A program made the position numbers and the translations under genes. A stretch of DNA of 64,000 bases, taken from positions 1-64,000 of the forward strand of contig WTFU01000162.1 in the NCBI GenBank assembly GCA_011523945.1, in the 5' to 3' direction. Position 1 is the stretch's first letter; each line of letters starts with the position of its first letter. Shown piece by piece: positions 1-64,000 of this stretch. Source of the DNA: Mariniblastus sp. Lineage in GTDB: Bacteria > Planctomycetota > Planctomycetia > Pirellulales > Pirellulaceae. The notes below the pieces were generated by a model that was not told the DNA's origin, ran no database searches, and saw only the letters and a list, made by a program, of their open reading frames with translations.

Positions 1-249
1 GTGTTCCGTTGCTTCACTAGATTTAAAAAACGCACGGTCAGCGTCAGATAGATCTTTGATTGCGACAGAAACAAGATCTTTATTTTCTTTTTGGAGAACG
101 ACGTGTTCGCTGTCGTAGGCGATTAAATCGGCTTTGAAGCTGTAATGGCCGTTCGCGTCAGTCCATTCGCGAAGTTCTGTAAAACCGTAGCTCGAAGCCG
201 TGCAGGCAAATGTTAGGACTAAACCGATCAGTAATTTGTAAAAACGCAT
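1..249 (-). CDS. SHD1-domain exported protein (3' end outside the window)
   Basis: The 5' 83 codons of a minus-strand gene that runs off the left edge. Residues 1-21 form a signal peptide (basic MRFYK start, hydrophobic core, likely cut after AxA/SSYG). The rest matches the SLA1-homology-domain-1 (SHD1) pattern common in planctomycete exported proteins: 'REWTDANGHYSFKADL' followed by a VVLQKENK strand and 'IKDLSDADRAFF'. SHD1 is thought to bind peptides, but its role in planctomycetes is unknown. An AAGGTAGAG ribosome-binding-like stretch precedes the ATG. The C-terminal part, which often carries a second domain, is not visible, so only the N-terminal domain can be named with confidence. Confidence 0.75.
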   Translation of the reverse strand, partial: MRFYKLLIGLVLTFACTASSYGFTELREWTDANGHYSFKADLIAYDSEHVVLQKENKDLVSVAIKDLSDADRAFFKSSEATEH

Positions 250-480
250 TTGCTCTACCTTTAAGGAATGTTTTTTTCTTCCCTTAAATTATTTCAAGAG
301 ATGGTGGGGAGGTAAAGGCAGGAACCAGAAAGTTTTGCGAACTGACGTTTGGTCATTGAGTCCTTTGTGCGGCAGCTAAACGAGTTGGTGCTGTGCAGGT
401 AAGCAAGTAAAGAGTTAAGATCAAATGAAGCAGATAATTAATTACCTGAACTTCCAGCAACCTCTAACCGTAAAGCACCC

Positions 481-1233
481 GTGTCAAATACAGAAACAGT
501 TCGAATAATCAGTTACAACATCCACAAGGGGATTGGAGGAGTCGATCGTCGTTATCGTCCTGAACGCATAATTGAAACCCTCAAACAGTACTCAGCCGAC
601 ATCATTTTTTTACAGGAAGTTGACGATCAGGTTCCTCGTTCTCGCATGGATGTCCAAGTCGATCTATTTTCTGAGGCGTTGGAAATGAAGTACTCTGCTT
701 ATCAGCGAAATGTGTATCTGAAACAGGGGTATTACGGGAATGCAATTTTGAGTCGTTTCCCATTATTGGATGTTGAGGATGTCGATCTCACGATTCCATT
801 AAAGAAGCGCAGGCAAGGCTTGATTGCTCACTGTCGGGTGAAATTTAATGGTCATCAAAGGACGATGTTGTTGGTAAATGTTCATTTGGGGTTGGCGGGT
901 TTTGAGCGGAAGATGCAATTGCGAAAACTGTTGGAGCATAAGACGGTTCATCGCGTCCACAAAGAGACACCGGTGGTCATCGGTGGAGATTTAAATGATG
1001 TTTGGGAGAATCTTGGCAAGCAATTAATGACACCGGCTGGTTTTTCGGTTGCTGCGAAAGCGATTCGAACTTTTCCTGCAGCTTTTCCCGCACGCGCACT
1101 TGATAATTTGTTTTATCGTGGAGATTTGGCTGTCAGCCATGCATTTGCCTCAAAGTCTAAACTTGCGGGACAGGCCTCCGACCATCGTCCTCTGATCGTT
1201 GATTTTGAATTAGGTGTTACAAAAGCTGTTTGA
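481..1233 (+). CDS. Endonuclease/exonuclease/phosphatase (EEP) family protein, YbhP-like
   Basis: A 250-residue single-domain EEP hydrolase. All family motifs are visible: N13 in 'SYNIHKGIGG', E46 in FLQEVD, the GNAILSRFP strand, H135 in VNVHLGL, D170/N172 in GGDLNDVW and D-H near residue 234 in 'SDHRPLIVDF'. These build the Mg-dependent phosphodiesterase/phosphatase active site. The NIHKG signature is typical of YbhP-like members, often linked to phospholipid enzymes, but the substrate cannot be read from sequence. No signal peptide, so probably cytoplasmic. The start is GTG: an in-frame stop at 439-441 leaves no upstream ATG. It converges on the SYLF gene. Confidence 0.85.
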   Translation: MSNTETVRIISYNIHKGIGGVDRRYRPERIIETLKQYSADIIFLQEVDDQVPRSRMDVQVDLFSEALEMKYSAYQRNVYLKQGYYGNAILSRFPLLDVEDVDLTIPLKKRRQGLIAHCRVKFNGHQRTMLLVNVHLGLAGFERKMQLRKLLEHKTVHRVHKETPVVIGGDLNDVWENLGKQLMTPAGFSVAAKAIRTFPAAFPARALDNLFYRGDLAVSHAFASKSKLAGQASDHRPLIVDFELGVTKAV

Positions 1234-1326
1234 GTCACTGACAATAAATTCAGGTGCAGTTGACCTGGTAATTCCCAAATATCGATTCACTAGAAATCTT
1301 GGGGCGAGAGTGATGAAATCGTATAG

Positions 1327-1367
1327 ATAAAAAAGTGCAGTAAGCCCTACGTGAACTCACTGCACTT
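1327..1367 (-). terminator. Rho-independent terminator downstream of the SYLF gene
   Basis: A perfect 9-bp inverted repeat, AAGTGCAGT (1333-1341) and ACTGCACTT (1359-1367), flanks a 17-nt loop. On the minus strand the stem is followed by a run of six T, so it should stop transcription of the SYLF gene. The plus strand has only a weak T tract (TTGATTTTG), so it may also partly serve the converging EEP gene. Confidence 0.65.
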
Positions 1368-1403
1368 GATTTTGTGATCTGGCCTGACACGATAGTATTT
1401 GGA

Positions 1404-2474
1404 CTAATTTGTCGGAGGTGCTGGAAGATCAAAGGTTGTTTTCACGTTCGATAGCTCGTGAATGTAATGACACAGCAGACCATAAGTTGATTGAAATTCG
1501 GGGTAGCGTGCGAGTTTTTCTAATTTAGGATCCTTGCAAACGTACTCAAATTTCGACCTGCATGCGATCAAGGATTCAACTGAGGGATGTCCATTGGCTT
1601 GAAAAACCTCAGCGGGCAAGCCGAGGTACCGTTGCCAGCTTGAGTCCAGTACTCCGTACAATTCAGGAGCAATCTTGGCAAGTTGGTCACGCAATTGATC
1701 CACCTCTTTTTGGGAATACTGCTGAGCTAAGATCGGCTGAGGCTGGTTGGTAGTCGATGCTTGTAATGTAGGAACCTGATTTTTGTTTGGAGTGGTTGCC
1801 GTCGAGTTTCCGGCATATTTCATTACCTCAAGCCCTAGTTTTTGGGCGCTAGGCGGAATAATAACTGGTCCACCGGGCGTGGTTGGCTTGTAGTAGTTGG
1901 CGTTGCTGATGGAGTCCATTCGAACCACAGATCCATCAAAAGATACACCAAGAAACAGGCCACGACTTCTTGAGTAAGAGTAAATTTGGGCCCCGAGTCG
2001 AGTGTCCGTCGCCGCAGTAGCTTGCCTCCCAACTGGGCCAGCAGCGATTCCTGCATCTGCTCCGAGAGTAAGCCTCCCCGATAACAGCCCGTTGACGCTT
2101 TTCCGTGTCTTAAAAACCAAAACGACATCCGTCGATTGAACACCGGCCTGCCAACCAATGTTACCGCCGGTGAGACTGGCGAAAACGGGTGCATGCCATC
2201 CTCCCTTGTCGTCTCGAATCATGATGACCCCGTTTCCATGCCGTGCACCTACGACGAAACTGGCTTTGACAACACTGGGAAATATCGCAACCGCCTGTGC
2301 ATCGTGCAACATGCTCCGAGGTATTCCTTCGGCAGGAATCGACATGATCTCCTTCAGAACAACAATCGATTCATTCACCGTTTGTTCCTCTTTATATTGC
2401 CCGGAAACCAAAGAGCATTGGCTCATTAAAATGCCGATACAGATAGCCTGAGCTAAGATAGTTGTTCGTTTCAT
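1404..2474 (-). CDS. SYLF/Ysc84-type lipid-binding domain protein, exported
   Basis: 356 residues: a signal peptide (1-25, ending CSLVSGQ), a SYLF (DUF500/Ysc84) domain at about 35-195, then a Thr/Asn/Gln-rich linker and an unassigned helical C-terminus. SYLF hallmarks are 'GIPRSMLHDAQAVAIFPSV', 'GNGVIMIRDDKGGWHAPVF', the GGNIGWQAG turn and 'GRLTLGADAGIAAGPVGR'. In eukaryotes this fold binds phosphoinositides and actin; bacterial copies are exported and of unknown function, and membrane-lipid binding is an inference. An AAGGA ribosome-binding site lies about 9 nt upstream of the ATG and a terminator follows the gene. Confidence 0.85.
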   Translation of the reverse strand: MKRTTILAQAICIGILMSQCSLVSGQYKEEQTVNESIVVLKEIMSIPAEGIPRSMLHDAQAVAIFPSVVKASFVVGARHGNGVIMIRDDKGGWHAPVFASLTGGNIGWQAGVQSTDVVLVFKTRKSVNGLLSGRLTLGADAGIAAGPVGRQATAATDTRLGAQIYSYSRSRGLFLGVSFDGSVVRMDSISNANYYKPTTPGGPVIIPPSAQKLGLEVMKYAGNSTATTPNKNQVPTLQASTTNQPQPILAQQYSQKEVDQLRDQLAKIAPELYGVLDSSWQRYLGLPAEVFQANGHPSVESLIACRSKFEYVCKDPKLEKLARYPEFQSTYGLLCHYIHELSNVKTTFDLPAPPTN

Positions 2475-2715
2475 GTTGTTGTTCCTTGTCTGGCGAGCCT
2501 GTCTAAATCGAATCTCAGATCGACTAACGGCCGGGTCGAGAAGTTACCAGCCTATTCGACCCGGCAAAATTAGGTCAAGACGAATCGCAGCCGCGTTTTT
2601 AGGGGCGTTTTCGCAAAAGGCATAGCGTGTCTTCATGAAGCAAGCCGTTAAAGAGGCGGTTGCGATTTGAGTTTGCTCAGATTGGGAACCAGTGGTCTTG
2701 GCCGGTGGCAGTTTG

Positions 2716-4014
2716 CTAGTTTTGGGTAGACTTTGGCTCATCGATCCGCGTCATTGTCCACTGTTGAGTTTGACCGTTATCGAAGTGGATTAAAGCGCCA
2801 GCTTCGTTTTCCGTCAAGTTGTAAAGACCGGTTTCCATAATTGGCCATTGTTTCCCAATTGGTCCCCAAGCAGCCCGTTGGCTTTCTTTGTCGACGGTTC
2901 CTTCAACTTCGAAAGAGTTTTTAGAGAGAGTGTTTTGAAAGGTGCCTCCGATTAATCCTTCTTTGCTAATCGCGAGTTGAACGTAAAGAGTCGCATTTTC
3001 AATGGAGCCTTCGTTTTCAGTGAGTGCGAAAACGCCCAGCGGTAGCCATTCTACCTTGTTGGGATCAACCTCCGGTGCACTTTCAGCAATCGTCTGTGCT
3101 TGCTGCGAGTATTCTTCAGGAGTGCCAACAGGGTTGCCCTGGTAGTACACCTGGTCTCCTTCGTAGTAGATGTTAGTGCCGTAGTCATAGTAAACCGGCT
3201 GCCGATTGATTCCATTGAGCCACCAACTGGTAATTGCGCCTGCGGTGGCGAATGCCCACCAGTTGTTGTTGTATCGATTCCAATGATAACGGTAGTTTGG
3301 ATATCGTCCCCAGTAACCGGGTCCATAAGCAGGAAGATAAACTGGACGGGGCGGACGGTAACCGGGCGGGCGGTATCCTATGGGGCGTGATCCGGGGGGG
3401 CGGTAGCCGGGGGGGCGATTTCCCGGTTTGATTTTCGCGGGGTAGTGAACGGGGCGAACCGTGTTTACTGGTGGCACCTTAATCGCAGGTTTCGGCGTCG
3501 GTCGCGTCTCCGGTCGAGGAGTAGGGCGAGGTGTTGGTCGAACGGTCGGTTTGTCGACCGGGTTAGCAGGCAATGTCGCTGGCCGATCCTTTAAAAAGTT
3601 TCCTGCAGCACCCCCCTGAGGACGTTGGGATGGTTTTGTCGTCGGCTTCCGGAAATCCATGAATTGATCGATTTGCGAAGGCGTAGGCCGCGTTTTATTT
3701 TTGCCAGTTGCCGGACGGGGATTGGTCGGAAATTTAATATTAGGTTGTTTTTTATTGGAAAAATTGGACGAAGGTCGAGTGATTGGTCTTTTGGTCGGTT
3801 TAACTTTGGGAATTGATTTATTGGACGATGGACGGTGCATCGACGGTGAGTGGCTGGCCGACGGGCGTGTCATCGTTTTTTTAGACGGCATTGCACGGCT
3901 TTTACTTTTGATGTGTTTCGCTGATCCTCGTTGAGCCAGCGCCTCACTGGCGACCAGACTTAAACCGAAGAACAGGAAGGTGACTAGCTGGGTATGCGTT
4001 GTGGATAAATTCAT
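2716..4014 (-). CDS. Exported Arg/Pro-rich low-complexity protein with C-terminal beta domain
   Basis: 432 residues with no family I can name firmly. Residues 1-28 are a signal peptide ending ALAQ. Residues 30-225 are strongly basic low complexity (K/R/P/S/T), with repeats such as RPTPRPTPRPETRPTPKP and GYRPPGSRPIGYRPPGY. A Tyr/Trp-rich segment (225-300, 'YNNNWWAFATAGAITSWW') leads to a soluble C-terminal domain (about 320-430), probably beta-rich. The layout resembles planctomycete proteins once labelled 'mu-protocadherin-like'. The positive charge suggests binding to acidic glycans or the wall, which is inference. It lies 44 bp downstream of the NTF2-like gene on the same strand, so a two-gene operon is likely. 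Confidence 0.7.
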   Translation of the reverse strand: MNLSTTHTQLVTFLFFGLSLVASEALAQRGSAKHIKSKSRAMPSKKTMTRPSASHSPSMHRPSSNKSIPKVKPTKRPITRPSSNFSNKKQPNIKFPTNPRPATGKNKTRPTPSQIDQFMDFRKPTTKPSQRPQGGAAGNFLKDRPATLPANPVDKPTVRPTPRPTPRPETRPTPKPAIKVPPVNTVRPVHYPAKIKPGNRPPGYRPPGSRPIGYRPPGYRPPRPVYLPAYGPGYWGRYPNYRYHWNRYNNNWWAFATAGAITSWWLNGINRQPVYYDYGTNIYYEGDQVYYQGNPVGTPEEYSQQAQTIAESAPEVDPNKVEWLPLGVFALTENEGSIENATLYVQLAISKEGLIGGTFQNTLSKNSFEVEGTVDKESQRAAWGPIGKQWPIMETGLYNLTENEAGALIHFDNGQTQQWTMTRIDEPKSTQN

Positions 4015-4058
4015 CGCTAAAGCTCTTGCGAATATTGGAAAGAAAAGAAGAGAGATGG

Positions 4059-4988
4059 TTACTTTCGCCGTGAGCGAATGCTTTCAATATTTGGCATCAG
4101 TTGACCGTCGATTACGCGGTTTATTTTTTTCCAACTGTGTTCACCATTTTCATGTAAATCAAAGACACCACTGAATGAACCGGACCCACCGTCGGCGAAA
4201 CTCGCGACAGACTGAACGGTCCATTGGTTTTCTCCGGGATGCCATGTTCCTCTGATTAATCCGCCGTCTGAATCAAAAAGCCAACTGCGGATCAATTTAG
4301 CGTTCGCATCCCAGCCAATCATTTGAAGGCCGGAGGCGATGGTTTTATTAGAAGAGTCTGTCACGGTGAATTTTCTACTGATGAAGTTTTGGTTGACAGT
4401 CCATTGACACGTGTATTCGATCCGATGCCCTGGAGCCTTCGCTGTCCATTGACCAATCAACCATTCCAGTCTCTTTAGTTCAGCGTAGCTAGAATTAACT
4501 ATCTCAGGTTCAGTCTCGCTGACACGATCAATCAGCCATTTATCCTTTTGCTTAACAAAGACGACGTCGTAGTCTGATTGACTGGTTTGGCCGTCTTTGG
4601 TGAAAACTGTTGCCCTGCCCTGCTCGAGCGCGACATTGGGAGAAATAAATTTGATTGAATCAGTTTCAAGTGAAATGTTTATCGAGGGGGAACCGGCAAA
4701 GAGAACTTCAAATTGCTGACGCATTGCGGCACGCCCTGTTGTGGTACCACTTACAGGGCTGGCGTAAACACCTTCCGCAGACCAATGCGAAACTAATGTC
4801 TCGATGTTTTTTGTATTAAAAGCAGACTCATACGAAGAAATTACCGCTTCTATAGAACGCTTATCCTGCTCGCCGAGCCCTGTGGGTTGAGCCGCTGGTT
4901 TTTGAGGGGGCGTTTCCTGAGAGACAATGGGGTGAACCAGTCCGAGGGTTAGAAATCCGGCAAAAAGGAACAACAAAGATTGATGCAT
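4059..4988 (-). CDS. Exported SnoaL/NTF2-like (SgcJ/EcaC-type) protein
   Basis: 309 residues: signal peptide (1-24), Pro-rich linker, and an NTF2-like cone domain at about 40-165. The family pattern is visible in 'IEAVISSYESAFNTKNIE', 'LVSHWSAEGVYASPVSGT' and 'YDVVFVKQKDKWLIDRVSE'. The second half begins 'LERLEWLIGQWTAKAPG'-like and resembles lipocalin-like DUF1579 domains (W..G.W). This pairing of NTF2-like and DUF1579-like parts is common in planctomycete exported proteins. No catalytic role can be assigned. It is probably the first gene of an operon with the Arg/Pro-rich protein and is divergent from the MscS gene. Confidence 0.7.
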   Translation of the reverse strand: MHQSLLFLFAGFLTLGLVHPIVSQETPPQKPAAQPTGLGEQDKRSIEAVISSYESAFNTKNIETLVSHWSAEGVYASPVSGTTTGRAAMRQQFEVLFAGSPSINISLETDSIKFISPNVALEQGRATVFTKDGQTSQSDYDVVFVKQKDKWLIDRVSETEPEIVNSSYAELKRLEWLIGQWTAKAPGHRIEYTCQWTVNQNFISRKFTVTDSSNKTIASGLQMIGWDANAKLIRSWLFDSDGGLIRGTWHPGENQWTVQSVASFADGGSGSFSGVFDLHENGEHSWKKINRVIDGQLMPNIESIRSRRK

Positions 4989-5351
4989 GGCGTTCTCGCG
5001 CTTAATTGATTGGCTCGATTTTACCTTGTTTTATCGAGCTCCGATCGGTTGCCACGAATTGTAGTGCATGATCAGGAAAGCTGGAATGACCTGAAGTTCA
5101 TAGGTAGCGGCACAATAGGTAAACACTCGTTTTGTCACTCACGCGAGAGCCGATCAAACATGCCAGCGGAAAATGTGTTTCGCTAGCACTGGTCAGCATG
5201 TTGTATTCTGGCATTTGGAAGCAATAAGGGATGGAGTAAATTTTCTGCAGAAGTACTGGTTTTCATTCTCATTCCACTATGAAAATCGAGTCGTGTTCAT
5301 GGACGAACCCGACGCAATTCAGCAGAGACTTGGCGTACGAAAGTCATTCGA
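4989..5351. other. Divergent intergenic region, mscS-like and NTF2-like genes
   Basis: A 363-bp gap between divergent genes that should hold both promoters, though I see no convincing pair of sigma-70 boxes. It contains a 60-codon plus-strand ORF (5173-5355) whose TGA overlaps the ATG of the channel gene (ATGA). It has no recognisable domain or good ribosome-binding site, so I do not call it as a gene. A role as a translationally coupled leader is possible but unsupported. Confidence 0.4.
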
Positions 5352-7700
5352 ATGATTCGATCATACTTTAGCGGGCGCGCTGTCATTTTGGCATTCACAG
5401 CATTGACGGCGTCGAGTACCCATTGGTGCACAGTATCCTTTGGGCAGACGCCGGTAGATTTGGTGGTCCAAAAGGCAGTGGCTGATAAGCCGGTGGTGTC
5501 CGATGAATTTTGGCCCACTCGCGACGACATTCTCAGACGACTCGAACTCAATGAATCTGAACTGAGCCGATCCGAGGTGCAGCTCCGCGCGACCGAATTT
5601 GGGCAAGATACAGCATGGCTGATCGAGTCGATAAAAACCCAAATCGCGCAGCGTCAGTTTCTTAAAACCGTGTATCAACAACATCTGTCCTTGCTGGATG
5701 CGAGTGCCGCGAGTGACGTTACGAATGACGAATTGGAAAAAGAGCTTGAGAGTTTCAACGATCGCCAGATTGCCGTCAGCGAAATGCTTTCTTTCGGGGA
5801 GGTGGAACGACTCAAAGCGGTGTTTGATAACGAAGGTAATCGAATCGCCACGATACAGGCGGAAATCGATTCAATCAAAGGGATGAAAGAAAGCGCTCGG
5901 ATGCGATTGGAGGCTTTTGAACGCACGCTTCGCCAGGCAAACGAAGCGAGTGAAGATGAAGTGGAGTCAATCGAGTCAACGAAGCAAAAGAGGAAACGGG
6001 ATACACTTGCACTGTCGATCGAGATTAGTAAATCATCGATCGGGAAGATGGTCTTGGAACTTCAGATTCTCTCAGACCAACTGCGTGTCCACCGAAGTCG
6101 AGTGGAGCAGTTGAGTAAGATTTTGGAAGCTTCTCCACAAAGAACGATCATTTCAGAAGCTGATTTGAAACAGCAAGTAGCACAATTAGCGGGGCGCGAG
6201 AAGGAACTTCGTGGTGGGTTAGTCGCGCTGCAAGATTTGTTGAATGAATTGCAGGTCAAGTTTGACGAGACGCTAAAACACGAAGATTTGGACTCGAAAG
6301 CGCGTCTTCAGGTTTTTTCAATTCATGAAATGCTCCAAGAGAATTACCGTCTGCGGGCTTCCTATTTGAATGCCTCCATTTCGGAAATTTTTGTTCTTCA
6401 ATATTTGTGGCGAGTTCGTTTTGAAATTGCAAACGATCTACTCAATGAAGAATTGGTGGAGGATGCTGTTTTGCGGGTTGAGCAACTCGATAGCCGTTTA
6501 GCGAATTCTAAATCGTTGGTCGAGTTGCATTTGGATCAGGTAAGAGGGCTTAGTTCGGCTCCCCGATTAGCATTGGTTGCTGATGCAGAAACAACGCAAT
6601 TACTTTCAACTTGGCGCGAATTAAGCCGCGACGCAGTCAGCGAGTTTTTTAAAGATGGGAACCAGCGACTGTTGCAAATTGAAATTGCCGAACAGTTGTC
6701 GCAGCGCGTCACAGAAGAACTCGAACGAGAAGGTTTGACTGCAGCGGAAACCTGGAGCTGGAGTTTCTTGTCGACGACAGCCATGCAGTGGTGGAACTTT
6801 GAATTTTTCAGCGTGGATGATCGCTCTATTACGGCGGGGAAGATTCTTTCCGGTGTTCTAATGCTGTTCATCGGCCTGTTTGTTAGTCGTCACACCAGTC
6901 ATGTCATCGGTCCCCGTCTGTTGCGGCGCTTCGGCGTCCACGAAGGCGGAATGCCTGCGTTGCAGACGATCCTCTTTTATCTGCTGTGTGTTGGTTTCTG
7001 TTTTTTGACGCTCGAGTGGCTAAATATACCGTTCACGGTTTTTGCTTTCTTAGGTGGAGCGGCGGCGATTGCGATCGGTTTTGGCAGTCAGACGCTTCTC
7101 AATAACTTTATCTCTGGCTTGATTATTTTAGGTGAACGGCCGGTACGGGTGGGGGACCTGATCGAAATTGACGATGTGCGAGGGAACATTACTCACATTG
7201 GAGCTAGGAGTACTAAATTACAGACGGGCGAGAACCTCGAGATAATTGTTCCCAATTCAAAGTTTATGGAACAACGACTGATTAATTGGACTTTGTCAAG
7301 CAATGAAATCCGAACGGTAATTAAGATCGGCGTTGCCTATGGTTCGCCGACCGATAAGGTCATTATACTTTTGCAGACAGCGTTAAAAGAATGCCCTGCG
7401 GTTAATTCAACCCCCGAGCCCATTGTTCTGTTTTCTGATTTCGGTGCCGATGCCCTGCAGTTTGAGTTGCATTTTTGGGTTCATATGCAGCGTTTGATGG
7501 AAGGAAAAAAAGCCGAAAGCGATGTGCGAAGAAAAATCGATGAGGTGCTTCGGGCGCATGATATTTGCGTGGCATTCCCGCAAAGAGATATTCATCTCGA
7601 CGTAAAAGATCCGATCCAAATCAGCTTGGCAGAGTTTCAATCACCGCGGGTTACTGCTTACACGCACCCGGGCGGCAGTGGGATTCGAAGGGCGGCTTAG
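5352..7700 (+). CDS. Large MscS-family mechanosensitive channel
   Basis: 782 residues. A signal peptide-like N-terminus (1-31, ending SFGQ) precedes a long Glu/Lys/Arg/Leu-rich coiled coil (about 55-480) expected in the periplasm. The membrane part has helices at about 496-512, 536-560 and 562-600; the last carries the Gly/Ala-rich MscS pore helix ('FLGGAAAIAIGFGSQTLL'). The MscS beta domain follows ('ILGERPVRVGDLIEIDD', 'VPNSKFMEQRLINWTLS') and then the alpha/beta vestibule. The coiled coil recalls MscK/YbiO-type large channels, but fewer membrane helices are visible than the eleven of MscK. Role: tension-gated release of solutes on hypo-osmotic shock. The start overlaps a short upstream ORF by ATGA. 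Confidence 0.9.
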   Translation: MIRSYFSGRAVILAFTALTASSTHWCTVSFGQTPVDLVVQKAVADKPVVSDEFWPTRDDILRRLELNESELSRSEVQLRATEFGQDTAWLIESIKTQIAQRQFLKTVYQQHLSLLDASAASDVTNDELEKELESFNDRQIAVSEMLSFGEVERLKAVFDNEGNRIATIQAEIDSIKGMKESARMRLEAFERTLRQANEASEDEVESIESTKQKRKRDTLALSIEISKSSIGKMVLELQILSDQLRVHRSRVEQLSKILEASPQRTIISEADLKQQVAQLAGREKELRGGLVALQDLLNELQVKFDETLKHEDLDSKARLQVFSIHEMLQENYRLRASYLNASISEIFVLQYLWRVRFEIANDLLNEELVEDAVLRVEQLDSRLANSKSLVELHLDQVRGLSSAPRLALVADAETTQLLSTWRELSRDAVSEFFKDGNQRLLQIEIAEQLSQRVTEELEREGLTAAETWSWSFLSTTAMQWWNFEFFSVDDRSITAGKILSGVLMLFIGLFVSRHTSHVIGPRLLRRFGVHEGGMPALQTILFYLLCVGFCFLTLEWLNIPFTVFAFLGGAAAIAIGFGSQTLLNNFISGLIILGERPVRVGDLIEIDDVRGNITHIGARSTKLQTGENLEIIVPNSKFMEQRLINWTLSSNEIRTVIKIGVAYGSPTDKVIILLQTALKECPAVNSTPEPIVLFSDFGADALQFELHFWVHMQRLMEGKKAESDVRRKIDEVLRAHDICVAFPQRDIHLDVKDPIQISLAEFQSPRVTAYTHPGGSGIRRAA

Positions 7701-7754
7701 TTAAACAATGCTTGGCTAGTCTCTGTTCGCCTCGATGCAGTTTAATCGATCGCC

Positions 7755-8201
7755 TCAATTGAACGTCTTAGTTGATTCGTCGATATCTGTTTCGAGGGGG
7801 AGTCGCTTGGCCGTGGTTCGCAATCGATTGATGGCGCGGAATATGTGCGGCTTGGCGAGCAGTTTTCGGACAAAAGATTGTTTGCCGGGGAAATCGAGAA
7901 GCAACAAACCGACAACGATCGAAAGGATACCCTGACCTGGTGTCAGCAGCATGACAGTGCCTACGATCAGAAAGACAGTTCCTAGTGTGTTGCGGCCAAG
8001 TTTTGCGAGCAGATGTTTCCAAGTGTTTGGTGGAGATTCAACGGGAGTTGGATTGGAAAGATAGTCGGCGGGTAGTCTGAGCAAGACCATAGAAACGCCG
8101 AATGCACTAAATAAAAATGCGATCACCGAAAACGTTACCAACCAAGGCACGAAATTCCCCCAGGGGATATTTTGAAGTTGCGGAAGATACTTTTCGAGCA
8201 T
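7755..8201 (-). CDS. PGPGW-family transmembrane protein
   Basis: 148 residues with hydrophobic helices at about 18-42 and 75-105. The second holds the family signature region 'LLTPGQGILSIVVGLLLLDF' followed by a basic cytoplasmic tail ('PGKQSFVRKLLAKPHIFRAI'). This matches the small bacterial membrane family named after its PGPGW motif (here TPGQGI). The function is unknown; the family is widespread in planctomycetes and actinobacteria. It converges on the MscS-like gene with a 54-bp gap. Confidence 0.75.
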   Translation of the reverse strand: MLEKYLPQLQNIPWGNFVPWLVTFSVIAFLFSAFGVSMVLLRLPADYLSNPTPVESPPNTWKHLLAKLGRNTLGTVFLIVGTVMLLTPGQGILSIVVGLLLLDFPGKQSFVRKLLAKPHIFRAINRLRTTAKRLPLETDIDESTKTFN

Positions 8202-8651
8202 TGAGGTTTGCCGATAACAGGGATTTCGAAACAGACGGTAGATCTGTTTGAATCAGGAATGCGCCTCCCGATGATAGCTTGTTGCGGGTTTGCGCCAATG
8301 TGAAACCTGTATTTGCCATACCCGTTAAAACTAAATGGTCATGGTCGGTGAGCGTCAATTAATGTTGAGTCGACCAATCTGAAAATGGCGGACGGGGCGG
8401 CCTGCAGTAATGCGGGATTGGACTTAGTCAGAGAGTGAGGTTGGCTCGAACGCCATTGCAAGTTTATAACGATCATAGTGAATTAAGGCATTCTCGGAGT
8501 CGGGCGTTCGCTTGTAACAATTGTGCCCGACGAAAGCAGCTTTAAGTAAGCTTTAACGGTTAAAACACCAATAATTTCCGACTTTTTCGCTTGAAAATCG
8601 CCCCCTTCCGTTTTATGATTGCGCCGTCAAATTTTCCCCGGAACAAGAACA
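8202..8651. other. Divergent intergenic region with one clear promoter
   Basis: A 450-bp gap between the PGPGW gene and the exported Gly/Tyr-rich protein. Its right end holds a good sigma-70 promoter (8591-8619, listed separately). In the remaining 390 bp I see no RNA gene, repeat or supported ORF; an 83-codon minus-strand frame at 8107-8358 is out of phase with the PGPGW gene and looks spurious. Confidence 0.5.
8591..8619 (+). promoter_or_regulatory. Sigma-70-type promoter of the 8652 gene
   Basis: TTGAAA at 8591-8596 and TATGAT at 8614-8619 are separated by exactly 17 bp. Transcription would start near 8626, leaving a leader of about 26 nt before the ATG at 8652. This also argues against the upstream in-frame start codon at 8619, which lies at the edge of the -10 box. 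Confidence 0.65.
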
Positions 8652-10136
8652 ATGAAGAACACAAAAATTCAAATTTTCACTCTGCTGGCATTCTGTGTCA
8701 CCCTTCTTTCTGTGACCTCAGCGAATGCTCAGTTTGAGAACGCCGCGAAATTCGTGCCCGAAAACGCTAACTGTCTCGTAATGGTTCAGGCTGAGAATAT
8801 TCTCAACAGTGCAATTGGCCGTCGCGAGAAATGGGCGACCGACCGATCTGCTGCTTTCCGATCGGGTGCCTCTTTCTTCCCGCCGACCACTAAGCGAATT
8901 CTGATGGGATCGCAGATTGATTACGAATTTTTGGATTCGGTTTATCACGTTGGCGTGTTTGAGAAAAAAGGTAGTGAGATCAACCTGGTTGAGGTATCTA
9001 AAAGAGTCAATGGAAATATTTCCACGATCGGTGGAAAAGAAGCGCTCGAGTTGCCAAACAACTCGTACCTAATCAAGGTTGACAATACGACTCTTGTGAC
9101 AATGACTCCCTCGAATCGCCAGATGACGTCACGTTGGTTGGCAAAAACAAGTAACGGAAGAATGAGAGTTTCTCCATATCTTGCAGAAGCAGTAAAGTTT
9201 GCCGACCAGAACGCTCAAGTGATTGTTGCTTTTGATCTTGAAAATGTGCTTGAGCCATCTGAAGTTGAGAAGCGTTTGGTTGAAAGTGGTGCCGTTTTGG
9301 AAGTTGCCGCCCCGGCAATCACCAAAACACTTTCTACGTTGCGAGGCGTGACTTTGGGTGTGACCGTAAACGATAAAATCTCGGGTGCGATCAAAATCGA
9401 CTTTAGTTCAGATCCCTCAAACGTCACACCGGTTGCCAAGTCGATTCTTATTGCTGCTTTAAAGAAGAATGGTTTAATGATCGACGATATTGCTTCTTGG
9501 AACGTAAGCTCAAGTGGCAATCAGATTCGTTTATCGGGGCCAATGACCAGCGAAGGATTTCGGCAGATTGGTAGTCTTGTTCACCAGCCCCTCGAAGATG
9601 ACATGCACGGAGCCAGTGGCGGCGTTACTTCGAATGCTGAACCGACAAAGCAAAATATGGCGACTCGCACAAAACAGTATCTTGGCGACATCGATCATAT
9701 TCTTGAGATTCAGCGCAAGAAGAAGGAAGAGCAATTAGATACCTATGCAAAGTGGTTCGATCGTTACGCACGCCAGATTGATGGAATCTCTATTCTTGGC
9801 GTTGATCCGATTGCGATCGATTTTGGAACCTATGTCGGTAATGCATTTCGAGACATTTCAGGTGACCTTAACACAAGCAACCTCTCAAAGAATGAATCGG
9901 TTGCCTCTCAAGGGTTTTCTGGTCCAGGCGGTGGTCGATGGAATTATGGCTACGGTTATGGTTACGGATACGGAACCATCAACGGACGAAACTATACTCG
10001 TGATAGCCGACGAGCCGCGGGTGCGATCGGCACTGAGAAGGGTATGAATCAAAAGAGTGCGACGCTTCGACAGATTGATGCCAAAGAGAGCGAAGTCAAG
10101 AAAGCGTTGACTAAGAAGTACCAAATTAACTTCTAA
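8652..10136 (+). CDS. Exported protein of unknown function with Gly/Tyr-rich C-terminal segment
   Basis: 494 residues from the ATG at 8652, chosen because it opens a clean signal peptide (MKNTKIQIFTLLAFCVTLLS, cut after SANAQ) and lies just downstream of a good promoter. The mature protein has no domain I recognise. It begins 'FENAAKFVPENANCLVMV', the type of opening seen in planctomycete exported proteins whose first domain starts with 'vP.da..v..v.....l'. A charged helical stretch (about 345-370) and a short Gly/Tyr repeat (GYGYGYGYGT, about 433-443) follow. A strong promoter, short leader and strong terminator suggest a well-expressed single-gene unit. Confidence 0.75.
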   Translation: MKNTKIQIFTLLAFCVTLLSVTSANAQFENAAKFVPENANCLVMVQAENILNSAIGRREKWATDRSAAFRSGASFFPPTTKRILMGSQIDYEFLDSVYHVGVFEKKGSEINLVEVSKRVNGNISTIGGKEALELPNNSYLIKVDNTTLVTMTPSNRQMTSRWLAKTSNGRMRVSPYLAEAVKFADQNAQVIVAFDLENVLEPSEVEKRLVESGAVLEVAAPAITKTLSTLRGVTLGVTVNDKISGAIKIDFSSDPSNVTPVAKSILIAALKKNGLMIDDIASWNVSSSGNQIRLSGPMTSEGFRQIGSLVHQPLEDDMHGASGGVTSNAEPTKQNMATRTKQYLGDIDHILEIQRKKKEEQLDTYAKWFDRYARQIDGISILGVDPIAIDFGTYVGNAFRDISGDLNTSNLSKNESVASQGFSGPGGGRWNYGYGYGYGYGTINGRNYTRDSRRAAGAIGTEKGMNQKSATLRQIDAKESEVKKALTKKYQINF

Positions 10137-10160
10137 GCACTTTGCCGAGACAAAAGAGAA

Positions 10161-10199
10161 ACACCTGTTTGCTTCGGCAACAGGTGTTTTTTTTTTTTT
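10161..10199 (+). terminator. Strong rho-independent terminator after the 8652 gene
   Basis: ACACCTGTTTGC and GCAACAGGTGT pair around a TTCG tetraloop with one bulged T, followed by a run of about 13 T. This is a textbook intrinsic terminator 24 bp after the stop codon. Confidence 0.9.
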
Positions 10200-10230
10200 G
10201 CTGTGGCAAACCGGCTGTCCGTCCAAAGAC

Positions 10231-11649
10231 CTACTTCAATGCCTTGAACGCGCTCAACGCTCTCTCCCGCCCCGCCTTGTAGTCGACAATGAAGTTTGGA
10301 TAGTCGATTTCAAGAGTAGAAATCGATTGGCTAAGTTTTACGGGGTCGTGCAGTGATTTGGCGGGGACTTGTTTTAGTTCGGGGCACATTTTTTTAATAA
10401 ACAATCCATCCGGATCAAATCGTTTGCTTTGACTGAATGGGTTGAAGATTCGGAAATATGGAACGCTGTCAGTACCGGTCGAAGCTGACCACTGCCAACC
10501 TCCGTTGTTGGCGGAAAGATCACCGTCAACCAAGCGGCTCATGAAGTATCTTTCTCCCCATCGCCAATCGATAAGTAAGTTCTTGGTTAGAAACATCGCT
10601 GTTACCATGCGAAGGCGGTTGTGCATCCATCCTGTCTGGTTTAGTTGTCTCATGCCGGCATCAACAATCGGATACCCTGTCCTGCCGGATTTCCAGGCAT
10701 CAAAGTCACCTTCGTCGGTTCGCCAGGGAATTTGATTTGTTTTTGGTTTGAAGGGTTGGTGCCTAGACACGCGTGGGCACGCAACCATGACGTGATTATA
10801 GAAATCTCTCCAAGTCAATTCGGAAATCCATGTTTTTGCTCCCTCGTTTTGGCCCCCGCTGGTTTCGAGGATTTGATCGGCTTTTGAGAAGCATTGGCGG
10901 GCTGAAATAGCCCCGATGTTTAGGTAAGGGGAAAGCAGGCTGGTTCCCCGAATTGAGGGAATATCCCGTTCGACGTCATAGGACGAAATGATATTCGAGA
11001 AGGCCACTAGTCTTCGCTGAGCTTCCTCTTCACCGGGAGGCCACAAATCTGGGCGGGTGTTTGAGAAGTCAAACCCCGGAATCGATTCCGGAACGGGATC
11101 ACGGTCGATTGGAATGACCGGTTGGGGTGAGGGGCGTGGAGAGATCTGGAATGTTTCGCGGGAAGTGGTATCCCAAACCCGGCGGTAGGGAGTAAAGACA
11201 GAGTAAAACTTTCCTTCTTTTGTGGAGATTGCTTTAGGAGGCACGATGGTGCGGTCATGGAATCTTCGTAAGGCAACGCCGGCCTGTTCGCAGGCGAGCG
11301 AGACACGGTCGTCTCGGTTGGACTCGTTAACTTCATATTCGCGATTAATGAACACCGTGTCGCACCCTGTTTCACACGCCAATTTTGAAACGCAAGAAGG
11401 AACGGATTGAAAGTCATCGCAGGCTTTCACTAGTAACGGGATATTGAGCTTGGCGAGTTGTTCGGAAAGGTCACGAACATTTTCGATTAAAAATCTTACT
11501 TTCTCGTTCGCGTCATCATGTTCTTGCCATTGTGTCGCAGTAATCAAAAACAAACCAACGACCCCATCGTCTGCGTGTCGAGTTGCCTCGAAGAGCGCGG
11601 TGTTATCGTCGATCCGCAAATCGCGCCTAAACCAAACCAAAGACCTCAT
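10231..11649 (-). CDS. phrB: Deoxyribodipyrimidine photolyase (class I CPD photolyase)
   Basis: 472 residues, the usual length for class I CPD photolyase, which uses FADH- and blue light to split cyclobutane pyrimidine dimers. The N-terminal antenna-binding alpha/beta domain starts 'LVWFRRDLRIDDNTAL'. The FAD-binding C-terminal half shows 'SPYLNIGAISARQC', 'ELTWRDFYNHVMV', 'GRTGYPIVDAGMRQL', 'WMHNRLRMVTAMFL' and 'DGDLSANNGGWQWSASTG', with the Trp residues of the electron-transfer chain. No C-terminal cryptochrome extension is present. It converges on the 8652 gene across the terminator. There is no sign of frameshift. Confidence 0.95.
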   Translation of the reverse strand: MRSLVWFRRDLRIDDNTALFEATRHADDGVVGLFLITATQWQEHDDANEKVRFLIENVRDLSEQLAKLNIPLLVKACDDFQSVPSCVSKLACETGCDTVFINREYEVNESNRDDRVSLACEQAGVALRRFHDRTIVPPKAISTKEGKFYSVFTPYRRVWDTTSRETFQISPRPSPQPVIPIDRDPVPESIPGFDFSNTRPDLWPPGEEEAQRRLVAFSNIISSYDVERDIPSIRGTSLLSPYLNIGAISARQCFSKADQILETSGGQNEGAKTWISELTWRDFYNHVMVACPRVSRHQPFKPKTNQIPWRTDEGDFDAWKSGRTGYPIVDAGMRQLNQTGWMHNRLRMVTAMFLTKNLLIDWRWGERYFMSRLVDGDLSANNGGWQWSASTGTDSVPYFRIFNPFSQSKRFDPDGLFIKKMCPELKQVPAKSLHDPVKLSQSISTLEIDYPNFIVDYKAGRERALSAFKALK

Positions 11650-11741
11650 TGGACATCCAAACCTTTAAAATAGTCGCCTTTAAAACCTGCGGAATCCCCG
11701 CGAACGAGAGCTTGAAGTAACGGCAAATCCACCATAACCTG

Positions 11742-12641
11742 CTAATTATCAACTATTTTGGGCTGTTTGAAATTGGAATTCGATGTCGACTCTGGCAACA
11801 TCAAAAGGGCGCCAATTAAAAAACTTGCAGCTCCGATAGCCGTCATTCCCATTGAAAAAAATTGGAGCCTCAGATGGTTGGAGTCGGGGGTTGAAAAAGC
11901 AGTTGCCGCCGCTGCCATAAACGCTAGGCAGCCGATAAAGTTAGAAAATACGATGCGCCAGGAAAGGTCGCCGATATGCCAACTCCAGTGGCTGTGACAG
12001 GTCTCTGCAAATGCCAAATATCCGGAGGCGAGGAAAAGGATGGATCCAACAAGATCGGGAAGCCATATTCGCAAATCCTGTTGGAGCCATGTTAAATCAG
12101 AGGACATCGCGTTATAGGTGTTAACGTTAAATAAAAGGGTTCCGAGGAATTGAAGAGCACTGCTGATCCAGCCAATATCATTTGGACGCCATCCCAAATA
12201 GTTCCGTGGTCTTGTGATCGAAGTCTGAAATAGCGAGTCTGGGTTAGCGGATTGATACAATTGTAAGTAGGCCGCGATGGTGAAGAAGATTGAGCCACTA
12301 AAGAACATTCGATTCGTGTTGGATAGATCAAGGGCCGTAGCCAGTCCACTCATCAAAGTGAGGCTGCAAATACATGCAGTCAAAAATAAGAGCGAACCAA
12401 TCGAAAAAATGAGACCAATCAACCAATTTAGTTTCCGGGGTAGCCAGATCGATTGACGGAGCGCGTGAGAGGGAAGTTGGGTTGCATCATTCCGTGAATA
12501 ATTCAGTTTTTTTCTGTGATGACGTGAACTCCAAATCCACGTCGACGCATTCCCCATTTCAAAAATCCGGCGGGTTACAAATGGCCATGGCCCGGATTCA
12601 TCAATGCACCGGGGAATTTCGTTGTTGGTATTAGAGTTCAA
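11742..12641 (-). CDS. YrhK-like multi-pass membrane protein
   Basis: 299 residues: a polar N-terminus with 'PWPFVTRRIFEMGNAST', then about six hydrophobic helices from residue 73 to 290. The segments 'FFSGSIFFTIAAYLQLYQS', 'ALQFLGTLLFNVNTYNAM', 'WLPDLVGSILFLASGYLAF' and 'GAASFLIGALLMLPEST' match the repeated pattern of YrhK-domain proteins, where each half carries a Gly-Ser..F motif. The function is unknown. It lies 95 bp downstream of glutamate decarboxylase on the same strand, so co-transcription, and perhaps a role linked to GABA or acid stress, is possible but only inferred. Confidence 0.65.
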   Translation of the reverse strand: MNSNTNNEIPRCIDESGPWPFVTRRIFEMGNASTWIWSSRHHRKKLNYSRNDATQLPSHALRQSIWLPRKLNWLIGLIFSIGSLLFLTACICSLTLMSGLATALDLSNTNRMFFSGSIFFTIAAYLQLYQSANPDSLFQTSITRPRNYLGWRPNDIGWISSALQFLGTLLFNVNTYNAMSSDLTWLQQDLRIWLPDLVGSILFLASGYLAFAETCHSHWSWHIGDLSWRIVFSNFIGCLAFMAAAATAFSTPDSNHLRLQFFSMGMTAIGAASFLIGALLMLPESTSNSNFKQPKIVDN

Positions 12642-12736
12642 GTCTTTCGTTGGGGCGGAGCTCTAGAAGTTTATTGTTTTTACAGATTGAGATAGGCATG
12701 GGCGAACTAGTATTCTCTAAATCGCCCAATCCAGAA

Positions 12737-14137
12737 TCAGTGATGAAACCCGGATGCCTCTTCAGACGAAAGGGGAGTTTGAATTGGATGTTTTTCAAAA
12801 TAATCCAACGCGCGTTGGATGTCATCCAACAAGATGGATGCAAGGTCGAGGCTGACACCGTGACGGACGAGGATGCGCTGTACCGGAATGTGCTCGCAAT
12901 TGACCGGCAGCGAATAGGCTGGAACCTGCCAGCCACGGGTCCTGAGGCGGTCGGCGAGGTCGTAGAGTGTGTAACCGGGCGAAACACCCTCTTTCATTTT
13001 CCAGCAAACGGCAGGGATTCCGGAATCCATTTGACCATCATAGATGATTTCAAATGGGCCAATCTTACCAATCTTTTTTGCTAAGTACTGTGCGGTCTGA
13101 TAACAGGCGGTGTGGATTTTTCGATAACCCTCTTTGCCAAGTCTAAGGAAGTTATAGTACTGGCAGACTACCGGGCCACCGGGCCTTGAAAAATTGAGTG
13201 CGATGTCACGCATGTTGCCACCGAGATAATTCACCCAAAAAATTTCTTCGGGCGGAAGATCTGATTCGTCTCGCCAGATAACCCAGCCAACACCGAGTGG
13301 CGAGAGACCAAATTTATGTCCCGATGTATTGATCGACTTCACGCGGGGAATGCGGAAATCCCAAACAAGATCGGGAGCGCAGAAAGGCGCCAGAAAGCCT
13401 CCGCTGGCTGCGTCAACGTGCATTCGAATATCGAGTCCGGTATCTTTCTGCAGTTGATCTAATGCTGCCGCGACCTCCTCAATCGGCTCATACCCGCAAG
13501 TAAACGTCACGCCGAGAGTGGGGACGACTCCAATGGTATTTTCATCACACCTTTTGATCACCTCTTCGGGGGTCATCAGCATTCGGTCTTCATCCATTGG
13601 GATCTCTCTCAGTTCGATATCCCAATATCTTGCAAATTTATGCCAGCAAACCTGGACGGGGCCAGTAATGATGTTTGGTTTGTCAATTGGTTTGCCGGCA
13701 GCTTTACGCTTTGCTTCCCAGTGCCGCTTCATTGCCATTCCGCCAAGCATTGCAGCTTCACTGGAACCCGTCGTCGAGCAGCCAATGGTGTTTGCTGCGG
13801 AAGGAGAATTCCAAAGATCGGCAAGCATGTGGACGCATCTTCCCTCGATCTCGGCGGTTTGCGGGTACTCGTCTTTGTCAATCATGTTCTTGTCCATGCA
13901 CTCGTCCATCAGTTTGTGGATTTCTGGCTCTGACCAGGTTTGACAAAAAGTAGCGAGATTTTGCCGCGAGTTTCCATCAAGCATCAATTCGTCATGAATG
14001 ACTGAGTAGACGTGCCCGGAATCTTCTTCCGATAGAGGGAATTTAAATTTGGGTAGTAGGCCAGAGAGGTCTGATGAAGCGTAGAGTTCATCATTGATTG
14101 TGTTTCCGATGGAATCTTTGTTATGCAGAGGCATCAT
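12737..14137 (-). CDS. gadB: Glutamate decarboxylase (PLP-dependent)
   Basis: 466 residues, exactly the length of E. coli GadB. It converts glutamate to GABA and CO2 and consumes a proton. Visible sites: '[19 protein letters not shown]' (substrate/phosphate binding, about 117-135), T212 in '[12 protein letters not shown]', D242 in HVDAASGG, and the PLP-binding K275 preceded by H274 in '[14 protein letters not shown]'. The C-terminus ends GFHH, placing His at 465 where E. coli GadB carries the His that forms the inactive aldimine at neutral pH. Acid-activated regulation is therefore possible by analogy. No glutamate/GABA antiporter is adjacent; the downstream neighbour is a YrhK-like membrane protein. 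Confidence 0.95.
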
Positions 14138-14489
14138 TTGTTCCTGAGTTGGGGGTGCAAACCGTTTGCCAAAGGTCTCCGATGAGAGAAACTACGAGCG
14201 GTGGTAGTAGCTTTACGATGACTCGCTCTGGCGACCCTAGATTAACAAGTTGGGGGAGATTTTTCTTGGAGTGAATGCATCAAATCAATATTTTCTTTGA
14301 CGTTTAATTAATCTACTGCTTTGAACCGTTAGTGTTGGAGTTAGCTTAGCGTTTGGTCTGCATTCCTTAATTTTTGACAGGTGTATAGGTTCGTGTTTTA
14401 ATCATCGTCGTTACCGGAGTAGCGGCGGTGAAATTAAACACGGTTACTTTGGCGTTCTTCGATTTTTTTTGAGCAAGTGGGGTTCACTC
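14138..14489. other. Divergent intergenic region, gadB and alpha/beta hydrolase
   Basis: A 352-bp gap. The right part has a strong sigma-70-type promoter for the hydrolase gene (14374-14402, listed separately). For gadB I see no equally good boxes, which would fit activator-dependent control, but that is inference. No RNA gene or repeat was noticed. Confidence 0.5.
14374..14402 (+). promoter_or_regulatory. Sigma-70-type promoter of the alpha/beta hydrolase gene
   Basis: A consensus TTGACA at 14374-14379, a 17-bp spacer and TTTAAT at 14397-14402. The predicted transcription start is near 14409, giving a leader of about 80 nt before the chosen ATG at 14490. Confidence 0.65.
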
Positions 14490-15689
14490 ATGGTTCTTAG
14501 ATCAGGGCAAATGTGCTTACTCTTTGGGGTGGTTTTATGTTTACCGTTGAATTTCTGCGGAAAGCCGGTACTTGGTCAGACTGGGCAAGATGCTGGTAAA
14601 GAATCTCAGCCGAAGCTGAGGGTGGGGTATGCACATACCGAGGATGCTGCTCGACTTGAGTTGGAGACGTTGAAGGCAGAGGTGACCGATCAGCAAGCCT
14701 GGGAGGCGAGGGCAGCGAAAGTGCGCGACGGCATTCTCAGAGGTGCAAAACTAACGAAGTTGCCGAAGCGTACGGCTTTAAATCCAATTTACAGTTCTCT
14801 CCGAACTTACGAAGGATACACCGCCGAAAATGTAGCCATTGAAAGCTCTCCGGGGTTCTACGTAACAGGTACGGTTTACCGCCCCACGAATTATTCTGGC
14901 AAACTGGCCGGTATTCTGTCGGCCCATGGTCATGCTGGTCGGTTCGATCCTAATCGGCAAAAGAGATGTGCTGTGTTTGCAAAAATGGGAGCCGTTGTAT
15001 TTCACTATGACATGATGGGCTATGGTGATTCCAAGGCGGCGGGATGGGATCATCGGAAGACTCCTGAAGTGTTGCGGTTGCAAACATGGAATAGCATTCG
15101 GGCATTGGACTTTGTGGAATCGATGAAAGACGTCGATCCCAAGCGACTTGCAGTAACGGGGTGTTCTGGTGGAGCTACGCAGACATTTTTACTGACTGCA
15201 GTGGATGATCGGATAGCGGTTTCTGTCCCGGTCTGTCAGGTTTCTGCCCATTTTTTTGGAGGGTGCGTATGTGAAAGTGGAATGCCAATTCACTGGAGCA
15301 AAGATCATAAAACAACGAACCCGGAAATTGCCGCCCTCGCTGCGCCACGTCCTTTACTGCTGGTATCCAATGGAGACGATTGGACTAAAAATACGCCACG
15401 GATTGAGTTTCCCTTTGTTCGCCACGTCTACAGCCTCTATGGAGAGAAGGCCGTCGTTGAGAATGCACATTTTCCCAACGAGAAACACGACTATGGACCG
15501 TCCAAGCGAATGGCAGTTTATCCATTTATGGCAAAGCATTTAGCATTGGATTTGAATCGGGTGACGAAAGATGGAGAGGTCGATGAGAGTTTTATAACCG
15601 TTGAGACACAGAAGCAAATGATGTCTTTTCATGGGAAGTATCCTGCAAATGCCGTCGCCCCGAATTCTCCGTTACCATCAGTGGAGTGA
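14490..15689 (+). CDS. Secreted alpha/beta hydrolase (acetylxylan-esterase-like)
   Basis: 399 residues from the ATG at 14490; a GTGGGG ribosome-binding site sits about 7 nt upstream and the start gives a clean signal peptide ending VLGQ. A TTG seven codons earlier is the alternative. The alpha/beta-hydrolase core runs from about residue 115 to 380: '[19 protein letters not shown]', the HGHAG oxyanion loop, '[11 protein letters not shown]', nucleophile S226 in [10 protein letters not shown], probable acid at 296-297 (SNGDDW) and H333 (EKHDYG). This resembles exported esterases acting on acylated plant or algal polysaccharide. Substrate is inferred, not shown. Confidence 0.8.
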
Positions 15690-15948
15690 GGTTTGACAAA
15701 TGAGTTCTTGCGGGGAATATCCTTTTTAGTGACAGCAAAAGTGTCCTGATATTTAGATTCTTAATGGTTATTAATTAAAAAATAGACGTTGGGGAATTCG
15801 TTCGGAAATTCGTTTGTCATAATGAGGTTGCGCTTTCTCGAGGGCTAACAAGGGGCGTTTAAAGCTGTTCTCAAGCGACGGTTTTGGTTAGAGTGTCCAG
15901 GTCAGGCTGGTTTGTTTTTTGGTCGCTGTCGATTGGGGGAGATGGATG

Positions 15949-17364
15949 ATGAGAAACTTTTTAAAGAGGCACGGTGTGCTGGTTACCGCCACCGCAGGGG
16001 TGATCGCTTGTTTTAGCATTCACGTGATCCAGAGTAATCAGAAGACAAAAACAGAGTTTGCCGCATTGGTTGATTTGAGTTCTCAGAACTTAAAACCTGT
16101 TCGATTTTTGATGGAACCAGACACCGTTACCGGTGAAGTTGAATCGCTGATAGATGAAGGCGACATTTTTGAAGCCCCCGTTCGCTTAAAAGTCGGGGAG
16201 CAGTTTCTAAATAACGCTGCCCGTCAGATGTATCCTTCACCTGCCATGTTTGATATTGATCGCGATGGTCAACTAGAATTGGTTGTGGGGGATATCAGTG
16301 GAAGACTTAACGTTTATGAAAATCTTAGTGACGAAAAATCAGACCCGGTATGGAGTTCACATATTCCAGTAAAGTTGAGTGACGGGGCTAATGTTAAAGT
16401 ATCGAATTGGTGATGCGTCGGTATGAGTTCACAGTTGGTGGACTTCAATGGCGACGGAAATCAAGATGTGCTAGTGGGTAGCTTTAGTGGATCACCTCAT
16501 TGGATCGAAGGAAGTGAGAACGGGTTTTTGCCGTCCGCGGCGCTAAAAGATCGCGACGCAGAGGATGTTCTGATTTCGGCATTTTGGAATACGGTCGATA
16601 AAAAGTGGGATAAGTCCGATCGCTCTGGCACGGAAGGGCATTGCACTTCCGTCGCGGCGGTTGATTGGGAGGGAGATGGTGATCTGGATCTTGTTCTCGG
16701 CGGCTATTACAAAGGCGGTCTATTTTTGAGGATCAATGAAGGGACGGCAACAGAGCCAAAGTTCGCTCCGAAGAATACTGTGATTCAAGCAGGGGGCGTG
16801 CCGATGATTATCGAAGGCGGTTTGTCGACTCCTCGCGTCGTAGATTGGAACGGTGACGGAAAATTTGACTTGCTCTGCGGTGGGTCAAAAGGAGGTGTTT
16901 TCTATTTTAAAAATGTTGGCGAGGAAGCGGAACCTAAGTTTGCCTCTGCAGAGGTGTTGATTGAGCCTATTGATGATTCTTCCTATATAAAACGGGTTCC
17001 CACACGCGACGGACAACCGACACAGCCAGGTTCGTCATTTCACATCGACGCGGTTGACTATGATCAGGATGGAGACCTCGATCTCCTCGTTGGAGGGCGA
17101 TGTTCATGGGAAAAAGAAAACGTGCCCGTACAGACCGAAGAGCAAAAGGCACGGCTTGCAGAACTCACCAAGGAGATGGAAGCAATAATGCCGAAGTTGA
17201 GGGAAATGTCGGAAGAGATAGGTAAGTCGGGTGAGAATCCAATGGAGAATGAAGATTATGAGAAAATGATACGCTCGTATTCTAAACTCAGTCGCGAAGC
17301 CTCGCGGTTGAGAGTCTCTCCGTTTGAGTCAGGTGATTTTGTCTGGCTTTATCGACGTAAGTAA
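15949..17364 (+). CDS. Exported VCBS/FG-GAP-repeat protein with in-frame UGA: candidate selenoprotein
   Basis: Two frames usually called as separate genes (ending at 16413, restarting at 16423) are in the same phase and split only by one TGA at 16411-16413. Read through, they give one protein of about 471 residues. It has a membrane anchor or signal sequence (1-30) and four or five FG-GAP/VCBS calcium-loop repeats: FDIDRDGQLELVVGD, VDFNGDGNQDVLVGS, VDWEGDGDLDLVLGG, VDWNGDGKFDLLCGG and VDYDQDGDLDLLVGG, then a charged coiled coil. The UGA (residue 155) lies in SNW-UGA-CVG between repeats one and two; the downstream piece alone starts inside a repeat and has no signal peptide. A SECIS-like hairpin follows. 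ATG 15949 is 7 nt after GGGGGAG. Alternatives are a nonsense mutation or UGA read-through as another residue. Confidence 0.6.
16414..16456 (+). promoter_or_regulatory. SECIS-like hairpin directly after the in-frame UGA
   Basis: GAGUUCAC (16425-16432) pairs over its whole length with GUGGACUU (16438-16445), 8 bp including two G-U pairs, closing a five-base AGUUG loop. Below it, an internal loop and a 5-bp stem CGUCG/CGACG (16416-16420 with 16452-16456) extend the helix to within 3 nt of the UGA. The loop begins 20 nt after the UGA and contains GU. In E. coli fdhF the equivalent loop GU, bound by SelB, lies at nearly the same distance. The bulged U of the fdhF upper stem is not obvious here. 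The fold was found by eye; no energy was computed. Confidence 0.5.
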
Positions 17365-17372
17365 TTTCGATT

Positions 17373-18230
17373 TTAGGCGAGTTGAGTTGAGTCTCCACAG
17401 CAATACAGGTCGTGAACTTTAATTACTAATTCTACGCTGTCTGCGATTCGAGGGTTTCCAAATTCACCGACCGCAATACAGATGGAATAGTCCTCCGACG
17501 CTTTCTCATATTTAACGACCCAATCCTCGAACCACTGTTGGTGACGCGGGGTTTGAAATGGGAATCGCGTGGGAGGGGCTGACATCCGGATGCGCCATGG
17601 CTTCGGCGTTAGCCGAGCACGAAAGCAGGATTGACGCTCGCACAGTTGAATATATAGTTTATCGCTGCCAAGTCGCTCGAGAAGTTGGTTGGCTTCATTC
17701 GAACCGGGTTCGAATTCAGTGTGCGTTATCGCCGCCCGGTAGCCGGCTTTGGTTTTGTAAAGACGTAAACCAAAATCTGGATTTTCTTCGCATAGGTTGT
17801 GAATTTGCTCGAGTAAGACGGGATCAACGGCAGGAATGTTTGGTGAGTCGTTTGGTTTGCTGCCAAACATTGTTTTCAGACTCCCCCAGAAACCAAGCGA
17901 GGGTTCGGGGCGGTCAATATCTGCAAAAAGAACATTGCCTGCATTGAGAACAAGGGAACCGTAGTTGTTGCGTGTGATGATCGCAACCACTTGTTCGTTG
18001 AGGGAAAGCTCCTCAATCAGCTGCTCGGGAAGAGCATCTAGCCCATAACCGTAAGCTTCTTGAGCGGAAGGCCGTTGGGCCAGTTCCGATATTTTCATAT
18101 CGGCTCGCTCTAAAGCCAATCGTTCCGCGTCAGCTTGACTTTCGTTTGAATATCCCCAGGCTCGAACAGGGAAATTGTTGGGGCCTAGTCGGGTCGAATT
18201 AGCTTTGGCCCAATATCGGTAGTATCGCAT
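17373..18230 (-). CDS. Conserved-looking protein of unknown function
   Basis: 285 residues, no signal peptide and no membrane helix, so probably cytoplasmic. I recognise no named domain. The N-terminus ('RYYRYWAKANSTRLGP', then 'AERLALERADMKISELAQ') and the central 'YGLDALPEQLIEEL' and 'AIITRNNYGSLVLNAGNVLF' segments are well structured. A segment 'FGLRLYKTKAGYRAAITH' and a Cys-containing 'LYIQLCERQSCFRARLTPKPWRIR' follow. The tail ends 'VIKVHDLYCCGDSTQLA', with a CC pair. It converges on the candidate selenoprotein gene with an 8-bp gap. Codon use matches its neighbours, so it is probably a real gene, but its role is open. Confidence 0.65.
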   Translation of the reverse strand: MRYYRYWAKANSTRLGPNNFPVRAWGYSNESQADAERLALERADMKISELAQRPSAQEAYGYGLDALPEQLIEELSLNEQVVAIITRNNYGSLVLNAGNVLFADIDRPEPSLGFWGSLKTMFGSKPNDSPNIPAVDPVLLEQIHNLCEENPDFGLRLYKTKAGYRAAITHTEFEPGSNEANQLLERLGSDKLYIQLCERQSCFRARLTPKPWRIRMSAPPTRFPFQTPRHQQWFEDWVVKYEKASEDYSICIAVGEFGNPRIADSVELVIKVHDLYCCGDSTQLA

Positions 18231-18338
18231 TGACGGCTCCTGTAATTCACTAAGATGCCGCCATTGGATAGCACATTGTTATCCAACTCAACACCAATCA
18301 CTTCGATTTGGCGTCAGGATCTTAAACCATACCAACTA

Positions 18339-19796
18339 TCAGGACAAAATGCCTTTAATTACGTGCGCTTCCTCTTCGACTCCGGTTAATCGTTGGTCTA
18401 ACCCCTGAAATTTAAACGTTAACTTTTTGTGGTCGATGCCAAGTTGATGCAGGATGGTAGCATTCAAATCACGAATGTGTGTTGGGTTTTCTGTAATATT
18501 GTAACTGTGATCGTCAGTTGCTCCGTATTCACAGCCGCGTTTGATTCCGGCACCGGCCATCCACATCGAGAAGCATCGACCATGGTGATCCCGACCGTGA
18601 TTATCTTTGGTTAATTTCCCTTGCGAATAAATGGTTCTTCCAAATTCGCCACCCCACACGACCAATGTGTCGTCGAGCATGCCCTGTTGTTCTAAGTCAC
18701 GAATCAGGGCTGCAGCTGGCCGATCAATATCCTGGCATTGCTGTCTCAGTTTTGAGGGCAGCGCGCCGTGTTGATCCCAGCCGCGATGAAAGAGCTGGAC
18801 ATAGCGAACACCTTTGGCGACCATACGGCGCGCGAGGAGGCAGTTCCTTGCAAACGAACCCGGTTTTTCAACATCCGGACCGTAAAGATCTTTGACGTGT
18901 TGAGACTCTTGCGAAATATCCATCAAGCCGGGCACCTCGGTTTGCATTCGAAATGCCATCTCAAATTGTGAGATGCGCGCTTGGGTTTCGGGATCCGAAA
19001 ATTTATCAAATGTACCCTGATTTAGTTCATTCAAGCTGTCCAGCATTCGTCGCCGTCCCGCCCTGTCAATTCCGGGGGGGTTGTTGAGGTAAAGTACAGG
19101 TTCACCATTGCTTCGCAGTTTTACACCCTGGTGTTTTGACGGGAGGAATCCTGATCCCCAGAGGCGGTCGTATAAGGCTTGCAGTTGTCCCCTGCCTCGA
19201 GAGATCATTACGATGTACGCCGGCATATTGTCGTTTTCACTTCCAAGGCCGTAGCTCAGCCAGGAGCCGAGTGTCGGTTTTCCTTGCTGTTGCACGCCGG
19301 TGTTAATGTAGGTGATCGCAGGGTCGTGGTTTACCGCCTCGGTATACATGGATTTGACAATTGAAATTTTGTCTACAATCGAAGCAGTATTGGGAAGGAG
19401 ATCTTTGTTCACCCAGGTTTGATGTTCGCCGTATTTTTCAAACTGAAACATAGGGGCAACGCAGGGGAATGACTTTTGGCCGCTGGTCATTCCAGTCAGA
19501 CGCTGGCCCTGTCGAATGGAGTCCGGTAGTTCCTCTCCATGAAATTTTCGCATTGCCGGCTTGTAGTCAAAGGTATCAATATGGCTCGGCCCACCCGCCA
19601 TAAAGAGATAAATAATCCTTTTTGCTTTCGGGGCGAAGTTTGGGAATTGCGGCAATCCGGGGTGCGATCGATTTTGTTCATTAGCGTAGAGACTGCCGAC
19701 TAAACTCGGGTTAATCAGCGTGCTGAGCGCCATCGCGCCTACGCCATTTCCAGAGCGCAGTAAAAATTGGCGACGAGATTCCGTTTCAAAATTCAT
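18339..19796 (-). CDS. DUF1501 (sulfatase-fold) exported protein, cassette 1
   Basis: 485 residues. The N-terminus '[18 protein letters not shown]' is a Tat-type signal (R8-R9 then a hydrophobic stretch). The rest is the DUF1501 domain, an alkaline-phosphatase/sulfatase-like fold expanded in planctomycetes: '[20 protein letters not shown]', '[20 protein letters not shown]', '[16 protein letters not shown]', '[20 protein letters not shown]' and a C-terminal '[20 protein letters not shown]'. The start lies 12 bp after the stop of the PSCyt1-DUF1553 gene, so the two form an operon. The biochemical activity of the family is unknown; a joint role with the DUF1553 protein in processing carbohydrate is inference. 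Confidence 0.9.
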
Positions 19797-19808
19797 TGCC
19801 TTACTCGG

Positions 19809-22800
19809 TTAGTTTCGTGTCAGGGTTTCATCTAGATTGAGAATCATTTGGCAAACGATACTCCAGGCGGCCAGGTCGGGTTCGGTCATTGATTCTGATT
19901 TAGGGGATTCGCCAACAGCCAATAATTGTTTTGCGTTTTCCGGTGATTCAAGGAATCGTTGACGTTGATCTTCGAGTAGTTTTTCAATCACTGCGTGTTC
20001 GCGTAGACTTGCCTTGCGCGAAGTGCAAAGTTGGTATGCCCGATCAATTCTGCTAGAGGTATCAGTTGATTCGGTAAGAACTCGCTCTGCCATTTTTCGT
20101 GCGGCTTCGACAAACTGAGGGTCGTTGAGAGTCACCAGTGCCTGGAGCGGCGTGTTGGTGCGAGCGCGTTGGACTACACATTTCTCTCTTGAAGGTGAGT
20201 CAAAAATCATCATATTGGGCATTGGGGCGCTTCTTTTCCAATAGGTATACATTGATTTTCGATACAGCTTTTTCCCTTTGTCCTGTTTGTATCGAAGGCC
20301 ACCGTTAAGGCTGACTTCATTCCAAATATTTGGCGGTTGGTAGGGTTTGACACTGGCTCCTCCGGTCTCGTCGGTGAGTAAGCCGCTCACAAACAGCGCC
20401 TGATCGCGAATAAATTCTCCCTGGAGGCGGAAACGCGGGCTGTAGGATAGAAGTAGGTTCTCCGGATCGTGTTGCTGTTGCAGGGATGAACGTCGTGAGC
20501 TTTGACGATAAGTTTGCGACATGACCATGCGTTTTAAAAGCTGTTTGACGTTCCAACCGGATTCAACAAACTCGACGGCCAGCCAGTCAAGAAGTTTGGG
20601 GTGCGTGGGGGGCATCCCTTGAGCGCCAAAATCTTCCGGCGTTCTTACAAGGCCTTGCCCGAATAGCATCATCCAGTATCGATTGACAGCGACTCTGGCT
20701 GTTAATGGATGTTCTGGCTGGGTAAGCCATTGGGCAAGTCCGAGGCGATTAGCCGGAGCCGACTTGGGAAGTGGCGGCAACACTGCTGGAACGCCCACGT
20801 TGACTGGTTGGTCTTTTAGGGGGGAGTCGTATTGGCCGCGGTCCAAAATGTAGGTCGTTCTCATTTTATCAGCAGGGTTATCTTGCATCACCATCGAAGT
20901 CAGTGGTTTTGCATTTAACGCCTTTTGCTTTGATTCAGCGTCCGCGAGTTGCGCGGCGATTGTCATTGACTCTTGGTCAATCGTCGAAAAGAAATGTTGC
21001 TTGAGTGCGTTTAATTGCACTTCCTGACGTTCTTCTGGCGGGATCGAGAGAATGTACTCAATTGGATTTCCTGGAAACGCGTTGATTTCTTTGACGGAAA
21101 GAGCTCGGTTGTAGATTCGGATATCATCAACCCCGCCTCGCCAGTTTGCCCCCTGTGACCGACTTCCAATTTTAAAGTCTGCGGCGGTTTCGGTCGTACC
21201 CTTTAGTGTGTTCGTTTCAACGGTGTTGGCTGACAACGTCCCGTCTATATGGATTTTAACTCCCTGAGGTTTTTGCGAACCGTCGTAGGTAATAACAATG
21301 TGCTGCCACGTATTAATTTTTAACTGGTCTGTTGATACCACTTTGAGTGCATTGGAGGGCCAAGTATTGATGATGTGGGTACCGATGCTTCGTCCTTGAA
21401 CCCATAAATCGTAACCACGGAACGCTTGTGGAACATCCATACGGGAAAAAACAGCACCCGAAGATTTACCATCCGTCTTAATCCAGGCCGCGAAAGAGAA
21501 TGGCTGGTCACTGCGGATTTCGATCTTCTTTTCGTCGGAGACAAATTGAGTTTGGCCATTGAGGTTCAATGCCGAGGAACCGCTGCGGTCAACTGTTTGC
21601 AGTTTCCCTTTTTCCTTTTTTGCCACCGCTCCGGTGACACGGTTGGCCAGTTCGTTTCCGTGGGTCTCGTCCAACGGGTACCATTGGGTCAATCCCGGAG
21701 GTTCCGTATTCTTAGACTTGTCGGTTGCCTTTTGTGTGGCCTGATCGACCCACTTAACGAATTCTGGTGCCGCGCCGACTTTGCGTTCAGCAAGTTTCTT
21801 TTTTGTTGTTTCGATACTCGACTGTAGACTGTCTAGCTGACTGCGAAGTTCAGCGGAAATGACGCGAACTGTGGGACTCTGATTGCCATTCCTCGTTTGC
21901 ATGCCGGGATCGGTCGTATTGTTAAAATACGCGAAAAATTGGTAGTACTCCTCTTGAGAGATTGGATCGTATTTATGGTCGTGGCATTGGCTGCATTCCA
22001 TTGTCAAACCTAGCCAGACCGTGGAGGTGGTTTTAACCCGGTCGACTACATATTCCACACGCAACTCTTCGGCAAAAGCTCCCCCTTCGTCACTTGTCGC
22101 GTGGTTTCTATTAAAGCCCGAGGCAATTTTTTGTTCTACAGTTGCATTAGGAAGCAGGTCGCCGGCAAGCTGTTCGATCGTAAATTGATCAAACGGCATG
22201 TTGGTGTTGTAGGCCTTGATGACCCAGTCGCGCCAGGGCCACATATCTCGCGGACCATCGGCATGCATTACACTGCTGTCGCCGTATCGAGCAGCGTCGA
22301 GCCAAGCCAATGCCATTCGCTCACCATAAGCATTTCTGGCAAGTAGGCGATCGACCAAATCTTGGTAGGCATTGTCGATTCCTCGGACGCTTATTTCCTC
22401 TTTGAATTGTTCGACCTCAGATGGTGTGGGAGGGATTCCGTTTAAATCGAATGTCACACGGCGAATTAGGGTTTCAGGATTGGCGGGCCGGGTGGCAGTC
22501 AGTGGAGACGCTAGTAATTGGTTCGCAATGAACTGATCGATTGATTTTGCCCAAGGCGCTTTTGCAGGAGATACGAAAGACCAGTGTCGTTGATATTCTG
22601 CTCCTTCCTCGATCCACCGTTTCAGGGTTTCCTGCTGTTGGGGTGTTAGTTTTTTATTCGAATCAGGCGGAGGCATGATTGAGTCCGCGTCGTCTGAAAA
22701 AATACGCTTCACGAGTTCGCTCTCGTCCGGCTTGCCAGGCCGAATTGCGTCCGCGGCGATCGCTGGTTCCCGTTTGTCGAGACGTAATTCTGCAGCGCGG

Positions 22801-23015
22801 GTGGAAGCCGCCGGGCCATGGCAAAGAAAGCAGTTATCCGACAAGATTGGACGGATATCGCGGTTGAAATCGAGTTTTTCGTCAGCCCGAAGTGGTCCAG
22901 AAAATAAAATGCCCAGGAAGATGGCTAACGTTGAAATTTGTCTTGAGACGGTGGTTAGTGCAAGCAGCGTTTTAGCAGGGTGTGCCAAAGGAATACCGGT
23001 GAATTCTAGATTCAT
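19809..23015 (-). CDS. PSCyt1-DUF1549-LamG-DUF1553 exported protein, cassette 1
   Basis: 1068 residues. Order: hydrophobic export segment (28-44), planctomycete cytochrome C domain with haem motif C62-x-x-C65-H66 (NCFLCHG) and distal Met in DSIMPPP, DUF1549 (about 155-370) ending in a second CxxCH (CSQCHDHK, near 340), a LamG-like jelly-roll domain (about 440-650; 'SFAAWIKTDGKSSGAVFSR', 'WRGGVDDIRIYNRALSV'), then DUF1553 (about 740-1065; 'HPLTARVAVNRYWMMLFGQG', 'LLKRMVMSQTYRQSSR', 'ARTNTPLQALVTLNDPQFVE'). Thought to be an exported haem protein acting with its DUF1501 partner; substrate unknown. LamG suggests glycan binding. Confidence 0.95.
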   Translation of the reverse strand: MNLEFTGIPLAHPAKTLLALTTVSRQISTLAIFLGILFSGPLRADEKLDFNRDIRPILSDNCFLCHGPAASTRAAELRLDKREPAIAADAIRPGKPDESELVKRIFSDDADSIMPPPDSNKKLTPQQQETLKRWIEEGAEYQRHWSFVSPAKAPWAKSIDQFIANQLLASPLTATRPANPETLIRRVTFDLNGIPPTPSEVEQFKEEISVRGIDNAYQDLVDRLLARNAYGERMALAWLDAARYGDSSVMHADGPRDMWPWRDWVIKAYNTNMPFDQFTIEQLAGDLLPNATVEQKIASGFNRNHATSDEGGAFAEELRVEYVVDRVKTTSTVWLGLTMECSQCHDHKYDPISQEEYYQFFAYFNNTTDPGMQTRNGNQSPTVRVISAELRSQLDSLQSSIETTKKKLAERKVGAAPEFVKWVDQATQKATDKSKNTEPPGLTQWYPLDETHGNELANRVTGAVAKKEKGKLQTVDRSGSSALNLNGQTQFVSDEKKIEIRSDQPFSFAAWIKTDGKSSGAVFSRMDVPQAFRGYDLWVQGRSIGTHIINTWPSNALKVVSTDQLKINTWQHIVITYDGSQKPQGVKIHIDGTLSANTVETNTLKGTTETAADFKIGSRSQGANWRGGVDDIRIYNRALSVKEINAFPGNPIEYILSIPPEERQEVQLNALKQHFFSTIDQESMTIAAQLADAESKQKALNAKPLTSMVMQDNPADKMRTTYILDRGQYDSPLKDQPVNVGVPAVLPPLPKSAPANRLGLAQWLTQPEHPLTARVAVNRYWMMLFGQGLVRTPEDFGAQGMPPTHPKLLDWLAVEFVESGWNVKQLLKRMVMSQTYRQSSRRSSLQQQHDPENLLLSYSPRFRLQGEFIRDQALFVSGLLTDETGGASVKPYQPPNIWNEVSLNGGLRYKQDKGKKLYRKSMYTYWKRSAPMPNMMIFDSPSREKCVVQRARTNTPLQALVTLNDPQFVEAARKMAERVLTESTDTSSRIDRAYQLCTSRKASLREHAVIEKLLEDQRQRFLESPENAKQLLAVGESPKSESMTEPDLAAWSIVCQMILNLDETLTRN

Positions 23016-23431
23016 AAAACTTTTTCCAAAGGTGCGATCCGTTTTCCACAGTGCATCAAAAACAGTCAGTCGGTAGAAGAACGATTTGCGCCCAAGCGAT
23101 CGTCGCTCAGCGCGAGACTGGAACTAAGGACATTTTTTAGTACCCCTCTATCCTAGTCGATTTTTAACTTCTCTACTGCTGCGAATCGTGAAAATTTAAA
23201 CGGGAAAAAGCGGAATGTCATTTGAATCCCAGCAATTTGGGTTCGATGAAACAGTTTTGATAAATACCGAATCTCGTTGCATTTTTTATCTTGCGAGGAA
23301 AACGAGCCAATTGGGTTGGTTTATCCCCATTTTTTTACACAAACATGAATAGCTTGTGCAAGCCAAGCAAACTGTTCTGAGATATAATCACGAGGGTATT
23401 TTTCATTCGCGGAATCGTGTGGACAACTTAG
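23016..23431. other. Shared divergent promoter region of the two DUF1553/DUF1501 cassettes
   Basis: A 416-bp gap between two divergent, structurally parallel operons. On the plus strand a perfect TATAAT (23383-23388) lies 43 bp upstream of the start codon of the right-hand cassette, but no good -35 box is at the right distance. On the minus strand I see no clear boxes. No repeat, operator or RNA gene was noticed. The layout would allow coordinated control of both cassettes, which is inference. Confidence 0.45.
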
Positions 23432-26400
23432 ATGCGGCACTTTTTATTAACGCTCGTTTTTTGCTTTCCATTTGGGCAGGGATCACTTGTTGCGTTTGAG
23501 GATGTAGATTTCAATCGTGATATCCGTCCAATCTTGTCGGAGAAGTGTTTGCTATGTCACGGGCCCGATCCAGAGGGGTTGGAAGCCGGTTTGCGTTTAG
23601 ATCTTCGAGAAGCAGCGCTCTCGGTGCTTGAAAGTGATCTTATCGCGATCGTGCCAGGATCGCCCGAAGAAAGTCAATTGGTGGAACGGATTATGTCCGA
23701 CGATGAGGATATACGTATGCCTCCTCCGGAACACGGTCAAGCGCTCAATGATGAACAAATCAAATTGATGACTCGTTGGATAAAAGAAGGGGCAAAATAT
23801 GCCACGCATTGGTCTTACGTTAAACCTGAACGTCCTCGGTTACCTGTCGTTGATATCAATTGGGCAGATTGGCCTCAAAGTCCGGTCGACCATTTTACCT
23901 TAAGGAAAATGACCGAACACGGCTTGTCACCGTCGAAGCCTGCGGATCGGTATGCGTTAGCCCGGCGTCTCTATTTGGATATAATCGGTTTGCCACCCAC
24001 GATCGAAGAGGCGGATCAGTTTGTAGCCTCGACGGATCCTGAAGCGTACGAAAATCTAGTGGATGACTTACTTCAACGACCAGCCTATGGAGAACACTGG
24101 GCGCGGAAATGGCTAGACTTAGCGAGGTATGCAGATAGCGCTGGGTATGCCGATGACCCTCCACGAACAATCTGGGCTTATCGGGATTGGGTCATTAATG
24201 CATACAATCGCAATCTCCCATTCGATCAATTCACGCGTGAGCAAATTGCGGGTGATTTGCTCTCGTCGCCAAGTGATCAGCAAATAATTGCAACAGCATT
24301 CCACCGTAATACATTGACGAATAATGAGGGTGGCACGCAGAACGAGGAATTTCGCAATGTGGCTGTGGTCGATCGGGTCAACACGACAATGGCGGTTTGG
24401 ATGGGCACTACGATGGCTTGTGCGCAGTGTCATACGCACAAGTACGACCCGATCACGCAAGAGGAATATTTTCAGTTTTTCGCGATTCTAAATAACACAG
24501 AGGATGCGGATCGTCGCAATGAAGCGCCATTGCTAAATGTTTTTACAGAACAACAAATTGAGACTCGACGACAATTAGATAAACAAATAGCTGAACTGAC
24601 TTCTGTGCTAGATCGCAGTACACCGGAACTTGACGATGCGCAGCGACAGTGGGAGACGCGTCTCAAAACAGCGTTGTCCTGGGACACATTGGTGCCAAAT
24701 TCGATTGTTCGCAAAAGCAAAAAATCAGGGGAACTGTTGAAAGACGGCAGTCTGTTGGTTACCACTGCGGCGGCTCAAGATGAGTATACGATTGAATTTC
24801 CAATCGAAGTCGATTCAGGGAACGTACTAAATTGGTCAGCCATTCGGCTCGACACGCTACCTCATGAGCGTCTCAATAATTTGTCGAGTGTTGGGGCGAA
24901 TTTTGTTATCACTGGACTCGAGGCGGATTTGATTCCGGTCGAGAATTCAGTTCCCAGCGCGAGATTTGTTCGGGTGACCAACCGGGGCAGCAAACAGATC
25001 TTGTCGCTTGCAGAAGTACAGGTATTCAGTGATGGGAAAAACGTTGCAACTCAAGGGACTGCAACTCAGCATTCGACCGCATATGATGGCCCGCCTGAAT
25101 TAGCAATTGATGGTAATACAGACGGAACCTTTGCGAATCATTCGGTAACGCACACGGCGACTGTTGATAATCCGTGGTGGGAGCTGGATCTCGGTTCGTC
25201 TATTGGAATTGAACGCGTCAGCTTATGGAATCGTTTGGAATCTTCGGAGCGGCTAGCTGGATTTACGGTTGAGTTGTTGAATTCAGATCGAGAAGTAGTC
25301 ATGGTTCGAGAATTCGAAAATCCTCCCAAGCCCTCATTGGATATTCCTACCGATCGAATTCGTAAGATAAAATTTAAAGCGGCGTTTGCTGATTTTAATC
25401 AGCCTGAGTTCGAAGCAGCTGATGTTTTGGCGGGCAAAAATGGGCCGCGAGATGGTTGGGCAGTCGGTGGTTCTGCCGGCGAACCGCATCAGTTGACTTT
25501 GATACCCGAAACGCCGGTCAAGGTCGATGAGCCTGCGATCTTGAGAATTCGATTGGAGCAGAATGCGCCGTACGAAAATCATCTTGTCGGTCATTTTAAA
25601 TTTAAGGTGACAGAAGATGAGGTAGCGATTGAACGTGCCAATATTCCTGTAGATATCATCAAGGCTCTCGATACGGAGAAGACGGAGAGGACGGACGAGT
25701 CCGGCCAGGCATTGTCTAGCTATTTTCGTTACGAGGTCGCTCCATCCTTAAAACCCCAGCGAGGGGAGCTTGCGAAAGCTAAAGCTCAGTTGGAAGCACT
25801 CAAGCCCGCAACGTCCGTTCCTGTTCTCCGAGAGTTAGTGGAAAACCGCCGGCAAACTCATTTACAGTATCGTGGAAATTACCTCGATAAAGGTCAATTG
25901 GTTGAGCCGGGATTTCCGGCTGTTTTTCATAACCCCGAGTCCGGACGGCAAGCTGATCGATTGGTTTTGGCCAACTGGTTAATCGATGCCGACAATCCAC
26001 TGACCGCCCGTGTGTTGGCCAATCGATATTGGGAAACGGTTTTTGGGCGAGGAATCGTAGTAACGAGTGAAGAATTTGGATCGCAGGGAGAGCTGCCAAC
26101 GCATCCTGAACTTCTCGATTGGTTAGCGGCGGAGTTGGTGGAGAATGACTGGGATGTTCGCCATCTTTTGAAGACACTTGTCATGTCGTCCACCTATCAG
26201 CAAAGCGCGTTGGCGGATCCGGACCGGATTGCTGCGGATCCAGATAATCGCTGGCTTTCACGGGCACCACGGGTTCGACTAAGTGCAGAAATGGTTCGTG
26301 ATCAGGCTCTCTTTGTCAGTGGATTGCTGAGTCGGAAAATGTTTGGTGCTCCGGTAAAACCCCCACAGCCCAACCTTGGCTTGAAGGCTGCATTTGGAGG

Positions 26401-26893
26401 CTCGACCGACTGGAAAACGAGTGCTGGAGAGGATCGTTATCGAAGAGGGATCTATACAACCTGGCGTCGAAGTAATCCTTATCCTTCAATGGCAACTTTT
26501 GATGCACCCAATCGAGAGGTCTGTACGGTCCGGCGAAATAGCACGAATACTCCACTTCAGTCATTGGTCACGCTTAATGATCCAGTCTACGTCGAAGCAG
26601 CGCAGGCGCTCGCCCGATTGGTGATGGAAGAAGAGTCTGGAATTGAGGATCGAGTAAAGTTTGGGTTTCGGCGGTGCTTATTACGCCCGCCAACGGCGAG
26701 CGAAATTTCGGCGATGGTGTCGCTGTTTAACGATTCGGTAAAGCGATTGGGCGACCAGCCTGGCGAAGCCGCTAAACTTTCGTCAGATCCGCTTGGGCCG
26801 CTGCCTGACGGGATGGATTCGGTGGAGGCTGCGGCGATGACGGTGGTCTGTAACGTAATCCTGAATTTGGATGAAATCTTTTTGAAACGGTAG
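23432..26893 (+). CDS. PSCyt1-DUF1549-discoidin-DUF1553 exported protein, cassette 2
   Basis: 1153 residues. Order: signal peptide (1-22), planctomycete cytochrome C domain with C39-x-x-C42-H43 (KCLLCHG) and '[11 protein letters not shown]', DUF1549 (about 150-360) with a second haem-type motif CAQCHTHK near 330, a discoidin/F5-8-type-C-like domain (about 505-640; '[20 protein letters not shown]', '[20 protein letters not shown]', '[20 protein letters not shown]'), then DUF1553 (about 840-1150; '[20 protein letters not shown]', '[20 protein letters not shown]'). It shares the architecture of cassette 1 but carries a different middle domain, so it probably recognises another ligand. The DUF1501 gene begins 3 bp after its stop. 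Confidence 0.95.
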
Positions 26894-26896
26894 TAA

Positions 26897-28357
26897 ATGA
26901 ATTTTTATCTAAACCAATTAAGAGAGCGGACGAGGCGGCACTTTTTATCTGCCTCTGGCGTGGGCGTGGGAGCGATTGCTTTATCTTCATTGACCGGAGC
27001 GACGGCATCAGCAGACATTCCCATTGATGCGACACAGCCGCTTGCCAAGCGGAAACCGCACTTTGAGGCGAAAGCCAAGCGGGTAATCTATCTGCATTTG
27101 ACAGGGTCCCCACCCAATCTTGATTTATATGACTATAAACCAGAACTGGTAAAACGTACGGGAGAGCCTTGCCCTGATGAGTTCTTGAAAGGACGAACGT
27201 TCGCGTTTACCTCGGGCGTTCCAAAATTATTGGGCACTCCCCGAAAATTTGCTCAATATGGCAAGAATGGAACTTGGCTTTCTGATGCCGTGCCGAACTT
27301 TCACGCTCCGGATATTGTTGATGAGATGTGTTTTGTTCACTCGATGAACACCGATCAATTTAACCATGCTCCCGCCGAGCTGTTGATTTACACCGGATCG
27401 CCCCGCTCAGGGCGGCCGTCACTTGGAGCTTGGGCGACCTATGGACTCGGCACGGAGAATCAAGATTTGCCGGGGTTCGTGGTCCTTATTAGCAGCGGAG
27501 TGCAACCCAATGGAGGCGCTAATTCATTCGGGAGTGGATTTCTACCTTCGGTTTTCCAGGGGGTGCAGTGTCGCTCGAAAGGCGATCCTGTTTTGTATGC
27601 TTCTGATCCGAAGGGGATGGATCGATCACTTCGGAGGCGATCGCTGGATGCTCTTCGGGAACTCAATGAAATTCAAGCGGCTGAAATGAAGCATCCTGAA
27701 ACGCTAACTCGGATTGCCCAATACGAGCTGGCCTACCGAATGCAAGATTCGGTTCCGGATGTGATGGATATCACTCGGGAAACCAAGGAAACGCATGAGG
27801 CGTACGGTGCTGTGCCGGGGCAGTCAAGTTTTGCAAATAACTGTTTACTTGCTCGTCGATTGGTAGAAGGTGGGGTTCGATTCGTTCAGCTGTTCGATTG
27901 GGGGTGGGATTTCCATGGGACGGGCGCAAGTGAAGGGCTCAGAAATGGTCTGACCAAAAAGATGGGAGCGACTGATAAACCGATTGCCGCGCTGATCCGT
28001 GATTTAAAACAACGTGGTCTACTCGAGGATACGCTTATTGTGTGTGGCGGTGAATTTGGACGCACTCCTTTTCGAGAGGGGCGGACTGCCAAAGGCAAAG
28101 TCCTCGGAAGGGATCACTATCCAGATTGTTTCACGATGTGGATGGCTGGGGGAGGAGTTAAGGGGGGATTCAATTACGGTCAGACGGACGAACTTGGTTT
28201 TGGTGTCACCGAGAATAAAGTTCACGTTCATGATTTACAGGCCACAATTATGAAGTTGATGGGATTTAATCATGAAAAATTAACCTATCGATTCCAGGGA
28301 CGAGATTATCGTTTGACGGATGTGCATGGCAGGCCAGTTGATGAATTAATCAGTTAG
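26897..28357 (+). CDS. DUF1501 exported protein, cassette 2
   Basis: 486 residues with a twin-arginine-like signal ('ERTRRHFLSASGVGVGAIAL', R13-R14). DUF1501 features match its cassette-1 homologue: 'RVIYLHLTGSPPNLDLYDYK', 'FVQLFDWGWDFHGTGAS', 'LIVCGGEFGRTPFREG', 'GRDHYPDCFTMWMAGGG' and 'TIMKLMGFNHEKLTYRFQG'. One difference is SPPNLD where cassette 1 has GPSHID, so the His of the usual GGPSHxD motif is absent. The start codon follows the DUF1553 stop by 3 bp, so translation is probably coupled. Next on the same strand come the ECF sigma factor and a protein kinase. Confidence 0.9.
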   Translation: MNFYLNQLRERTRRHFLSASGVGVGAIALSSLTGATASADIPIDATQPLAKRKPHFEAKAKRVIYLHLTGSPPNLDLYDYKPELVKRTGEPCPDEFLKGRTFAFTSGVPKLLGTPRKFAQYGKNGTWLSDAVPNFHAPDIVDEMCFVHSMNTDQFNHAPAELLIYTGSPRSGRPSLGAWATYGLGTENQDLPGFVVLISSGVQPNGGANSFGSGFLPSVFQGVQCRSKGDPVLYASDPKGMDRSLRRRSLDALRELNEIQAAEMKHPETLTRIAQYELAYRMQDSVPDVMDITRETKETHEAYGAVPGQSSFANNCLLARRLVEGGVRFVQLFDWGWDFHGTGASEGLRNGLTKKMGATDKPIAALIRDLKQRGLLEDTLIVCGGEFGRTPFREGRTAKGKVLGRDHYPDCFTMWMAGGGVKGGFNYGQTDELGFGVTENKVHVHDLQATIMKLMGFNHEKLTYRFQGRDYRLTDVHGRPVDELIS

Positions 28358-28446
28358 AGTGCATAGGTTACCCTTGGTTGATGTTCACCTGTTAAATTTG
28401 TTATTCCGTGTTGGATTGTTTCTCGAAACACCGTTACGATGTTTCT

Positions 28447-29025
28447 ATGGATGACGTATCACGAATTTTAAGAGCCATCAATCAAGGCGATCAAATGGCT
28501 GCGAGCGATTTGCTTCCGCTTGTTTATGCTGAGTTGCGACGCCTTGCTGCCGCTCGCATGGCAAGGGAATCAGTTGGCCATTCCCTGCAGCCCACGGCTC
28601 TGGTTCATGAAGCTTATCTTCGCTTGATTGACACCAAAGATCCTCAGGTTTGGAACAGTCGGGGACACTTTTTCGGCGCTGCGGCGTTGGCGATGCGACG
28701 AATTTTAGTCGATTCGGCTCGAAAAAAGCAGCGGATTGTTCATGGTGGGGGACGGCGGAAAATTGATATTGAGAAATTGGAATTAGCTGATCCCAATGAT
28801 AGCGAATTTCTGTTGGGGCTCGACGAATCACTTGATCGCCTTGCGAAAACCAGTCCCGAAGCCGCCCGCGTTGTCAATCTCAGGTATTTCACCGGCCTGA
28901 CAATACGCGAAGTTGCGGAAGCAATGGACGTATCGGTGCGCACCGTTAATCGTCATTGGGTATTCGCGAAAGCTTGGCTTTTCAAGGAACTCTCCGGCGA
29001 AACCGATGCAGCTGAAGTGAAATAA
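28447..29025 (+). CDS. ECF-type RNA polymerase sigma factor (planctomycete ECF group, TIGR02999-like)
   Basis: 192 residues from the ATG at 28447; an in-frame GTG at 28408 would add 13 residues without family similarity. Sigma-2 region: 'LLPLVYAELRRLAAARMA' and 'HSLQPTALVHEAYLRLID', the marker of this ECF group, which lacks a classical anti-sigma gene. Sigma-4: 'RVVNLRYFTGLTIREVAEAM' followed by a helix-turn-helix 'SVRTVNRHWVFAKAWL'. It lies 89 bp after the DUF1501 gene and 102 bp before a Ser/Thr kinase gene. This sigma-kinase arrangement is frequent in planctomycetes, and kinase-controlled sigma activity is the current idea for such pairs. Confidence 0.9.
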   Translation: MDDVSRILRAINQGDQMAASDLLPLVYAELRRLAAARMARESVGHSLQPTALVHEAYLRLIDTKDPQVWNSRGHFFGAAALAMRRILVDSARKKQRIVHGGGRRKIDIEKLELADPNDSEFLLGLDESLDRLAKTSPEAARVVNLRYFTGLTIREVAEAMDVSVRTVNRHWVFAKAWLFKELSGETDAAEVK

Positions 29026-29127
29026 TTCAAAAAATATTTGGCAACAGATGGCATAAACGAACTCTAAAAACGCACTGTAAATTAGAGTATTAATTCTATT
29101 GACCAATAATTTATTGCTGGAGAACGA

Positions 29128-30861
29128 TTGGAAACCGAAGAGCCGCAAATACAGCGTATTTTTAATGCCGCCATGGATGTTTCCTGTCCGCAGGAACGCG
29201 CTGTTCTAGTGGAGGAATTGTGCGAGCAAAATCTTAGTTTGGCGAAAGAGGTACAAGGGCTCATTGATGCCGTGGACCGCGCCGATGCTTTTTTAGAAAA
29301 TATTAATCTAAACGATTCATTACCAATTGATCCGCCTACAATTTACGATGCCTTTGCGGATTTAACGAAGCGGCCAAGGTCCAGGTCTTCTGGTTTCAAT
29401 GTGGGGGAGGGAGCTGACATCCCGTTTCGTAAATTTGGAAATTACGAGCTGATCGAAGTGATCGCGCATGGCGGAATGGGAGTGGTATACAAGGCAAGGC
29501 AAAACGGGCTAAACCGCGTTGTTGCTTTGAAAATGATTTTGACGGGTGCCTTTGCAGACGATGAAGAAATTCAACGTTTTTACCAAGAGGCAGAAGCTGC
29601 GGCGAAGCTCGATCACCCCGGCATTGTGCCGGTCTATGAGGTTGGCTGTTGTGACGGTCAGCATTATTACTCGATGGCATTTGTTGAAGGAAATAGCCTT
29701 GCGGCGCAAATCAAAGAGTCGCCGGTCGAGCCTCGTGAGTCAGCGGAAATCCTGTTAAAGGCTGCGCGTGCTGTGCATGCTGCCCATGAGGCGGGGTTCA
29801 TTCACCGCGACTTAAAACCTGCAAATATATTGTTGGACAGAAACAATGAACCGCGGATTGTTGATTTTGGTTTGGCAAAAAGTTCCCAAGGCGACAGTGA
29901 TTTGACGCGAACGGGGACGGTCATGGGGACGCCAAATTACATGCCACCTGAGCAGGCTACTGGCAATAACAAAGAAGTTACCAGTGCATCGGATGTTTAT
30001 TCACTAGGTGCGATCCTGTATACATTGTTGACGGGACAGCCTCCGTTTGTTGCGGGTAATTCAACCGAGACGTTGATGCAAGTTCTGCAGGACGACCCGT
30101 TACGCCCGCGCTATCTCAAAAAGGGCATTCCCGTTGATCTCGAAGCAATCTGTGCGAAATGCATGGAGAAGAATCCAGTCGACCGGTATTCATCGGCAGA
30201 TGATTTAGCTTTGGATTTGGAGCGGTTTTTGAATGGAAGCCCGATCCATGCAAAGAATGATTGGAAACGCCGGATAAAGAAATGGGTCGCTCGAGAGCCA
30301 GTGTTGGCTACTCATTTGGCACTTGTCCCAACGCTGGCTGTCGCCGTCTTTTTTGCGACGGTTTTATCAGAAAGAGGCGGTGCCGCAGACGATTTATCCG
30401 ATCGTTTTGGATGGTCTACCCGATTCATGATTAACATTTACGTTCTGTTGTCATGGGGTGCGGTTGCCATTATCCTTCAGAAGATACACAACCGTTTTCG
30501 ATCGGAAAGTTTTATTCCAGTCATTTGGGCTGGAATAGATCCAATTTTTCTCGCTGGCCTATTGTGCCTGAACAATTCGCCTCGAGGACTTTTATTGTCC
30601 TCATTTCCTTTGTTGATTTTGATAATAAGTCTGTTTCGACGCGTTGATTTGATTTCCGTTGCGACGTTTTTTTCTTTGGTTGGCTTTGGGTTAATTGTGG
30701 TTTTTGAACCTTTAAACATCATGCAGGAGGAAATCTACGAGCCTGATAAGTCGCTGGGCTTTGCTTCCTATAATTTAATTTTTTCAGTCTGTGTGGTGCT
30801 GACTGGGATCGTTTCTGGTTTTCAGGCTCATCGTTTAAATAAATATGCGCGGTCGCGGTAA
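29128..30861 (+). CDS. Membrane-anchored Ser/Thr protein kinase
   Basis: 577 residues. The start is TTG at 29128, supported by GGAG about 5 nt upstream (29119-29122) and the typical planctomycete opening 'PQIQRIFNAAMDVSCPQERA'. The Hanks-type kinase domain spans about 106-375: glycine loop HGGMGVVYKA (114-123), K135 in VALK, catalytic D228 in HRDLKPAN, D247 in DFGLA and 'GTVMGTPNYMPPEQATG'. After the kinase come about five or six membrane helices (395-565) and no extracellular sensor domain, TPR or WD repeats. All catalytic residues are intact. It probably forms a functional pair with the upstream ECF sigma factor. Confidence 0.92.
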   Translation: METEEPQIQRIFNAAMDVSCPQERAVLVEELCEQNLSLAKEVQGLIDAVDRADAFLENINLNDSLPIDPPTIYDAFADLTKRPRSRSSGFNVGEGADIPFRKFGNYELIEVIAHGGMGVVYKARQNGLNRVVALKMILTGAFADDEEIQRFYQEAEAAAKLDHPGIVPVYEVGCCDGQHYYSMAFVEGNSLAAQIKESPVEPRESAEILLKAARAVHAAHEAGFIHRDLKPANILLDRNNEPRIVDFGLAKSSQGDSDLTRTGTVMGTPNYMPPEQATGNNKEVTSASDVYSLGAILYTLLTGQPPFVAGNSTETLMQVLQDDPLRPRYLKKGIPVDLEAICAKCMEKNPVDRYSSADDLALDLERFLNGSPIHAKNDWKRRIKKWVAREPVLATHLALVPTLAVAVFFATVLSERGGAADDLSDRFGWSTRFMINIYVLLSWGAVAIILQKIHNRFRSESFIPVIWAGIDPIFLAGLLCLNNSPRGLLLSSFPLLILIISLFRRVDLISVATFFSLVGFGLIVVFEPLNIMQEEIYEPDKSLGFASYNLIFSVCVVLTGIVSGFQAHRLNKYARSR

Positions 30862-30891
30862 GCGCAAAACCGTTAAGTTTTGAGAATTAGA

Positions 30892-31788
30892 TTATCCACC
30901 GTATTGAGCAGGAATAACGCCTGTGGCAGAGACTTCCGCAATAAAGAGGTCGCCAGCAAGAGGTTGTTTATTTTTGGACTCTTGATCAAGGCCAAGTGAA
31001 GCCGTGGTAATCAATAGTTCATTCATTTTTGGGCCTCCAAAGGCGCAGGCTGTTGGAGCGTTCACTGGAACCTCGACTCGTTCAGTTATCATTCCCCTGG
31101 ACGGGTCAATTTTGGCCACACAGTTGCCACCCCAAAACGCTACCCACAGATGATCGTCAGTATCGATTGCCATTCCGTCGGGAAACCCCAGGCCTTCGGG
31201 GGATTCGAAAATAATTTGACGATTCTCAATTTTTCCGGTTTCCGGTTCGTAGTCAAACCTGAAGATATTGCGCGTCGGTGAATCGATGAAATACATAAAA
31301 CGCGAATCCGAGGACCAGACAATTCCATTGGAGACACCGATATTGGATCCTAGTCGTTTAACGGTCTCTCCATTCTTTTCCAGCGAATAGAGAGAGCCTG
31401 TAGATTGTTCCATATGGTTTTCGATGCGCATGGTGCCCGCCCAGAATCGACCTCGAGGGTCGCATTTTCCGTCATTGAAACGGTTTTCTGGGCGGTCGGA
31501 TTCTGGATCGGCGAGAAGCGAGAATTCCTCGGTGGCGGGGTCAAATTGGGCAAATCCATTTTCAAGTGCCAGCACTAAACCGCCGGACTGACGGGTCACA
31601 ACAGTTCCAGGCATGTAGTCGAGTTGCCACGTGCGATTTTGGCGGGAAGCGGGTTCGAACAGATGAAGTTTTTTTTCAATGATGTCAATCCACCAGTAGG
31701 CGTTTCTTTCCGAGTCCCATAGCGGTCCTTCACCGAGAGTCGAATGAATTTTCAGAGCATGGCTTGCTTTGCTGGTTGGCGTGGACAT
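30892..31788 (-). CDS. SMP-30/gluconolactonase (LRE) family protein
   Basis: 298 residues forming a six-bladed propeller of the SMP-30/gluconolaconase family, which hydrolyse sugar lactones with one divalent metal. Expected metal ligands are visible: E20 in 'TLGEGPLWDSE', Asn of GVSNGIVWS (about 150) and Asp of FPDGMAIDTD (about 203); the motif 'ENRFNDGKCDPRGRFWAGTM' is also typical. No signal peptide, so cytoplasmic. It probably acts in oxidative sugar catabolism (for example aldonolactone opening), but the sugar cannot be told from sequence. It converges on the kinase gene with a 30-bp gap. Confidence 0.9.
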   Translation of the reverse strand: MSTPTSKASHALKIHSTLGEGPLWDSERNAYWWIDIIEKKLHLFEPASRQNRTWQLDYMPGTVVTRQSGGLVLALENGFAQFDPATEEFSLLADPESDRPENRFNDGKCDPRGRFWAGTMRIENHMEQSTGSLYSLEKNGETVKRLGSNIGVSNGIVWSSDSRFMYFIDSPTRNIFRFDYEPETGKIENRQIIFESPEGLGFPDGMAIDTDDHLWVAFWGGNCVAKIDPSRGMITERVEVPVNAPTACAFGGPKMNELLITTASLGLDQESKNKQPLAGDLFIAEVSATGVIPAQYGG

Positions 31789-32154
31789 AAACGGCCCGGT
31801 TAAAAGTTAGGTGTTGCGGAGTTTAAGATTGCGTATTCATTAGGTTGCAATTACGCTGCCGACAATTTTGGCATCATTGTAAACTGACTGCTACCGATTT
31901 TTATGGGATCGTAGGGAATTTGAATCAGAATGGGACGCTAAGTTCAGATTAAGACGCGGTTTTTGATTGGGTAGTTCAAATAGCGGTTTCGAAGACTTGG
32001 TTTAAACGGCACAATAGAAGTCGAGGCGGATACGGCAACTTTTTTCCAAGTATCGGCAAGGTTGAACTTATGTGGTAACTGAACGTCACGGTCCCCGCAG
32101 GTAGTGATTTAATTCGACGCCACCCGTGCTAACAACTTTAGAGAGAGATCGAGG
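31789..32154. other. Divergent intergenic region, SMP-30 and DJ-1/PfpI genes
   Basis: A 366-bp gap between divergent genes that must hold both promoters. On the minus strand TTGTCG-17 bp-TAATGA is a weak candidate for the SMP-30 gene. For the plus strand I see nothing convincing. No ORF, repeat or RNA structure was noticed. Confidence 0.35.
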
Positions 32155-32748
32155 ATGAATCCCAAGCGTGTAATGATGTTGGTCGGAGATTATGTTGAGG
32201 ATTACGAGGCCATGGTGCCCTATCAAATTTTGTTGATGGTTGGATGCCGAGTTGATACTGTCTGTCCAGGGAAAAAATCTGGAGAAACGGTTGCGACAGC
32301 AATTCACGATTTTGAAGGCGACCAGACCTACAGTGAAAAGCGCGGTCATAATTTCGGAATCAATTTTGATTTCGAAGAAGTTGACGTCAATGAATATGAC
32401 GGATTGGTAATTCCAGGCGGCCGCTCACCAGAATACTTGCGTTTAAATGACCGAGTGCTTGAAATCGTTGGGCAGTTTTTCGAACGAAATTTGCCGGTTG
32501 CCGCGGTCTGTCACGGCCCTCAAGTTTTGGCGACTGCAAATGTGTTGGCTGGGCGGGAGTGTTGTGCCTACCCAGCCGTTGGGCCGGATGTCACTTCCGC
32601 CTCGGGGGCATTTGTTGGTCCGAATGAAACGTTTGATAATGCCCATGTCGAAGGGAACCTGGTCACGGCGCCAGCATGGCCTGCACACCCCGCATGGATG
32701 CGAGAGTTTCTAAAGTTATTAGGAATCTCATTTCGAAGTGAAACCTAA
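32155..32748 (+). CDS. DJ-1/PfpI family protein (class I glutamine amidotransferase-like)
   Basis: 197 residues of the DJ-1/PfpI superfamily. The nucleophile elbow is C119-H120 in [12 protein letters not shown], with the conserved Glu at 15 in [10 protein letters not shown] that polarises the cysteine, and '[16 protein letters not shown]' as the glycine-rich loop. Family members include protease-like, chaperone, glyoxalase/deglycase and hydratase activities, so the exact reaction is open; a stress-protection role is plausible. No signal peptide. The insertion around residues 50-70 ([15 protein letters not shown]) resembles the longer PfpI-like subgroup. Confidence 0.9.
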
Positions 32749-32791
32749 GAATTGTCTTGCCAAATTGCAACGTGACGAGACGATAATGGGG

Positions 32792-34531
32792 TTATTTTTT
32801 GTTCTTGAATGGCCACTTTTGTACACCGACTCGGTCGGCCCAGACTTGCCACTTGGCGACCATTTCCGCCAGTTTTTCAGGGTTCTCTTCCGCCAGATCA
32901 TTGAGTTCCGTACGGTCGGCCTGCATATCGTAAAGATGCCATCGCGTAGGTTGGTCCTTTCGATAAGCTGAGACGATTTTCCAGCGGCCGTCTCGGAGTG
33001 CCAGGTTGCCGTGGTGTTCAAATCCCAATGGAGTTGTTCGTTTGATTGGCCTTCCGGTAAATAGAGGAACAAGGCTGATTCCTTCGACGGGTTTGATCTG
33101 ATGTTCCGTTTGGGGTTCTACTTCGGTGTGATAAGTCGCTGGGTAGGCTATCCCGGCGACGTTGAGCAAAGTTGGCATAATGTCAATCAAATGAGCTGGT
33201 GTGTTGACGATGGTTCCCTGTTGAGACGAGGCGATGCCGTTCGGCCAGTGGATGATTAAGGGAGAACTGATCCCTCCCTCAAAGCCGTCGTGTTTGTAAC
33301 CGCGAAAAGGTGTGTTGGAGACGTTTGCCCAACCTTGTCCGTATCCCACAAACGTATCTTCGGCGCCCGGCATCGTTTCGGGCCCAGTTCTAACAGGGCG
33401 ACCGTCTCGGGTTTGCATGGGAGGCCAGATCTTTGTTTGAAGTCCATTTTTCCCCAATGGAGGAAATGATTTGCCGGCGATTTTTTCCGCGTTGGATGCG
33501 CGTCCAAATCCTTCAGCACAACCTCCATTGTCCTGAAGGTAGATGATCAACGTGTTGTCATAGTCTTGCTGGATTTTTAGTTGATTGACAATTCGTCCAA
33601 TTCCCTGATCCATTCGATCTACCATTGCTGCATAGACTTCCATGCAGCGAATGTCCCATTCCTGATTCTTATTCTTGCTCCAGTCGCGTGCGACTGGTGA
33701 CATTGGCCAGGATGAGTCGAGAACTCCAAGCTCAATCGCTTTTTGATATCTTTTCAAGCGGATAGCATCGAATCCTTGGTCGTAAAATCCGTCGTATTTT
33801 TTGATGTCTTCCTCGGGAGCATGCATGGGCCAGTGTGCGGAAGTGTACGACACATACATGAAAAATGGCTCGTCTTTGGAAGAAGCCTCGTGGTCCTTTA
33901 AAAATTGAATAGCATTGTCGTTAATTGCATCGGTGTAGTAGTAATTTTCGACTTGATATTCAGGGTCATTTTCAGGTGTAATGAATTGGTTGCCTCGACA
34001 CAGTGTTGCCGGATCATAGAAACTGCCGGCGCCAATAATTGTTCCATAAAACCGATCGAATCCACGCTGAAGAGGCCAGTTGAAATTAGGACCCTCCGGG
34101 CTTACGTGTTTAGTCACGTGCCATTTTCCAGACATGTAATTCTGGTAGCCGGAGCCGAGTGCCTCGGCAAGGGTGACGCACTCACGGTTCAGGTCGCCGC
34201 GGTAGGCATCGTAGCCTCGGTCACCGGTCATTAATCCAATACCAGCTTGGTGAGAGTAGAGTCCGGTGAGCAGGGCTGCTCGAGTCGGGCAGCAGCGAGA
34301 GGTATTGTAAAACTGGGTCAGCCGCAATCCGGAATCAGCTAATTGATCGAGTACCGGGGTTTTGATCTCGCTCCCATAGCATCCGATATCTGAATAGCCC
34401 ATATCATCAGCCATGATCAAGATGATGTTCGGGCGTTTCGCGGTTGAAACTTGTTTTGCTGTTGCTGAATCAGAAAGGAAGAGGCAGCTAAGTATGATGA
34501 GCAAAGTGAGCGGAATTGTATTTGAATGCAT
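32792..34531 (-). CDS. Arylsulfatase (family S1, formylglycine-dependent), exported
   Basis: 579 residues from the ATG at 34531, which opens a signal peptide (MHSNTIPLTLLIILSCLFLS, cut near SATA). A longer frame from 34618 adds 29 residues before the signal peptide and is unlikely. Sulfatase motifs: metal ligands D42-D43 in LIMADDMGYSDIGCYG, formylglycine site C80 in C-C-P-T-R followed by AALLTG, 'YMSGKWHV', and 'YLQDNGG' for the second metal pair. It hydrolyses sulfate esters, probably of algal polysaccharide, after conversion of C80 to formylglycine by a maturase not in this window. Divergent from a beta-propeller enzyme gene. Confidence 0.93.
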   Translation of the reverse strand: MHSNTIPLTLLIILSCLFLSDSATAKQVSTAKRPNIILIMADDMGYSDIGCYGSEIKTPVLDQLADSGLRLTQFYNTSRCCPTRAALLTGLYSHQAGIGLMTGDRGYDAYRGDLNRECVTLAEALGSGYQNYMSGKWHVTKHVSPEGPNFNWPLQRGFDRFYGTIIGAGSFYDPATLCRGNQFITPENDPEYQVENYYYTDAINDNAIQFLKDHEASSKDEPFFMYVSYTSAHWPMHAPEEDIKKYDGFYDQGFDAIRLKRYQKAIELGVLDSSWPMSPVARDWSKNKNQEWDIRCMEVYAAMVDRMDQGIGRIVNQLKIQQDYDNTLIIYLQDNGGCAEGFGRASNAEKIAGKSFPPLGKNGLQTKIWPPMQTRDGRPVRTGPETMPGAEDTFVGYGQGWANVSNTPFRGYKHDGFEGGISSPLIIHWPNGIASSQQGTIVNTPAHLIDIMPTLLNVAGIAYPATYHTEVEPQTEHQIKPVEGISLVPLFTGRPIKRTTPLGFEHHGNLALRDGRWKIVSAYRKDQPTRWHLYDMQADRTELNDLAEENPEKLAEMVAKWQVWADRVGVQKWPFKNKK

Positions 34532-34836
34532 GGATATTCTCAAAGCTTTTGTCGAACGCAATGAAAGGTTAAATACGGGCAGGTCACCCTTTTCAAAATG
34601 GCTGGATCTCAAATCCATTGTAGCGGAATTGTCATCGTGTGAAATTATCGAGTTTTTTCGGTCGTCTGCGATTTATTACGGGCAACACAGAATTGTGTTT
34701 TCCTCCATGGAAAGTTGTTCGTTCAGTAGAGTAACAGATCACTAGCCGCGACTCATCGGGATTGGCTGACTTTCAAACGAGGTGGTAGGATGGAACTCAT
34801 CAAAAACAACCAGTGATAATTAGAGAGATCAATCCC
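34532..34836. other. Divergent intergenic region, sulfatase and propeller genes
   Basis: A 305-bp gap. A plausible plus-strand promoter (34762-34791) is listed separately. On the minus strand no clear boxes were seen. No RNA gene or repeat was noticed. The divergent pair of sulfatase and glycosidase-like genes suggests shared regulation. Confidence 0.4.
34762..34791 (+). promoter_or_regulatory. Possible promoter of the beta-propeller gene
   Basis: TTGGCT at 34762-34767 and TAGGAT at 34786-34791 with an 18-bp spacer; each box has four of six consensus bases. Transcription would start near 34798, about 40 nt before the start codon. Confidence 0.4.
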
Positions 34837-36351
34837 GTGAACATGTTGGTACTTTTAATTGCGGCCTTACTACAGGGTGGGGCACCGGTTCAAACAGATC
34901 CATGGACGATCGATACCGCCGTCGACTGGAAGCAGTGCATTCAAACCGCTGAGGGAGTCACGGTTACCAATGGCACTGTGACACCTTCAGCGAAGACAGC
35001 GTTGGTCACAACAAAGATACATACTTCGCCTGTAAAACGGTCTGCTGAATCGCTCATCGTGACTCAGTCGGCTGTTTGGCAAAACTGGAATCCAATTGAA
35101 AATCTTGGCCCGCTTAATCTCGCCGATGCGCCGGTTCTGCTGACGGTGGGGCCAAAAAATTATTGGATGTTCGGACGTTACCGAAAGGGTCCGGCTCGAA
35201 AGAAGGGAAAGAAGGCGCCGGCCGCGCCGCCTTTTAAACCGCAAACGGCAACCCTTGAAGGATTCGACATGCCGTTGCGAACAACACCTTATTCGAATCA
35301 GTACGATGCCCCCGGTGGGCTGAAGCCGGGGAAAGGAGGCTATCATGCATGGCAAAGTCGTGATATGAAAAACTGGGTTCATCATGGTCCGGTCACGGAA
35401 GGTTTTTCGAAGTGGGTCACGAGCGCGGAGTGGGTCGACGGTAAGGCGTTGATCTATTACGATTTTCCCAACGATCAGGATCCACATGTCTACGTTGATG
35501 AGGATCTATTTGACGGTGAACCGGGAAAGAATATGGGGATCGCTGTCAAAGATCCTTCCCACGGATCTGACGCTGGTTTCATTCGCGATCTCAATGGCAA
35601 CATGCATGTCATCATTGAAGATTGGAGTCCGATTAGTGCGAACAAACGCTCATGGGATTCGCCGCTGGCCGGACATGCGGTTAGTCCAAATGGGATTAGC
35701 GGATTTAAATTTCGTCAACCTGCCGTTGACAATCGAACCCAGCCAACCGGTGAGATCGGAACTTACAAGCATCCTCACTGGGCAAAAGAGGATCCAAAAA
35801 ACTACAAAACCAATGTTGCCCAATACAATATTCACCAGCCCGAACAGGAAGCCTACGGTGACTGGGCAGCCATTTGCATCGGTGGTCAGTACTACCTTTT
35901 CAGCGACTACGATCCAGTCGGCGGTCACCAGATGAGCGTGGGTTGGTTTACTTCGCCCTCGATTGATCAGCAATTCACTTGGTGTGATAACATCGGCAGT
36001 GGCCACCCAGACCCAGACATTGCTTTTGCCGAAGGGCAATTTTACCTCGCGACCCAGCAGTCGACTGATTATGTCAGTCCGGGCCCTTGGGTGGAAACTG
36101 TCGAGGCTCGTGTCGGAGTTGATCTCGATAATGACCAGAAAATCGACCAATGGACTGAATGGACGCAAATGAAAGAGCGCTACGACTATATTCGCGGTTT
36201 TTCTAAGCAAATTGCGAGAACACCTGCTGAGTTAGATCTTTCGAAACTGCCTGCGGGCCACGGATTCCAAATCCAAATGCGTCTGACTGATTCCACCGAG
36301 AATAAATCGAAACCGATTGTCGAGCGAATGACGCTTTCGTTTAAAAAGTAA
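34837..36351 (+). CDS. Exported beta-propeller, glycoside-hydrolase-like protein
   Basis: 504 residues from the GTG at 34837, chosen because AGAGAG lies 9 nt upstream; ATG at 34843 is the alternative. A short signal peptide (MLVLLIAALLQGG) precedes a protein rich in propeller-like strands: 'YHAWQSRDMKNWVHHGPVTE' is the S.D...W motif of GH32/43/117-type five-bladed propellers, followed by 'VTSAEWVDGKALIYYD', 'DAGFIRDLNGNMHVIIEDW' and 'YGDWAAICIGGQYYLFSDYD'. Acidic residues in several blades could be catalytic. I cannot assign a GH family. Its divergent position beside a sulfatase suggests work on a sulfated glycan; the substrate is unknown. Confidence 0.7.
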   Translation: MNMLVLLIAALLQGGAPVQTDPWTIDTAVDWKQCIQTAEGVTVTNGTVTPSAKTALVTTKIHTSPVKRSAESLIVTQSAVWQNWNPIENLGPLNLADAPVLLTVGPKNYWMFGRYRKGPARKKGKKAPAAPPFKPQTATLEGFDMPLRTTPYSNQYDAPGGLKPGKGGYHAWQSRDMKNWVHHGPVTEGFSKWVTSAEWVDGKALIYYDFPNDQDPHVYVDEDLFDGEPGKNMGIAVKDPSHGSDAGFIRDLNGNMHVIIEDWSPISANKRSWDSPLAGHAVSPNGISGFKFRQPAVDNRTQPTGEIGTYKHPHWAKEDPKNYKTNVAQYNIHQPEQEAYGDWAAICIGGQYYLFSDYDPVGGHQMSVGWFTSPSIDQQFTWCDNIGSGHPDPDIAFAEGQFYLATQQSTDYVSPGPWVETVEARVGVDLDNDQKIDQWTEWTQMKERYDYIRGFSKQIARTPAELDLSKLPAGHGFQIQMRLTDSTENKSKPIVERMTLSFKK

Positions 36352-36406
36352 ATCAGGTTACGTTGCGAAGTAATTCCTGACTCTTTCCTTGGTTATCCTG
36401 TTCTGC

Positions 36407-36437
36407 AAAAAAAGGCACCGCCAGCCACGGCGCTGCC
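36407..36437 (-). terminator. Rho-independent terminator downstream of tRNA-Ser
   Basis: On the minus strand GGCAGCGCC pairs with GGCGGTGCC (one mismatch) around a six-base loop, followed by seven T. It starts about 6 nt after the tRNA 3' end and so ends the tRNA transcript. Confidence 0.8.
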
Positions 36438-36442
36438 TCAAG

Positions 36443-36522
36443 CGGAGGACACGGGGGTCGAACCCGCAACCCTTTCGGGCAATTGATTTCGAATCAACCT
36501 GCTAGCCATTCGCTTATCCTCC
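36443..36522 (-). tRNA. tRNA-Ser, anticodon CGA
   Basis: An 80-nt class II cloverleaf. Acceptor GGAGGAT pairs with GTCCTCC (last pair U-G), discriminator G. The D-arm is short, with GG in the loop (AATGGCTA). The anticodon stem GTTGA/TCAAT closes the loop TTCGAAA, so the anticodon is CGA (reads UCG). The 14-nt variable region contains a CCC-GAAA-GGG arm as expected for Ser. The T-arm is GCGGG-TTCGACC-CCCGT. No CCA is encoded. Oddity: position 8 reads A instead of the nearly invariant U. A terminator follows directly. Confidence 0.88.
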
Positions 36523-36874
36523 CAGTTGTTAGTCTTCACCAATGCGACCGGATCGTTTTAGAGATAATCCAAGCTTTGACATTTGCGAAAACTAAAAACG
36601 TGACGACCTAAATTGTAAGGCTTGGCCTCTTGGCCGCTCGTTTACTGCTGAGGTCGCTTCCGGAGAACTAGTTTACCACAATCAGGCGAGGAGTGAATGG
36701 CTCTTTTGGGGTTAACTTTTTTGGGTAGTCCCCGAATTTCAAATCTATTTCGGATGACCAACTGGAAGATCTTAATATCAACAAACTATTCCCGAGAAAT
36801 CAGTCACGGTGGTGGCCGATCGATAACGAGGGTGAAGATGTTAGCTGTGTATTGACCGGATAATTGAAAGTTGT
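36523..36874. other. Intergenic region upstream of tRNA-Ser
   Basis: A 352-bp stretch between the tRNA 5' end and the stop codon of the patatin gene, both on the minus strand. It should contain the tRNA promoter; TTTTCG-17 bp-ATTATC on the minus strand is only a weak candidate. Nothing else was seen. Confidence 0.35.
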
Positions 36875-39322
36875 TCACGCAGGAAATCGGTCGAGGATTT
36901 CTGACTGTTGAAACAGATCTTCGGTGATGTGTTCTCCAAGAGAGCGGTAGACTTCAAACTTTGTTTCATTGAAAAACTGATCGCTCGTCGATTCGTGAGG
37001 GAAGCTGCTGACCTTCCGTTTGTAAAACTTTACATATTCGGATTCATCCCCTGAGTACGACAACTTGATGTAGATAAAGACTCCCGTTGTGCCGTCGTGG
37101 TATTTGATTTCACCGACTGCAAAGTGTTGTTTTGAAACACCCTCTTGGTTGGGCAATAGGTCCGTTACGTCGATTTTGATTTTGGTGTCCATATCGATCT
37201 GTGCGTATCTTTGAATGGTGGTCAGGTCGAAGAAATTAAAATTCGGATCGGCACCGCCATCGACGCATATGATTGTTTTGCAGCGGCGTTGAAGCAATTC
37301 GTAAACCCCAAGATTTTCGATGTGGCCACCGTCCGAGCAATTGACAAACTTTCCTCGATCGCTGACGACGCCACACGCTTCGGCCATCAGAGACAGCAAG
37401 CCCGGGTTGCGCCGGAATAGCCATTGCGTGATTGTTTTACGGTGTGTTCTGCCGGGGTGAGGTAGCCAGTAATTTAGACGGAAGTTCAAAAGCGCCATGA
37501 TGAACGAGAGTGAACGAACTGTTTTTGCCCCCATCATCGGTCCCGCTGCTGCAGCGGAAATTGCCATGGCGGTTCCAAGGTCAAGGTTGCGATCAAACTC
37601 TTCCATCGATTTTGTATCGCAAAATCCTGTGTAATTACTTCCACAGAATCGTTTGGAAAGTAAAAACGGAACGGTTTTTCGCTGCCTCAATTGTGGGTCA
37701 GAACTCCCTTGAAGGTTCAATGCTGTGTTAATTAAATGGTAAGGCGCAGCGCTGCCATCCCGGGAAAGTTCGCTTAGACGTAAAGCGTCGGCAGAAATTA
37801 GTTTTTCGTTTTCCTCGGTTGTTTGGTTTTTCGGATCGGGTTGGATTAAAAAGGTTTTGCTAAGTCGATCTCTGTAAACTGGGTGAAGTGAAATGTGATT
37901 GATGTTGGCAAATAGGTAGTTGAAGAGTGCGAGGAGCGCTGCAATCAAATAGATATCCCATTCGGTCCTAAGACTTAAAATTGATAATTGAGGAATGGAC
38001 ACTACGTCATCCACAAAAGACGTGATGTCCAGCGTGAGGTCGCTTTGGTGGCGAGTTGAAAATGCTCGATAAACCGGCAGGAGATGTTGACTGGGGATCT
38101 CCGCATCATGTTTATGGGAAATTTTTAGAACGGAATCTTCAACGTTGGTAAGGTTTACGGAGTTGAAGTCGATATCGTAATGCGATGGGTCGAATTGTTT
38201 CTCTTTGAGGATGCTATCGACGACGTCCCGCAAACGCGTTTTTTTCTCAATGATCATGTCGATGGTCGACTCGGGGTTATCAATCACTCTCGCATAATCA
38301 TTGAGGGCGGCGATGTAAGTACGACTCGTTGCTGAGTTAACGTCAGGTGAATTAATCACGTAAATGCAGCAGATTAGGTAAAAGCCAATCAAGAGAACAG
38401 GAGCAATGGCTCCAACGCTCCAATAAATGATTGTGGTGCGAAACCGAATGAGTCCGATAATCAACAAGGTGACGAGGGCAAAGAAACCCCAGAGAACCGT
38501 GCTGCGAAAACCAAGTTGAAAATGGTATTGAATCGATTCGCTAATATTTCGAATGACGTTCTCGGCATCACTATCAACCAAGAACTCCAACCCTGCAAGT
38601 AGCGGGATCGTCAACAGCGAAATGATCGCGAGAACAAGAAACACCCCAGCTCGTTTTTCGGCTCGATTGCGTTGCTGCCAGGTCAGACGTCGTGAGTGCG
38701 TAATTGGGCGTAAGAAAACAGTCCCGATTAATGGCAAAATTCCAAGGATTGCTAACAGGTATCTGGGCACACCTAAACTGGACAGGCTAGATAGTTCAAA
38801 AAATATTTCGGTAAGGAAAACTAAAAAAATGATGATCGGTACGAACAGGAGTAAAGTTTGAATTACGCCGATAATAAATAACGCTGGCATGCGGAGTTGA
38901 TCTAGCACTCCCCCCGAGACTAAAAAATTGCTGCCATTTCTTAAGTGATTAAGAGCCGCGGGCTCAGCCTCAGCCGCGTGGTCAACGATCAGCCGCTCTC
39001 CGCTTTGGCAGCGGTGCGTTAGCGAAGATAGGCAAGCACCGGTGTAGCCGCCTCCTGAAACGGTAGATAAATAGTCGATCGAGTTAAACAATCCAGCTTT
39101 GATGAGCCCCTGGACAACTCCAAGGCTAAACGAAGCCGACCTGATGCCGCCGCCTGAAAGAGCGAGTCCAATTAATTCGTTGTCAACATTGGGCCCGGTG
39201 CCAGCAGCATTGATTGGAAATTCTCGCGGGTCACCAACGGTGGAACGTCGACGTTTTATTTCCTCAAGTTCTGCTGGAAATACCTCGTCAACAAATTGAT
39301 TTGCTTTAGCTTCGTCGGTCAT
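36875..39322 (-). CDS. Patatin-like phospholipase with internal membrane domain
   Basis: 815 residues. The patatin core begins at about 49: oxyanion loop ALSGGGIRSASFSLGV (G57-G59) and the nucleophile S89 in 'DYLSTVSGGGYTGACLSS'. The catalytic Asp is far downstream in 'NCSDGGHIENLGVYELL' (near 690). Between them lie several hydrophobic helices (about 125-150, 185-205, 225-245, 280-300, 310-330 and near 465), so a membrane domain seems inserted into the patatin fold. No signal peptide. The probable activity is membrane-bound lipid acyl hydrolysis; substrate unknown. Proteins of this GGGIRS type with membrane helices occur in many bacteria but are poorly studied. Confidence 0.85.
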   Translation of the reverse strand: MTDEAKANQFVDEVFPAELEEIKRRRSTVGDPREFPINAAGTGPNVDNELIGLALSGGGIRSASFSLGVVQGLIKAGLFNSIDYLSTVSGGGYTGACLSSLTHRCQSGERLIVDHAAEAEPAALNHLRNGSNFLVSGGVLDQLRMPALFIIGVIQTLLLFVPIIIFLVFLTEIFFELSSLSSLGVPRYLLAILGILPLIGTVFLRPITHSRRLTWQQRNRAEKRAGVFLVLAIISLLTIPLLAGLEFLVDSDAENVIRNISESIQYHFQLGFRSTVLWGFFALVTLLIIGLIRFRTTIIYWSVGAIAPVLLIGFYLICCIYVINSPDVNSATSRTYIAALNDYARVIDNPESTIDMIIEKKTRLRDVVDSILKEKQFDPSHYDIDFNSVNLTNVEDSVLKISHKHDAEIPSQHLLPVYRAFSTRHQSDLTLDITSFVDDVVSIPQLSILSLRTEWDIYLIAALLALFNYLFANINHISLHPVYRDRLSKTFLIQPDPKNQTTEENEKLISADALRLSELSRDGSAAPYHLINTALNLQGSSDPQLRQRKTVPFLLSKRFCGSNYTGFCDTKSMEEFDRNLDLGTAMAISAAAAGPMMGAKTVRSLSFIMALLNFRLNYWLPHPGRTHRKTITQWLFRRNPGLLSLMAEACGVVSDRGKFVNCSDGGHIENLGVYELLQRRCKTIICVDGGADPNFNFFDLTTIQRYAQIDMDTKIKIDVTDLLPNQEGVSKQHFAVGEIKYHDGTTGVFIYIKLSYSGDESEYVKFYKRKVSSFPHESTSDQFFNETKFEVYRSLGEHITEDLFQQSEILDRFPA

Positions 39323-39769
39323 TACAGGTTCTTGGGCAGGTTTTTAAGGTGAGCTAGAGAGCTATATTGGATGGAGTCTTAACGGTTGTCAAACCGTGGG
39401 GCGAGTTGTCTCGGTTGGAAGCTTGACGGCCAATGTTTATGGGGTACAGCAACAGATTGGCACAGATATTGGCTCACGAGCATAAAATGTAGCAAATTAG
39501 CGGCTGAATTTTTGGTGAGCTTTTGGGTGGCAAAGAAGCTTCGGTCTTTTCACTTGGTGTTTTCTGATTAACTTCCAGAAATAGGTTGCATCAGAATACT
39601 AGAAGTTTGCTGTTTGTTGTTGCGCCAACCGTTATAGTAACTTCAGATTTGCTGGTGAGTTGTATTGTGCGTTACCTGGGCCTGGTGATGATTCCCAGTC
39701 ATGATGCGTATGTAGGGGGGCAGCAATCTTTGGGTCGGATTGCCGATTTAGGATGAAGGATTGAATTTT
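39323..39769. other. Divergent intergenic region, patatin and sulfatase genes
   Basis: A 447-bp gap. A TATAGT hexamer at 39633-39638 with TTGCTG 19 bp upstream is a weak plus-strand promoter candidate about 130 bp before the sulfatase start. A 61-codon plus-strand frame (39386-39571) has no family features or ribosome-binding site and is not called. No RNA gene was seen. Confidence 0.4.
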
Positions 39770-41263
39770 ATGAACCGTTTTTGTCTTTGCGTTTTGGTCG
39801 CTTATTTAATCGTGGCTGATGTTAATTTGAGTCTTATGGCGGGTGAACCTGGAAAAGCAGGAGATCAGCCAAACATTCTATGGATCGTAGGTGAGAATTT
39901 AAAACTCGATTTAGGGTGCTATGGAGCCAAGAACGTGCGTACTCCCAATCTCGATAAATTGGCTAGCGGTGGTGTGATGTACACCCGTGTTTTTTCAACT
40001 TCCCCGGTATGCGCTCCTAGTCGAAGTGCCTTTTTTGTAGGGATGTATCAGACGACGACGGATATGCACAATATGCGATCCCATCGAAGCGATGGTTACC
40101 GTCTACCTGATGGGGTAAGGCCCTTATCGCACCGTTTGAAGGATGTTGGATATTATACAGCGAATATCAAAACGATCGGAGAGGAAGTCGTCGGTTCGGG
40201 GAAGCTGGATTTAAATTTTGTTGAAGAAGGGAAGTTGTACGATTCGAATCGTTGGGAAGATTTGAAATCAAATCAGCCATTTTTCGCACAAGTGAATACG
40301 TTGGAAGCCGAGTATGATATTTACGATCGACAAACATGGCGACAGCCACGCGTTGAATGGAAGGGAGAGAAGACGCATGAGAAAATCGCAACTGAAGAAA
40401 ACGTCACTCCCCCGCCCTACTATCCAGATCATCCCGTTGTAAAAAAGGAATGGGCTCGCTATCTCAACTCAATTTCTGGAATGGATCGCTCGGTTGGGAA
40501 GATACTTAACCAGCTAAAAGAAGATGGGCTCGCGGATAACACAATCATCATGTTTTTTGGTGACAACGGCAGAATCGAGCCTCGAGGGATCCATTGGTGC
40601 TACGATACCGGATTACATGTTCCAATGATTATTCACTGGCCGGCAAATTTTCCCGAACCGAACGGCTATCGAGCAGGGACGGTTAATGAACAGGTGATTA
40701 GTTTGATCGATTTGACCCCCACGACGCTTGGGTTTGCAGGAATTGATCCGCCCTTTGGAATGCAGGGGCGTAAATTCATGGGGGCAGAGTTACCACCGCC
40801 TAGGAAATATGCATTCTCAGCGAGAGATCGGATCGATGAGACCGTAAATCGCATACGGAGCGTCCGCGGAAAACGATATCACTACATTAAAAACTACTAT
40901 CCTGATCGACATTTTACTTCCCTCAACCGCTACAAGGAAAAATGTTTTCCGATCAAACCGTTGATGAGAAAGCTAATGTCAGAAGGTAAATTGTCAGGCG
41001 CAGCGGCTGATTTAATGTCCCCCACGGTTGCTCCGGAACAGTTGTTCGATACCTGGGAGGATCCCCACGAGATCAATAATTTGGCGGAATCTGACTCACC
41101 TGAACATCAGGCCATATTATTGCGCATGCGACAGGCATTGGATTTGTGGATTATTGAAACGAATGATCGTGGCAATTTTCCAGAGCCCCCCGAGGTTGTT
41201 GCTCCGTTCGAAAAAGAAATGCATGACTGGTTTGGAACTCCGACCTGGTATCAAAAAAAATAA
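39770..41263 (+). CDS. Sulfatase of the heparan-N-sulfatase-like type, exported
   Basis: 497 residues from the ATG at 39770, with AAGGA 9 nt upstream; an in-frame TTG at 39761 would abut the ribosome-binding site. Signal peptide 1-24. The formylglycine site is C81 in C-A-P-S-R with 'SAFFVGMYQ', and the distal pair is in FFGDNGR. The C-terminal 'VAPEQLFDTWEDPHEINNLA' is typical of this subgroup. An oddity is the first metal motif: WIVGENLKLDLGCYG, so E42-N43 stand where sulfatases normally have Asp-Asp or Glu-Asp. It may be an active enzyme with altered metal binding or a changed specificity. It is followed 45 bp later by a PLD-family gene. Confidence 0.9.
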   Translation: MNRFCLCVLVAYLIVADVNLSLMAGEPGKAGDQPNILWIVGENLKLDLGCYGAKNVRTPNLDKLASGGVMYTRVFSTSPVCAPSRSAFFVGMYQTTTDMHNMRSHRSDGYRLPDGVRPLSHRLKDVGYYTANIKTIGEEVVGSGKLDLNFVEEGKLYDSNRWEDLKSNQPFFAQVNTLEAEYDIYDRQTWRQPRVEWKGEKTHEKIATEENVTPPPYYPDHPVVKKEWARYLNSISGMDRSVGKILNQLKEDGLADNTIIMFFGDNGRIEPRGIHWCYDTGLHVPMIIHWPANFPEPNGYRAGTVNEQVISLIDLTPTTLGFAGIDPPFGMQGRKFMGAELPPPRKYAFSARDRIDETVNRIRSVRGKRYHYIKNYYPDRHFTSLNRYKEKCFPIKPLMRKLMSEGKLSGAAADLMSPTVAPEQLFDTWEDPHEINNLAESDSPEHQAILLRMRQALDLWIIETNDRGNFPEPPEVVAPFEKEMHDWFGTPTWYQKK

Positions 41264-41308
41264 TCAATGCATTAGCTGATCGATACGATCCTTTCAGGAA
41301 AATTAGTG

Positions 41309-41983
41309 ATGGACAAACAGCAACTCATAGCCAATTTGAGAGCCACCCTGGAAGACTATCGAATGACTCGAGGTGAGAAGCGAGCATTAAAGGAACGAAT
41401 GGAAGGGCGTTCTCGATCCGAGAGGGACAGTTTGCGCCATGAGGCGTTTGAGTTGGCACGAGGGGAGTTGTCTAGCCCGCAGGCAGTTGAAATTACGAAA
41501 TGGCTGGAGTCGGTTGTAAAGCTTCTGGTATTAGAGCCAGTTTCGTCCGATCTTCAGTCGGAGGCCTTCTTCAGCCCAGAGGATAACTGTGTCGCGAAAT
41601 TAGTTTCTTTATTAATGCTCGCGCGCAAGTCAATTGATATTTGCGTATTTACAATCACGGACGATCGAATTGCTTCGGCGATTCTTGATGCGCATCGACG
41701 GAAAGTTGCCATCCGAATAATCACGGACGATGAAAAGGCGGAAGATCTCGGTTCCGATGTTTTTCATCTTCGGGACGTGGGGGTTCCGGTGCGTACCGAT
41801 AAAAACCCAGATCACATGCATCACAAATATGCGTTATTTGATCGTGAGCGACTTTTAACGGGAAGCTACAACTGGACGCGCAGTGCGGCTTTTCGGAACG
41901 AAGAGAATTTTATCGTCACGAACGACGCTAAGCTGGTGAAACGGTTTGGCATTCATTTTGACCGACTTTGGAAAAAGTATTAG
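41309..41983 (+). CDS. Phospholipase D-family protein with a single HKD motif
   Basis: 224 residues from the ATG at 41309 (AGGAA 8 nt upstream). The N-terminal 80 residues are a charged helical region ('MTRGEKRALKERMEGRSRS'). The PLD domain (about 85-224) has one HKD motif, H171-x-K173-(4)-D178, in 'HMHHKYALFDRERLLTGSYN', and 'ARKSIDICVFTITDDRIASA' as first strand. Single-HKD proteins of this size (Nuc, mitochondrial PLD6/Zucchini) dimerise to build the active site and act as nucleases or phospholipases. No signal peptide, so cytoplasmic nuclease or cardiolipin hydrolase are both possible. Probably co-transcribed with the sulfatase, though a functional link is not evident. Confidence 0.88.
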   Translation: MDKQQLIANLRATLEDYRMTRGEKRALKERMEGRSRSERDSLRHEAFELARGELSSPQAVEITKWLESVVKLLVLEPVSSDLQSEAFFSPEDNCVAKLVSLLMLARKSIDICVFTITDDRIASAILDAHRRKVAIRIITDDEKAEDLGSDVFHLRDVGVPVRTDKNPDHMHHKYALFDRERLLTGSYNWTRSAAFRNEENFIVTNDAKLVKRFGIHFDRLWKKY

Positions 41984-42032
41984 TTGTTGGGCAAGTTGGC
42001 TGTAATTTCACAGGCGTTTCGCGCAGCTCTCA

Positions 42033-42064
42033 GTTGAAATGTTGAAATGTTGAAATGTTGAAAT
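42033..42064. repeat. Tandem repeat, four copies of GTTGAAAT
   Basis: Four perfect head-to-tail copies of the 8-mer GTTGAAAT in the 256-bp gap before the lipoprotein gene. No spacers, so this is a short tandem repeat and not CRISPR. Such tracts can vary in copy number by slippage. Confidence 0.9.
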
Positions 42065-42239
42065 ATTAGGTTGTGGTAGTTTTCCGACCACTAGCATTTG
42101 GATTCAAATGCTACGGGAAGGATGGAAGCCAGTCGGTGCGTTATGTCAGTGCTGGGCGGGAAATGAAAATTTGCGTTTTTGAACGTTTTGGGTGATACTC
42201 CCTTCACTTCCAAAAATGCTGTTTAGCCTCGAATCTCAA

Positions 42240-42713
42240 ATGAAAAATCGACGTTTCCCTAGTTGCTCAGGCGCAGTCCTGTGCTTTTTTGCTGTTTGCT
42301 TCTTTTTGATGGCGATCGGTTGCGAAGGCCCACCCGTTTCTGACCAGGAACAGGGGGATGTCTACGGGCAATTGAACTCGATTCAATCCTGCTATTTGCA
42401 GTATTTAATGCAGTACAACAAGGCACCGGCATCAGCCGACGATTTGGCTCCACTCCTTGAGCAGGCGGGTTTAACGGGGCCGGATGTTTTCCGTTCTTCA
42501 AGAGATGGCGCAGATTTTGTCATATTCTGGGGAGTAAAGCCCAATCTTCAGGGGGGCGGAAATATTGTGCTTGGTCATGAGGCTTCCGGTGTGGATGACC
42601 AATGGGTTGTCATGACATCGATGGGAGTCGTCGCGATGTCGGCGGCAGAATTTCGAGAGGCCGAGTTTCCCAAGGGACATTCCGCTCCAGCTGGATTAAC
42701 TGATTCGGAGTGA
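42240..42713 (+). CDS. Small putative lipoprotein upstream of the DUF1559 gene
   Basis: 157 residues from the ATG at 42240; a longer frame from 42192 adds 16 residues before the export signal. Basic N-terminus, hydrophobic core and a lipobox ending at C28 (FFLMAIGC) indicate a lipoprotein. The mature part is small and acidic: 'GQLNSIQSCYLQYLMQYNKA' and 'SADDLAPLLEQAGL' form a helical start, then short strands ('DFVIFWGVKP', 'GHEASGVDDQWVVMTSMG'). This resembles small proteins often placed directly before DUF1559 prepilin-like genes in planctomycetes. The function is unknown. The DUF1559 gene follows after 56 bp. Confidence 0.75.
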   Translation: MKNRRFPSCSGAVLCFFAVCFFLMAIGCEGPPVSDQEQGDVYGQLNSIQSCYLQYLMQYNKAPASADDLAPLLEQAGLTGPDVFRSSRDGADFVIFWGVKPNLQGGGNIVLGHEASGVDDQWVVMTSMGVVAMSAAEFREAEFPKGHSAPAGLTDSE

Positions 42714-42769
42714 TCGTTGATTCAAGAGATCTGACTTCATTAATTTTTTATTTAGCAGCGAGTTAGTTT

Positions 42770-43636
42770 ATGAACGGTTCACGAAATAAGGGGTTCACCC
42801 TAGTCGAGTTGTTAGTGGTGATTGCCATCATTGGAATTTTGATTGGAATGTTGTTGCCGGCGGTGCAGCAGGTCCGTGAGGCTGCGCGACGGACTGCGTG
42901 CTCCAACAATTTAAAGCAAATTGGAATTGCGATCCATGATTACGAAAGCTCGTTGCAGTTATTTCCTGATGGAGGTAAGAACTGGTGGGCCGGTAGAAGG
43001 AAACAGGGTAGTGTTCCCAGGATGGCACCTGATCAAAATTGGGGTTGGCTCTACCAGATTCTACCCTTTATCGAGCAAAATAATCTCTATGACGAACCCA
43101 ACGATGCGATCGTAAGACGGACACCGGTCCCCGCCTATTTTTGTGCTTCCCGCCGTCCACCAACGGTACTTGGAGGAACGCGGGCAGTGAATGATTACGC
43201 GGGGAATGGCGGTTTAAGACTCAACGGAGGAGGACTTGGTAACTGGGGCGATGGTAAAAATGGCGGCGTGATTGTAAGAGGAGGGTTTGCCCCCGAGGTC
43301 AACTTTGGTTCCATTACAGACGGTTCTTCCAATACGATTCTCGCTGGCGAAAAAGCATTAAACCCAAGAGATTACGATCGCTTCAGTACCGCCGATAATG
43401 AAGGGTACACCAGCGGATGGGACTGGGACATTATCCGCTGGGGAGATTTGTTGCCGTGTTCCGATCGAGAGGCAAATTCTGCTGACTATCGGTTCGGTTC
43501 CGCACACTCCGGTGGAGTCAATATGGTTTTTGTTGATGGCTCCGTTCACTTTATTCAACGGAATGTTGATCTCGATGTTTATAAAAACGCGATTCAACGT
43601 GATGACGGAAGTGCGTCGAATATATTTGATGAGTGA
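42770..43636 (+). CDS. DUF1559 (SBP_bac_10) protein with type IV prepilin N-terminus
   Basis: 288 residues. The N-terminus has a class III signal: G8 then F9-T-L-V-E13 (GFTLVELLVVIAIIGILIGM), cut by prepilin peptidase before F9, with Glu at mature position 5. The DUF1559 domain follows: 'QQVREAARRTACSNNLKQIG', 'ALHDYES'-like helix, 'NWGWLYQILPFIEQNNLYD', 'DGSSNTILAGEK', and the C-terminal signature 'GSAHSGGVNMVFVDGSVHFI'. Planctomycetes carry dozens of these pseudopilin-like exported proteins; their role (surface structure or secretion) is not established. A terminator lies about 55 bp after the gene. Confidence 0.95.
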   Translation: MNGSRNKGFTLVELLVVIAIIGILIGMLLPAVQQVREAARRTACSNNLKQIGIAIHDYESSLQLFPDGGKNWWAGRRKQGSVPRMAPDQNWGWLYQILPFIEQNNLYDEPNDAIVRRTPVPAYFCASRRPPTVLGGTRAVNDYAGNGGLRLNGGGLGNWGDGKNGGVIVRGGFAPEVNFGSITDGSSNTILAGEKALNPRDYDRFSTADNEGYTSGWDWDIIRWGDLLPCSDREANSADYRFGSAHSGGVNMVFVDGSVHFIQRNVDLDVYKNAIQRDDGSASNIFDE

Positions 43637-44069
43637 TTGACGAAGAGTTCATGCAATGATTCTTGCGTGGCGTGATATATTCAATTTTGAAAAGCCGATG
43701 GTTTCTTGGAAATCATCGGCTTTCTTCATGCCTGGATTTTCGTCTTTCATTCCGTCACAAAAATTGCCTTGTGGATGAGCCTGGTTGCAATGTTGGCCTT
43801 GCCGTATCTCGTAGTTGCTAGCGTCAGAAGAAGAGTCTGGTAATGTGTTTACCCTCACTTTCCGTATGCGGTGCTTGCGACAAATAAATTAGGGTAGGTT
43901 ATCGAAGGCACTTGATTTAGTTTATAGACAACTCGGTGACCTGTTTTAAAGATTCGACCAACAAGATAAACGACTTGTTTGGAGAGAGTTCTAGCGGGTA
44001 TGAGAAGTGATTTCCGAAGGAATGGAACGCTGGAAGATATTAGCCTTACCCCCATGGAAGGGAGTACGC
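43637..44069. other. Intergenic region after the DUF1559 gene
   Basis: A 433-bp stretch. It contains the terminator of the DUF1559 unit (43691-43725) and then the upstream region of the gluzincin-like gene, ending in a very good ribosome-binding site (GGAAGGGAG, 44056-44064). In-frame start codons at 44007 and 44022 lack a usable site. No promoter boxes of good quality were seen. Confidence 0.5.
43691..43725 (+). terminator. Rho-independent terminator of the lipoprotein-DUF1559 unit
   Basis: AAAGCCGATGGTTT and AAATCATCGGCTTT pair over 14 bp (one G-T) with a five-base loop, followed by TCTTC. The stem is long and GC-containing; the T tract is short. Confidence 0.65.
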
Positions 44070-45146
44070 ATGAGCGTGCGACTGATTCAAGTTTGTTGTC
44101 TTTGCAGTTTGCTGCTTGGATTTGCCAATTCTGAAGTGACCAGCGGTTTTGATGGACGAGGGCTGCCGCGAGGTAAAGTCGAGAGTGCGAATTTTGTTGT
44201 TTATGCTGCGGATTATCGTTTGGCGACACAAATCAGTCAGCGAGCAGAGGCATATCGCAAGTCTTTGGCAATTGAATGGACTGGTCAAGAATTGGCTCCC
44301 TGGAGCCAGAAGTGCCCAATAGAAGTGGAATTAGGAGGCGCCTCGAGTGGCGAAACCAGTTTCGCATTTGTTGATCAACCCAATGGTCGTGGTTATCCCA
44401 TTGAATGGCAGATGAAGATTCGGGGACCGTATGAGCGAGTGTTAGATTCGGTTCTACCGCATGAAATTACCCATACGATCTTTGCGACTCATTTTGGGCA
44501 GCCGTTGCCGAGGTGGGCTGATGAAGGCGCGTGTACGATGGTCGAACATGAGCTGGAAAAGAATAAAAATCACCAATTGCTAATGGAATTCTTACATTCC
44601 AAGCCATCGATGGGAATTCCATTTAATCGCATGTTCGTAATGCGATCTTATCCTCGTCAAATTCTTCCGCTTTACGCTCAGGGCTATAGCGTCGCCAAAT
44701 TTCTGATCTATCAGGGCGGGAAGCAAAGATTTGTTGAATACATCGGGGAGGGGCTGAAGCAGGATGAAATGAATCGTGGTTCTGCTGGGTGGAGTGCGGT
44801 AACTGCGGAATTCTACGGATATAAAGATCTATCAGAACTGCAGACGTCATGGATTAAGTGGGTTGGTGATGGGAGTGACGAATTCGTTTTAAAGACTGCT
44901 GGAAATCCGTATTCAAAAATGGCTTTCGAAAACGGCTCGGACTCTACCTATGCAATTAATACCCAGCCATCCGAAAAAGTTGCAACACTTAATATGGGGA
45001 GAGCTGAAAATAGTTTTTCTGAAAAGACTGCCGCTCCGATGGAGAGTCGTAACTCACAAGTGAGTAACAAGACTCGCGCTTTTGAGATTCCGATTTATCG
45101 ACACCCAAAGAATATGAGTCAAGGTGCCAAGCCAGTTTTACGTTGA
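44070..45146 (+). CDS. Exported gluzincin-like putative metallopeptidase
   Basis: 358 residues from the ATG at 44070, chosen for its strong ribosome-binding site (5 nt spacing) and signal peptide (MSVRLIQVCCLCSLLLGFAN). The core has a zinc-peptidase signature: H131-E132-x-x-H135 in VLPHEITHTIFATHFG and, 17 residues later, E152 in LPRWADEGACTMVE, the pattern of MA-clan gluzincins (HExxH...E). A helix with 'LYAQGYSVAKFLIYQGGKQR' follows, typical of peptidase MA-like domains. The C-terminal 70 residues are Ser/Asn/Lys-rich and probably disordered. It is likely an exported peptidase; substrate unknown. Confidence 0.75.
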   Translation: MSVRLIQVCCLCSLLLGFANSEVTSGFDGRGLPRGKVESANFVVYAADYRLATQISQRAEAYRKSLAIEWTGQELAPWSQKCPIEVELGGASSGETSFAFVDQPNGRGYPIEWQMKIRGPYERVLDSVLPHEITHTIFATHFGQPLPRWADEGACTMVEHELEKNKNHQLLMEFLHSKPSMGIPFNRMFVMRSYPRQILPLYAQGYSVAKFLIYQGGKQRFVEYIGEGLKQDEMNRGSAGWSAVTAEFYGYKDLSELQTSWIKWVGDGSDEFVLKTAGNPYSKMAFENGSDSTYAINTQPSEKVATLNMGRAENSFSEKTAAPMESRNSQVSNKTRAFEIPIYRHPKNMSQGAKPVLR

Positions 45147-45204
45147 GGTTTGTAAGAACTTGACATTTCTTAAATAAACCAGTGGTTCCTTGAAGGTCCG
45201 TAGT

Positions 45205-45900
45205 ATGGGGTTCTGGAAGTTCTTATTCGGTAGGCGTCAATTTACGTACTTTGATGATGCCTATGCTTTTACTCGCGAATCTCTCTGGAGTTCACTTCAG
45301 GATACGCTGAAGTCGGAACGCTATACCGATAAGCCGGTTTGGCTGGTTGTTCATTTTTTTGACACGTTTACCTGGCTGCAGGATCGGCTCGAAGAAAGTG
45401 GCATCGCCTATGAGATTGAGATGTCGGAAGTAGATGCCAAACGATTAGGCTATGATTCTCTGATTACTCAAAAAGGGGTCCGGCTGGTGCTGGCCGAGAC
45501 GCTCCAAACCGTAAATGAGATGTCGCGCCCGAATGTGGATTTAGAGAGATCATTGGCGATAATCGTACTTGAGCGTCATCCGTTGCTTGAGCATGACCTT
45601 CGAATTGAGAGAATTGCAAGGTGCTTTCCAATTCGGGTTGAGTATGGTCATTATCTCGCGCTCAACGATTCGGTGGTTCAAATGGTAGTGAACGAATCAA
45701 CAGTAAAGATTCTGCAGCAATTGGGAATGAACGAGCATGAACTAATCACAAGTACGATGTTGACTCGGCGTTTGAAAAAAGTACTCCAGCGGATGCAAGC
45801 GAGCTTTCAATTCGATCATGATGCAGACTCGGCCAAAGAGTGGATCGAATTAAATTCGCGTAATGATGCTGACTTCTCGGGGAGAGAATCAAAAAGTTAG
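45205..45900 (+). CDS. Conserved-looking protein of unknown function
   Basis: 231 residues from the ATG at 45205 (GAAGG at 45192-45196, 8 nt spacing); the TTG at 45190 is the alternative. No signal peptide or membrane helix despite the hydrophobic 'MGFWKFLFGRRQFTYFDDAY' start. The central part looks like an alpha/beta fold ('KPVWLVVHFFDTFTWLQDRL', 'GVRLVLAETLQTV', 'LAIIVLERHPLLEHD'). The strand-helix order recalls a Rossmann-like, helicase-C-like half domain, but no motif is clear. A Lys/Arg-rich helix (about 185-205) follows. It lies 58 bp after the gluzincin gene on the same strand and converges on the M28 gene with 7 bp between. Confidence 0.6.
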   Translation: MGFWKFLFGRRQFTYFDDAYAFTRESLWSSLQDTLKSERYTDKPVWLVVHFFDTFTWLQDRLEESGIAYEIEMSEVDAKRLGYDSLITQKGVRLVLAETLQTVNEMSRPNVDLERSLAIIVLERHPLLEHDLRIERIARCFPIRVEYGHYLALNDSVVQMVVNESTVKILQQLGMNEHELITSTMLTRRLKKVLQRMQASFQFDHDADSAKEWIELNSRNDADFSGRESKS

Positions 45901-45907
45901 AGGGGGT

Positions 45908-47707
45908 TTAGATTAGCAGAATCGCGAGGGAGAATAACAACGCTGAAGCGCAGGTGGAGAGGATTGAAAATGAAAATCGCACCCAGGGTGAGGTTAGGGC
46001 TAAAGCAGGAAGTAGAGTCGTCGACACAAAAGCGATTCGCCCCATCATAATCATCGGCATTCGGAAACCAACTGCGTCGTAAAATAGGCGTTCCAAGGGG
46101 AGCCAGACTAGCCCTAGCGCGGCGCCGCCAACGACAAGAGTTATCGTTAGGCCAAGTTTACCGGCATTTGTAGCCTTGGAATAGGTGGATGCTGTAAGGA
46201 CTGCTGGAAGAATGAATAGGTAGCTGGCCCCGTTGACGTAAATCGAGGTAAGAAAGCAGAGGCTGATCCAAAGTGCAAGGATTCCGATCAGCAGAAGCTC
46301 CGGTTTCATGAATTTTGCTGCGATAGTTGACGTAGCTCCAGCGATAGCAAAGCCTGCCGCCCAGTATCCCAGCAGAAGGGCTGTTGGATTTTGAGGCCAA
46401 TCCAGTTGCAAATGATCTTCTAAGCGAACCAGTGTTTGTAACTCAAAAGTAATAATGTATATCAAACAAATTGTTAGGGCAGGGATCGCCAGATTCGCGG
46501 TTGGAATTAGAATTGCTCGAAACCCAAGACGTGAAACAGCGTCTCGGGTTTGCATTGACTTTTTGATTCGTATCACGATTGCAAACAGGAATAAAAACAG
46601 TGCCAGCCCTGAAATGTAGATAGACCAGTTTGCCGGCCAGCGAAGAATCAATTTCCCGAAAAGATCGAAATAGACCGCTTCGCTAGTGTTCGCCGGAGGA
46701 GGAGAGTCAAATTGCTCAATTTGTGAAGAATTTAGGAGTGCACGCGTTAGCTCCAAGGCGTTGTTTCCATGGTGCTGCATACTACCGAGGTCACGATTCT
46801 TAAAATTATCGTCAGCGGTATGGTAGTACTTGACTTTACCAATGTATGCAAAGTTGTACCCATGTATACCGGCACGCTTGAGAATTGAAAAGTCCGTATC
46901 TCTAGGGAGTCGCTTGTAGACTTCGAAAAAAAGTGACGACGCAAATTTTGGGCCGCTGATCCTGTTGAAAACCGTTAGTAAGTCGTAGCTCTGGAGGCTG
47001 GTTTCAAACATACAGCTCGGCCCGCTGGTTCCGCGAGCCTCAAGGTTAATCGCAACTCCGATTTGCTGGGCGAGCGGATGTTCGGCAACAAACAGTCTGG
47101 CGCCCAGTAGGCCAAATTGGGCGTTGGGATTCCGTTCTTCTCCATCAGTAATTAAAAAAATTACCTCGCGTTCGGAGGCCGTTTCACCGGCAAGTATTCT
47201 CGCAATTTCCAGCAGCGAAGCGACTGCCACTCCGTCGTCGCTAACCCCCGGGCCGCTGGTGACTGAGTCGTAGTGTGCTACTAAAAGCAGTGGTTTTTTT
47301 GATTTAGGTGGTGGTGTAGAACGCTTGCGTCTCGCGATGATATTGGTCAGTTCAATATCCAATTGGTTAGGCAAAACGCGTTGGTTCAGACGGGGGACGG
47401 ATACAGTGCCATGCTGGAGTTCGACAGCATATCCCAGAGCTTCGAATTGGGATTTGATTTTCGTCCTTAATTCTTGGTGAGCAAGGCTCCCTGGAGGATG
47501 GGGGAGAGTGTCATCTATAATCGTTTGAAGGATGCGATCGGCGCGCTCCGCGGAGAAACTGTCCTCGGAAATAGAGCTGGGCAAAGGTGTTGGTGGCCGA
47601 TAGGCCATCACGCTGGCAAAGGCGATCGCGCTCCAAATCAACAAGGTTGTGATTAGTGGCCACGAGACAGGGCTGTGATTTTCAGGCGTGGTTGGAGCGG
47701 TGGGCAC
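45908..47707 (-). CDS. M28-family zinc aminopeptidase with membrane-spanning C-terminus
   Basis: 599 residues starting at GTG (47707). One membrane helix at 18-34, an M28 peptidase domain (about 55-330), then about eight membrane helices (350-599). All five zinc ligands are visible: H145 (VAHYDSV), D157 (GVSDDGV), E191 with catalytic E190 (TDGEERN), E223 (NLEARG) and H296 (YYHTADD). This matches the ER-Fxna-like/vacuolar Pff1-type M28 architecture with polytopic tail. It should cleave N-terminal residues of peptides outside the cytoplasm. The start is 3 bp after the tadA stop, so tadA and this gene form an operon. Confidence 0.92.
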   Translation of the reverse strand: MPTAPTTPENHSPVSWPLITTLLIWSAIAFASVMAYRPPTPLPSSISEDSFSAERADRILQTIIDDTLPHPPGSLAHQELRTKIKSQFEALGYAVELQHGTVSVPRLNQRVLPNQLDIELTNIIARRKRSTPPPKSKKPLLLVAHYDSVTSGPGVSDDGVAVASLLEIARILAGETASEREVIFLITDGEERNPNAQFGLLGARLFVAEHPLAQQIGVAINLEARGTSGPSCMFETSLQSYDLLTVFNRISGPKFASSLFFEVYKRLPRDTDFSILKRAGIHGYNFAYIGKVKYYHTADDNFKNRDLGSMQHHGNNALELTRALLNSSQIEQFDSPPPANTSEAVYFDLFGKLILRWPANWSIYISGLALFLFLFAIVIRIKKSMQTRDAVSRLGFRAILIPTANLAIPALTICLIYIITFELQTLVRLEDHLQLDWPQNPTALLLGYWAAGFAIAGATSTIAAKFMKPELLLIGILALWISLCFLTSIYVNGASYLFILPAVLTASTYSKATNAGKLGLTITLVVGGAALGLVWLPLERLFYDAVGFRMPMIMMGRIAFVSTTLLPALALTSPWVRFSFSILSTCASALLFSLAILLI

Positions 47708-47710
47708 GCT

Positions 47711-48187
47711 TTATTTTTTTCCAAGTTGACGTTTCGATTGAAAGAAATTCGTGAGGATCATACCGCACTGGGGGCCAAGGACTCCTGGAATAATCTGGGC
47801 CTGATGATTCGTGCGCGGATCCGTCAATAGTTCGTACAGTGAGTGGACGGCTCCGCCTTTCGGGTCAGATGCTCCAAAGACAACGGTGGGGATCCGTGCC
47901 TGAATAATAGCGCCCGCGCACATCGGGCAGGGTTCAAGAGTTGCGTAGAGCACGCAATCCTCCAATCGCCAATCACCGACTGCCTCGGCTGCCTGTGTGA
48001 TTGCCAGCATTTCAGCGTGGGCAGTCGGATCTCGCAATTGTTCGCATAAATTATGTGCGGCACCAATAATTCGCTGACCTTTTACAATCACAGCACCAAC
48101 TGGTACTTCATCCATTTGACTCGCTGCAATTGCCTGGTCGAACGCGAGCTTCATGAAATGCTCGTGAGGAAATATCTCAAGGTTCAT
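47711..48187 (-). CDS. tadA: tRNA-specific adenosine deaminase
   Basis: 158 residues, normal TadA length. It deaminates A34 to inosine in tRNA-Arg(ACG). Zinc site: H57-A-E59 (THAEMLA region '[16 protein letters not shown]') and P-C87-P-M-C90 in '[16 protein letters not shown]'. '[19 protein letters not shown]' and the C-terminal 'ECSALLT'-like region ('[20 protein letters not shown]') agree. It reads in the same direction as the M28 peptidase gene just downstream (3 bp), so the two are co-transcribed, although no functional link is known. Confidence 0.95.
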
Positions 48188-48252
48188 AAATGTTCTTCGA
48201 TAATTGAGCGAATGCAGATTGGGCTAAAACGAACGTCTGTTTTGTTGGAGTG

Positions 48253-49020
48253 CTATTTTTTGGGAATCGAAGAAAATTTTCGGAGTTGGATGTTTTTGTA
48301 TTCCGCGACCGTCATGAAACTACAAAGCCCCATCGGTTTGCAAAGAGTAGTATCACCGCGGAGTGATATTTTTTTTCCTTTGATGTTTTTATCGACCACT
48401 TTCTCGTCGTCGATCCAGACTTGGATTGTCTCAGGTTGTACTCGAACTTTGATTTTATACCACTGGTTCTTTTCAAATTTTAAAAACGAGCAGGTGTCGT
48501 TTCGAGACGCATCTTGATCGTCGATGCAAGATAAACCGACCGTCGAACCGCCCCATCCACCTACTATCAAAGTGCAGTGCGATTTATCGACAGGGAAAGT
48601 CAGGCCGCAAAAAAAATCGATTCCGTCTGTCTTCCTTGCTTCTAACGAAATTTCGTAATTGGTTTTTGGAAGGTCATTCCGTGTCGAACTAATTCCCGTG
48701 AAAGGATCTCCCGCTTGAAGTTCAATTCGGCCTTCTTTGACTTCGCAATCTCCCTGCCCGCCGAATTCAATAGTTTCCCAATCGTCGAGCGAATTTCCAT
48801 CAAAAAGAGACGTCGGTTTGGAGGTCCATTTGGGTTCCGGTTCTTCCTCTTCCTCTTGGGTAACCTGTATTTGAGTTGAGCCTTGCTGTGTTTGAAACAG
48901 CAAAGGGGCGGGGATTGGCTTTGCTTCGGTGCTGCGGCTATTGCCGCAGGCGAGAAGAAGTAAGACAGATAGGATCGGGCAAAAACCTTGAATTAAGTTC
49001 ATAGTGAAAACGATCTTCAT
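48253..49020 (-). CDS. DUF1080 (3-keto-disaccharide hydrolase fold) putative lipoprotein
   Basis: 255 residues from the ATG at 49020; ATG at 49002 is an alternative and the frame extends to 49101 without adding useful sequence. A lipobox LLLLAC ends at C25. After an acidic linker (QVTQEEEEEPEPKW) comes a jelly-roll DUF1080 domain: 'PTSLFDGNSLDDWETIEFGG', 'CEVKEGRIELQAGDPFTGI', 'YEISLEARKTDGIDFFCGL', 'VGGWGGSTVGLSCID', 'WYKIKVRVQPETIQVWIDDE'. The fold is that of concanavalin-like glycan-binding or hydrolase proteins; some members cleave 3-keto-glycosides. Here either activity or binding is possible. Planctomycetes have many copies. Confidence 0.85.
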   Translation of the reverse strand: MKIVFTMNLIQGFCPILSVLLLLACGNSRSTEAKPIPAPLLFQTQQGSTQIQVTQEEEEEPEPKWTSKPTSLFDGNSLDDWETIEFGGQGDCEVKEGRIELQAGDPFTGISSTRNDLPKTNYEISLEARKTDGIDFFCGLTFPVDKSHCTLIVGGWGGSTVGLSCIDDQDASRNDTCSFLKFEKNQWYKIKVRVQPETIQVWIDDEKVVDKNIKGKKISLRGDTTLCKPMGLCSFMTVAEYKNIQLRKFSSIPKK

Positions 49021-49196
49021 TAAGCGTGCCCCAGGGTTGAATCGGTTTCGGCTGGATTGGTTCGAATTACAGCGCTCCCTTAATATAACCGCGGGTTTCA
49101 CGTATGAAAACCGAATTGTGCTGTCGGCGTTAGGAGTCCTGCGAGAAATTAGATTTGCGATATAATGAAATAAAATCTTTACGGAAAGTTGATCGG

Positions 49197-50153
49197 ATGC
49201 AAATTCAGTGGTTCCCCGGGCATATGCACAAGGCGCGGGTTCAAATAAAGGAAACCCTTCCCAAAGTTGATCTTGTCATCGAAGTATTGGATGCCCGAAT
49301 TCCGTACAGCAGTGAAAACCCCATGCTGGCCGAATTGAGAGGGGATACACCTTGCTTAAAAATACTAAACAAAGCTGATTTGGCGGATCCTGATTTGGTG
49401 AAGGTCTGGTTAACGTTTTTTGAACAACAAAAGGGAATCAAAGCTCGGCCAACAAGCACCGAAGATCGGGGGTCGATTCGGCAGTTGACTCCGTTAATGT
49501 CTCAGATGCTTCCTGAAAAAGGAGAAGGGAAGACGATCACGACGATGATTGCTGGAATCCCCAATGTTGGGAAATCTACTATCATTAACATTTTGGCAAA
49601 TAAGAAAGTTGCAAAGACGGGGAATGAGCCGGCGGTTACCAAAGGGCAGCAACGTATTAACATTGGTGATGGCGTGACTCTGCTGGATACTCCCGGTGTT
49701 CTTTGGCCAAACGTAGAGAATATTTACAGCGGTTATCGATTGGCGACGATTGGCTCGATCAAAGAAACGGCGATGGATTATGCGGATGCCGCCTTCTTTT
49801 CCGCTGAATTCATGCTCAAGCACTATCATGCACGATTGGTAGAACGGTACGGGATGGACACTGTCCCGAACACCGCGATGGAGTTCATCGAGGAATTGGG
49901 TAGGAAACGCGGTTGTTTGCGAAAAGCTGGAATTGTTGATATCGACCGCGCTTCAAAGATTTTTGTGACGGAGTTGAGGGCAGGGAAGTTAGGCGCATTG
50001 ACGCTCGAAACGCCGGAAATGATGGTGTTGGAAAAAGCGGCAACTGTCGAACGTATTGCCGCGAAAGAAAAGGAAAAAGCCGCAAACGCAAAGAAAAGGA
50101 AAGTTGCGTTTAAAGAAAAGAATAAAGCAAAAAATCGAAAAAGGAATCGTTGA
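49197..50153 (+). CDS. rbgA: Ribosome biogenesis GTPase YlqF/RbgA
   Basis: 318 residues from the ATG at 49197 (GGAAAG 8 nt upstream, and the family start MQIQWFPGHMHKAR). A circularly permuted GTPase: G4 NKAD (58-61) comes before G1 'GIPNVGKSTI' (120-129), G2/G3 'PAVTKGQQR' and DTPGVLWP (164-171). It assists late assembly of the 50S subunit. The C-terminal helical domain ends in a very basic tail (about 285-318, Lys/Arg-rich), longer than in Bacillus and probably an RNA-binding extension. A TATAAT box at 49161-49166 lies 36 bp upstream. Confidence 0.95.
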   Translation: MQIQWFPGHMHKARVQIKETLPKVDLVIEVLDARIPYSSENPMLAELRGDTPCLKILNKADLADPDLVKVWLTFFEQQKGIKARPTSTEDRGSIRQLTPLMSQMLPEKGEGKTITTMIAGIPNVGKSTIINILANKKVAKTGNEPAVTKGQQRINIGDGVTLLDTPGVLWPNVENIYSGYRLATIGSIKETAMDYADAAFFSAEFMLKHYHARLVERYGMDTVPNTAMEFIEELGRKRGCLRKAGIVDIDRASKIFVTELRAGKLGALTLETPEMMVLEKAATVERIAAKEKEKAANAKKRKVAFKEKNKAKNRKRNR

Positions 50154-50295
50154 TTTCCGCATTACTTTGCCCCGTGACAGTTGAGAATTTTAAAAAAAGG
50201 GCGAAGCATTTTGTGGGCGTGACCAAACGTGTCACTTGGCGCGAGTAGCTTAAATGAACTGAAAAAATAGGAAGCCTCCGAGGGATTGGACAGAC

Positions 50296-53274
50296 GTGCC
50301 GAACCAAGAAACAAGCTCTGATATTGATGTAAATTCCAGCGATGCCCGGGTGTTTTTGGGTTTTGAGAGGCCCCCGCTAGTGAGCGCGGCGGAGTGGTTG
50401 CTGAATCGTTTCCAGTTGGAATTGCCGGGGGAAGATCGGTTCGATTTGTCGAATGTAATTGTGGTTGTTCCCACAATGCGAGCACAGAATCGATTGCTCC
50501 AATTGTTGGTAACGCAGGTCGAAAGACGCGGCGGGTTGTTTACACCCCCGCGAATCACAACGCTCGGACAGTTGCCCGAGTTTTTGTACACCGCGGCGAA
50601 GCCATTGGCTTCTGATTTGACCCAGCAAATCGCTTGGACGAAAGTTTTAGAACAGTCATCGGAAGCTCAGATTGAGTGTTTAACAGGTCGAGACGACATC
50701 GAGGAAGGCTATGACTGGAGGCCAATGGCTACTCTTGTCTCCAGCCTGCACGCGAGGTTGGCCAATGATATTTGGAGCTTTAGCAGTGTCTCACGAGAAG
50801 TTAAGAATCATAAAGGCTTTCTGAAGGAAGAGGCTGCACGCTGGGAAGTTCTTAGCGATTTGCAAACACGCTATTACAAGATCCTCGGTGAAGTTGATTT
50901 GTGGGATAAACAGGCTGCTCGCAATTTTGCAGCCGCAGGTTTGATGAAGGCGAATGAGCTCCGCTGCCAAACGGATTTTGACATCGTTCTTGTGGGAACG
51001 GCAGATATTAATCGTTCCGTCGCGGAGATGCTTAAGCAGATTCAAACATTGAATTCAAAACAGGTTTCAGTCTTAGTGGCTGCTCCAACTTCAATGGCCG
51101 ATGCGTTTGATGAAATCGGTTCGCTGGAAACTGGCTATTGGGTTGACCATGTCGTCGATTTTTCTGATGAGAAGATTCTTGTTGCTGATCAGCCTGCTGA
51201 TCAGGCGGAAGGAGCCGCAAGTTTCATCACGAATCTATCATTTGAGGTGTCTGCCGACGAGATTTCGATTGGCGTACCCGATCCAACAATTATTCCTCAG
51301 TTAGAGAGAGCTTTAAATTCAGTCGAACTCAAGCATCGGAATCTTGCAGGCGTTGAATTGACCCATACGAGTCCCGTTCGTTTATTGTTGGCATGTCGAG
51401 ATTATCTCGAAAATCAAAGTTATACAAATTTTGCTGCTTTGGTTCGACATCCAGATTTGTACCGCTGGCTTTGTAGCCGGGTAGAGGATGATGGATGGCT
51501 TCAATCGCTTAATGACTATCAAAATAATAATCTTCCCAGTATGTTGGGTTTACTTGAAGTCGATGCATTCGGCATTCCGGAGTTGATTGCCACAACCTTT
51601 GATCCAGCGGATGATGGAGCCGAAAAGCGAGCGGTTCGACTCTCTGATTCAACACGAATTCTAAATAAAGTTCACCAAGCATTATCGGAAATACTAGGTT
51701 CCCTGGCCGGCGGTGAAGATGCCAAAGTGCGTCCTATTGCTGAGTGGGGGGAACCTTGGATTAGGTTTCTTCAGCAGATTTACGGTGAATTCGAATCTGA
51801 TCGACAAGATGTGGTTGGGTTGAAAACATTACGGGCTTGCGAAGCCGTGTGTGTTGCACTCGCGGGGCAAAAGGCAGTACCTGTGCAATTTGGAATTCAA
51901 GTTTCTGCGAATGAATCTCTTACCTGGGCTTTGGAGTCTGCTGCTGAACATCGTGTGGTCGAGTCGCCTGATCCTGAATCGATTGAACTTGCGGGGTGGC
52001 TGGATCTGGCATTGGATGATGCGCCGGTCATGGTAATCACTAGCGTGAATGATGAATTCGTGCCCACCTCGGAAGTTGGACATCAGTTCCTGCCGAATGA
52101 ATTGTGTAAAGAATTGAAAATCCTCGATAATGACCGACGCTACGCACGCGACGCTTATGCATTGACGGTTATTTCATCTGTACGAGAAAACCTCTTATTG
52201 ATTGCCGGACGTCGGTCCAGCAGTGGCGAGCCGAGGCGGCCGAGTCGGTTGTTATTTACGGATTCGTTGACATCTGCGCGGCGTGCGAAAGCGTTTTTTG
52301 ATTATGGTGGAAATCCAGAATCCAAGCTTTGGATTACTTCGCAAAGTGATTTTCCAAGCGGGCAACAGATAGCTATTCCTGTGCCTGACGCTGCAGTGCC
52401 CAAAAATATATCAGTGACGAAGTTTAAGGACTTCATTCAGTGTCCCTATCGTTTCTACCTTAAACACATCATGCGGTTGCAAGCCACGGATGATGAGTGG
52501 CGCGAGCTTAGCGGCGGTACATTCGGGGATTTGGCTCACAATGTTCTCGAAGCATTCGGGAAGAGCGATGTTCGAGATACAACCGATGAATCACGGATTC
52601 GAGATTTCCTCTTTGATAAGCTAAATGAAATGGTGGCGTTTCAATTTGCTGGTTCCCGGTTACCGGCGGTTCGTATTCAAGTCGAGCAGTTACGACTTAG
52701 GTTTGAGCGATTCGCTCAGAAGCAAGCGGAAGTGCGACGTGATGGCTGGCGGATTGTCAGCACGGAAGAACATCTTTTCCACGAATTTGAAGTCGATGGT
52801 ACACCCTTCGTAATCAATGGAAAAATAGATCGCGTGGATCAGCATGAAATCTCCGGTCAGATTGCTGTTTGGGATTACAAGACGTCCGATCGCGGGGATC
52901 CTCCTGAAAAAGTTCACTACGCAAAACGCAAACAGGAATGGAAAGATCTGCAATTGCCCCTTTACCGGCACCTCGTCAAGGAAGTGGCTGCAGTGGCGGG
53001 AGCTGATTTTTCCAATGTGGCGATGGGATACGTGTTGCTGGCCAAGAATTTGGACGAGGTGGGATTCCATTCAGCAGAGTGGGAGCCGGAGATTTTAGCG
53101 ACAGCCGATGAGAAGGCCCGTGAAATTATCCGCAAGATTCGATTGGGTGAATATGAAATGAGTGAAAAACCACCATTGTATTCCGAAGATTTTGCCGGTA
53201 TCTGTCAGGATTTTGTGTTTGAAAAAGCTGATTCGCCTGGAGAGCAGATCGATACGGGAGAAATGCCATGGTAG
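50296..53274 (+). CDS. addB: AddB-like subunit of a RecBCD/AddAB-type helicase-nuclease
   Basis: 992 residues from a GTG at 50296. The N-terminal part is a degenerate superfamily 1 helicase-like region; 'VIVVVPTMRAQNRLLQLLVT' matches AddB, but the usual N-terminal Walker A is not visible. The C-terminal third is a PD-(D/E)XK nuclease: 'VTKFKDFIQCPYRFYLKHIM', 'FGDLAHNVLEAF', KIDRVD and D860-Y-K862 in VWDYKTSD with 'DLQLPLYRHLV'. AddB of Bacillus holds a [4Fe-4S] cluster with one Cys before and three after the nuclease; here only C716 and one late Cys (GICQDF) remain, so the cluster is probably missing. It works with AddA in double-strand-break end resection. Confidence 0.88.
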   Translation: MPNQETSSDIDVNSSDARVFLGFERPPLVSAAEWLLNRFQLELPGEDRFDLSNVIVVVPTMRAQNRLLQLLVTQVERRGGLFTPPRITTLGQLPEFLYTAAKPLASDLTQQIAWTKVLEQSSEAQIECLTGRDDIEEGYDWRPMATLVSSLHARLANDIWSFSSVSREVKNHKGFLKEEAARWEVLSDLQTRYYKILGEVDLWDKQAARNFAAAGLMKANELRCQTDFDIVLVGTADINRSVAEMLKQIQTLNSKQVSVLVAAPTSMADAFDEIGSLETGYWVDHVVDFSDEKILVADQPADQAEGAASFITNLSFEVSADEISIGVPDPTIIPQLERALNSVELKHRNLAGVELTHTSPVRLLLACRDYLENQSYTNFAALVRHPDLYRWLCSRVEDDGWLQSLNDYQNNNLPSMLGLLEVDAFGIPELIATTFDPADDGAEKRAVRLSDSTRILNKVHQALSEILGSLAGGEDAKVRPIAEWGEPWIRFLQQIYGEFESDRQDVVGLKTLRACEAVCVALAGQKAVPVQFGIQVSANESLTWALESAAEHRVVESPDPESIELAGWLDLALDDAPVMVITSVNDEFVPTSEVGHQFLPNELCKELKILDNDRRYARDAYALTVISSVRENLLLIAGRRSSSGEPRRPSRLLFTDSLTSARRAKAFFDYGGNPESKLWITSQSDFPSGQQIAIPVPDAAVPKNISVTKFKDFIQCPYRFYLKHIMRLQATDDEWRELSGGTFGDLAHNVLEAFGKSDVRDTTDESRIRDFLFDKLNEMVAFQFAGSRLPAVRIQVEQLRLRFERFAQKQAEVRRDGWRIVSTEEHLFHEFEVDGTPFVINGKIDRVDQHEISGQIAVWDYKTSDRGDPPEKVHYAKRKQEWKDLQLPLYRHLVKEVAAVAGADFSNVAMGYVLLAKNLDEVGFHSAEWEPEILATADEKAREIIRKIRLGEYEMSEKPPLYSEDFAGICQDFVFEKADSPGEQIDTGEMPW

Positions 53275-56200
53275 GTGACACCATCTTACGTGAATTAGAA
53301 GGGCAATTTCCCAACGAAGTCATTCGCGCGTCGGCGGGGACAGGGAAAACATTTGCGCTTTCCAATCGATATCTAAAACTATTGGCTTCGGGGGTTGATT
53401 GTCAGTCAATTCTGGCGACCACGTTTACCAAGAAAGGCGCGGGGGAAATCCTCGATCGAATTATCGGACGTCTTTCTGATGCAGCGCTCGACGATTCTGC
53501 TGCTGCGAAATTGACATCAGAACTTGACTGGGAAATTAGTCAGGCGAGAGCCAAAAATATATTGCATGAGTTGCTTAAAAATCTTCATCGATTAGAGATC
53601 AGCACGCTCGATAGTTTTTTCAATCGCGTGGCCAAAGCGTTTTCCCTTGAATTGCGTTTGCCACCCAATTGGGAAATTGTGGAGGAGCAGGAAATAAATC
53701 GTATGAAGGATCGGGCGATTCAGGCAGTTTTGCGAAATGATTCGGTCGTCGATTTACTCCATATGCTGAACAAAGGTGAAGCAACTCGTCGAGTAGCATC
53801 CATGGTTCGAGAAACCGTGGATCAGATTTACGAAATTTATCGGGAGACGGGCCCTGAACCCTGGTCGAAAATTCCAGCTTCAGGAAAGTTGTTAAGTCGC
53901 GAAGAATTGGACGCATTGATTCTCAAGATGGAGTCGCTCGATGCGGGTGGAAAACAACTTACTAAACACTGGGGGGTGGTTACTGAATTCGTGAAATCGG
54001 AAGAGTGGGACAAATTTATCGCGAATACTTCTTTTCAGAATATGCTCAAAGGCGAACCAAAGTATTCTCGGACGAAATTGCCAAGTGAAATCGTGGAGGT
54101 TTATAGTTTACTGATCCCTCACTGTCGAGCCTTCGTTTGTCAGCGTTTGAGGATGCAAAATGAGGCGATTTGTAAGTTGCTTGCAGCCTATGGCCAATTG
54201 ATCGAGGCCGAAAAAAATCGCACTGGCAACTTGAGATTTCAGGATGTTACCGAGAGGTTGCAGGAGTTTGTCGCGGCCTGGGATGCGGACAGATTGTCAT
54301 TTCGCCTCGACAGTCAGGTGCATCATTTGCTGCTCGATGAGTTTCAAGATACTTCACTCGGGCAGTGGAATGTCATTCGGCCGTTTGCCAAAAAAGTTAC
54401 CGAAGATTCCGATTCGCTCAAATCATTCTTTTGTGTCGGTGATCTCAAGCAAGCTATTTTTGGTTGGCGTGGAGGAATTGCCGAGATCTTTGATTTAGTG
54501 GATCAGCAACTGCCCAATCTAAAATCAGATAGCCTTTCTAAAAGCTGGAGAAGTTCTCAACCGCTGATCGATATGGTCAATCAGGTTTTTAGGAATGTGA
54601 AACAGTATTCATGCGGCGATGAGTTAATTAAAAAGGAAATCTGCCGTTGGTCCAGTAAGTTTGAAGAACACACGACTGCGCGGGACGAGTTGCGTGGATA
54701 CGTTACCGTTGAAATGGCTGCAGATTGCGCTGAGAGCGCGAAACGTTTTGTTGACAGCAAAGACAAAATTCGTAATCAAAATATGATCCATCGAACCGTT
54801 GAGCGAATACAGCAATTGGATAATGACCTGCCTGCGCATCACAGTATCGGTGTGATTGCACGAACCAATGATCAAGTATCTGATTTGATTTTTGAGCTTC
54901 AGCAGGCCGGGGTTCCCGCCAGTGAGGAGGGAGGGGGGCGTTTGACAGATTCGGCTGCGGTCGAAGCTGTGTTAGCTGTGATGAAATTAGCGGATCATCC
55001 CGATGATAGCGTCGCACGTTTTCACTTATCGCACTCGCCGCTTGCGGACTACTTGGGTTTGGCACCAGAAACGAGAGAAAACCGACGGGAGAATATCATT
55101 GCGGCAAGAGAGGCGGCTGTAATGGTTCGCGAAGAGTTGGTCAATTTAGGTTATGGGCCTACCGTCGAGATAATTGCAAAACGTCTCGCTGAATACTGTA
55201 CACGCCGTGAAATATTCCGACTGCAGCAATTGGTTCGTGTGGCTTATGATTGTCCTTCGGATGATCCTCAATGGTTGCTCCGGCCCACCAGATTTGTTGC
55301 TTTTGTACGCGACGAAGTAAAGGTGAGTGATCAAAGTTCAGCCCGTGTGCGTGTGATGACGGTTCACAAAGCCAAGGGGCTCGAGTTTGATGCGGTGGTG
55401 TTACCAATTAGTTGTTCTTCGCGGGGATGGGCCGGACAAACACCAACGGTAGTGGCTGGTCGTGATGAACCGACTGCACCGATCAGCGTGGCGACGCGTT
55501 ATATGGGGTCAGAGTTACGGAAGCTTCTTCCCGAGGCTATACAAGAGTTGTTTGATAATGATCGCCGACAGACGATTCGTGAGTCGCTGTGCGTGCTTTA
55601 TGTCGCGTTGACCCGCGGAGTGCATGCAACGCATATCATTCTCTCCCACGGTGCTAAGCCGGAGCACAAATCTTCCGCTGGAATTTTGTTATCGACGCTG
55701 TGTCCGGCGGTTGAGCGGGCTGAAGGCGTTCTGTATCAGCACGGTGAGGCGGATTGGTATTCATCCTCAAGTGAGGTGGTTGAAGTCGATGCATATCAAT
55801 TAGCGGACTTCTATCCTCCGGAGAATTGGATTGCTCAAAAGGGAGTCGTCAGTTCTGGGCAGCGATCCGGACGTGGGCAGCGGCGTGTATTGCCCTCTCA
55901 AGTCGAGAATGGCTCAAAGATAAATGCGAGTTCTTTTTTTAACTCAATTTTGAATGAAAAATCGATGCAACGAGGGTCGCTGTTGCATGCTTGCTTTGAG
56001 CAGGTTGGTTGGCTCGATGAAAAAGTTCCTACGCGTGAAAAGCTGGAAAACCATCTCAAGGCTTTGAACGCAGAGTTGGTAGACATAGATGGGGTGATTG
56101 ACGAGTTTTTTGAAGTATTAAAAAGTGATAATATTTCAAACTTGCTGTCTCGTAGAACCTATCAGGAGTCTTACTTGATGGAGTTTGCGGGAGCGGGCGA

Positions 56201-56684
56201 AATAATTTTGGAAGCAAACCGTCTCGAGGTAGAGTGCGAGCGGCCGTTCGCAGTTACGCTCGACGGAAACCTTGTGCAAGGCACAATGGATCGGGTTGTT
56301 TGGGTGTATCAAGGTAGCCAGTTAATCGCTGCGGATATCGTTGACTTTAAATCGAATGCTGTCGACGCTGATAATTTGCAAAGTCAGATTGAGTATTATC
56401 AACCTCAAATGGAAGTCTATCGTCGGGCGGTCAGCCAATTTGCAAAAATTCCAATGGAGAGAATTGCCGCCAGATTGGTATTCAGCGATTCTAGGCAAGT
56501 AATCAATTTGGAATTGATTGAATCGAGAGTCGGCTACTCCCCGATGCCTGAGAAATGTGAAGCAAGGGTGGCACCGTCGGAGATGCCCAAGTCAACTCCA
56601 CCCGAGAAGAAGCCGCCCCAGCCCATCGCTGAAGACGGCAATGATCCGCCTGCCGGGGACCGGCAAAGGACGCTCTGGGACTAA
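53268..56684 (+). CDS. addA: AddA-like UvrD-family helicase with C-terminal nuclease
   Basis: 1138 residues; the ATG overlaps the end of addB by 7 nt, so translation is coupled. Helicase motifs: Q/Walker A 'VIRASAGTGKTFALSNRYLK' (K27), 'ILATTFTKKGAGEILDRI', motif II LLLDEFQDTSLGQW (about 353-366), 'CVGDLKQAIFGWRGG', 'MTVHKAKGLEFDAVVLP' and 'LCVLYVALTRGVHATHI'. The C-terminal nuclease has 'RGSLLHACFEQVGW', MDRV (D1008) and D1026-F-K1028 in DIVDFKS with 'QIEYYQPQMEVYRRAV'. It should unwind and degrade DNA ends for RecA loading. The Pro/Lys-rich final 60 residues look disordered. Confidence 0.93.
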   Translation: MVGDTILRELEGQFPNEVIRASAGTGKTFALSNRYLKLLASGVDCQSILATTFTKKGAGEILDRIIGRLSDAALDDSAAAKLTSELDWEISQARAKNILHELLKNLHRLEISTLDSFFNRVAKAFSLELRLPPNWEIVEEQEINRMKDRAIQAVLRNDSVVDLLHMLNKGEATRRVASMVRETVDQIYEIYRETGPEPWSKIPASGKLLSREELDALILKMESLDAGGKQLTKHWGVVTEFVKSEEWDKFIANTSFQNMLKGEPKYSRTKLPSEIVEVYSLLIPHCRAFVCQRLRMQNEAICKLLAAYGQLIEAEKNRTGNLRFQDVTERLQEFVAAWDADRLSFRLDSQVHHLLLDEFQDTSLGQWNVIRPFAKKVTEDSDSLKSFFCVGDLKQAIFGWRGGIAEIFDLVDQQLPNLKSDSLSKSWRSSQPLIDMVNQVFRNVKQYSCGDELIKKEICRWSSKFEEHTTARDELRGYVTVEMAADCAESAKRFVDSKDKIRNQNMIHRTVERIQQLDNDLPAHHSIGVIARTNDQVSDLIFELQQAGVPASEEGGGRLTDSAAVEAVLAVMKLADHPDDSVARFHLSHSPLADYLGLAPETRENRRENIIAAREAAVMVREELVNLGYGPTVEIIAKRLAEYCTRREIFRLQQLVRVAYDCPSDDPQWLLRPTRFVAFVRDEVKVSDQSSARVRVMTVHKAKGLEFDAVVLPISCSSRGWAGQTPTVVAGRDEPTAPISVATRYMGSELRKLLPEAIQELFDNDRRQTIRESLCVLYVALTRGVHATHIILSHGAKPEHKSSAGILLSTLCPAVERAEGVLYQHGEADWYSSSSEVVEVDAYQLADFYPPENWIAQKGVVSSGQRSGRGQRRVLPSQVENGSKINASSFFNSILNEKSMQRGSLLHACFEQVGWLDEKVPTREKLENHLKALNAELVDIDGVIDEFFEVLKSDNISNLLSRRTYQESYLMEFAGAGEIILEANRLEVECERPFAVTLDGNLVQGTMDRVVWVYQGSQLIAADIVDFKSNAVDADNLQSQIEYYQPQMEVYRRAVSQFAKIPMERIAARLVFSDSRQVINLELIESRVGYSPMPEKCEARVAPSEMPKSTPPEKKPPQPIAEDGNDPPAGDRQRTLWD

Positions 56685-56743
56685 AGAATTGCGACTCAGA
56701 AGCGACATTCCACGGTGGATAAACCACTAATCGATCTGTCGCG

Positions 56744-58042
56744 TTAGCTGAGATTTTCTTCGAGATCCCAGTCGTCGGGAATGACTGCTTTCTTAATCAG
56801 AATTGGAATGCCATCTCGGATAACACAGGTATCATGCTCCAGGTCCGTTTGGTCGCGTTGGGACTGATTAATAATCTTTACGTTTTTACCAATGCACACA
56901 TTCTTATCGATGATGGCCCCATCGATCACCGTACCTTCACCAATCTCTAAAGGCGGACCCTGGCGTTCAGCCGCTCTTTCTTCGTTATCGTAGTAATCAT
57001 TCCCCATCACAATTGAATTCCGGATAGTAACGTTCGGTGCAATCACAGTTCTTAGTCCAATTACGCTGTTTTCGATAATGGAACCAGCACCAATCTTGCA
57101 TCCATTTGAAATTAAACTATCCGAAACGGTTGCTCCGCTCATTCGCGTTGGAGGCAGGAATCGAGCACGCGTGTAGATTGGTGAGCCGGCTTCCATTAGC
57201 TCGAATTCGGGGTCTGGGGTGGTGAGGTGTAAGTTGGATTCGTAAAACGAGCGGATGGTACCGATGTCTTCCCAGTATCCATCAAACAAATGCATCTGAA
57301 CGTGGTGGCTGTGAATGGTTGCCGGGAAAACTTCTTTTCCAAAGTCAGTGTGTTCGGTTCCCGATAGTACTTGGGTTAACAGCTTGCGATCGAATACATA
57401 TATTCCCATGCTGGCAATGCAATCGCGTCCCTTTGATTCGACACCATAACTGTCGATCCAGTCGGTATCGGTGCTGACTGCCTCTATCTCCTCGTCAGTT
57501 TGCGGTTTTTCAACGAAGTCGTTGACCCTACCATCGTCATCAACTTTGACGACTCCAAAACCTTTGGCATCTTCTCGGGAAACAGGCATGCATGAGATGG
57601 TGACGTCGGCGCCGCTTTTGATATGCGTATCGATTAATTCACCGTAATCCATTCGGTACAGCTGGTCACCCGATAGAATGACAACATAATCGATTCCCGG
57701 TTGGTTAAAGTAGACGAGGTTTTTTCGAACGGCGTCAGCGGTGCCTTGATACCAGTCACTTTCACCGCTCAATGTTTCCTGAGCAGCAAGCAATTCGACA
57801 AAACCGCCACTGAAATTGTCGAACGAATACGCTCGACGAATGTGTCCGTGGAGGCTTACTGACATGAACTGAGTCAAAACAAAGACTCGATTGATTCCAC
57901 TATTGAGACAATTCGAGATAGGAATGTCGATCAAGCGGTACATGCCTGCAAGCGGAACTGCAGGTTTACTGCGGATTGTTGTGAGCGGAGCTAATCTTGA
58001 ACCACGTCCGCCACCGAGTACTAAAGCAACCGCATTTCGCAT
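56744..58042 (-). CDS. glgC: Glucose-1-phosphate adenylyltransferase
   Basis: 432 residues, typical GlgC length. It makes ADP-glucose from ATP and glucose-1-phosphate, the committed step of bacterial glycogen synthesis. Motifs: 'LVLGGGRGSRLAPLTTIRSK' (nucleotide binding, 8-27), 'DIPISNCLNSGINRVFVLTQ', 'SDWYQGTADAVRKNL' (about 105-119), 'VILSGDQLYRMDY', 'VNDFVEKPQTDEE' and a C-terminal left-handed beta-helix ('SLISNGCKIGAGSIIENSVI'). AGGA lies 8 nt upstream of the start. It converges on addA with a 59-bp gap. Allosteric control by glycolytic intermediates is expected for the family. Confidence 0.96.
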   Translation of the reverse strand: MRNAVALVLGGGRGSRLAPLTTIRSKPAVPLAGMYRLIDIPISNCLNSGINRVFVLTQFMSVSLHGHIRRAYSFDNFSGGFVELLAAQETLSGESDWYQGTADAVRKNLVYFNQPGIDYVVILSGDQLYRMDYGELIDTHIKSGADVTISCMPVSREDAKGFGVVKVDDDGRVNDFVEKPQTDEEIEAVSTDTDWIDSYGVESKGRDCIASMGIYVFDRKLLTQVLSGTEHTDFGKEVFPATIHSHHVQMHLFDGYWEDIGTIRSFYESNLHLTTPDPEFELMEAGSPIYTRARFLPPTRMSGATVSDSLISNGCKIGAGSIIENSVIGLRTVIAPNVTIRNSIVMGNDYYDNEERAAERQGPPLEIGEGTVIDGAIIDKNVCIGKNVKIINQSQRDQTDLEHDTCVIRDGIPILIKKAVIPDDWDLEENLS

Positions 58043-58464
58043 TTCTTAATCCTGCGTATTTTTTGGACAGTATTTTTTAGGTCTTGTTCCATCAACTGAA
58101 AAGTTAACCACTAGACCAAGAAATCACAAGGTATCGAATCCCTGACTCTTCCAGTAGGGGTGGCTTCATTCCTTGGCTGAGGACGTTTCGATACTTCAGT
58201 TTTGATTTTGCATTAGAATTGGTTGAGTATTCCAATCGGATGAAGGCCTCTTCACAATGGAAGGGTAACGTTGATCCCATGGGACGCTTGCCCATCGCCC
58301 TTCCTTTATACCGCCTCGAAGCCGAAGCGTCGGTCCAGGTTCAACGCTCTGCATCTAGTGCATAAAGCATAAAATTACCTTGCAATAGCAGTCGGCGGAG
58401 AGCTAAAGCGGCGAATCGGCGGGGGGAAAAGAAAAAATTGGCAGTCGTAACCCAGTCGTAACCT
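58043..58464. other. Intergenic region between scpB and glgC
   Basis: A 422-bp gap between two minus-strand genes. It should hold the glgC promoter; TTGATG-17 bp-TACTGT close to the start is only a weak fit. A 63-codon minus-strand frame (58104-58295) has no family features. No RNA gene or repeat was seen. Confidence 0.35.
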
Positions 58465-59328
58465 TTAGTCAGCCAATTCGTCCATGTCAGATACATCATG
58501 GCTTTGGGGCAAATCGGCAAGTTCTTCGAGTTGGAACAGATCGAGAAAGCGGTTCGTAGTTGAGTAGTATTTTATTTTGGGGTTGGATTCGCCCGCCTCT
58601 ACGGTCAAAAGCTGTCGTTTAACTAGCTGGGCCAAGACACCACCGCTTGGTTTGAGCCGAATTTTTTCGACCAATTCCTTCGTGGCCGGTTGGTTGTAGG
58701 CAACGATCGCCATGACATCGATTGCAGATTGACTGAGGCGGACTTGCCGATTGCGACCGAAGAAGTCTTGTTGAAATTCAACAAGTTCAGGGTCGAGCTT
58801 CATTTTGAATATCCCTCCTTCCGAATCGATCCGGAAGGCGGCATTTTCTTTTTCGTATTTGGCATTGAGGGCGCGGACAGTTTGGGTGACTTCTTTTGGA
58901 CTCACGTCGCGGAGGACTGCGGCAATTTTTCGACTGTTAAGCGTTACGCCTTTGGGAGCACCAACAAATAAGATGGATTCAATAATCGACTCAGGTGAAA
59001 TGGAACAGCAAGCATCATCATCAATTTCGGGGGATTCCTCCACTTCCTCAATTGGCGTGCCATCTAGTTCGTCCGGTTCGGTAATTGACGATTGGGTTGA
59101 CTCTGGAAACTCTTCAGAAGTGTCTCCACGCGTTTTTAACGCATCTGCGTAAGCTTGACTTAGTTGATCCAGAGAAAACTCTTCCTCGTCCTCTTCCTCT
59201 TCTTCGCCTTCTGAATCGTAAGCGTCGTCTTCTTCGACCGAGTCATGCATTTCCGAATCAGTCAAGGCTTCCAAATCTTCTGGATCTGAGAACTCAATAT
59301 CGGAATCGTCTTCAGGCGTGTCAGTCAT
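58465..59328 (-). CDS. scpB: Segregation and condensation protein B with acidic N-terminal extension
   Basis: 287 residues. The C-terminal 175 residues are ScpB: 'SPESIIESILFVGAPKGVTL' (111-130), 'RKIAAVLRDVSPKEVTQTV', 'FRIDSEGGIFKMKLDPELVE', the first winged helix and 'LSQSAIDVMAIVAYNQPATK', then 'SGGVLAQLVKRQLLTVEA'. ScpB with ScpA and SMC forms the bacterial condensin. The first 105 residues are an unusual, very acidic, low-complexity extension (including GEEEEEDEEEF at 41-51), absent from Bacillus ScpB, which has about 200 residues. It may be disordered and modulate complex binding, which is inference. No scpA or smc is in the window. Confidence 0.9.
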   Translation of the reverse strand: MTDTPEDDSDIEFSDPEDLEALTDSEMHDSVEEDDAYDSEGEEEEEDEEEFSLDQLSQAYADALKTRGDTSEEFPESTQSSITEPDELDGTPIEEVEESPEIDDDACCSISPESIIESILFVGAPKGVTLNSRKIAAVLRDVSPKEVTQTVRALNAKYEKENAAFRIDSEGGIFKMKLDPELVEFQQDFFGRNRQVRLSQSAIDVMAIVAYNQPATKELVEKIRLKPSGGVLAQLVKRQLLTVEAGESNPKIKYYSTTNRFLDLFQLEELADLPQSHDVSDMDELAD

Positions 59329-59492
59329 AGCGTAAGCTTAAGGGAGACGTTGGTTGTCTCGCAAGTCGGAGTTACTGGTACTAGCTAAAAGCGGCGATAT
59401 TTGGGTCGAAAGTTTTCAAGGATGAATCAAATTACTTAGCGTGGTTACCTATTTTTACTGGTCGATTGCTTTTAGAATTAGAGGTAGGGGCA

Positions 59493-61295
59493 TTGTCGCA
59501 GTTCGCTTTCTTTTGGGGATTGATTGTGTTGAAATTTGCTGGGATCAGGTGGGTGGTTAGTGTGCTGTTTTGTGCGGTGCCGACTTCTGTTTGGGGGCTT
59601 CAGTCAAGCTTGGTGAACGTGACTCCCCTGCCCCGTTCGGCGGGAGTACAAATTGACAACTCTGAATCGACATCCCGCAAAAATATGGTTGCATCGGTTC
59701 ATCCTCTAGCGACGCAGGCGGGGGTAGAAGCGTTTGCCAAGGGTGGCAATGCAATTGATGCTGCAATAGCCACGGCTTTAACACTTGGGGTTGTTGATAA
59801 CTTCAATTCTGGGATTGGAGGCGGATGTTTCATCTTGATTCGGACAGCAAACGGGGAAGTGTTTGCGATTGACGGGCGAGAGATGGCGCCAGCTGCGGCG
59901 ACGCAAGACCTCTTTCGAAATGCAAAATCTCGTTTTGTAAATCCAAGTCAAACGGGCGCTTTGGCAAGCGGTGTGCCGGGCGCGTTGAAGGCTTACGCTC
60001 AAGCAGTCGCTCAGCACGGGCGATTAGATCTTCAGGCTTCATTAATTAAAGGAATGGAAGCGGCAGAAAATGGGTTTCAGGTGACGGAAGCGTACGCTGC
60101 AAAACTGCGGATTGCAAAGAAAGCAATGTTGCAGTTTCCCAGTGCTGTTGACGTTTTTTTTCGGCCCGATCCAAAAACAGGTCAGCTAGAGCCCTATCGA
60201 GCGGGCGAAGTTTTAAAGCAGGCTGATTTGGCAAAAACGTATCGCAAGATATCCCAGGAGGGGACGGATTGGTTTTATCGTGGTCGCTTTTCTGAGTTGA
60301 CTGAAGAATGGATGAAAGCCAATGACGGAATTATGACGGCTAATGATTTTACCAAATACCGAACTGTAAACCGGAGACCGGTTCGATCGACGTATCGTGA
60401 TTTTGAAGTCTTTGGATTTCCGCCCCCGAGTTCGGGTGGAGTACATGTTGCTCAAGTGCTCAATATTCTTGAGCAGTTTGATTTGGCTGAAATGTATCAA
60501 AGGGACCGTGCAGGGTTCTACCATGTGGTGGCGGAAGCGATGAAGCTTGCTTTTGCAGATCGAGCATTTTGGTTGGGGGATCCAGATTATGTAGATGTTC
60601 CGCGTGGTTTGATTGAGAAAAGTTATGCCAAGGAGCTGGCGGGTAAGATAAAGATGAATTCGGTGTTAACAACAGATCATGGTATGCCCCCGGATGCTGC
60701 AACCGATTTTTTTGAACGACATACAACCCATGTAGCTGCCGCAGATAGTGAAGGTAATTGGGTGGCCCTGACCACCACAGTTAACACAACTTTTGGCGCA
60801 AAATATGTCATTCCGGGAACCGGAGTGATTATGAATAACCAGATGGATGACTTTGTTGCGTTTCCTGGAAAACCGAATGCCTTTGGTTTGATCGGTGGTG
60901 AAAATAATGCGGTTGCGTCTGGCAAGCGACCGCTTTCGAGTATGAGTCCGACGATTGTTTTGAAAGACGGCAAGCCAATTTTGACAGTCGGAGCTGCGGG
61001 AGGGCCAAAAATCATCACCGAAGTTCTGTGGGCCATTATTAACCATCTTGATTTGGAAATGCCAATCGGGAAGGCAATCGCAGCCCCGCGTTTACATCAT
61101 CAATGGGCTCCAAAACAATTATTGCTGGAGACGAGTTTCGACAATAGGATTGCCGAGCAATTAACGGCAAAGCAACATCTAATGAAGCGCTCTTCATCAA
61201 TGGGGATCTGTCAGGGGATTTCATTTGATGCAGACACCGGACTTTTTACCGGCGCGTTCGACCCGCGTACAACTGGCAGTGCGGCCGGTGAGTAA
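59493..61295 (+). CDS. ggt: Gamma-glutamyltranspeptidase, exported
   Basis: 600 residues from a TTG at 59493, preceded by GAGG 8 nt upstream; a TTG at 59466 would add nine residues. A signal peptide follows (hydrophobic 'FAGIRWVVSVLFCAVPTSVW'). The Ntn-hydrolase precursor cleaves itself before the catalytic Thr411 in FERHTTHVAAADSEG. Other motifs: 'SVHPLATQAGVEAFAKGGNA', 'SGIGGGCFILIR', 'FPPPSSGGVHVAQVLNILEQ', 'GVIMNNQMDDF' and 'PLSSMSPTIVLKDGKP'. It splits glutathione and other gamma-glutamyl amides in the periplasm. Length and processing site are normal. Confidence 0.95.
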   Translation: MSQFAFFWGLIVLKFAGIRWVVSVLFCAVPTSVWGLQSSLVNVTPLPRSAGVQIDNSESTSRKNMVASVHPLATQAGVEAFAKGGNAIDAAIATALTLGVVDNFNSGIGGGCFILIRTANGEVFAIDGREMAPAAATQDLFRNAKSRFVNPSQTGALASGVPGALKAYAQAVAQHGRLDLQASLIKGMEAAENGFQVTEAYAAKLRIAKKAMLQFPSAVDVFFRPDPKTGQLEPYRAGEVLKQADLAKTYRKISQEGTDWFYRGRFSELTEEWMKANDGIMTANDFTKYRTVNRRPVRSTYRDFEVFGFPPPSSGGVHVAQVLNILEQFDLAEMYQRDRAGFYHVVAEAMKLAFADRAFWLGDPDYVDVPRGLIEKSYAKELAGKIKMNSVLTTDHGMPPDAATDFFERHTTHVAAADSEGNWVALTTTVNTTFGAKYVIPGTGVIMNNQMDDFVAFPGKPNAFGLIGGENNAVASGKRPLSSMSPTIVLKDGKPILTVGAAGGPKIITEVLWAIINHLDLEMPIGKAIAAPRLHHQWAPKQLLLETSFDNRIAEQLTAKQHLMKRSSSMGICQGISFDADTGLFTGAFDPRTTGSAAGE

Positions 61296-61371
61296 AAAAA
61301 CGCAGTGGGATTTATTTTGCGGGTGTGACCGAGGCAGTCGCTAGACCATCAAGCAACTTGGCGTGAAAACG

Positions 61372-62064
61372 ATGAAGTCGATTAGTTTTCTAAGTTGGAA
61401 TTTGAATTTGATGGAGAACTCTCACCAAGCCCCATTCGGGTGGCGCATGGATCAAGCTGAATCGCTCATTCGCGAACGGGTGCTATCGGTCGCTCCAGAC
61501 TTTGTCTGTTTTCAAGAATTGCCGGGTTTGGTGCCCTATGTGGAAACGCATGAGCTGATTCCGGCGAACACAGTCAGCCATTGCGGAAATTTGGCGACTT
61601 TGGTTCGACGCGGGTTACTGGATCAAGTGGAAAGCCGAGCCATAGGTCGAAATGCGGTTTTATCAGCGATGGAATCTGTTGGGTTTAGCATTGCTAATGT
61701 TCATTTACCACCTGGAGGTCAGGGGGAAGTGAAGCGTTTAAATGCGATTGAAAGCATTGTCTCTATCTGTCCGACGCCTAACTTATTGGTGGTGGGTGAC
61801 ACAAACACACGGATTAGCGAAACGTCAGCGATTGAAGCATTGGGCATTCGAGGAGAGCTTCCCCCTACACCCACTTGGGATAGCCGTCGTAATCGTTTTC
61901 GGGAGGATGGAAAAAGATTTACGGCTTATTTTACGCGCTATTTCCACCGTGGCGGATTTGAGGTCAAAGATGTCAGGGTTTTCAATCAGGCGTGGAATGT
62001 AAACGGCGCCCGCTTTTTTCTATCAGATCATTTTGCTTTGGCAGGGCGAGTCAATTTGCAGTAA
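61372..62064 (+). CDS. EEP-family (endonuclease/exonuclease/phosphatase) protein, divergent
   Basis: 230 residues from the ATG at 61372 (GTG at 61363 is possible; neither has a strong ribosome-binding site). EEP motifs: N in 'FLSWNLNLMENS', E in FVCFQELPG, 'FSIANVHLPPGGQG' (His), VVGDTNTRIS (Asp, Asn) and D-H in FLSDHFALAG. The NLNLM start and the absence of some long loops make it only distantly related to the EEP protein at 481-1233. It is probably a Mg-dependent phosphodiesterase with unknown substrate. No signal peptide. Confidence 0.8.
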   Translation: MKSISFLSWNLNLMENSHQAPFGWRMDQAESLIRERVLSVAPDFVCFQELPGLVPYVETHELIPANTVSHCGNLATLVRRGLLDQVESRAIGRNAVLSAMESVGFSIANVHLPPGGQGEVKRLNAIESIVSICPTPNLLVVGDTNTRISETSAIEALGIRGELPPTPTWDSRRNRFREDGKRFTAYFTRYFHRGGFEVKDVRVFNQAWNVNGARFFLSDHFALAGRVNLQ

Positions 62065-62219
62065 TCGTTGCGAAACACGAGAAGAAAACAAATGGCCCCG
62101 AGGCGGATGGAGGAGTTCTTTTGAGTTACATAGGACCTAGGCAAACACGGTAATCCTTTCAATAATCACTGGCTACTAAATCGATAACTTGCCTTTCGTT
62201 TAAAAAAATTGGAAATAGC

Positions 62220-62684
62220 ATGAGTGCAGATACAAGACTCGAGGAATTAGGATTTGAATTGCCACCGGCTCCCTCGGCAGTTGGCGTTTATAAGCCAGCG
62301 ATGATCGTTGACAATCTGTGTTACACGTCGGGTCACCTTCCGGTGCAAACGGATGGCTCTTTGATGGTTGGTTGTGCGGGACGCGATGTTGACCAGCAGA
62401 GCGCTTATTTGGCTGCGCGCCAATCTGGGTTGACGATGTTATCCACGCTGAGAACAGAGCTCGGGTCACTCGATAGGATCAAGCGAGTTGTCAAATTGTT
62501 TGGCATGGTTTGCTGTACGGATGAATTTACTCAGCAGCCTGCGGTTATCAATGGCTGTAGTGAGTTGATGTCGGCTGTATTTGGGGAGGACGCTGGAGTT
62601 GGTACGCGAAGTGCTGTGGGGGTTAATGCACTGCCACTTGGGGTTACGGTTGAAATCGAAGGTATCTTCGAACTTTATACTTAA
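62220..62684 (+). CDS. RidA (YjgF/YER057c/UK114) family protein
   Basis: 154 residues, longer than the about 130 of enteric RidA and typical of the YjgH/atu1953-like subgroup: 'LEELGFELPPAPSAVGVYKP', 'DNLCYTSGHLPVQTDGSL', 'LTMLSTLRTELGSLDRIKRV' and 'VGTRSAVGVNALPLGVTVEI' with the conserved Arg that binds the imine/carboxylate. RidA proteins release ammonia from reactive enamines/imines; members of this subgroup may lack that activity. GGA 6-7 nt upstream supports the ATG at 62220. Confidence 0.92.
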   Translation: MSADTRLEELGFELPPAPSAVGVYKPAMIVDNLCYTSGHLPVQTDGSLMVGCAGRDVDQQSAYLAARQSGLTMLSTLRTELGSLDRIKRVVKLFGMVCCTDEFTQQPAVINGCSELMSAVFGEDAGVGTRSAVGVNALPLGVTVEIEGIFELYT

Positions 62685-62740
62685 TTGTTGATGTGGCCAT
62701 TATTGTTGATCAAAGATCGATCCATTGAAATTTCTTTATT

Positions 62741-63280
62741 ATGTTTGAACATCAGTATACAATTGCGGACGGCGTTTCTGAAAAGTTAGCGATCGCCATT
62801 CGCCATATCGAATTCGCAAGAAACTACAGCCGGTCACTACTGGATGGGCTTGAAGACGAGGATTGGTTCTGGAGCCCGGATCAATTCACGACACATATTG
62901 CTTGGCAGGTTGGCCATCTTGCGATGTCTGAATATGGGCTTACTTTATTTAGGCAGCGTGGGCGAGATCTGGGCATCGATTCACAATTAATGTCGAGTAA
63001 ATTTCGCAAGCTGTTTATGCGTGGTACGCAACCGGTAGCGGATCGCAGTGCCTACCCGGAGCCGAGTGAGATTGTCGAGGTTCTGGATCGAGTTCATGCG
63101 CGGATGCGGATCGAGATTGTCGGATTTGATGGTCCTCAATTAGACGAACCGCTGGATCCACCGCATGCTGCTTATGCGACTCGTTACGGTGCGCTTTTGT
63201 TTGCGGGTGATCACGAAATGATCCATTCGGGACAGATAGGGATGCTTCGCCGATTGATGGGAAAAGACCCGATTCGATAG
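62741..63280 (+). CDS. DinB-superfamily protein (putative metal-dependent transferase/hydrolase)
   Basis: 179 residues with a four-helix DinB fold. The metal-binding histidines are visible: H52/H59 in THIAWQVGHLAMSE, and H158, H162 in GDHEMIHSGQIGMLRRL. 'EFARNYSRSLLDGLEDEDWF' is the opening helix typical of these proteins. DinB-like enzymes include thiol-dependent transferases and hydrolases for bacillithiol or mycothiol; the thiol and substrate here are unknown. It ends 14 bp before the ABC ATPase gene on the same strand, so it may share its transcript. Confidence 0.85.
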   Translation: MFEHQYTIADGVSEKLAIAIRHIEFARNYSRSLLDGLEDEDWFWSPDQFTTHIAWQVGHLAMSEYGLTLFRQRGRDLGIDSQLMSSKFRKLFMRGTQPVADRSAYPEPSEIVEVLDRVHARMRIEIVGFDGPQLDEPLDPPHAAYATRYGALLFAGDHEMIHSGQIGMLRRLMGKDPIR

Positions 63281-63294
63281 TCACAGGCGTGAAC

Positions 63295-64000
63295 ATGTCA
63301 ACAAAATTGGTTCAAGCAAAATCACTCACGAAAAAGTTTGGCGACTTTACGGCTTTGGATCGATGTTCCCTGGAGATTCATGAAGGTGAAGTGTTTGGTT
63401 TGCTTGGCCCAAACGGGGCCGGTAAATCTACTTTTCTTCGTTTATTGTTAGGGTATCTCAAGCCGACAGCAGGAACGGCTGAAATTGGCGGGTTGGATTG
63501 TCTCCATCGTCGCGTCGATGTTCACAAAATGGTGGCCTACTTGCCAGGCGATGCGCGTCTGTTCCGGATGATGCGTGCACGAAAGATGCTTGAAATATTT
63601 TGCGGTTTTCGTGACGACGCGAGTTTTGAGAAAGCGGTGGCAATTTCCGATCGGCTGGAGTTGGATTTGTCTCGTTGGGTGGGATTGATGTCGACAGGGA
63701 TGCGGCAAAAACTAGCCCTCGCGATAACGCTTTGTAGCGAGACACCGTTAGTGATTTTAGATGAACCCACCGCGAATCTTGATCCGACCGTTCGTGGTCG
63801 TGTGATGGAATTAGTAAATGAGGCGAAGGCAGCTGGCCGTACCGTAATTTTTTCGTCGCATGTTCTGCCGGAAATCGAGGATACGTGCGACCGGGTTGGT
63901 ATCCTACGCGCCGGCGAACTGGTCCACTTGGAGTCAATCAGTTGTTTAAAAAAACAGCACCGGATTCTTGCGAACCTTAACGGAGATTTACCAGAGCTAC
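63295..64000 (+). CDS. ABC transporter ATP-binding protein, ABC-2 type (3' end outside the window)
   Basis: 235 codons are visible before the window ends. Domains: 'MSTKLVQAKSLTKKFGDF', Walker A 'LLGPNGAGKSTFLRLLLG', a Q-loop variant YLPGDARL (Pro-Gly where most ABCs have Gln, as in many ABC-2 exporters), signature LMSTGMRQKLALAITL (STGMRQ in place of LSGGQ), Walker B 'LVILDEPTANLDP' and the H-loop SSHVLPE. It powers export of a drug, polysaccharide or antibiotic-like substrate; the permease is presumably just beyond the window. ATG 63295 is 14 bp after the DinB stop. Confidence 0.93.
   Translation, partial: MSTKLVQAKSLTKKFGDFTALDRCSLEIHEGEVFGLLGPNGAGKSTFLRLLLGYLKPTAGTAEIGGLDCLHRRVDVHKMVAYLPGDARLFRMMRARKMLEIFCGFRDDASFEKAVAISDRLELDLSRWVGLMSTGMRQKLALAITLCSETPLVILDEPTANLDPTVRGRVMELVNEAKAAGRTVIFSSHVLPEIEDTCDRVGILRAGELVHLESISCLKKQHRILANLNGDLPEL

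What the first reader, a model, noticed from the sequence alone, without database searches (positions are those of the whole stretch)
15949..17364. Candidate new selenoprotein: VCBS-repeat protein with in-frame UGA and adjacent Cys
Two same-phase frames separated only by TGA (16411-16413) make one complete exported FG-GAP/VCBS protein. The downstream piece alone starts inside a repeat with no signal or start site of its own. The codon after UGA is Cys, giving a U-C pair in SNW-U-C-VG, a redox-like context unlike a random stop. Repeat spacing continues normally across it. The known selenoprotein families I can name do not include exported VCBS proteins.
Basis: partly seen in the sequence, partly recalled or inferred. 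Interest (0 to 1): 0.88.

Follow-up and report, generated by a model that had tools for sequence, protein, structure and literature searches.

The report
New selenium-containing exported propeller protein family
A gene that looks broken by a stop codon almost certainly encodes an exported, propeller-shaped protein with the rare amino acid selenocysteine next to a cysteine, and it belongs to a large bacterial family that we could not find described as selenium-containing.

Summary
The finding holds and is larger than claimed. The frame 15949-17364 has one in-frame TGA (16411-16413) followed by Cys. In 392 genomes sampled across the phylum, at least 92 (own included) carry a member with exactly one internal TGA. 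In fetched loci the site is TGA-TGY in 87 places and Cys-Cys in 14; six further aligned rows have neither. A hairpin directly after the TGA is 97% paired in 86 distinct sequences, with compensatory changes; Cys-Cys relatives mostly break two of its five pairs. The genome has SelA, SelB, SelD and tRNA-Sec. UGA genes co-occur with SelB; 11 of 13 Cys-Cys genomes lack it. The model is a five-bladed FG-GAP propeller. Some relatives are fused to, or precede, DsbD N-terminal domains or thioredoxins. I propose an extracytoplasmic thiol/selenol redox protein fed by a DsbD-type electron path; its substrate is unknown. No such family is in a 2026 inventory of 119 prokaryotic selenoprotein families, and no NCBIfam selenoprotein model matched. 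Selenium incorporation is not shown here.

The parts
15949..17364 (+). Gene of the Sec-Cys FG-GAP propeller protein, read through one UGA (471 aa)
15935..15941 (+). Probable ribosome-binding site GGGGGAG just upstream of ATG 15946/15949
   Evidence: sequence shows directly; function inferred
15949..16011 (+). Hydrophobic N-terminal export signal; possible lipobox V-I-A-C (Cys21), not kept in the close relatives L007 and L008
   Evidence: by eye, no signal-peptide program was run
16411..16413 (+). In-frame UGA read as selenocysteine (residue 155)
16414..16416 (+). Cys156 codon, vicinal partner of Sec; Cys in 38 of 38 chosen rows of A2
16426..16444 (+). SECIS-like hairpin, nt 16-34 counted from the U of UGA; core stem 18-22/28-32 (16428-16432 with 16438-16442), loop AGUUG 16433-16437. 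Outer pairs 16-34 and 17-33 form in the window but in only 43 and 54 of 86 sequences
16231..17112 (+). Five FG-GAP blades (residues 95-388); Sec-Cys lies in the loop before the first strand of blade 2
17137..17310 (+). Helical hairpin (residues 397-454) before the last strand

Best explanation
Shown by sequence: the gene has a conserved in-frame UGA followed by a conserved hairpin, in a genome with the whole Sec machinery. Strongly inferred (about 97%): SelB and tRNA-Sec, directed by the hairpin, decode the UGA as Sec155. Predicted: the product is an exported five-bladed FG-GAP beta-propeller with a vicinal Sec155-Cys156 pair in the loop entering blade 2. Inferred (about 60%): the pair cycles between selenenylsulfide and selenol/thiol outside the cytoplasm, takes electrons from a DsbD-type path (DsbD N-terminal domain or a thioredoxin-like partner), and reduces a still unknown extracytoplasmic substrate. 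In most relatives without the Sec machinery the same site is Cys-Cys.
For: Same-column TGA-TGY in 17 of 17 extracted first-round genes, own included, and in 87 places of the fetched loci, Cys-Cys in 14. At least 92 of 392 phylum genomes, own included, have a one-TGA member; in the listed strong matches the only internal stop is a single TGA (list transcribed by hand). SelB is present in 84 of those 92 genomes against 151 of 300 others, Fisher 5.7e-14. SelB is present in 17 of 17 named-locus genomes with a TGA gene (16 UC, 1 UD) and absent in 5 of 6 with Cys-Cys. Own genome: SelA 588 bits, SelB 370, SelD 259 (controls over cut-off: 1, 2 and 2 of 14), tRNA-Sec 67 bits, with TCA anticodon by ARAGORN. 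Hairpin: five core pairs 97% paired in 86 distinct sequences, 25-50% when slid by 1-3 nt; 19 double-changed cells against a shuffle mean of 2.4, reached in 0 of 2000; pair 21-29 is A-U in 66 and G-C in 12, so Pro CCA/Val GTG swaps with Pro CCG/Ala GCG; 6 such changes on the tree. Val codon GTG 70 of 70 against 31% elsewhere in these genes. Cys-Cys relatives break pairs 20-30 and 18-32 in 11 and 9 of 13. Redox link: DsbD_N fused in L033, L076, L106, L162 and in L126, which also has a TlpA-like domain; DsbD_N-like gene next downstream in L169, L171, L177, L181, L117, L092, L114 and, by position, L179; Kordiimonas has FG-GAP(CC), DsbD_N-like and full DsbD in a row; six tandem UC genes in L109 lie near a UxxC AhpC/TSA-type gene. 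Own genome encodes a DsbD_TM plus DsbD_N protein.
Against: No direct proof of selenium. Eight of 92 UGA genomes gave no SelB at E 1e-65; their listed completeness is 64-90%. The tRNA-Sec model alone is not specific: 5 of 14 control genomes pass its cut-off. In the window no redox gene adjoins the gene, and the DsbD_N profile hits only 5 of 88 UC loci (4 distinct genes) against 9 of 12 Cys-Cys loci, so the DsbD link for the UC branch is mostly by relatedness; that profile was built from five of these very stretches. Eight of 86 hairpins have at least one broken core pair, three of them (L086, L135, L138) several; shuffled columns are already 92% paired, and one slid register (-2) reaches 14 double-changed cells against 19. 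Neither shuffles nor codon tests correct for relatedness. Cys-Cys relatives keep pairs 19-31 and 22-28 in 13 of 13 and 21-29 in 9 of 13. Substrate, redox state and partner are unknown. The model has Cys in place of Sec and lower confidence at the site (block mean 77).
Confidence: 0.7

Rival explanations
1. Selenoprotein, but the Sec-Cys pair serves mainly to bind a metal or metalloid (or to act as a rigid vicinal ring that shapes a ligand pocket) rather than to cycle redox state.
For: Vicinal thiols bind soft metals (general knowledge); propeller tops are often ligand sites (general knowledge); Kordiimonas has the gene behind a TonB-dependent receptor and sigma/FecR genes; no substrate is known.
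Against: Fusion or adjacency to DsbD_N, thioredoxin and AhpC/TSA domains in several lineages points to electron supply.
Confidence: 0.25
2. A true stop: a pseudogene, or two genes with the second restarting at the ATG at 16423.
For: TGA looks like a normal stop here (8 of 33 hand-picked larger window ORFs end in TGA); there is an ATG four codons after the TGA codon.
Against: Conserved UGA at one column across phyla, purifying selection after it, Cys-Cys relatives as single open frames, restart Met in only 26 of 87 places.
Confidence: 0.01
3. General reassignment or read-through of UGA to a standard amino acid (for example Trp or Cys).
For: UGA lies in frame in a gene under selection.
Against: TGA ends 8 of 33 hand-picked window ORFs and several family frames; tRNA-Sec has the TCA anticodon, with SelA, SelB and SelD; a covarying hairpin follows; relatives have Cys, not Trp.
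Confidence: 0.01
4. Sequencing or assembly error at the TGA.
For: The window is from a draft assembly of 208 contigs.
Against: A one-TGA member in at least 92 of 392 genomes; same codon pair in 17 of 17 genes extracted first.
Confidence: 0.002

Closest known systems
Bacterial selenoproteins decoded by SelA/SelB/SelD/tRNA-Sec with a SECIS directly after UGA
   Same: Conserved UGA, hairpin in the usual bacterial place, Cys homologues, full machinery
   Different: No family named FG-GAP, VCBS or beta-propeller is in the 119-family Table 1 of PMC13188914; motif is U-C
Selenoproteins with adjacent Cys and Sec (CU motif: SaoC, SaoL, HgcA, MbdU, Csac_0668 type, from Table 1 of PMC13188914)
   Same: Adjacent Cys and Sec
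   Different: Order here is Sec-Cys, in a propeller; no sequence relation was tested
FG-GAP / VCBS repeat propellers (PF13517, PF01839); integrin alpha and CRTAC1 heads
   Same: Repeat with DxDGDG-type loops
   Different: Five blades, Sec-Cys before blade 2; solved structures match only weakly
DsbD / TlpA thiol-disulfide systems outside the cytoplasm
   Same: DsbD_N, thioredoxin and AhpC/TSA domains fused to or beside some relatives
   Different: The propeller is not a thioredoxin fold; the link for the window gene is indirect
PQQ alcohol dehydrogenase propellers with a vicinal disulfide (recalled; PMC13384848 seen only as a search listing)
   Same: Vicinal pair in a propeller
   Different: No relation was tested

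Membership tests
Bacterial selenoprotein | In-frame UGA conserved at one column | tested here: met
   17 of 17 extracted first-round genes, own included; 87 UC places in fetched loci
Bacterial selenoprotein | Cys homologues at the same site | tested here: met
   14 Cys-Cys places; at least 4 U/C changes on the tree, 3 forced by starred branches (quick tree)
Bacterial selenoprotein | SECIS hairpin just after UGA | tested here: met
   structure and covariation; SelB binding not tested
Bacterial selenoprotein | SelA, SelB, SelD, tRNA-Sec in the genome | tested here: met
Bacterial selenoprotein | Selection on protein after UGA | tested here: met
   dN/dS 0.045-0.10 in 21 of 21 pairs of the seven closest genes
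Bacterial selenoprotein | Selenium in the purified protein | not testable with these tools
   needs 75Se or mass spectrometry
FG-GAP beta-propeller | FG-GAP repeats | tested here: met
   PF13517 3.3e-22; 99 of 99 members scanned
FG-GAP beta-propeller | Propeller fold | tested here: met
   predicted model only, pLDDT 86, pTM 0.81; best Foldseek hits include propeller proteins, query TM about 0.3 or less
DsbD-linked redox protein | Fused to or next to DsbD_N or thioredoxin | tested here: inconclusive
   DsbD_N in 9 of 12 CC loci and 5 of 88 UC loci, not at the window gene
Known NCBIfam selenoprotein families | Match to a curated model | tested here: not met
   window protein: two hits, both under cut-off; 38 relatives: six models at E 0.01 or better, led by XAC2610_fam in 15 and FusH in 12, none named a selenoprotein (cut-offs not shown there)

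The most novel reading that the evidence does not exclude
An unrecognised extracytoplasmic redox relay: a Sec-Cys beta-propeller, the first propeller selenoprotein family known to us, acts as terminal reductase or redox sensor fed by DsbD-type domains. It is one of the commoner selenoproteins of Planctomycetota, also occurs in Verrucomicrobiota, Fermentibacterota and WOR-3 bacteria, and is multiplied to six tandem copies in one genome.
Probability: 0.5. Interest if true: 0.85.

Novelty: new variant of a known kind. Interest (0 to 1): 0.74.

Why it matters
Standard gene calling ends such genes at the UGA or starts them after it. Here one family, in at least 92 of 392 sampled genomes of a phylum, appears to carry Sec in a fold not listed for selenoproteins. 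It links selenium use to exported proteins and to DsbD-type electron supply, and its Cys-Cys form in a strain-collection species (Kordiimonas gwangyangensis DSM 19435, L114) makes the function testable now.

Tried and rejected
Pseudogene, restart, code reassignment and assembly error were considered and rejected (see rivals). A recurring neighbour of the family genes was sought among 521 ORFs of 52 loci and part of the window: the largest cluster (40 loci) holds the family itself and was not dissected, the next (18 loci) I judged to be antisense ORFs, and no other cluster reached more than 4 loci; two clusters shared by L075, L077 and the window are local synteny. PDB sequence and fold searches gave only integrin, KICSTOR and other generic hits. 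Rfam gave nothing in the window. Weak Pfam names such as TcdB_toxin_midN are under cut-off for the window protein and taken as shared repeats. My first translation of minus-strand loci was in the wrong orientation (redone), and three sequences were in the wrong register in the first hairpin count (corrected; its Cys-Cys numbers stand). Of 112 rows with the site aligned, six were left out of the UC/CC counts: L094 (U-D; genome has SelB), L103 (U-G; genome lacks SelB, taken as chance), L095, L125, L141 and a second L127 hit; near-identical places were merged (92 UC rows to 87 places). One L109 paralogue of the six is not among the 87. A weak FG-GAP match (G025, E 1.2e-6) had an internal TAA; I do not count it as a family member. 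Alignments A2 and A3 hold only rows chosen with the pair.

Papers: PMC13188914, passages and section 7 parts 1-2 of 3, with all of Table 1; PMC12013277 and PMC4807772, passages only (supplementary tables of PMC4807772, which list selenoprotein candidates of two planctomycetes, not seen). Haft and Tolstoy 2025 is not held; its families are known to me only through Table 1. Paper searches; no listing showed an FG-GAP or VCBS selenoprotein.

Full report
Observation. The window frame 15949-17364 holds one TGA at 16411-16413. Read through, it gives a 471-residue protein with FG-GAP repeats on both sides (PF13517, 3.3e-22) and U155-C156. A search of the own genome (5.4 Mb in 208 contigs) gave this gene and four weak FG-GAP matches without internal stops.

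The UGA is conserved. In 40 genomes (own plus 39 relatives) 28 had some match and 12 none. Matches with one internal stop, a TGA, occur in 12 of 24 same-genus genomes and 3 of 15 same-order genomes. I extracted 17 of the 18 such matches, own included; in 17 of 17 the TGA is followed by TGC or TGT. The 15 relatives aligned are 30-94% identical to the window protein, and the frames end in TAA, TAG or TGA. Six genomes of one genus (G220, G277, G338, G389, G423, G427) and G227 have an open frame instead; the five of the six that were fetched, and G227, read Cys-Cys. In all fetched loci 112 rows have the site aligned: 92 Sec-Cys rows (87 distinct places), 14 Cys-Cys, 6 other. On a quick tree of 99 members (86 U, 13 C) the letter changes at least 4 times, 3 forced by starred branches. 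dN/dS after the TGA is 0.045-0.10 in the 21 pairs of the seven closest genes; before it 0-0.08 where computable in those pairs, so slightly stronger constraint upstream.

Sec machinery. The own genome has SelA (588 bits), SelB (370) and SelD (259), all over cut-off, and a tRNA-Sec match of 67 bits that ARAGORN confirms with anticodon TCA. Controls: over cut-off in 1, 2 and 2 of 14 known genomes for SelA, SelB and SelD, but in 5 of 14 for the tRNA model, which alone is therefore weak evidence. SelB is present in 84 of 92 UGA genomes against 151 of the other 300. The eight misses (G170, G185, G188, G251, G264, G276, G307, G344) are 64-90% complete. Of the seven Cys-Cys genomes in that set (G427 inferred from its open frame) only G227 has SelB. 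In 24 genomes of named loci, SelB is present in 17 of 17 with a TGA gene (16 UC, one UD), in 1 of 6 with Cys-Cys, and not in that of L103, whose TGA I discard. The one Cys-Cys genome with SelB (L117) gives the same SelB place as G033, which also has a UC gene (L014), so it is probably one organism with both forms (inferred).

The hairpin. Counting the U of UGA as 1, nucleotides 18-22 pair with 28-32 around the loop 23-27, mostly AGUUN or AGGUN. In the window the 45 nt from the UGA fold to -15.4 kcal/mol, z -3.0, with 0 of 200 shuffles as good. In 86 distinct sequences the five core pairs are 97% paired (shuffled columns 92%, 0 of 2000 as high), with 19 double-changed cells against 2.4; sliding the partner by 1-3 nt gives 25-50% paired and 1-14 double-changed cells. 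Eight of 86 have a broken core pair; L135 and L138 seem to hold a shifted stem (by eye). Pair 21-29 is A-U in 66, G-C in 12, G-U in 3, C-G in 3 and broken in 2, with 6 A-U/G-C changes on the tree. This couples a silent Pro change (CCA to CCG) to a Val-to-Ala change. Val at codon 10 is GTG in 70 of 70 against 31% of Val elsewhere in these genes; Pro at codon 7 is CCA in 51 of 67 against 13%. In 13 Cys-Cys sequences only 2 pair at 20-30 and 4 at 18-32, while 19-31 and 22-28 pair in 13 and 21-29 in 9; mean folding energy of nt 13-40 is -3.6 against -9.0 kcal/mol. None of these tests corrects for relatedness. The loop GU at 24-25 resembles that of E. coli fdhF (recalled, not tested).

The protein. 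A predicted model from 38 sequences (pLDDT 86, pTM 0.81, Cys in place of Sec) shows strands of five blades, a helical hairpin (397-454) and a closing C-terminal strand (the count of blades is my reading of the strand list). Sec-Cys lies in the loop before the first strand of blade 2, where confidence is lower (block mean 77). Both positions are Cys in 38 of 38 chosen rows; the only other column with Cys in 10 or more rows is residue 232, in 17. N-termini look like export signals, some with a lipobox (by eye). Fourteen of 99 members match a Por secretion tail.

Redox context. DsbD_N (PF11412) matches 5 of 99 members. It is fused at the N-terminus of L033 and L076 and the C-terminus of L106 and L162, all UC, and of L126, a Cys-Cys protein that also starts with a TlpA/Redoxin domain. 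L033 comes from a gene whose frame breaks further on, and L015 is the same gene. With a profile built from these five stretches, a DsbD_N-like stretch was found directly downstream of eight Cys-Cys genes: L169, L171, L177, L181, L117, L092, L114 and, by position, L179. Pfam on four of these ORFs gave hits in L092 and L117, one just under cut-off in L169 and none in L114's small ORF, after which comes a full DsbD. In Kordiimonas gwangyangensis (L114) the order is sigma factor, FecR, TonB-dependent receptor, FG-GAP(CC), DsbD_N-like, DsbD. In a Rikenellaceae locus (L121) three FG-GAP(CC) genes, the last cut off by the locus end, lie with a thioredoxin. In L109 six UC paralogues stand in a row, with sorting domains in the three I scanned singly, and an AhpC/TSA-type gene with a UxxC site lies about 2 kb further on. 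By locus, the profile hits 9 of 12 Cys-Cys, 5 of 88 UC, and 0 of 88 loci without either (many loci hold only 1.5 kb flanks, duplicates are included, and six of the hit loci supplied the profile, L015 counted with L033). No such gene adjoins the window gene, but the own genome encodes a DsbD_TM plus DsbD_N protein on another contig.

Interpretation. That the UGA is read as Sec is about as certain as sequence can make it. That the Sec-Cys pair is a redox centre supplied by a DsbD-type path is the best reading but rests largely on relatives. Metal or ligand binding is the main rival.

Novelty. The 2026 inventory lists 119 prokaryotic families and subfamilies with no FG-GAP, VCBS or propeller entry by name. 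In NCBIfam of June 2026 no selenoprotein model matched the window protein or 38 rows of relatives, window included. Full-text searches for selenoprotein or selenocysteine with FG-GAP or VCBS gave nothing relevant. Haft and Tolstoy 2025 was not held, though its families are cited in that table; supplementary tables of a planctomycete genome paper (PMC4807772) and GenBank annotation were not seen. So the claim is: not found, rather than proven absent.

Noticed in passing
L109:1-8041: Six tandem FG-GAP genes, each with one UC site, with sorting-domain tails in the three scanned singly, in one unclassified bacterium: an unusual local cluster of selenoprotein genes.
   Followed up: partly
L109:10272-11039: AhpC/TSA-type gene with in-frame UGA in a U-A-D-C motif, about 2 kb after the six-gene cluster and behind an ORF with a sub-threshold porin match.
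   Followed up: partly
L094, FG-GAP match: UGA kept at the site but the next residue is Asp, in a genome with SelB: Sec may work without the vicinal Cys, or the site is decaying.
   Followed up: no
L033 and L015 (G023): DsbD_N plus FG-GAP UC gene whose frame breaks at the third blade; assembly error or decay not resolved.
   Followed up: no
L187 (own genome, G000:C78): The SelD match lies in a 740-residue open frame, much longer than the 311-position model: a possible fusion.
   Followed up: no
window 18339-28357: Two DUF1501 plus PSD1/PSCyt (planctomycete cytochrome) gene pairs, on opposite strands, lie back to back downstream.
   Followed up: no
window 17373-18230: 285-residue ORF on the minus strand next to the gene, no Pfam or NCBIfam match.
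   Followed up: no
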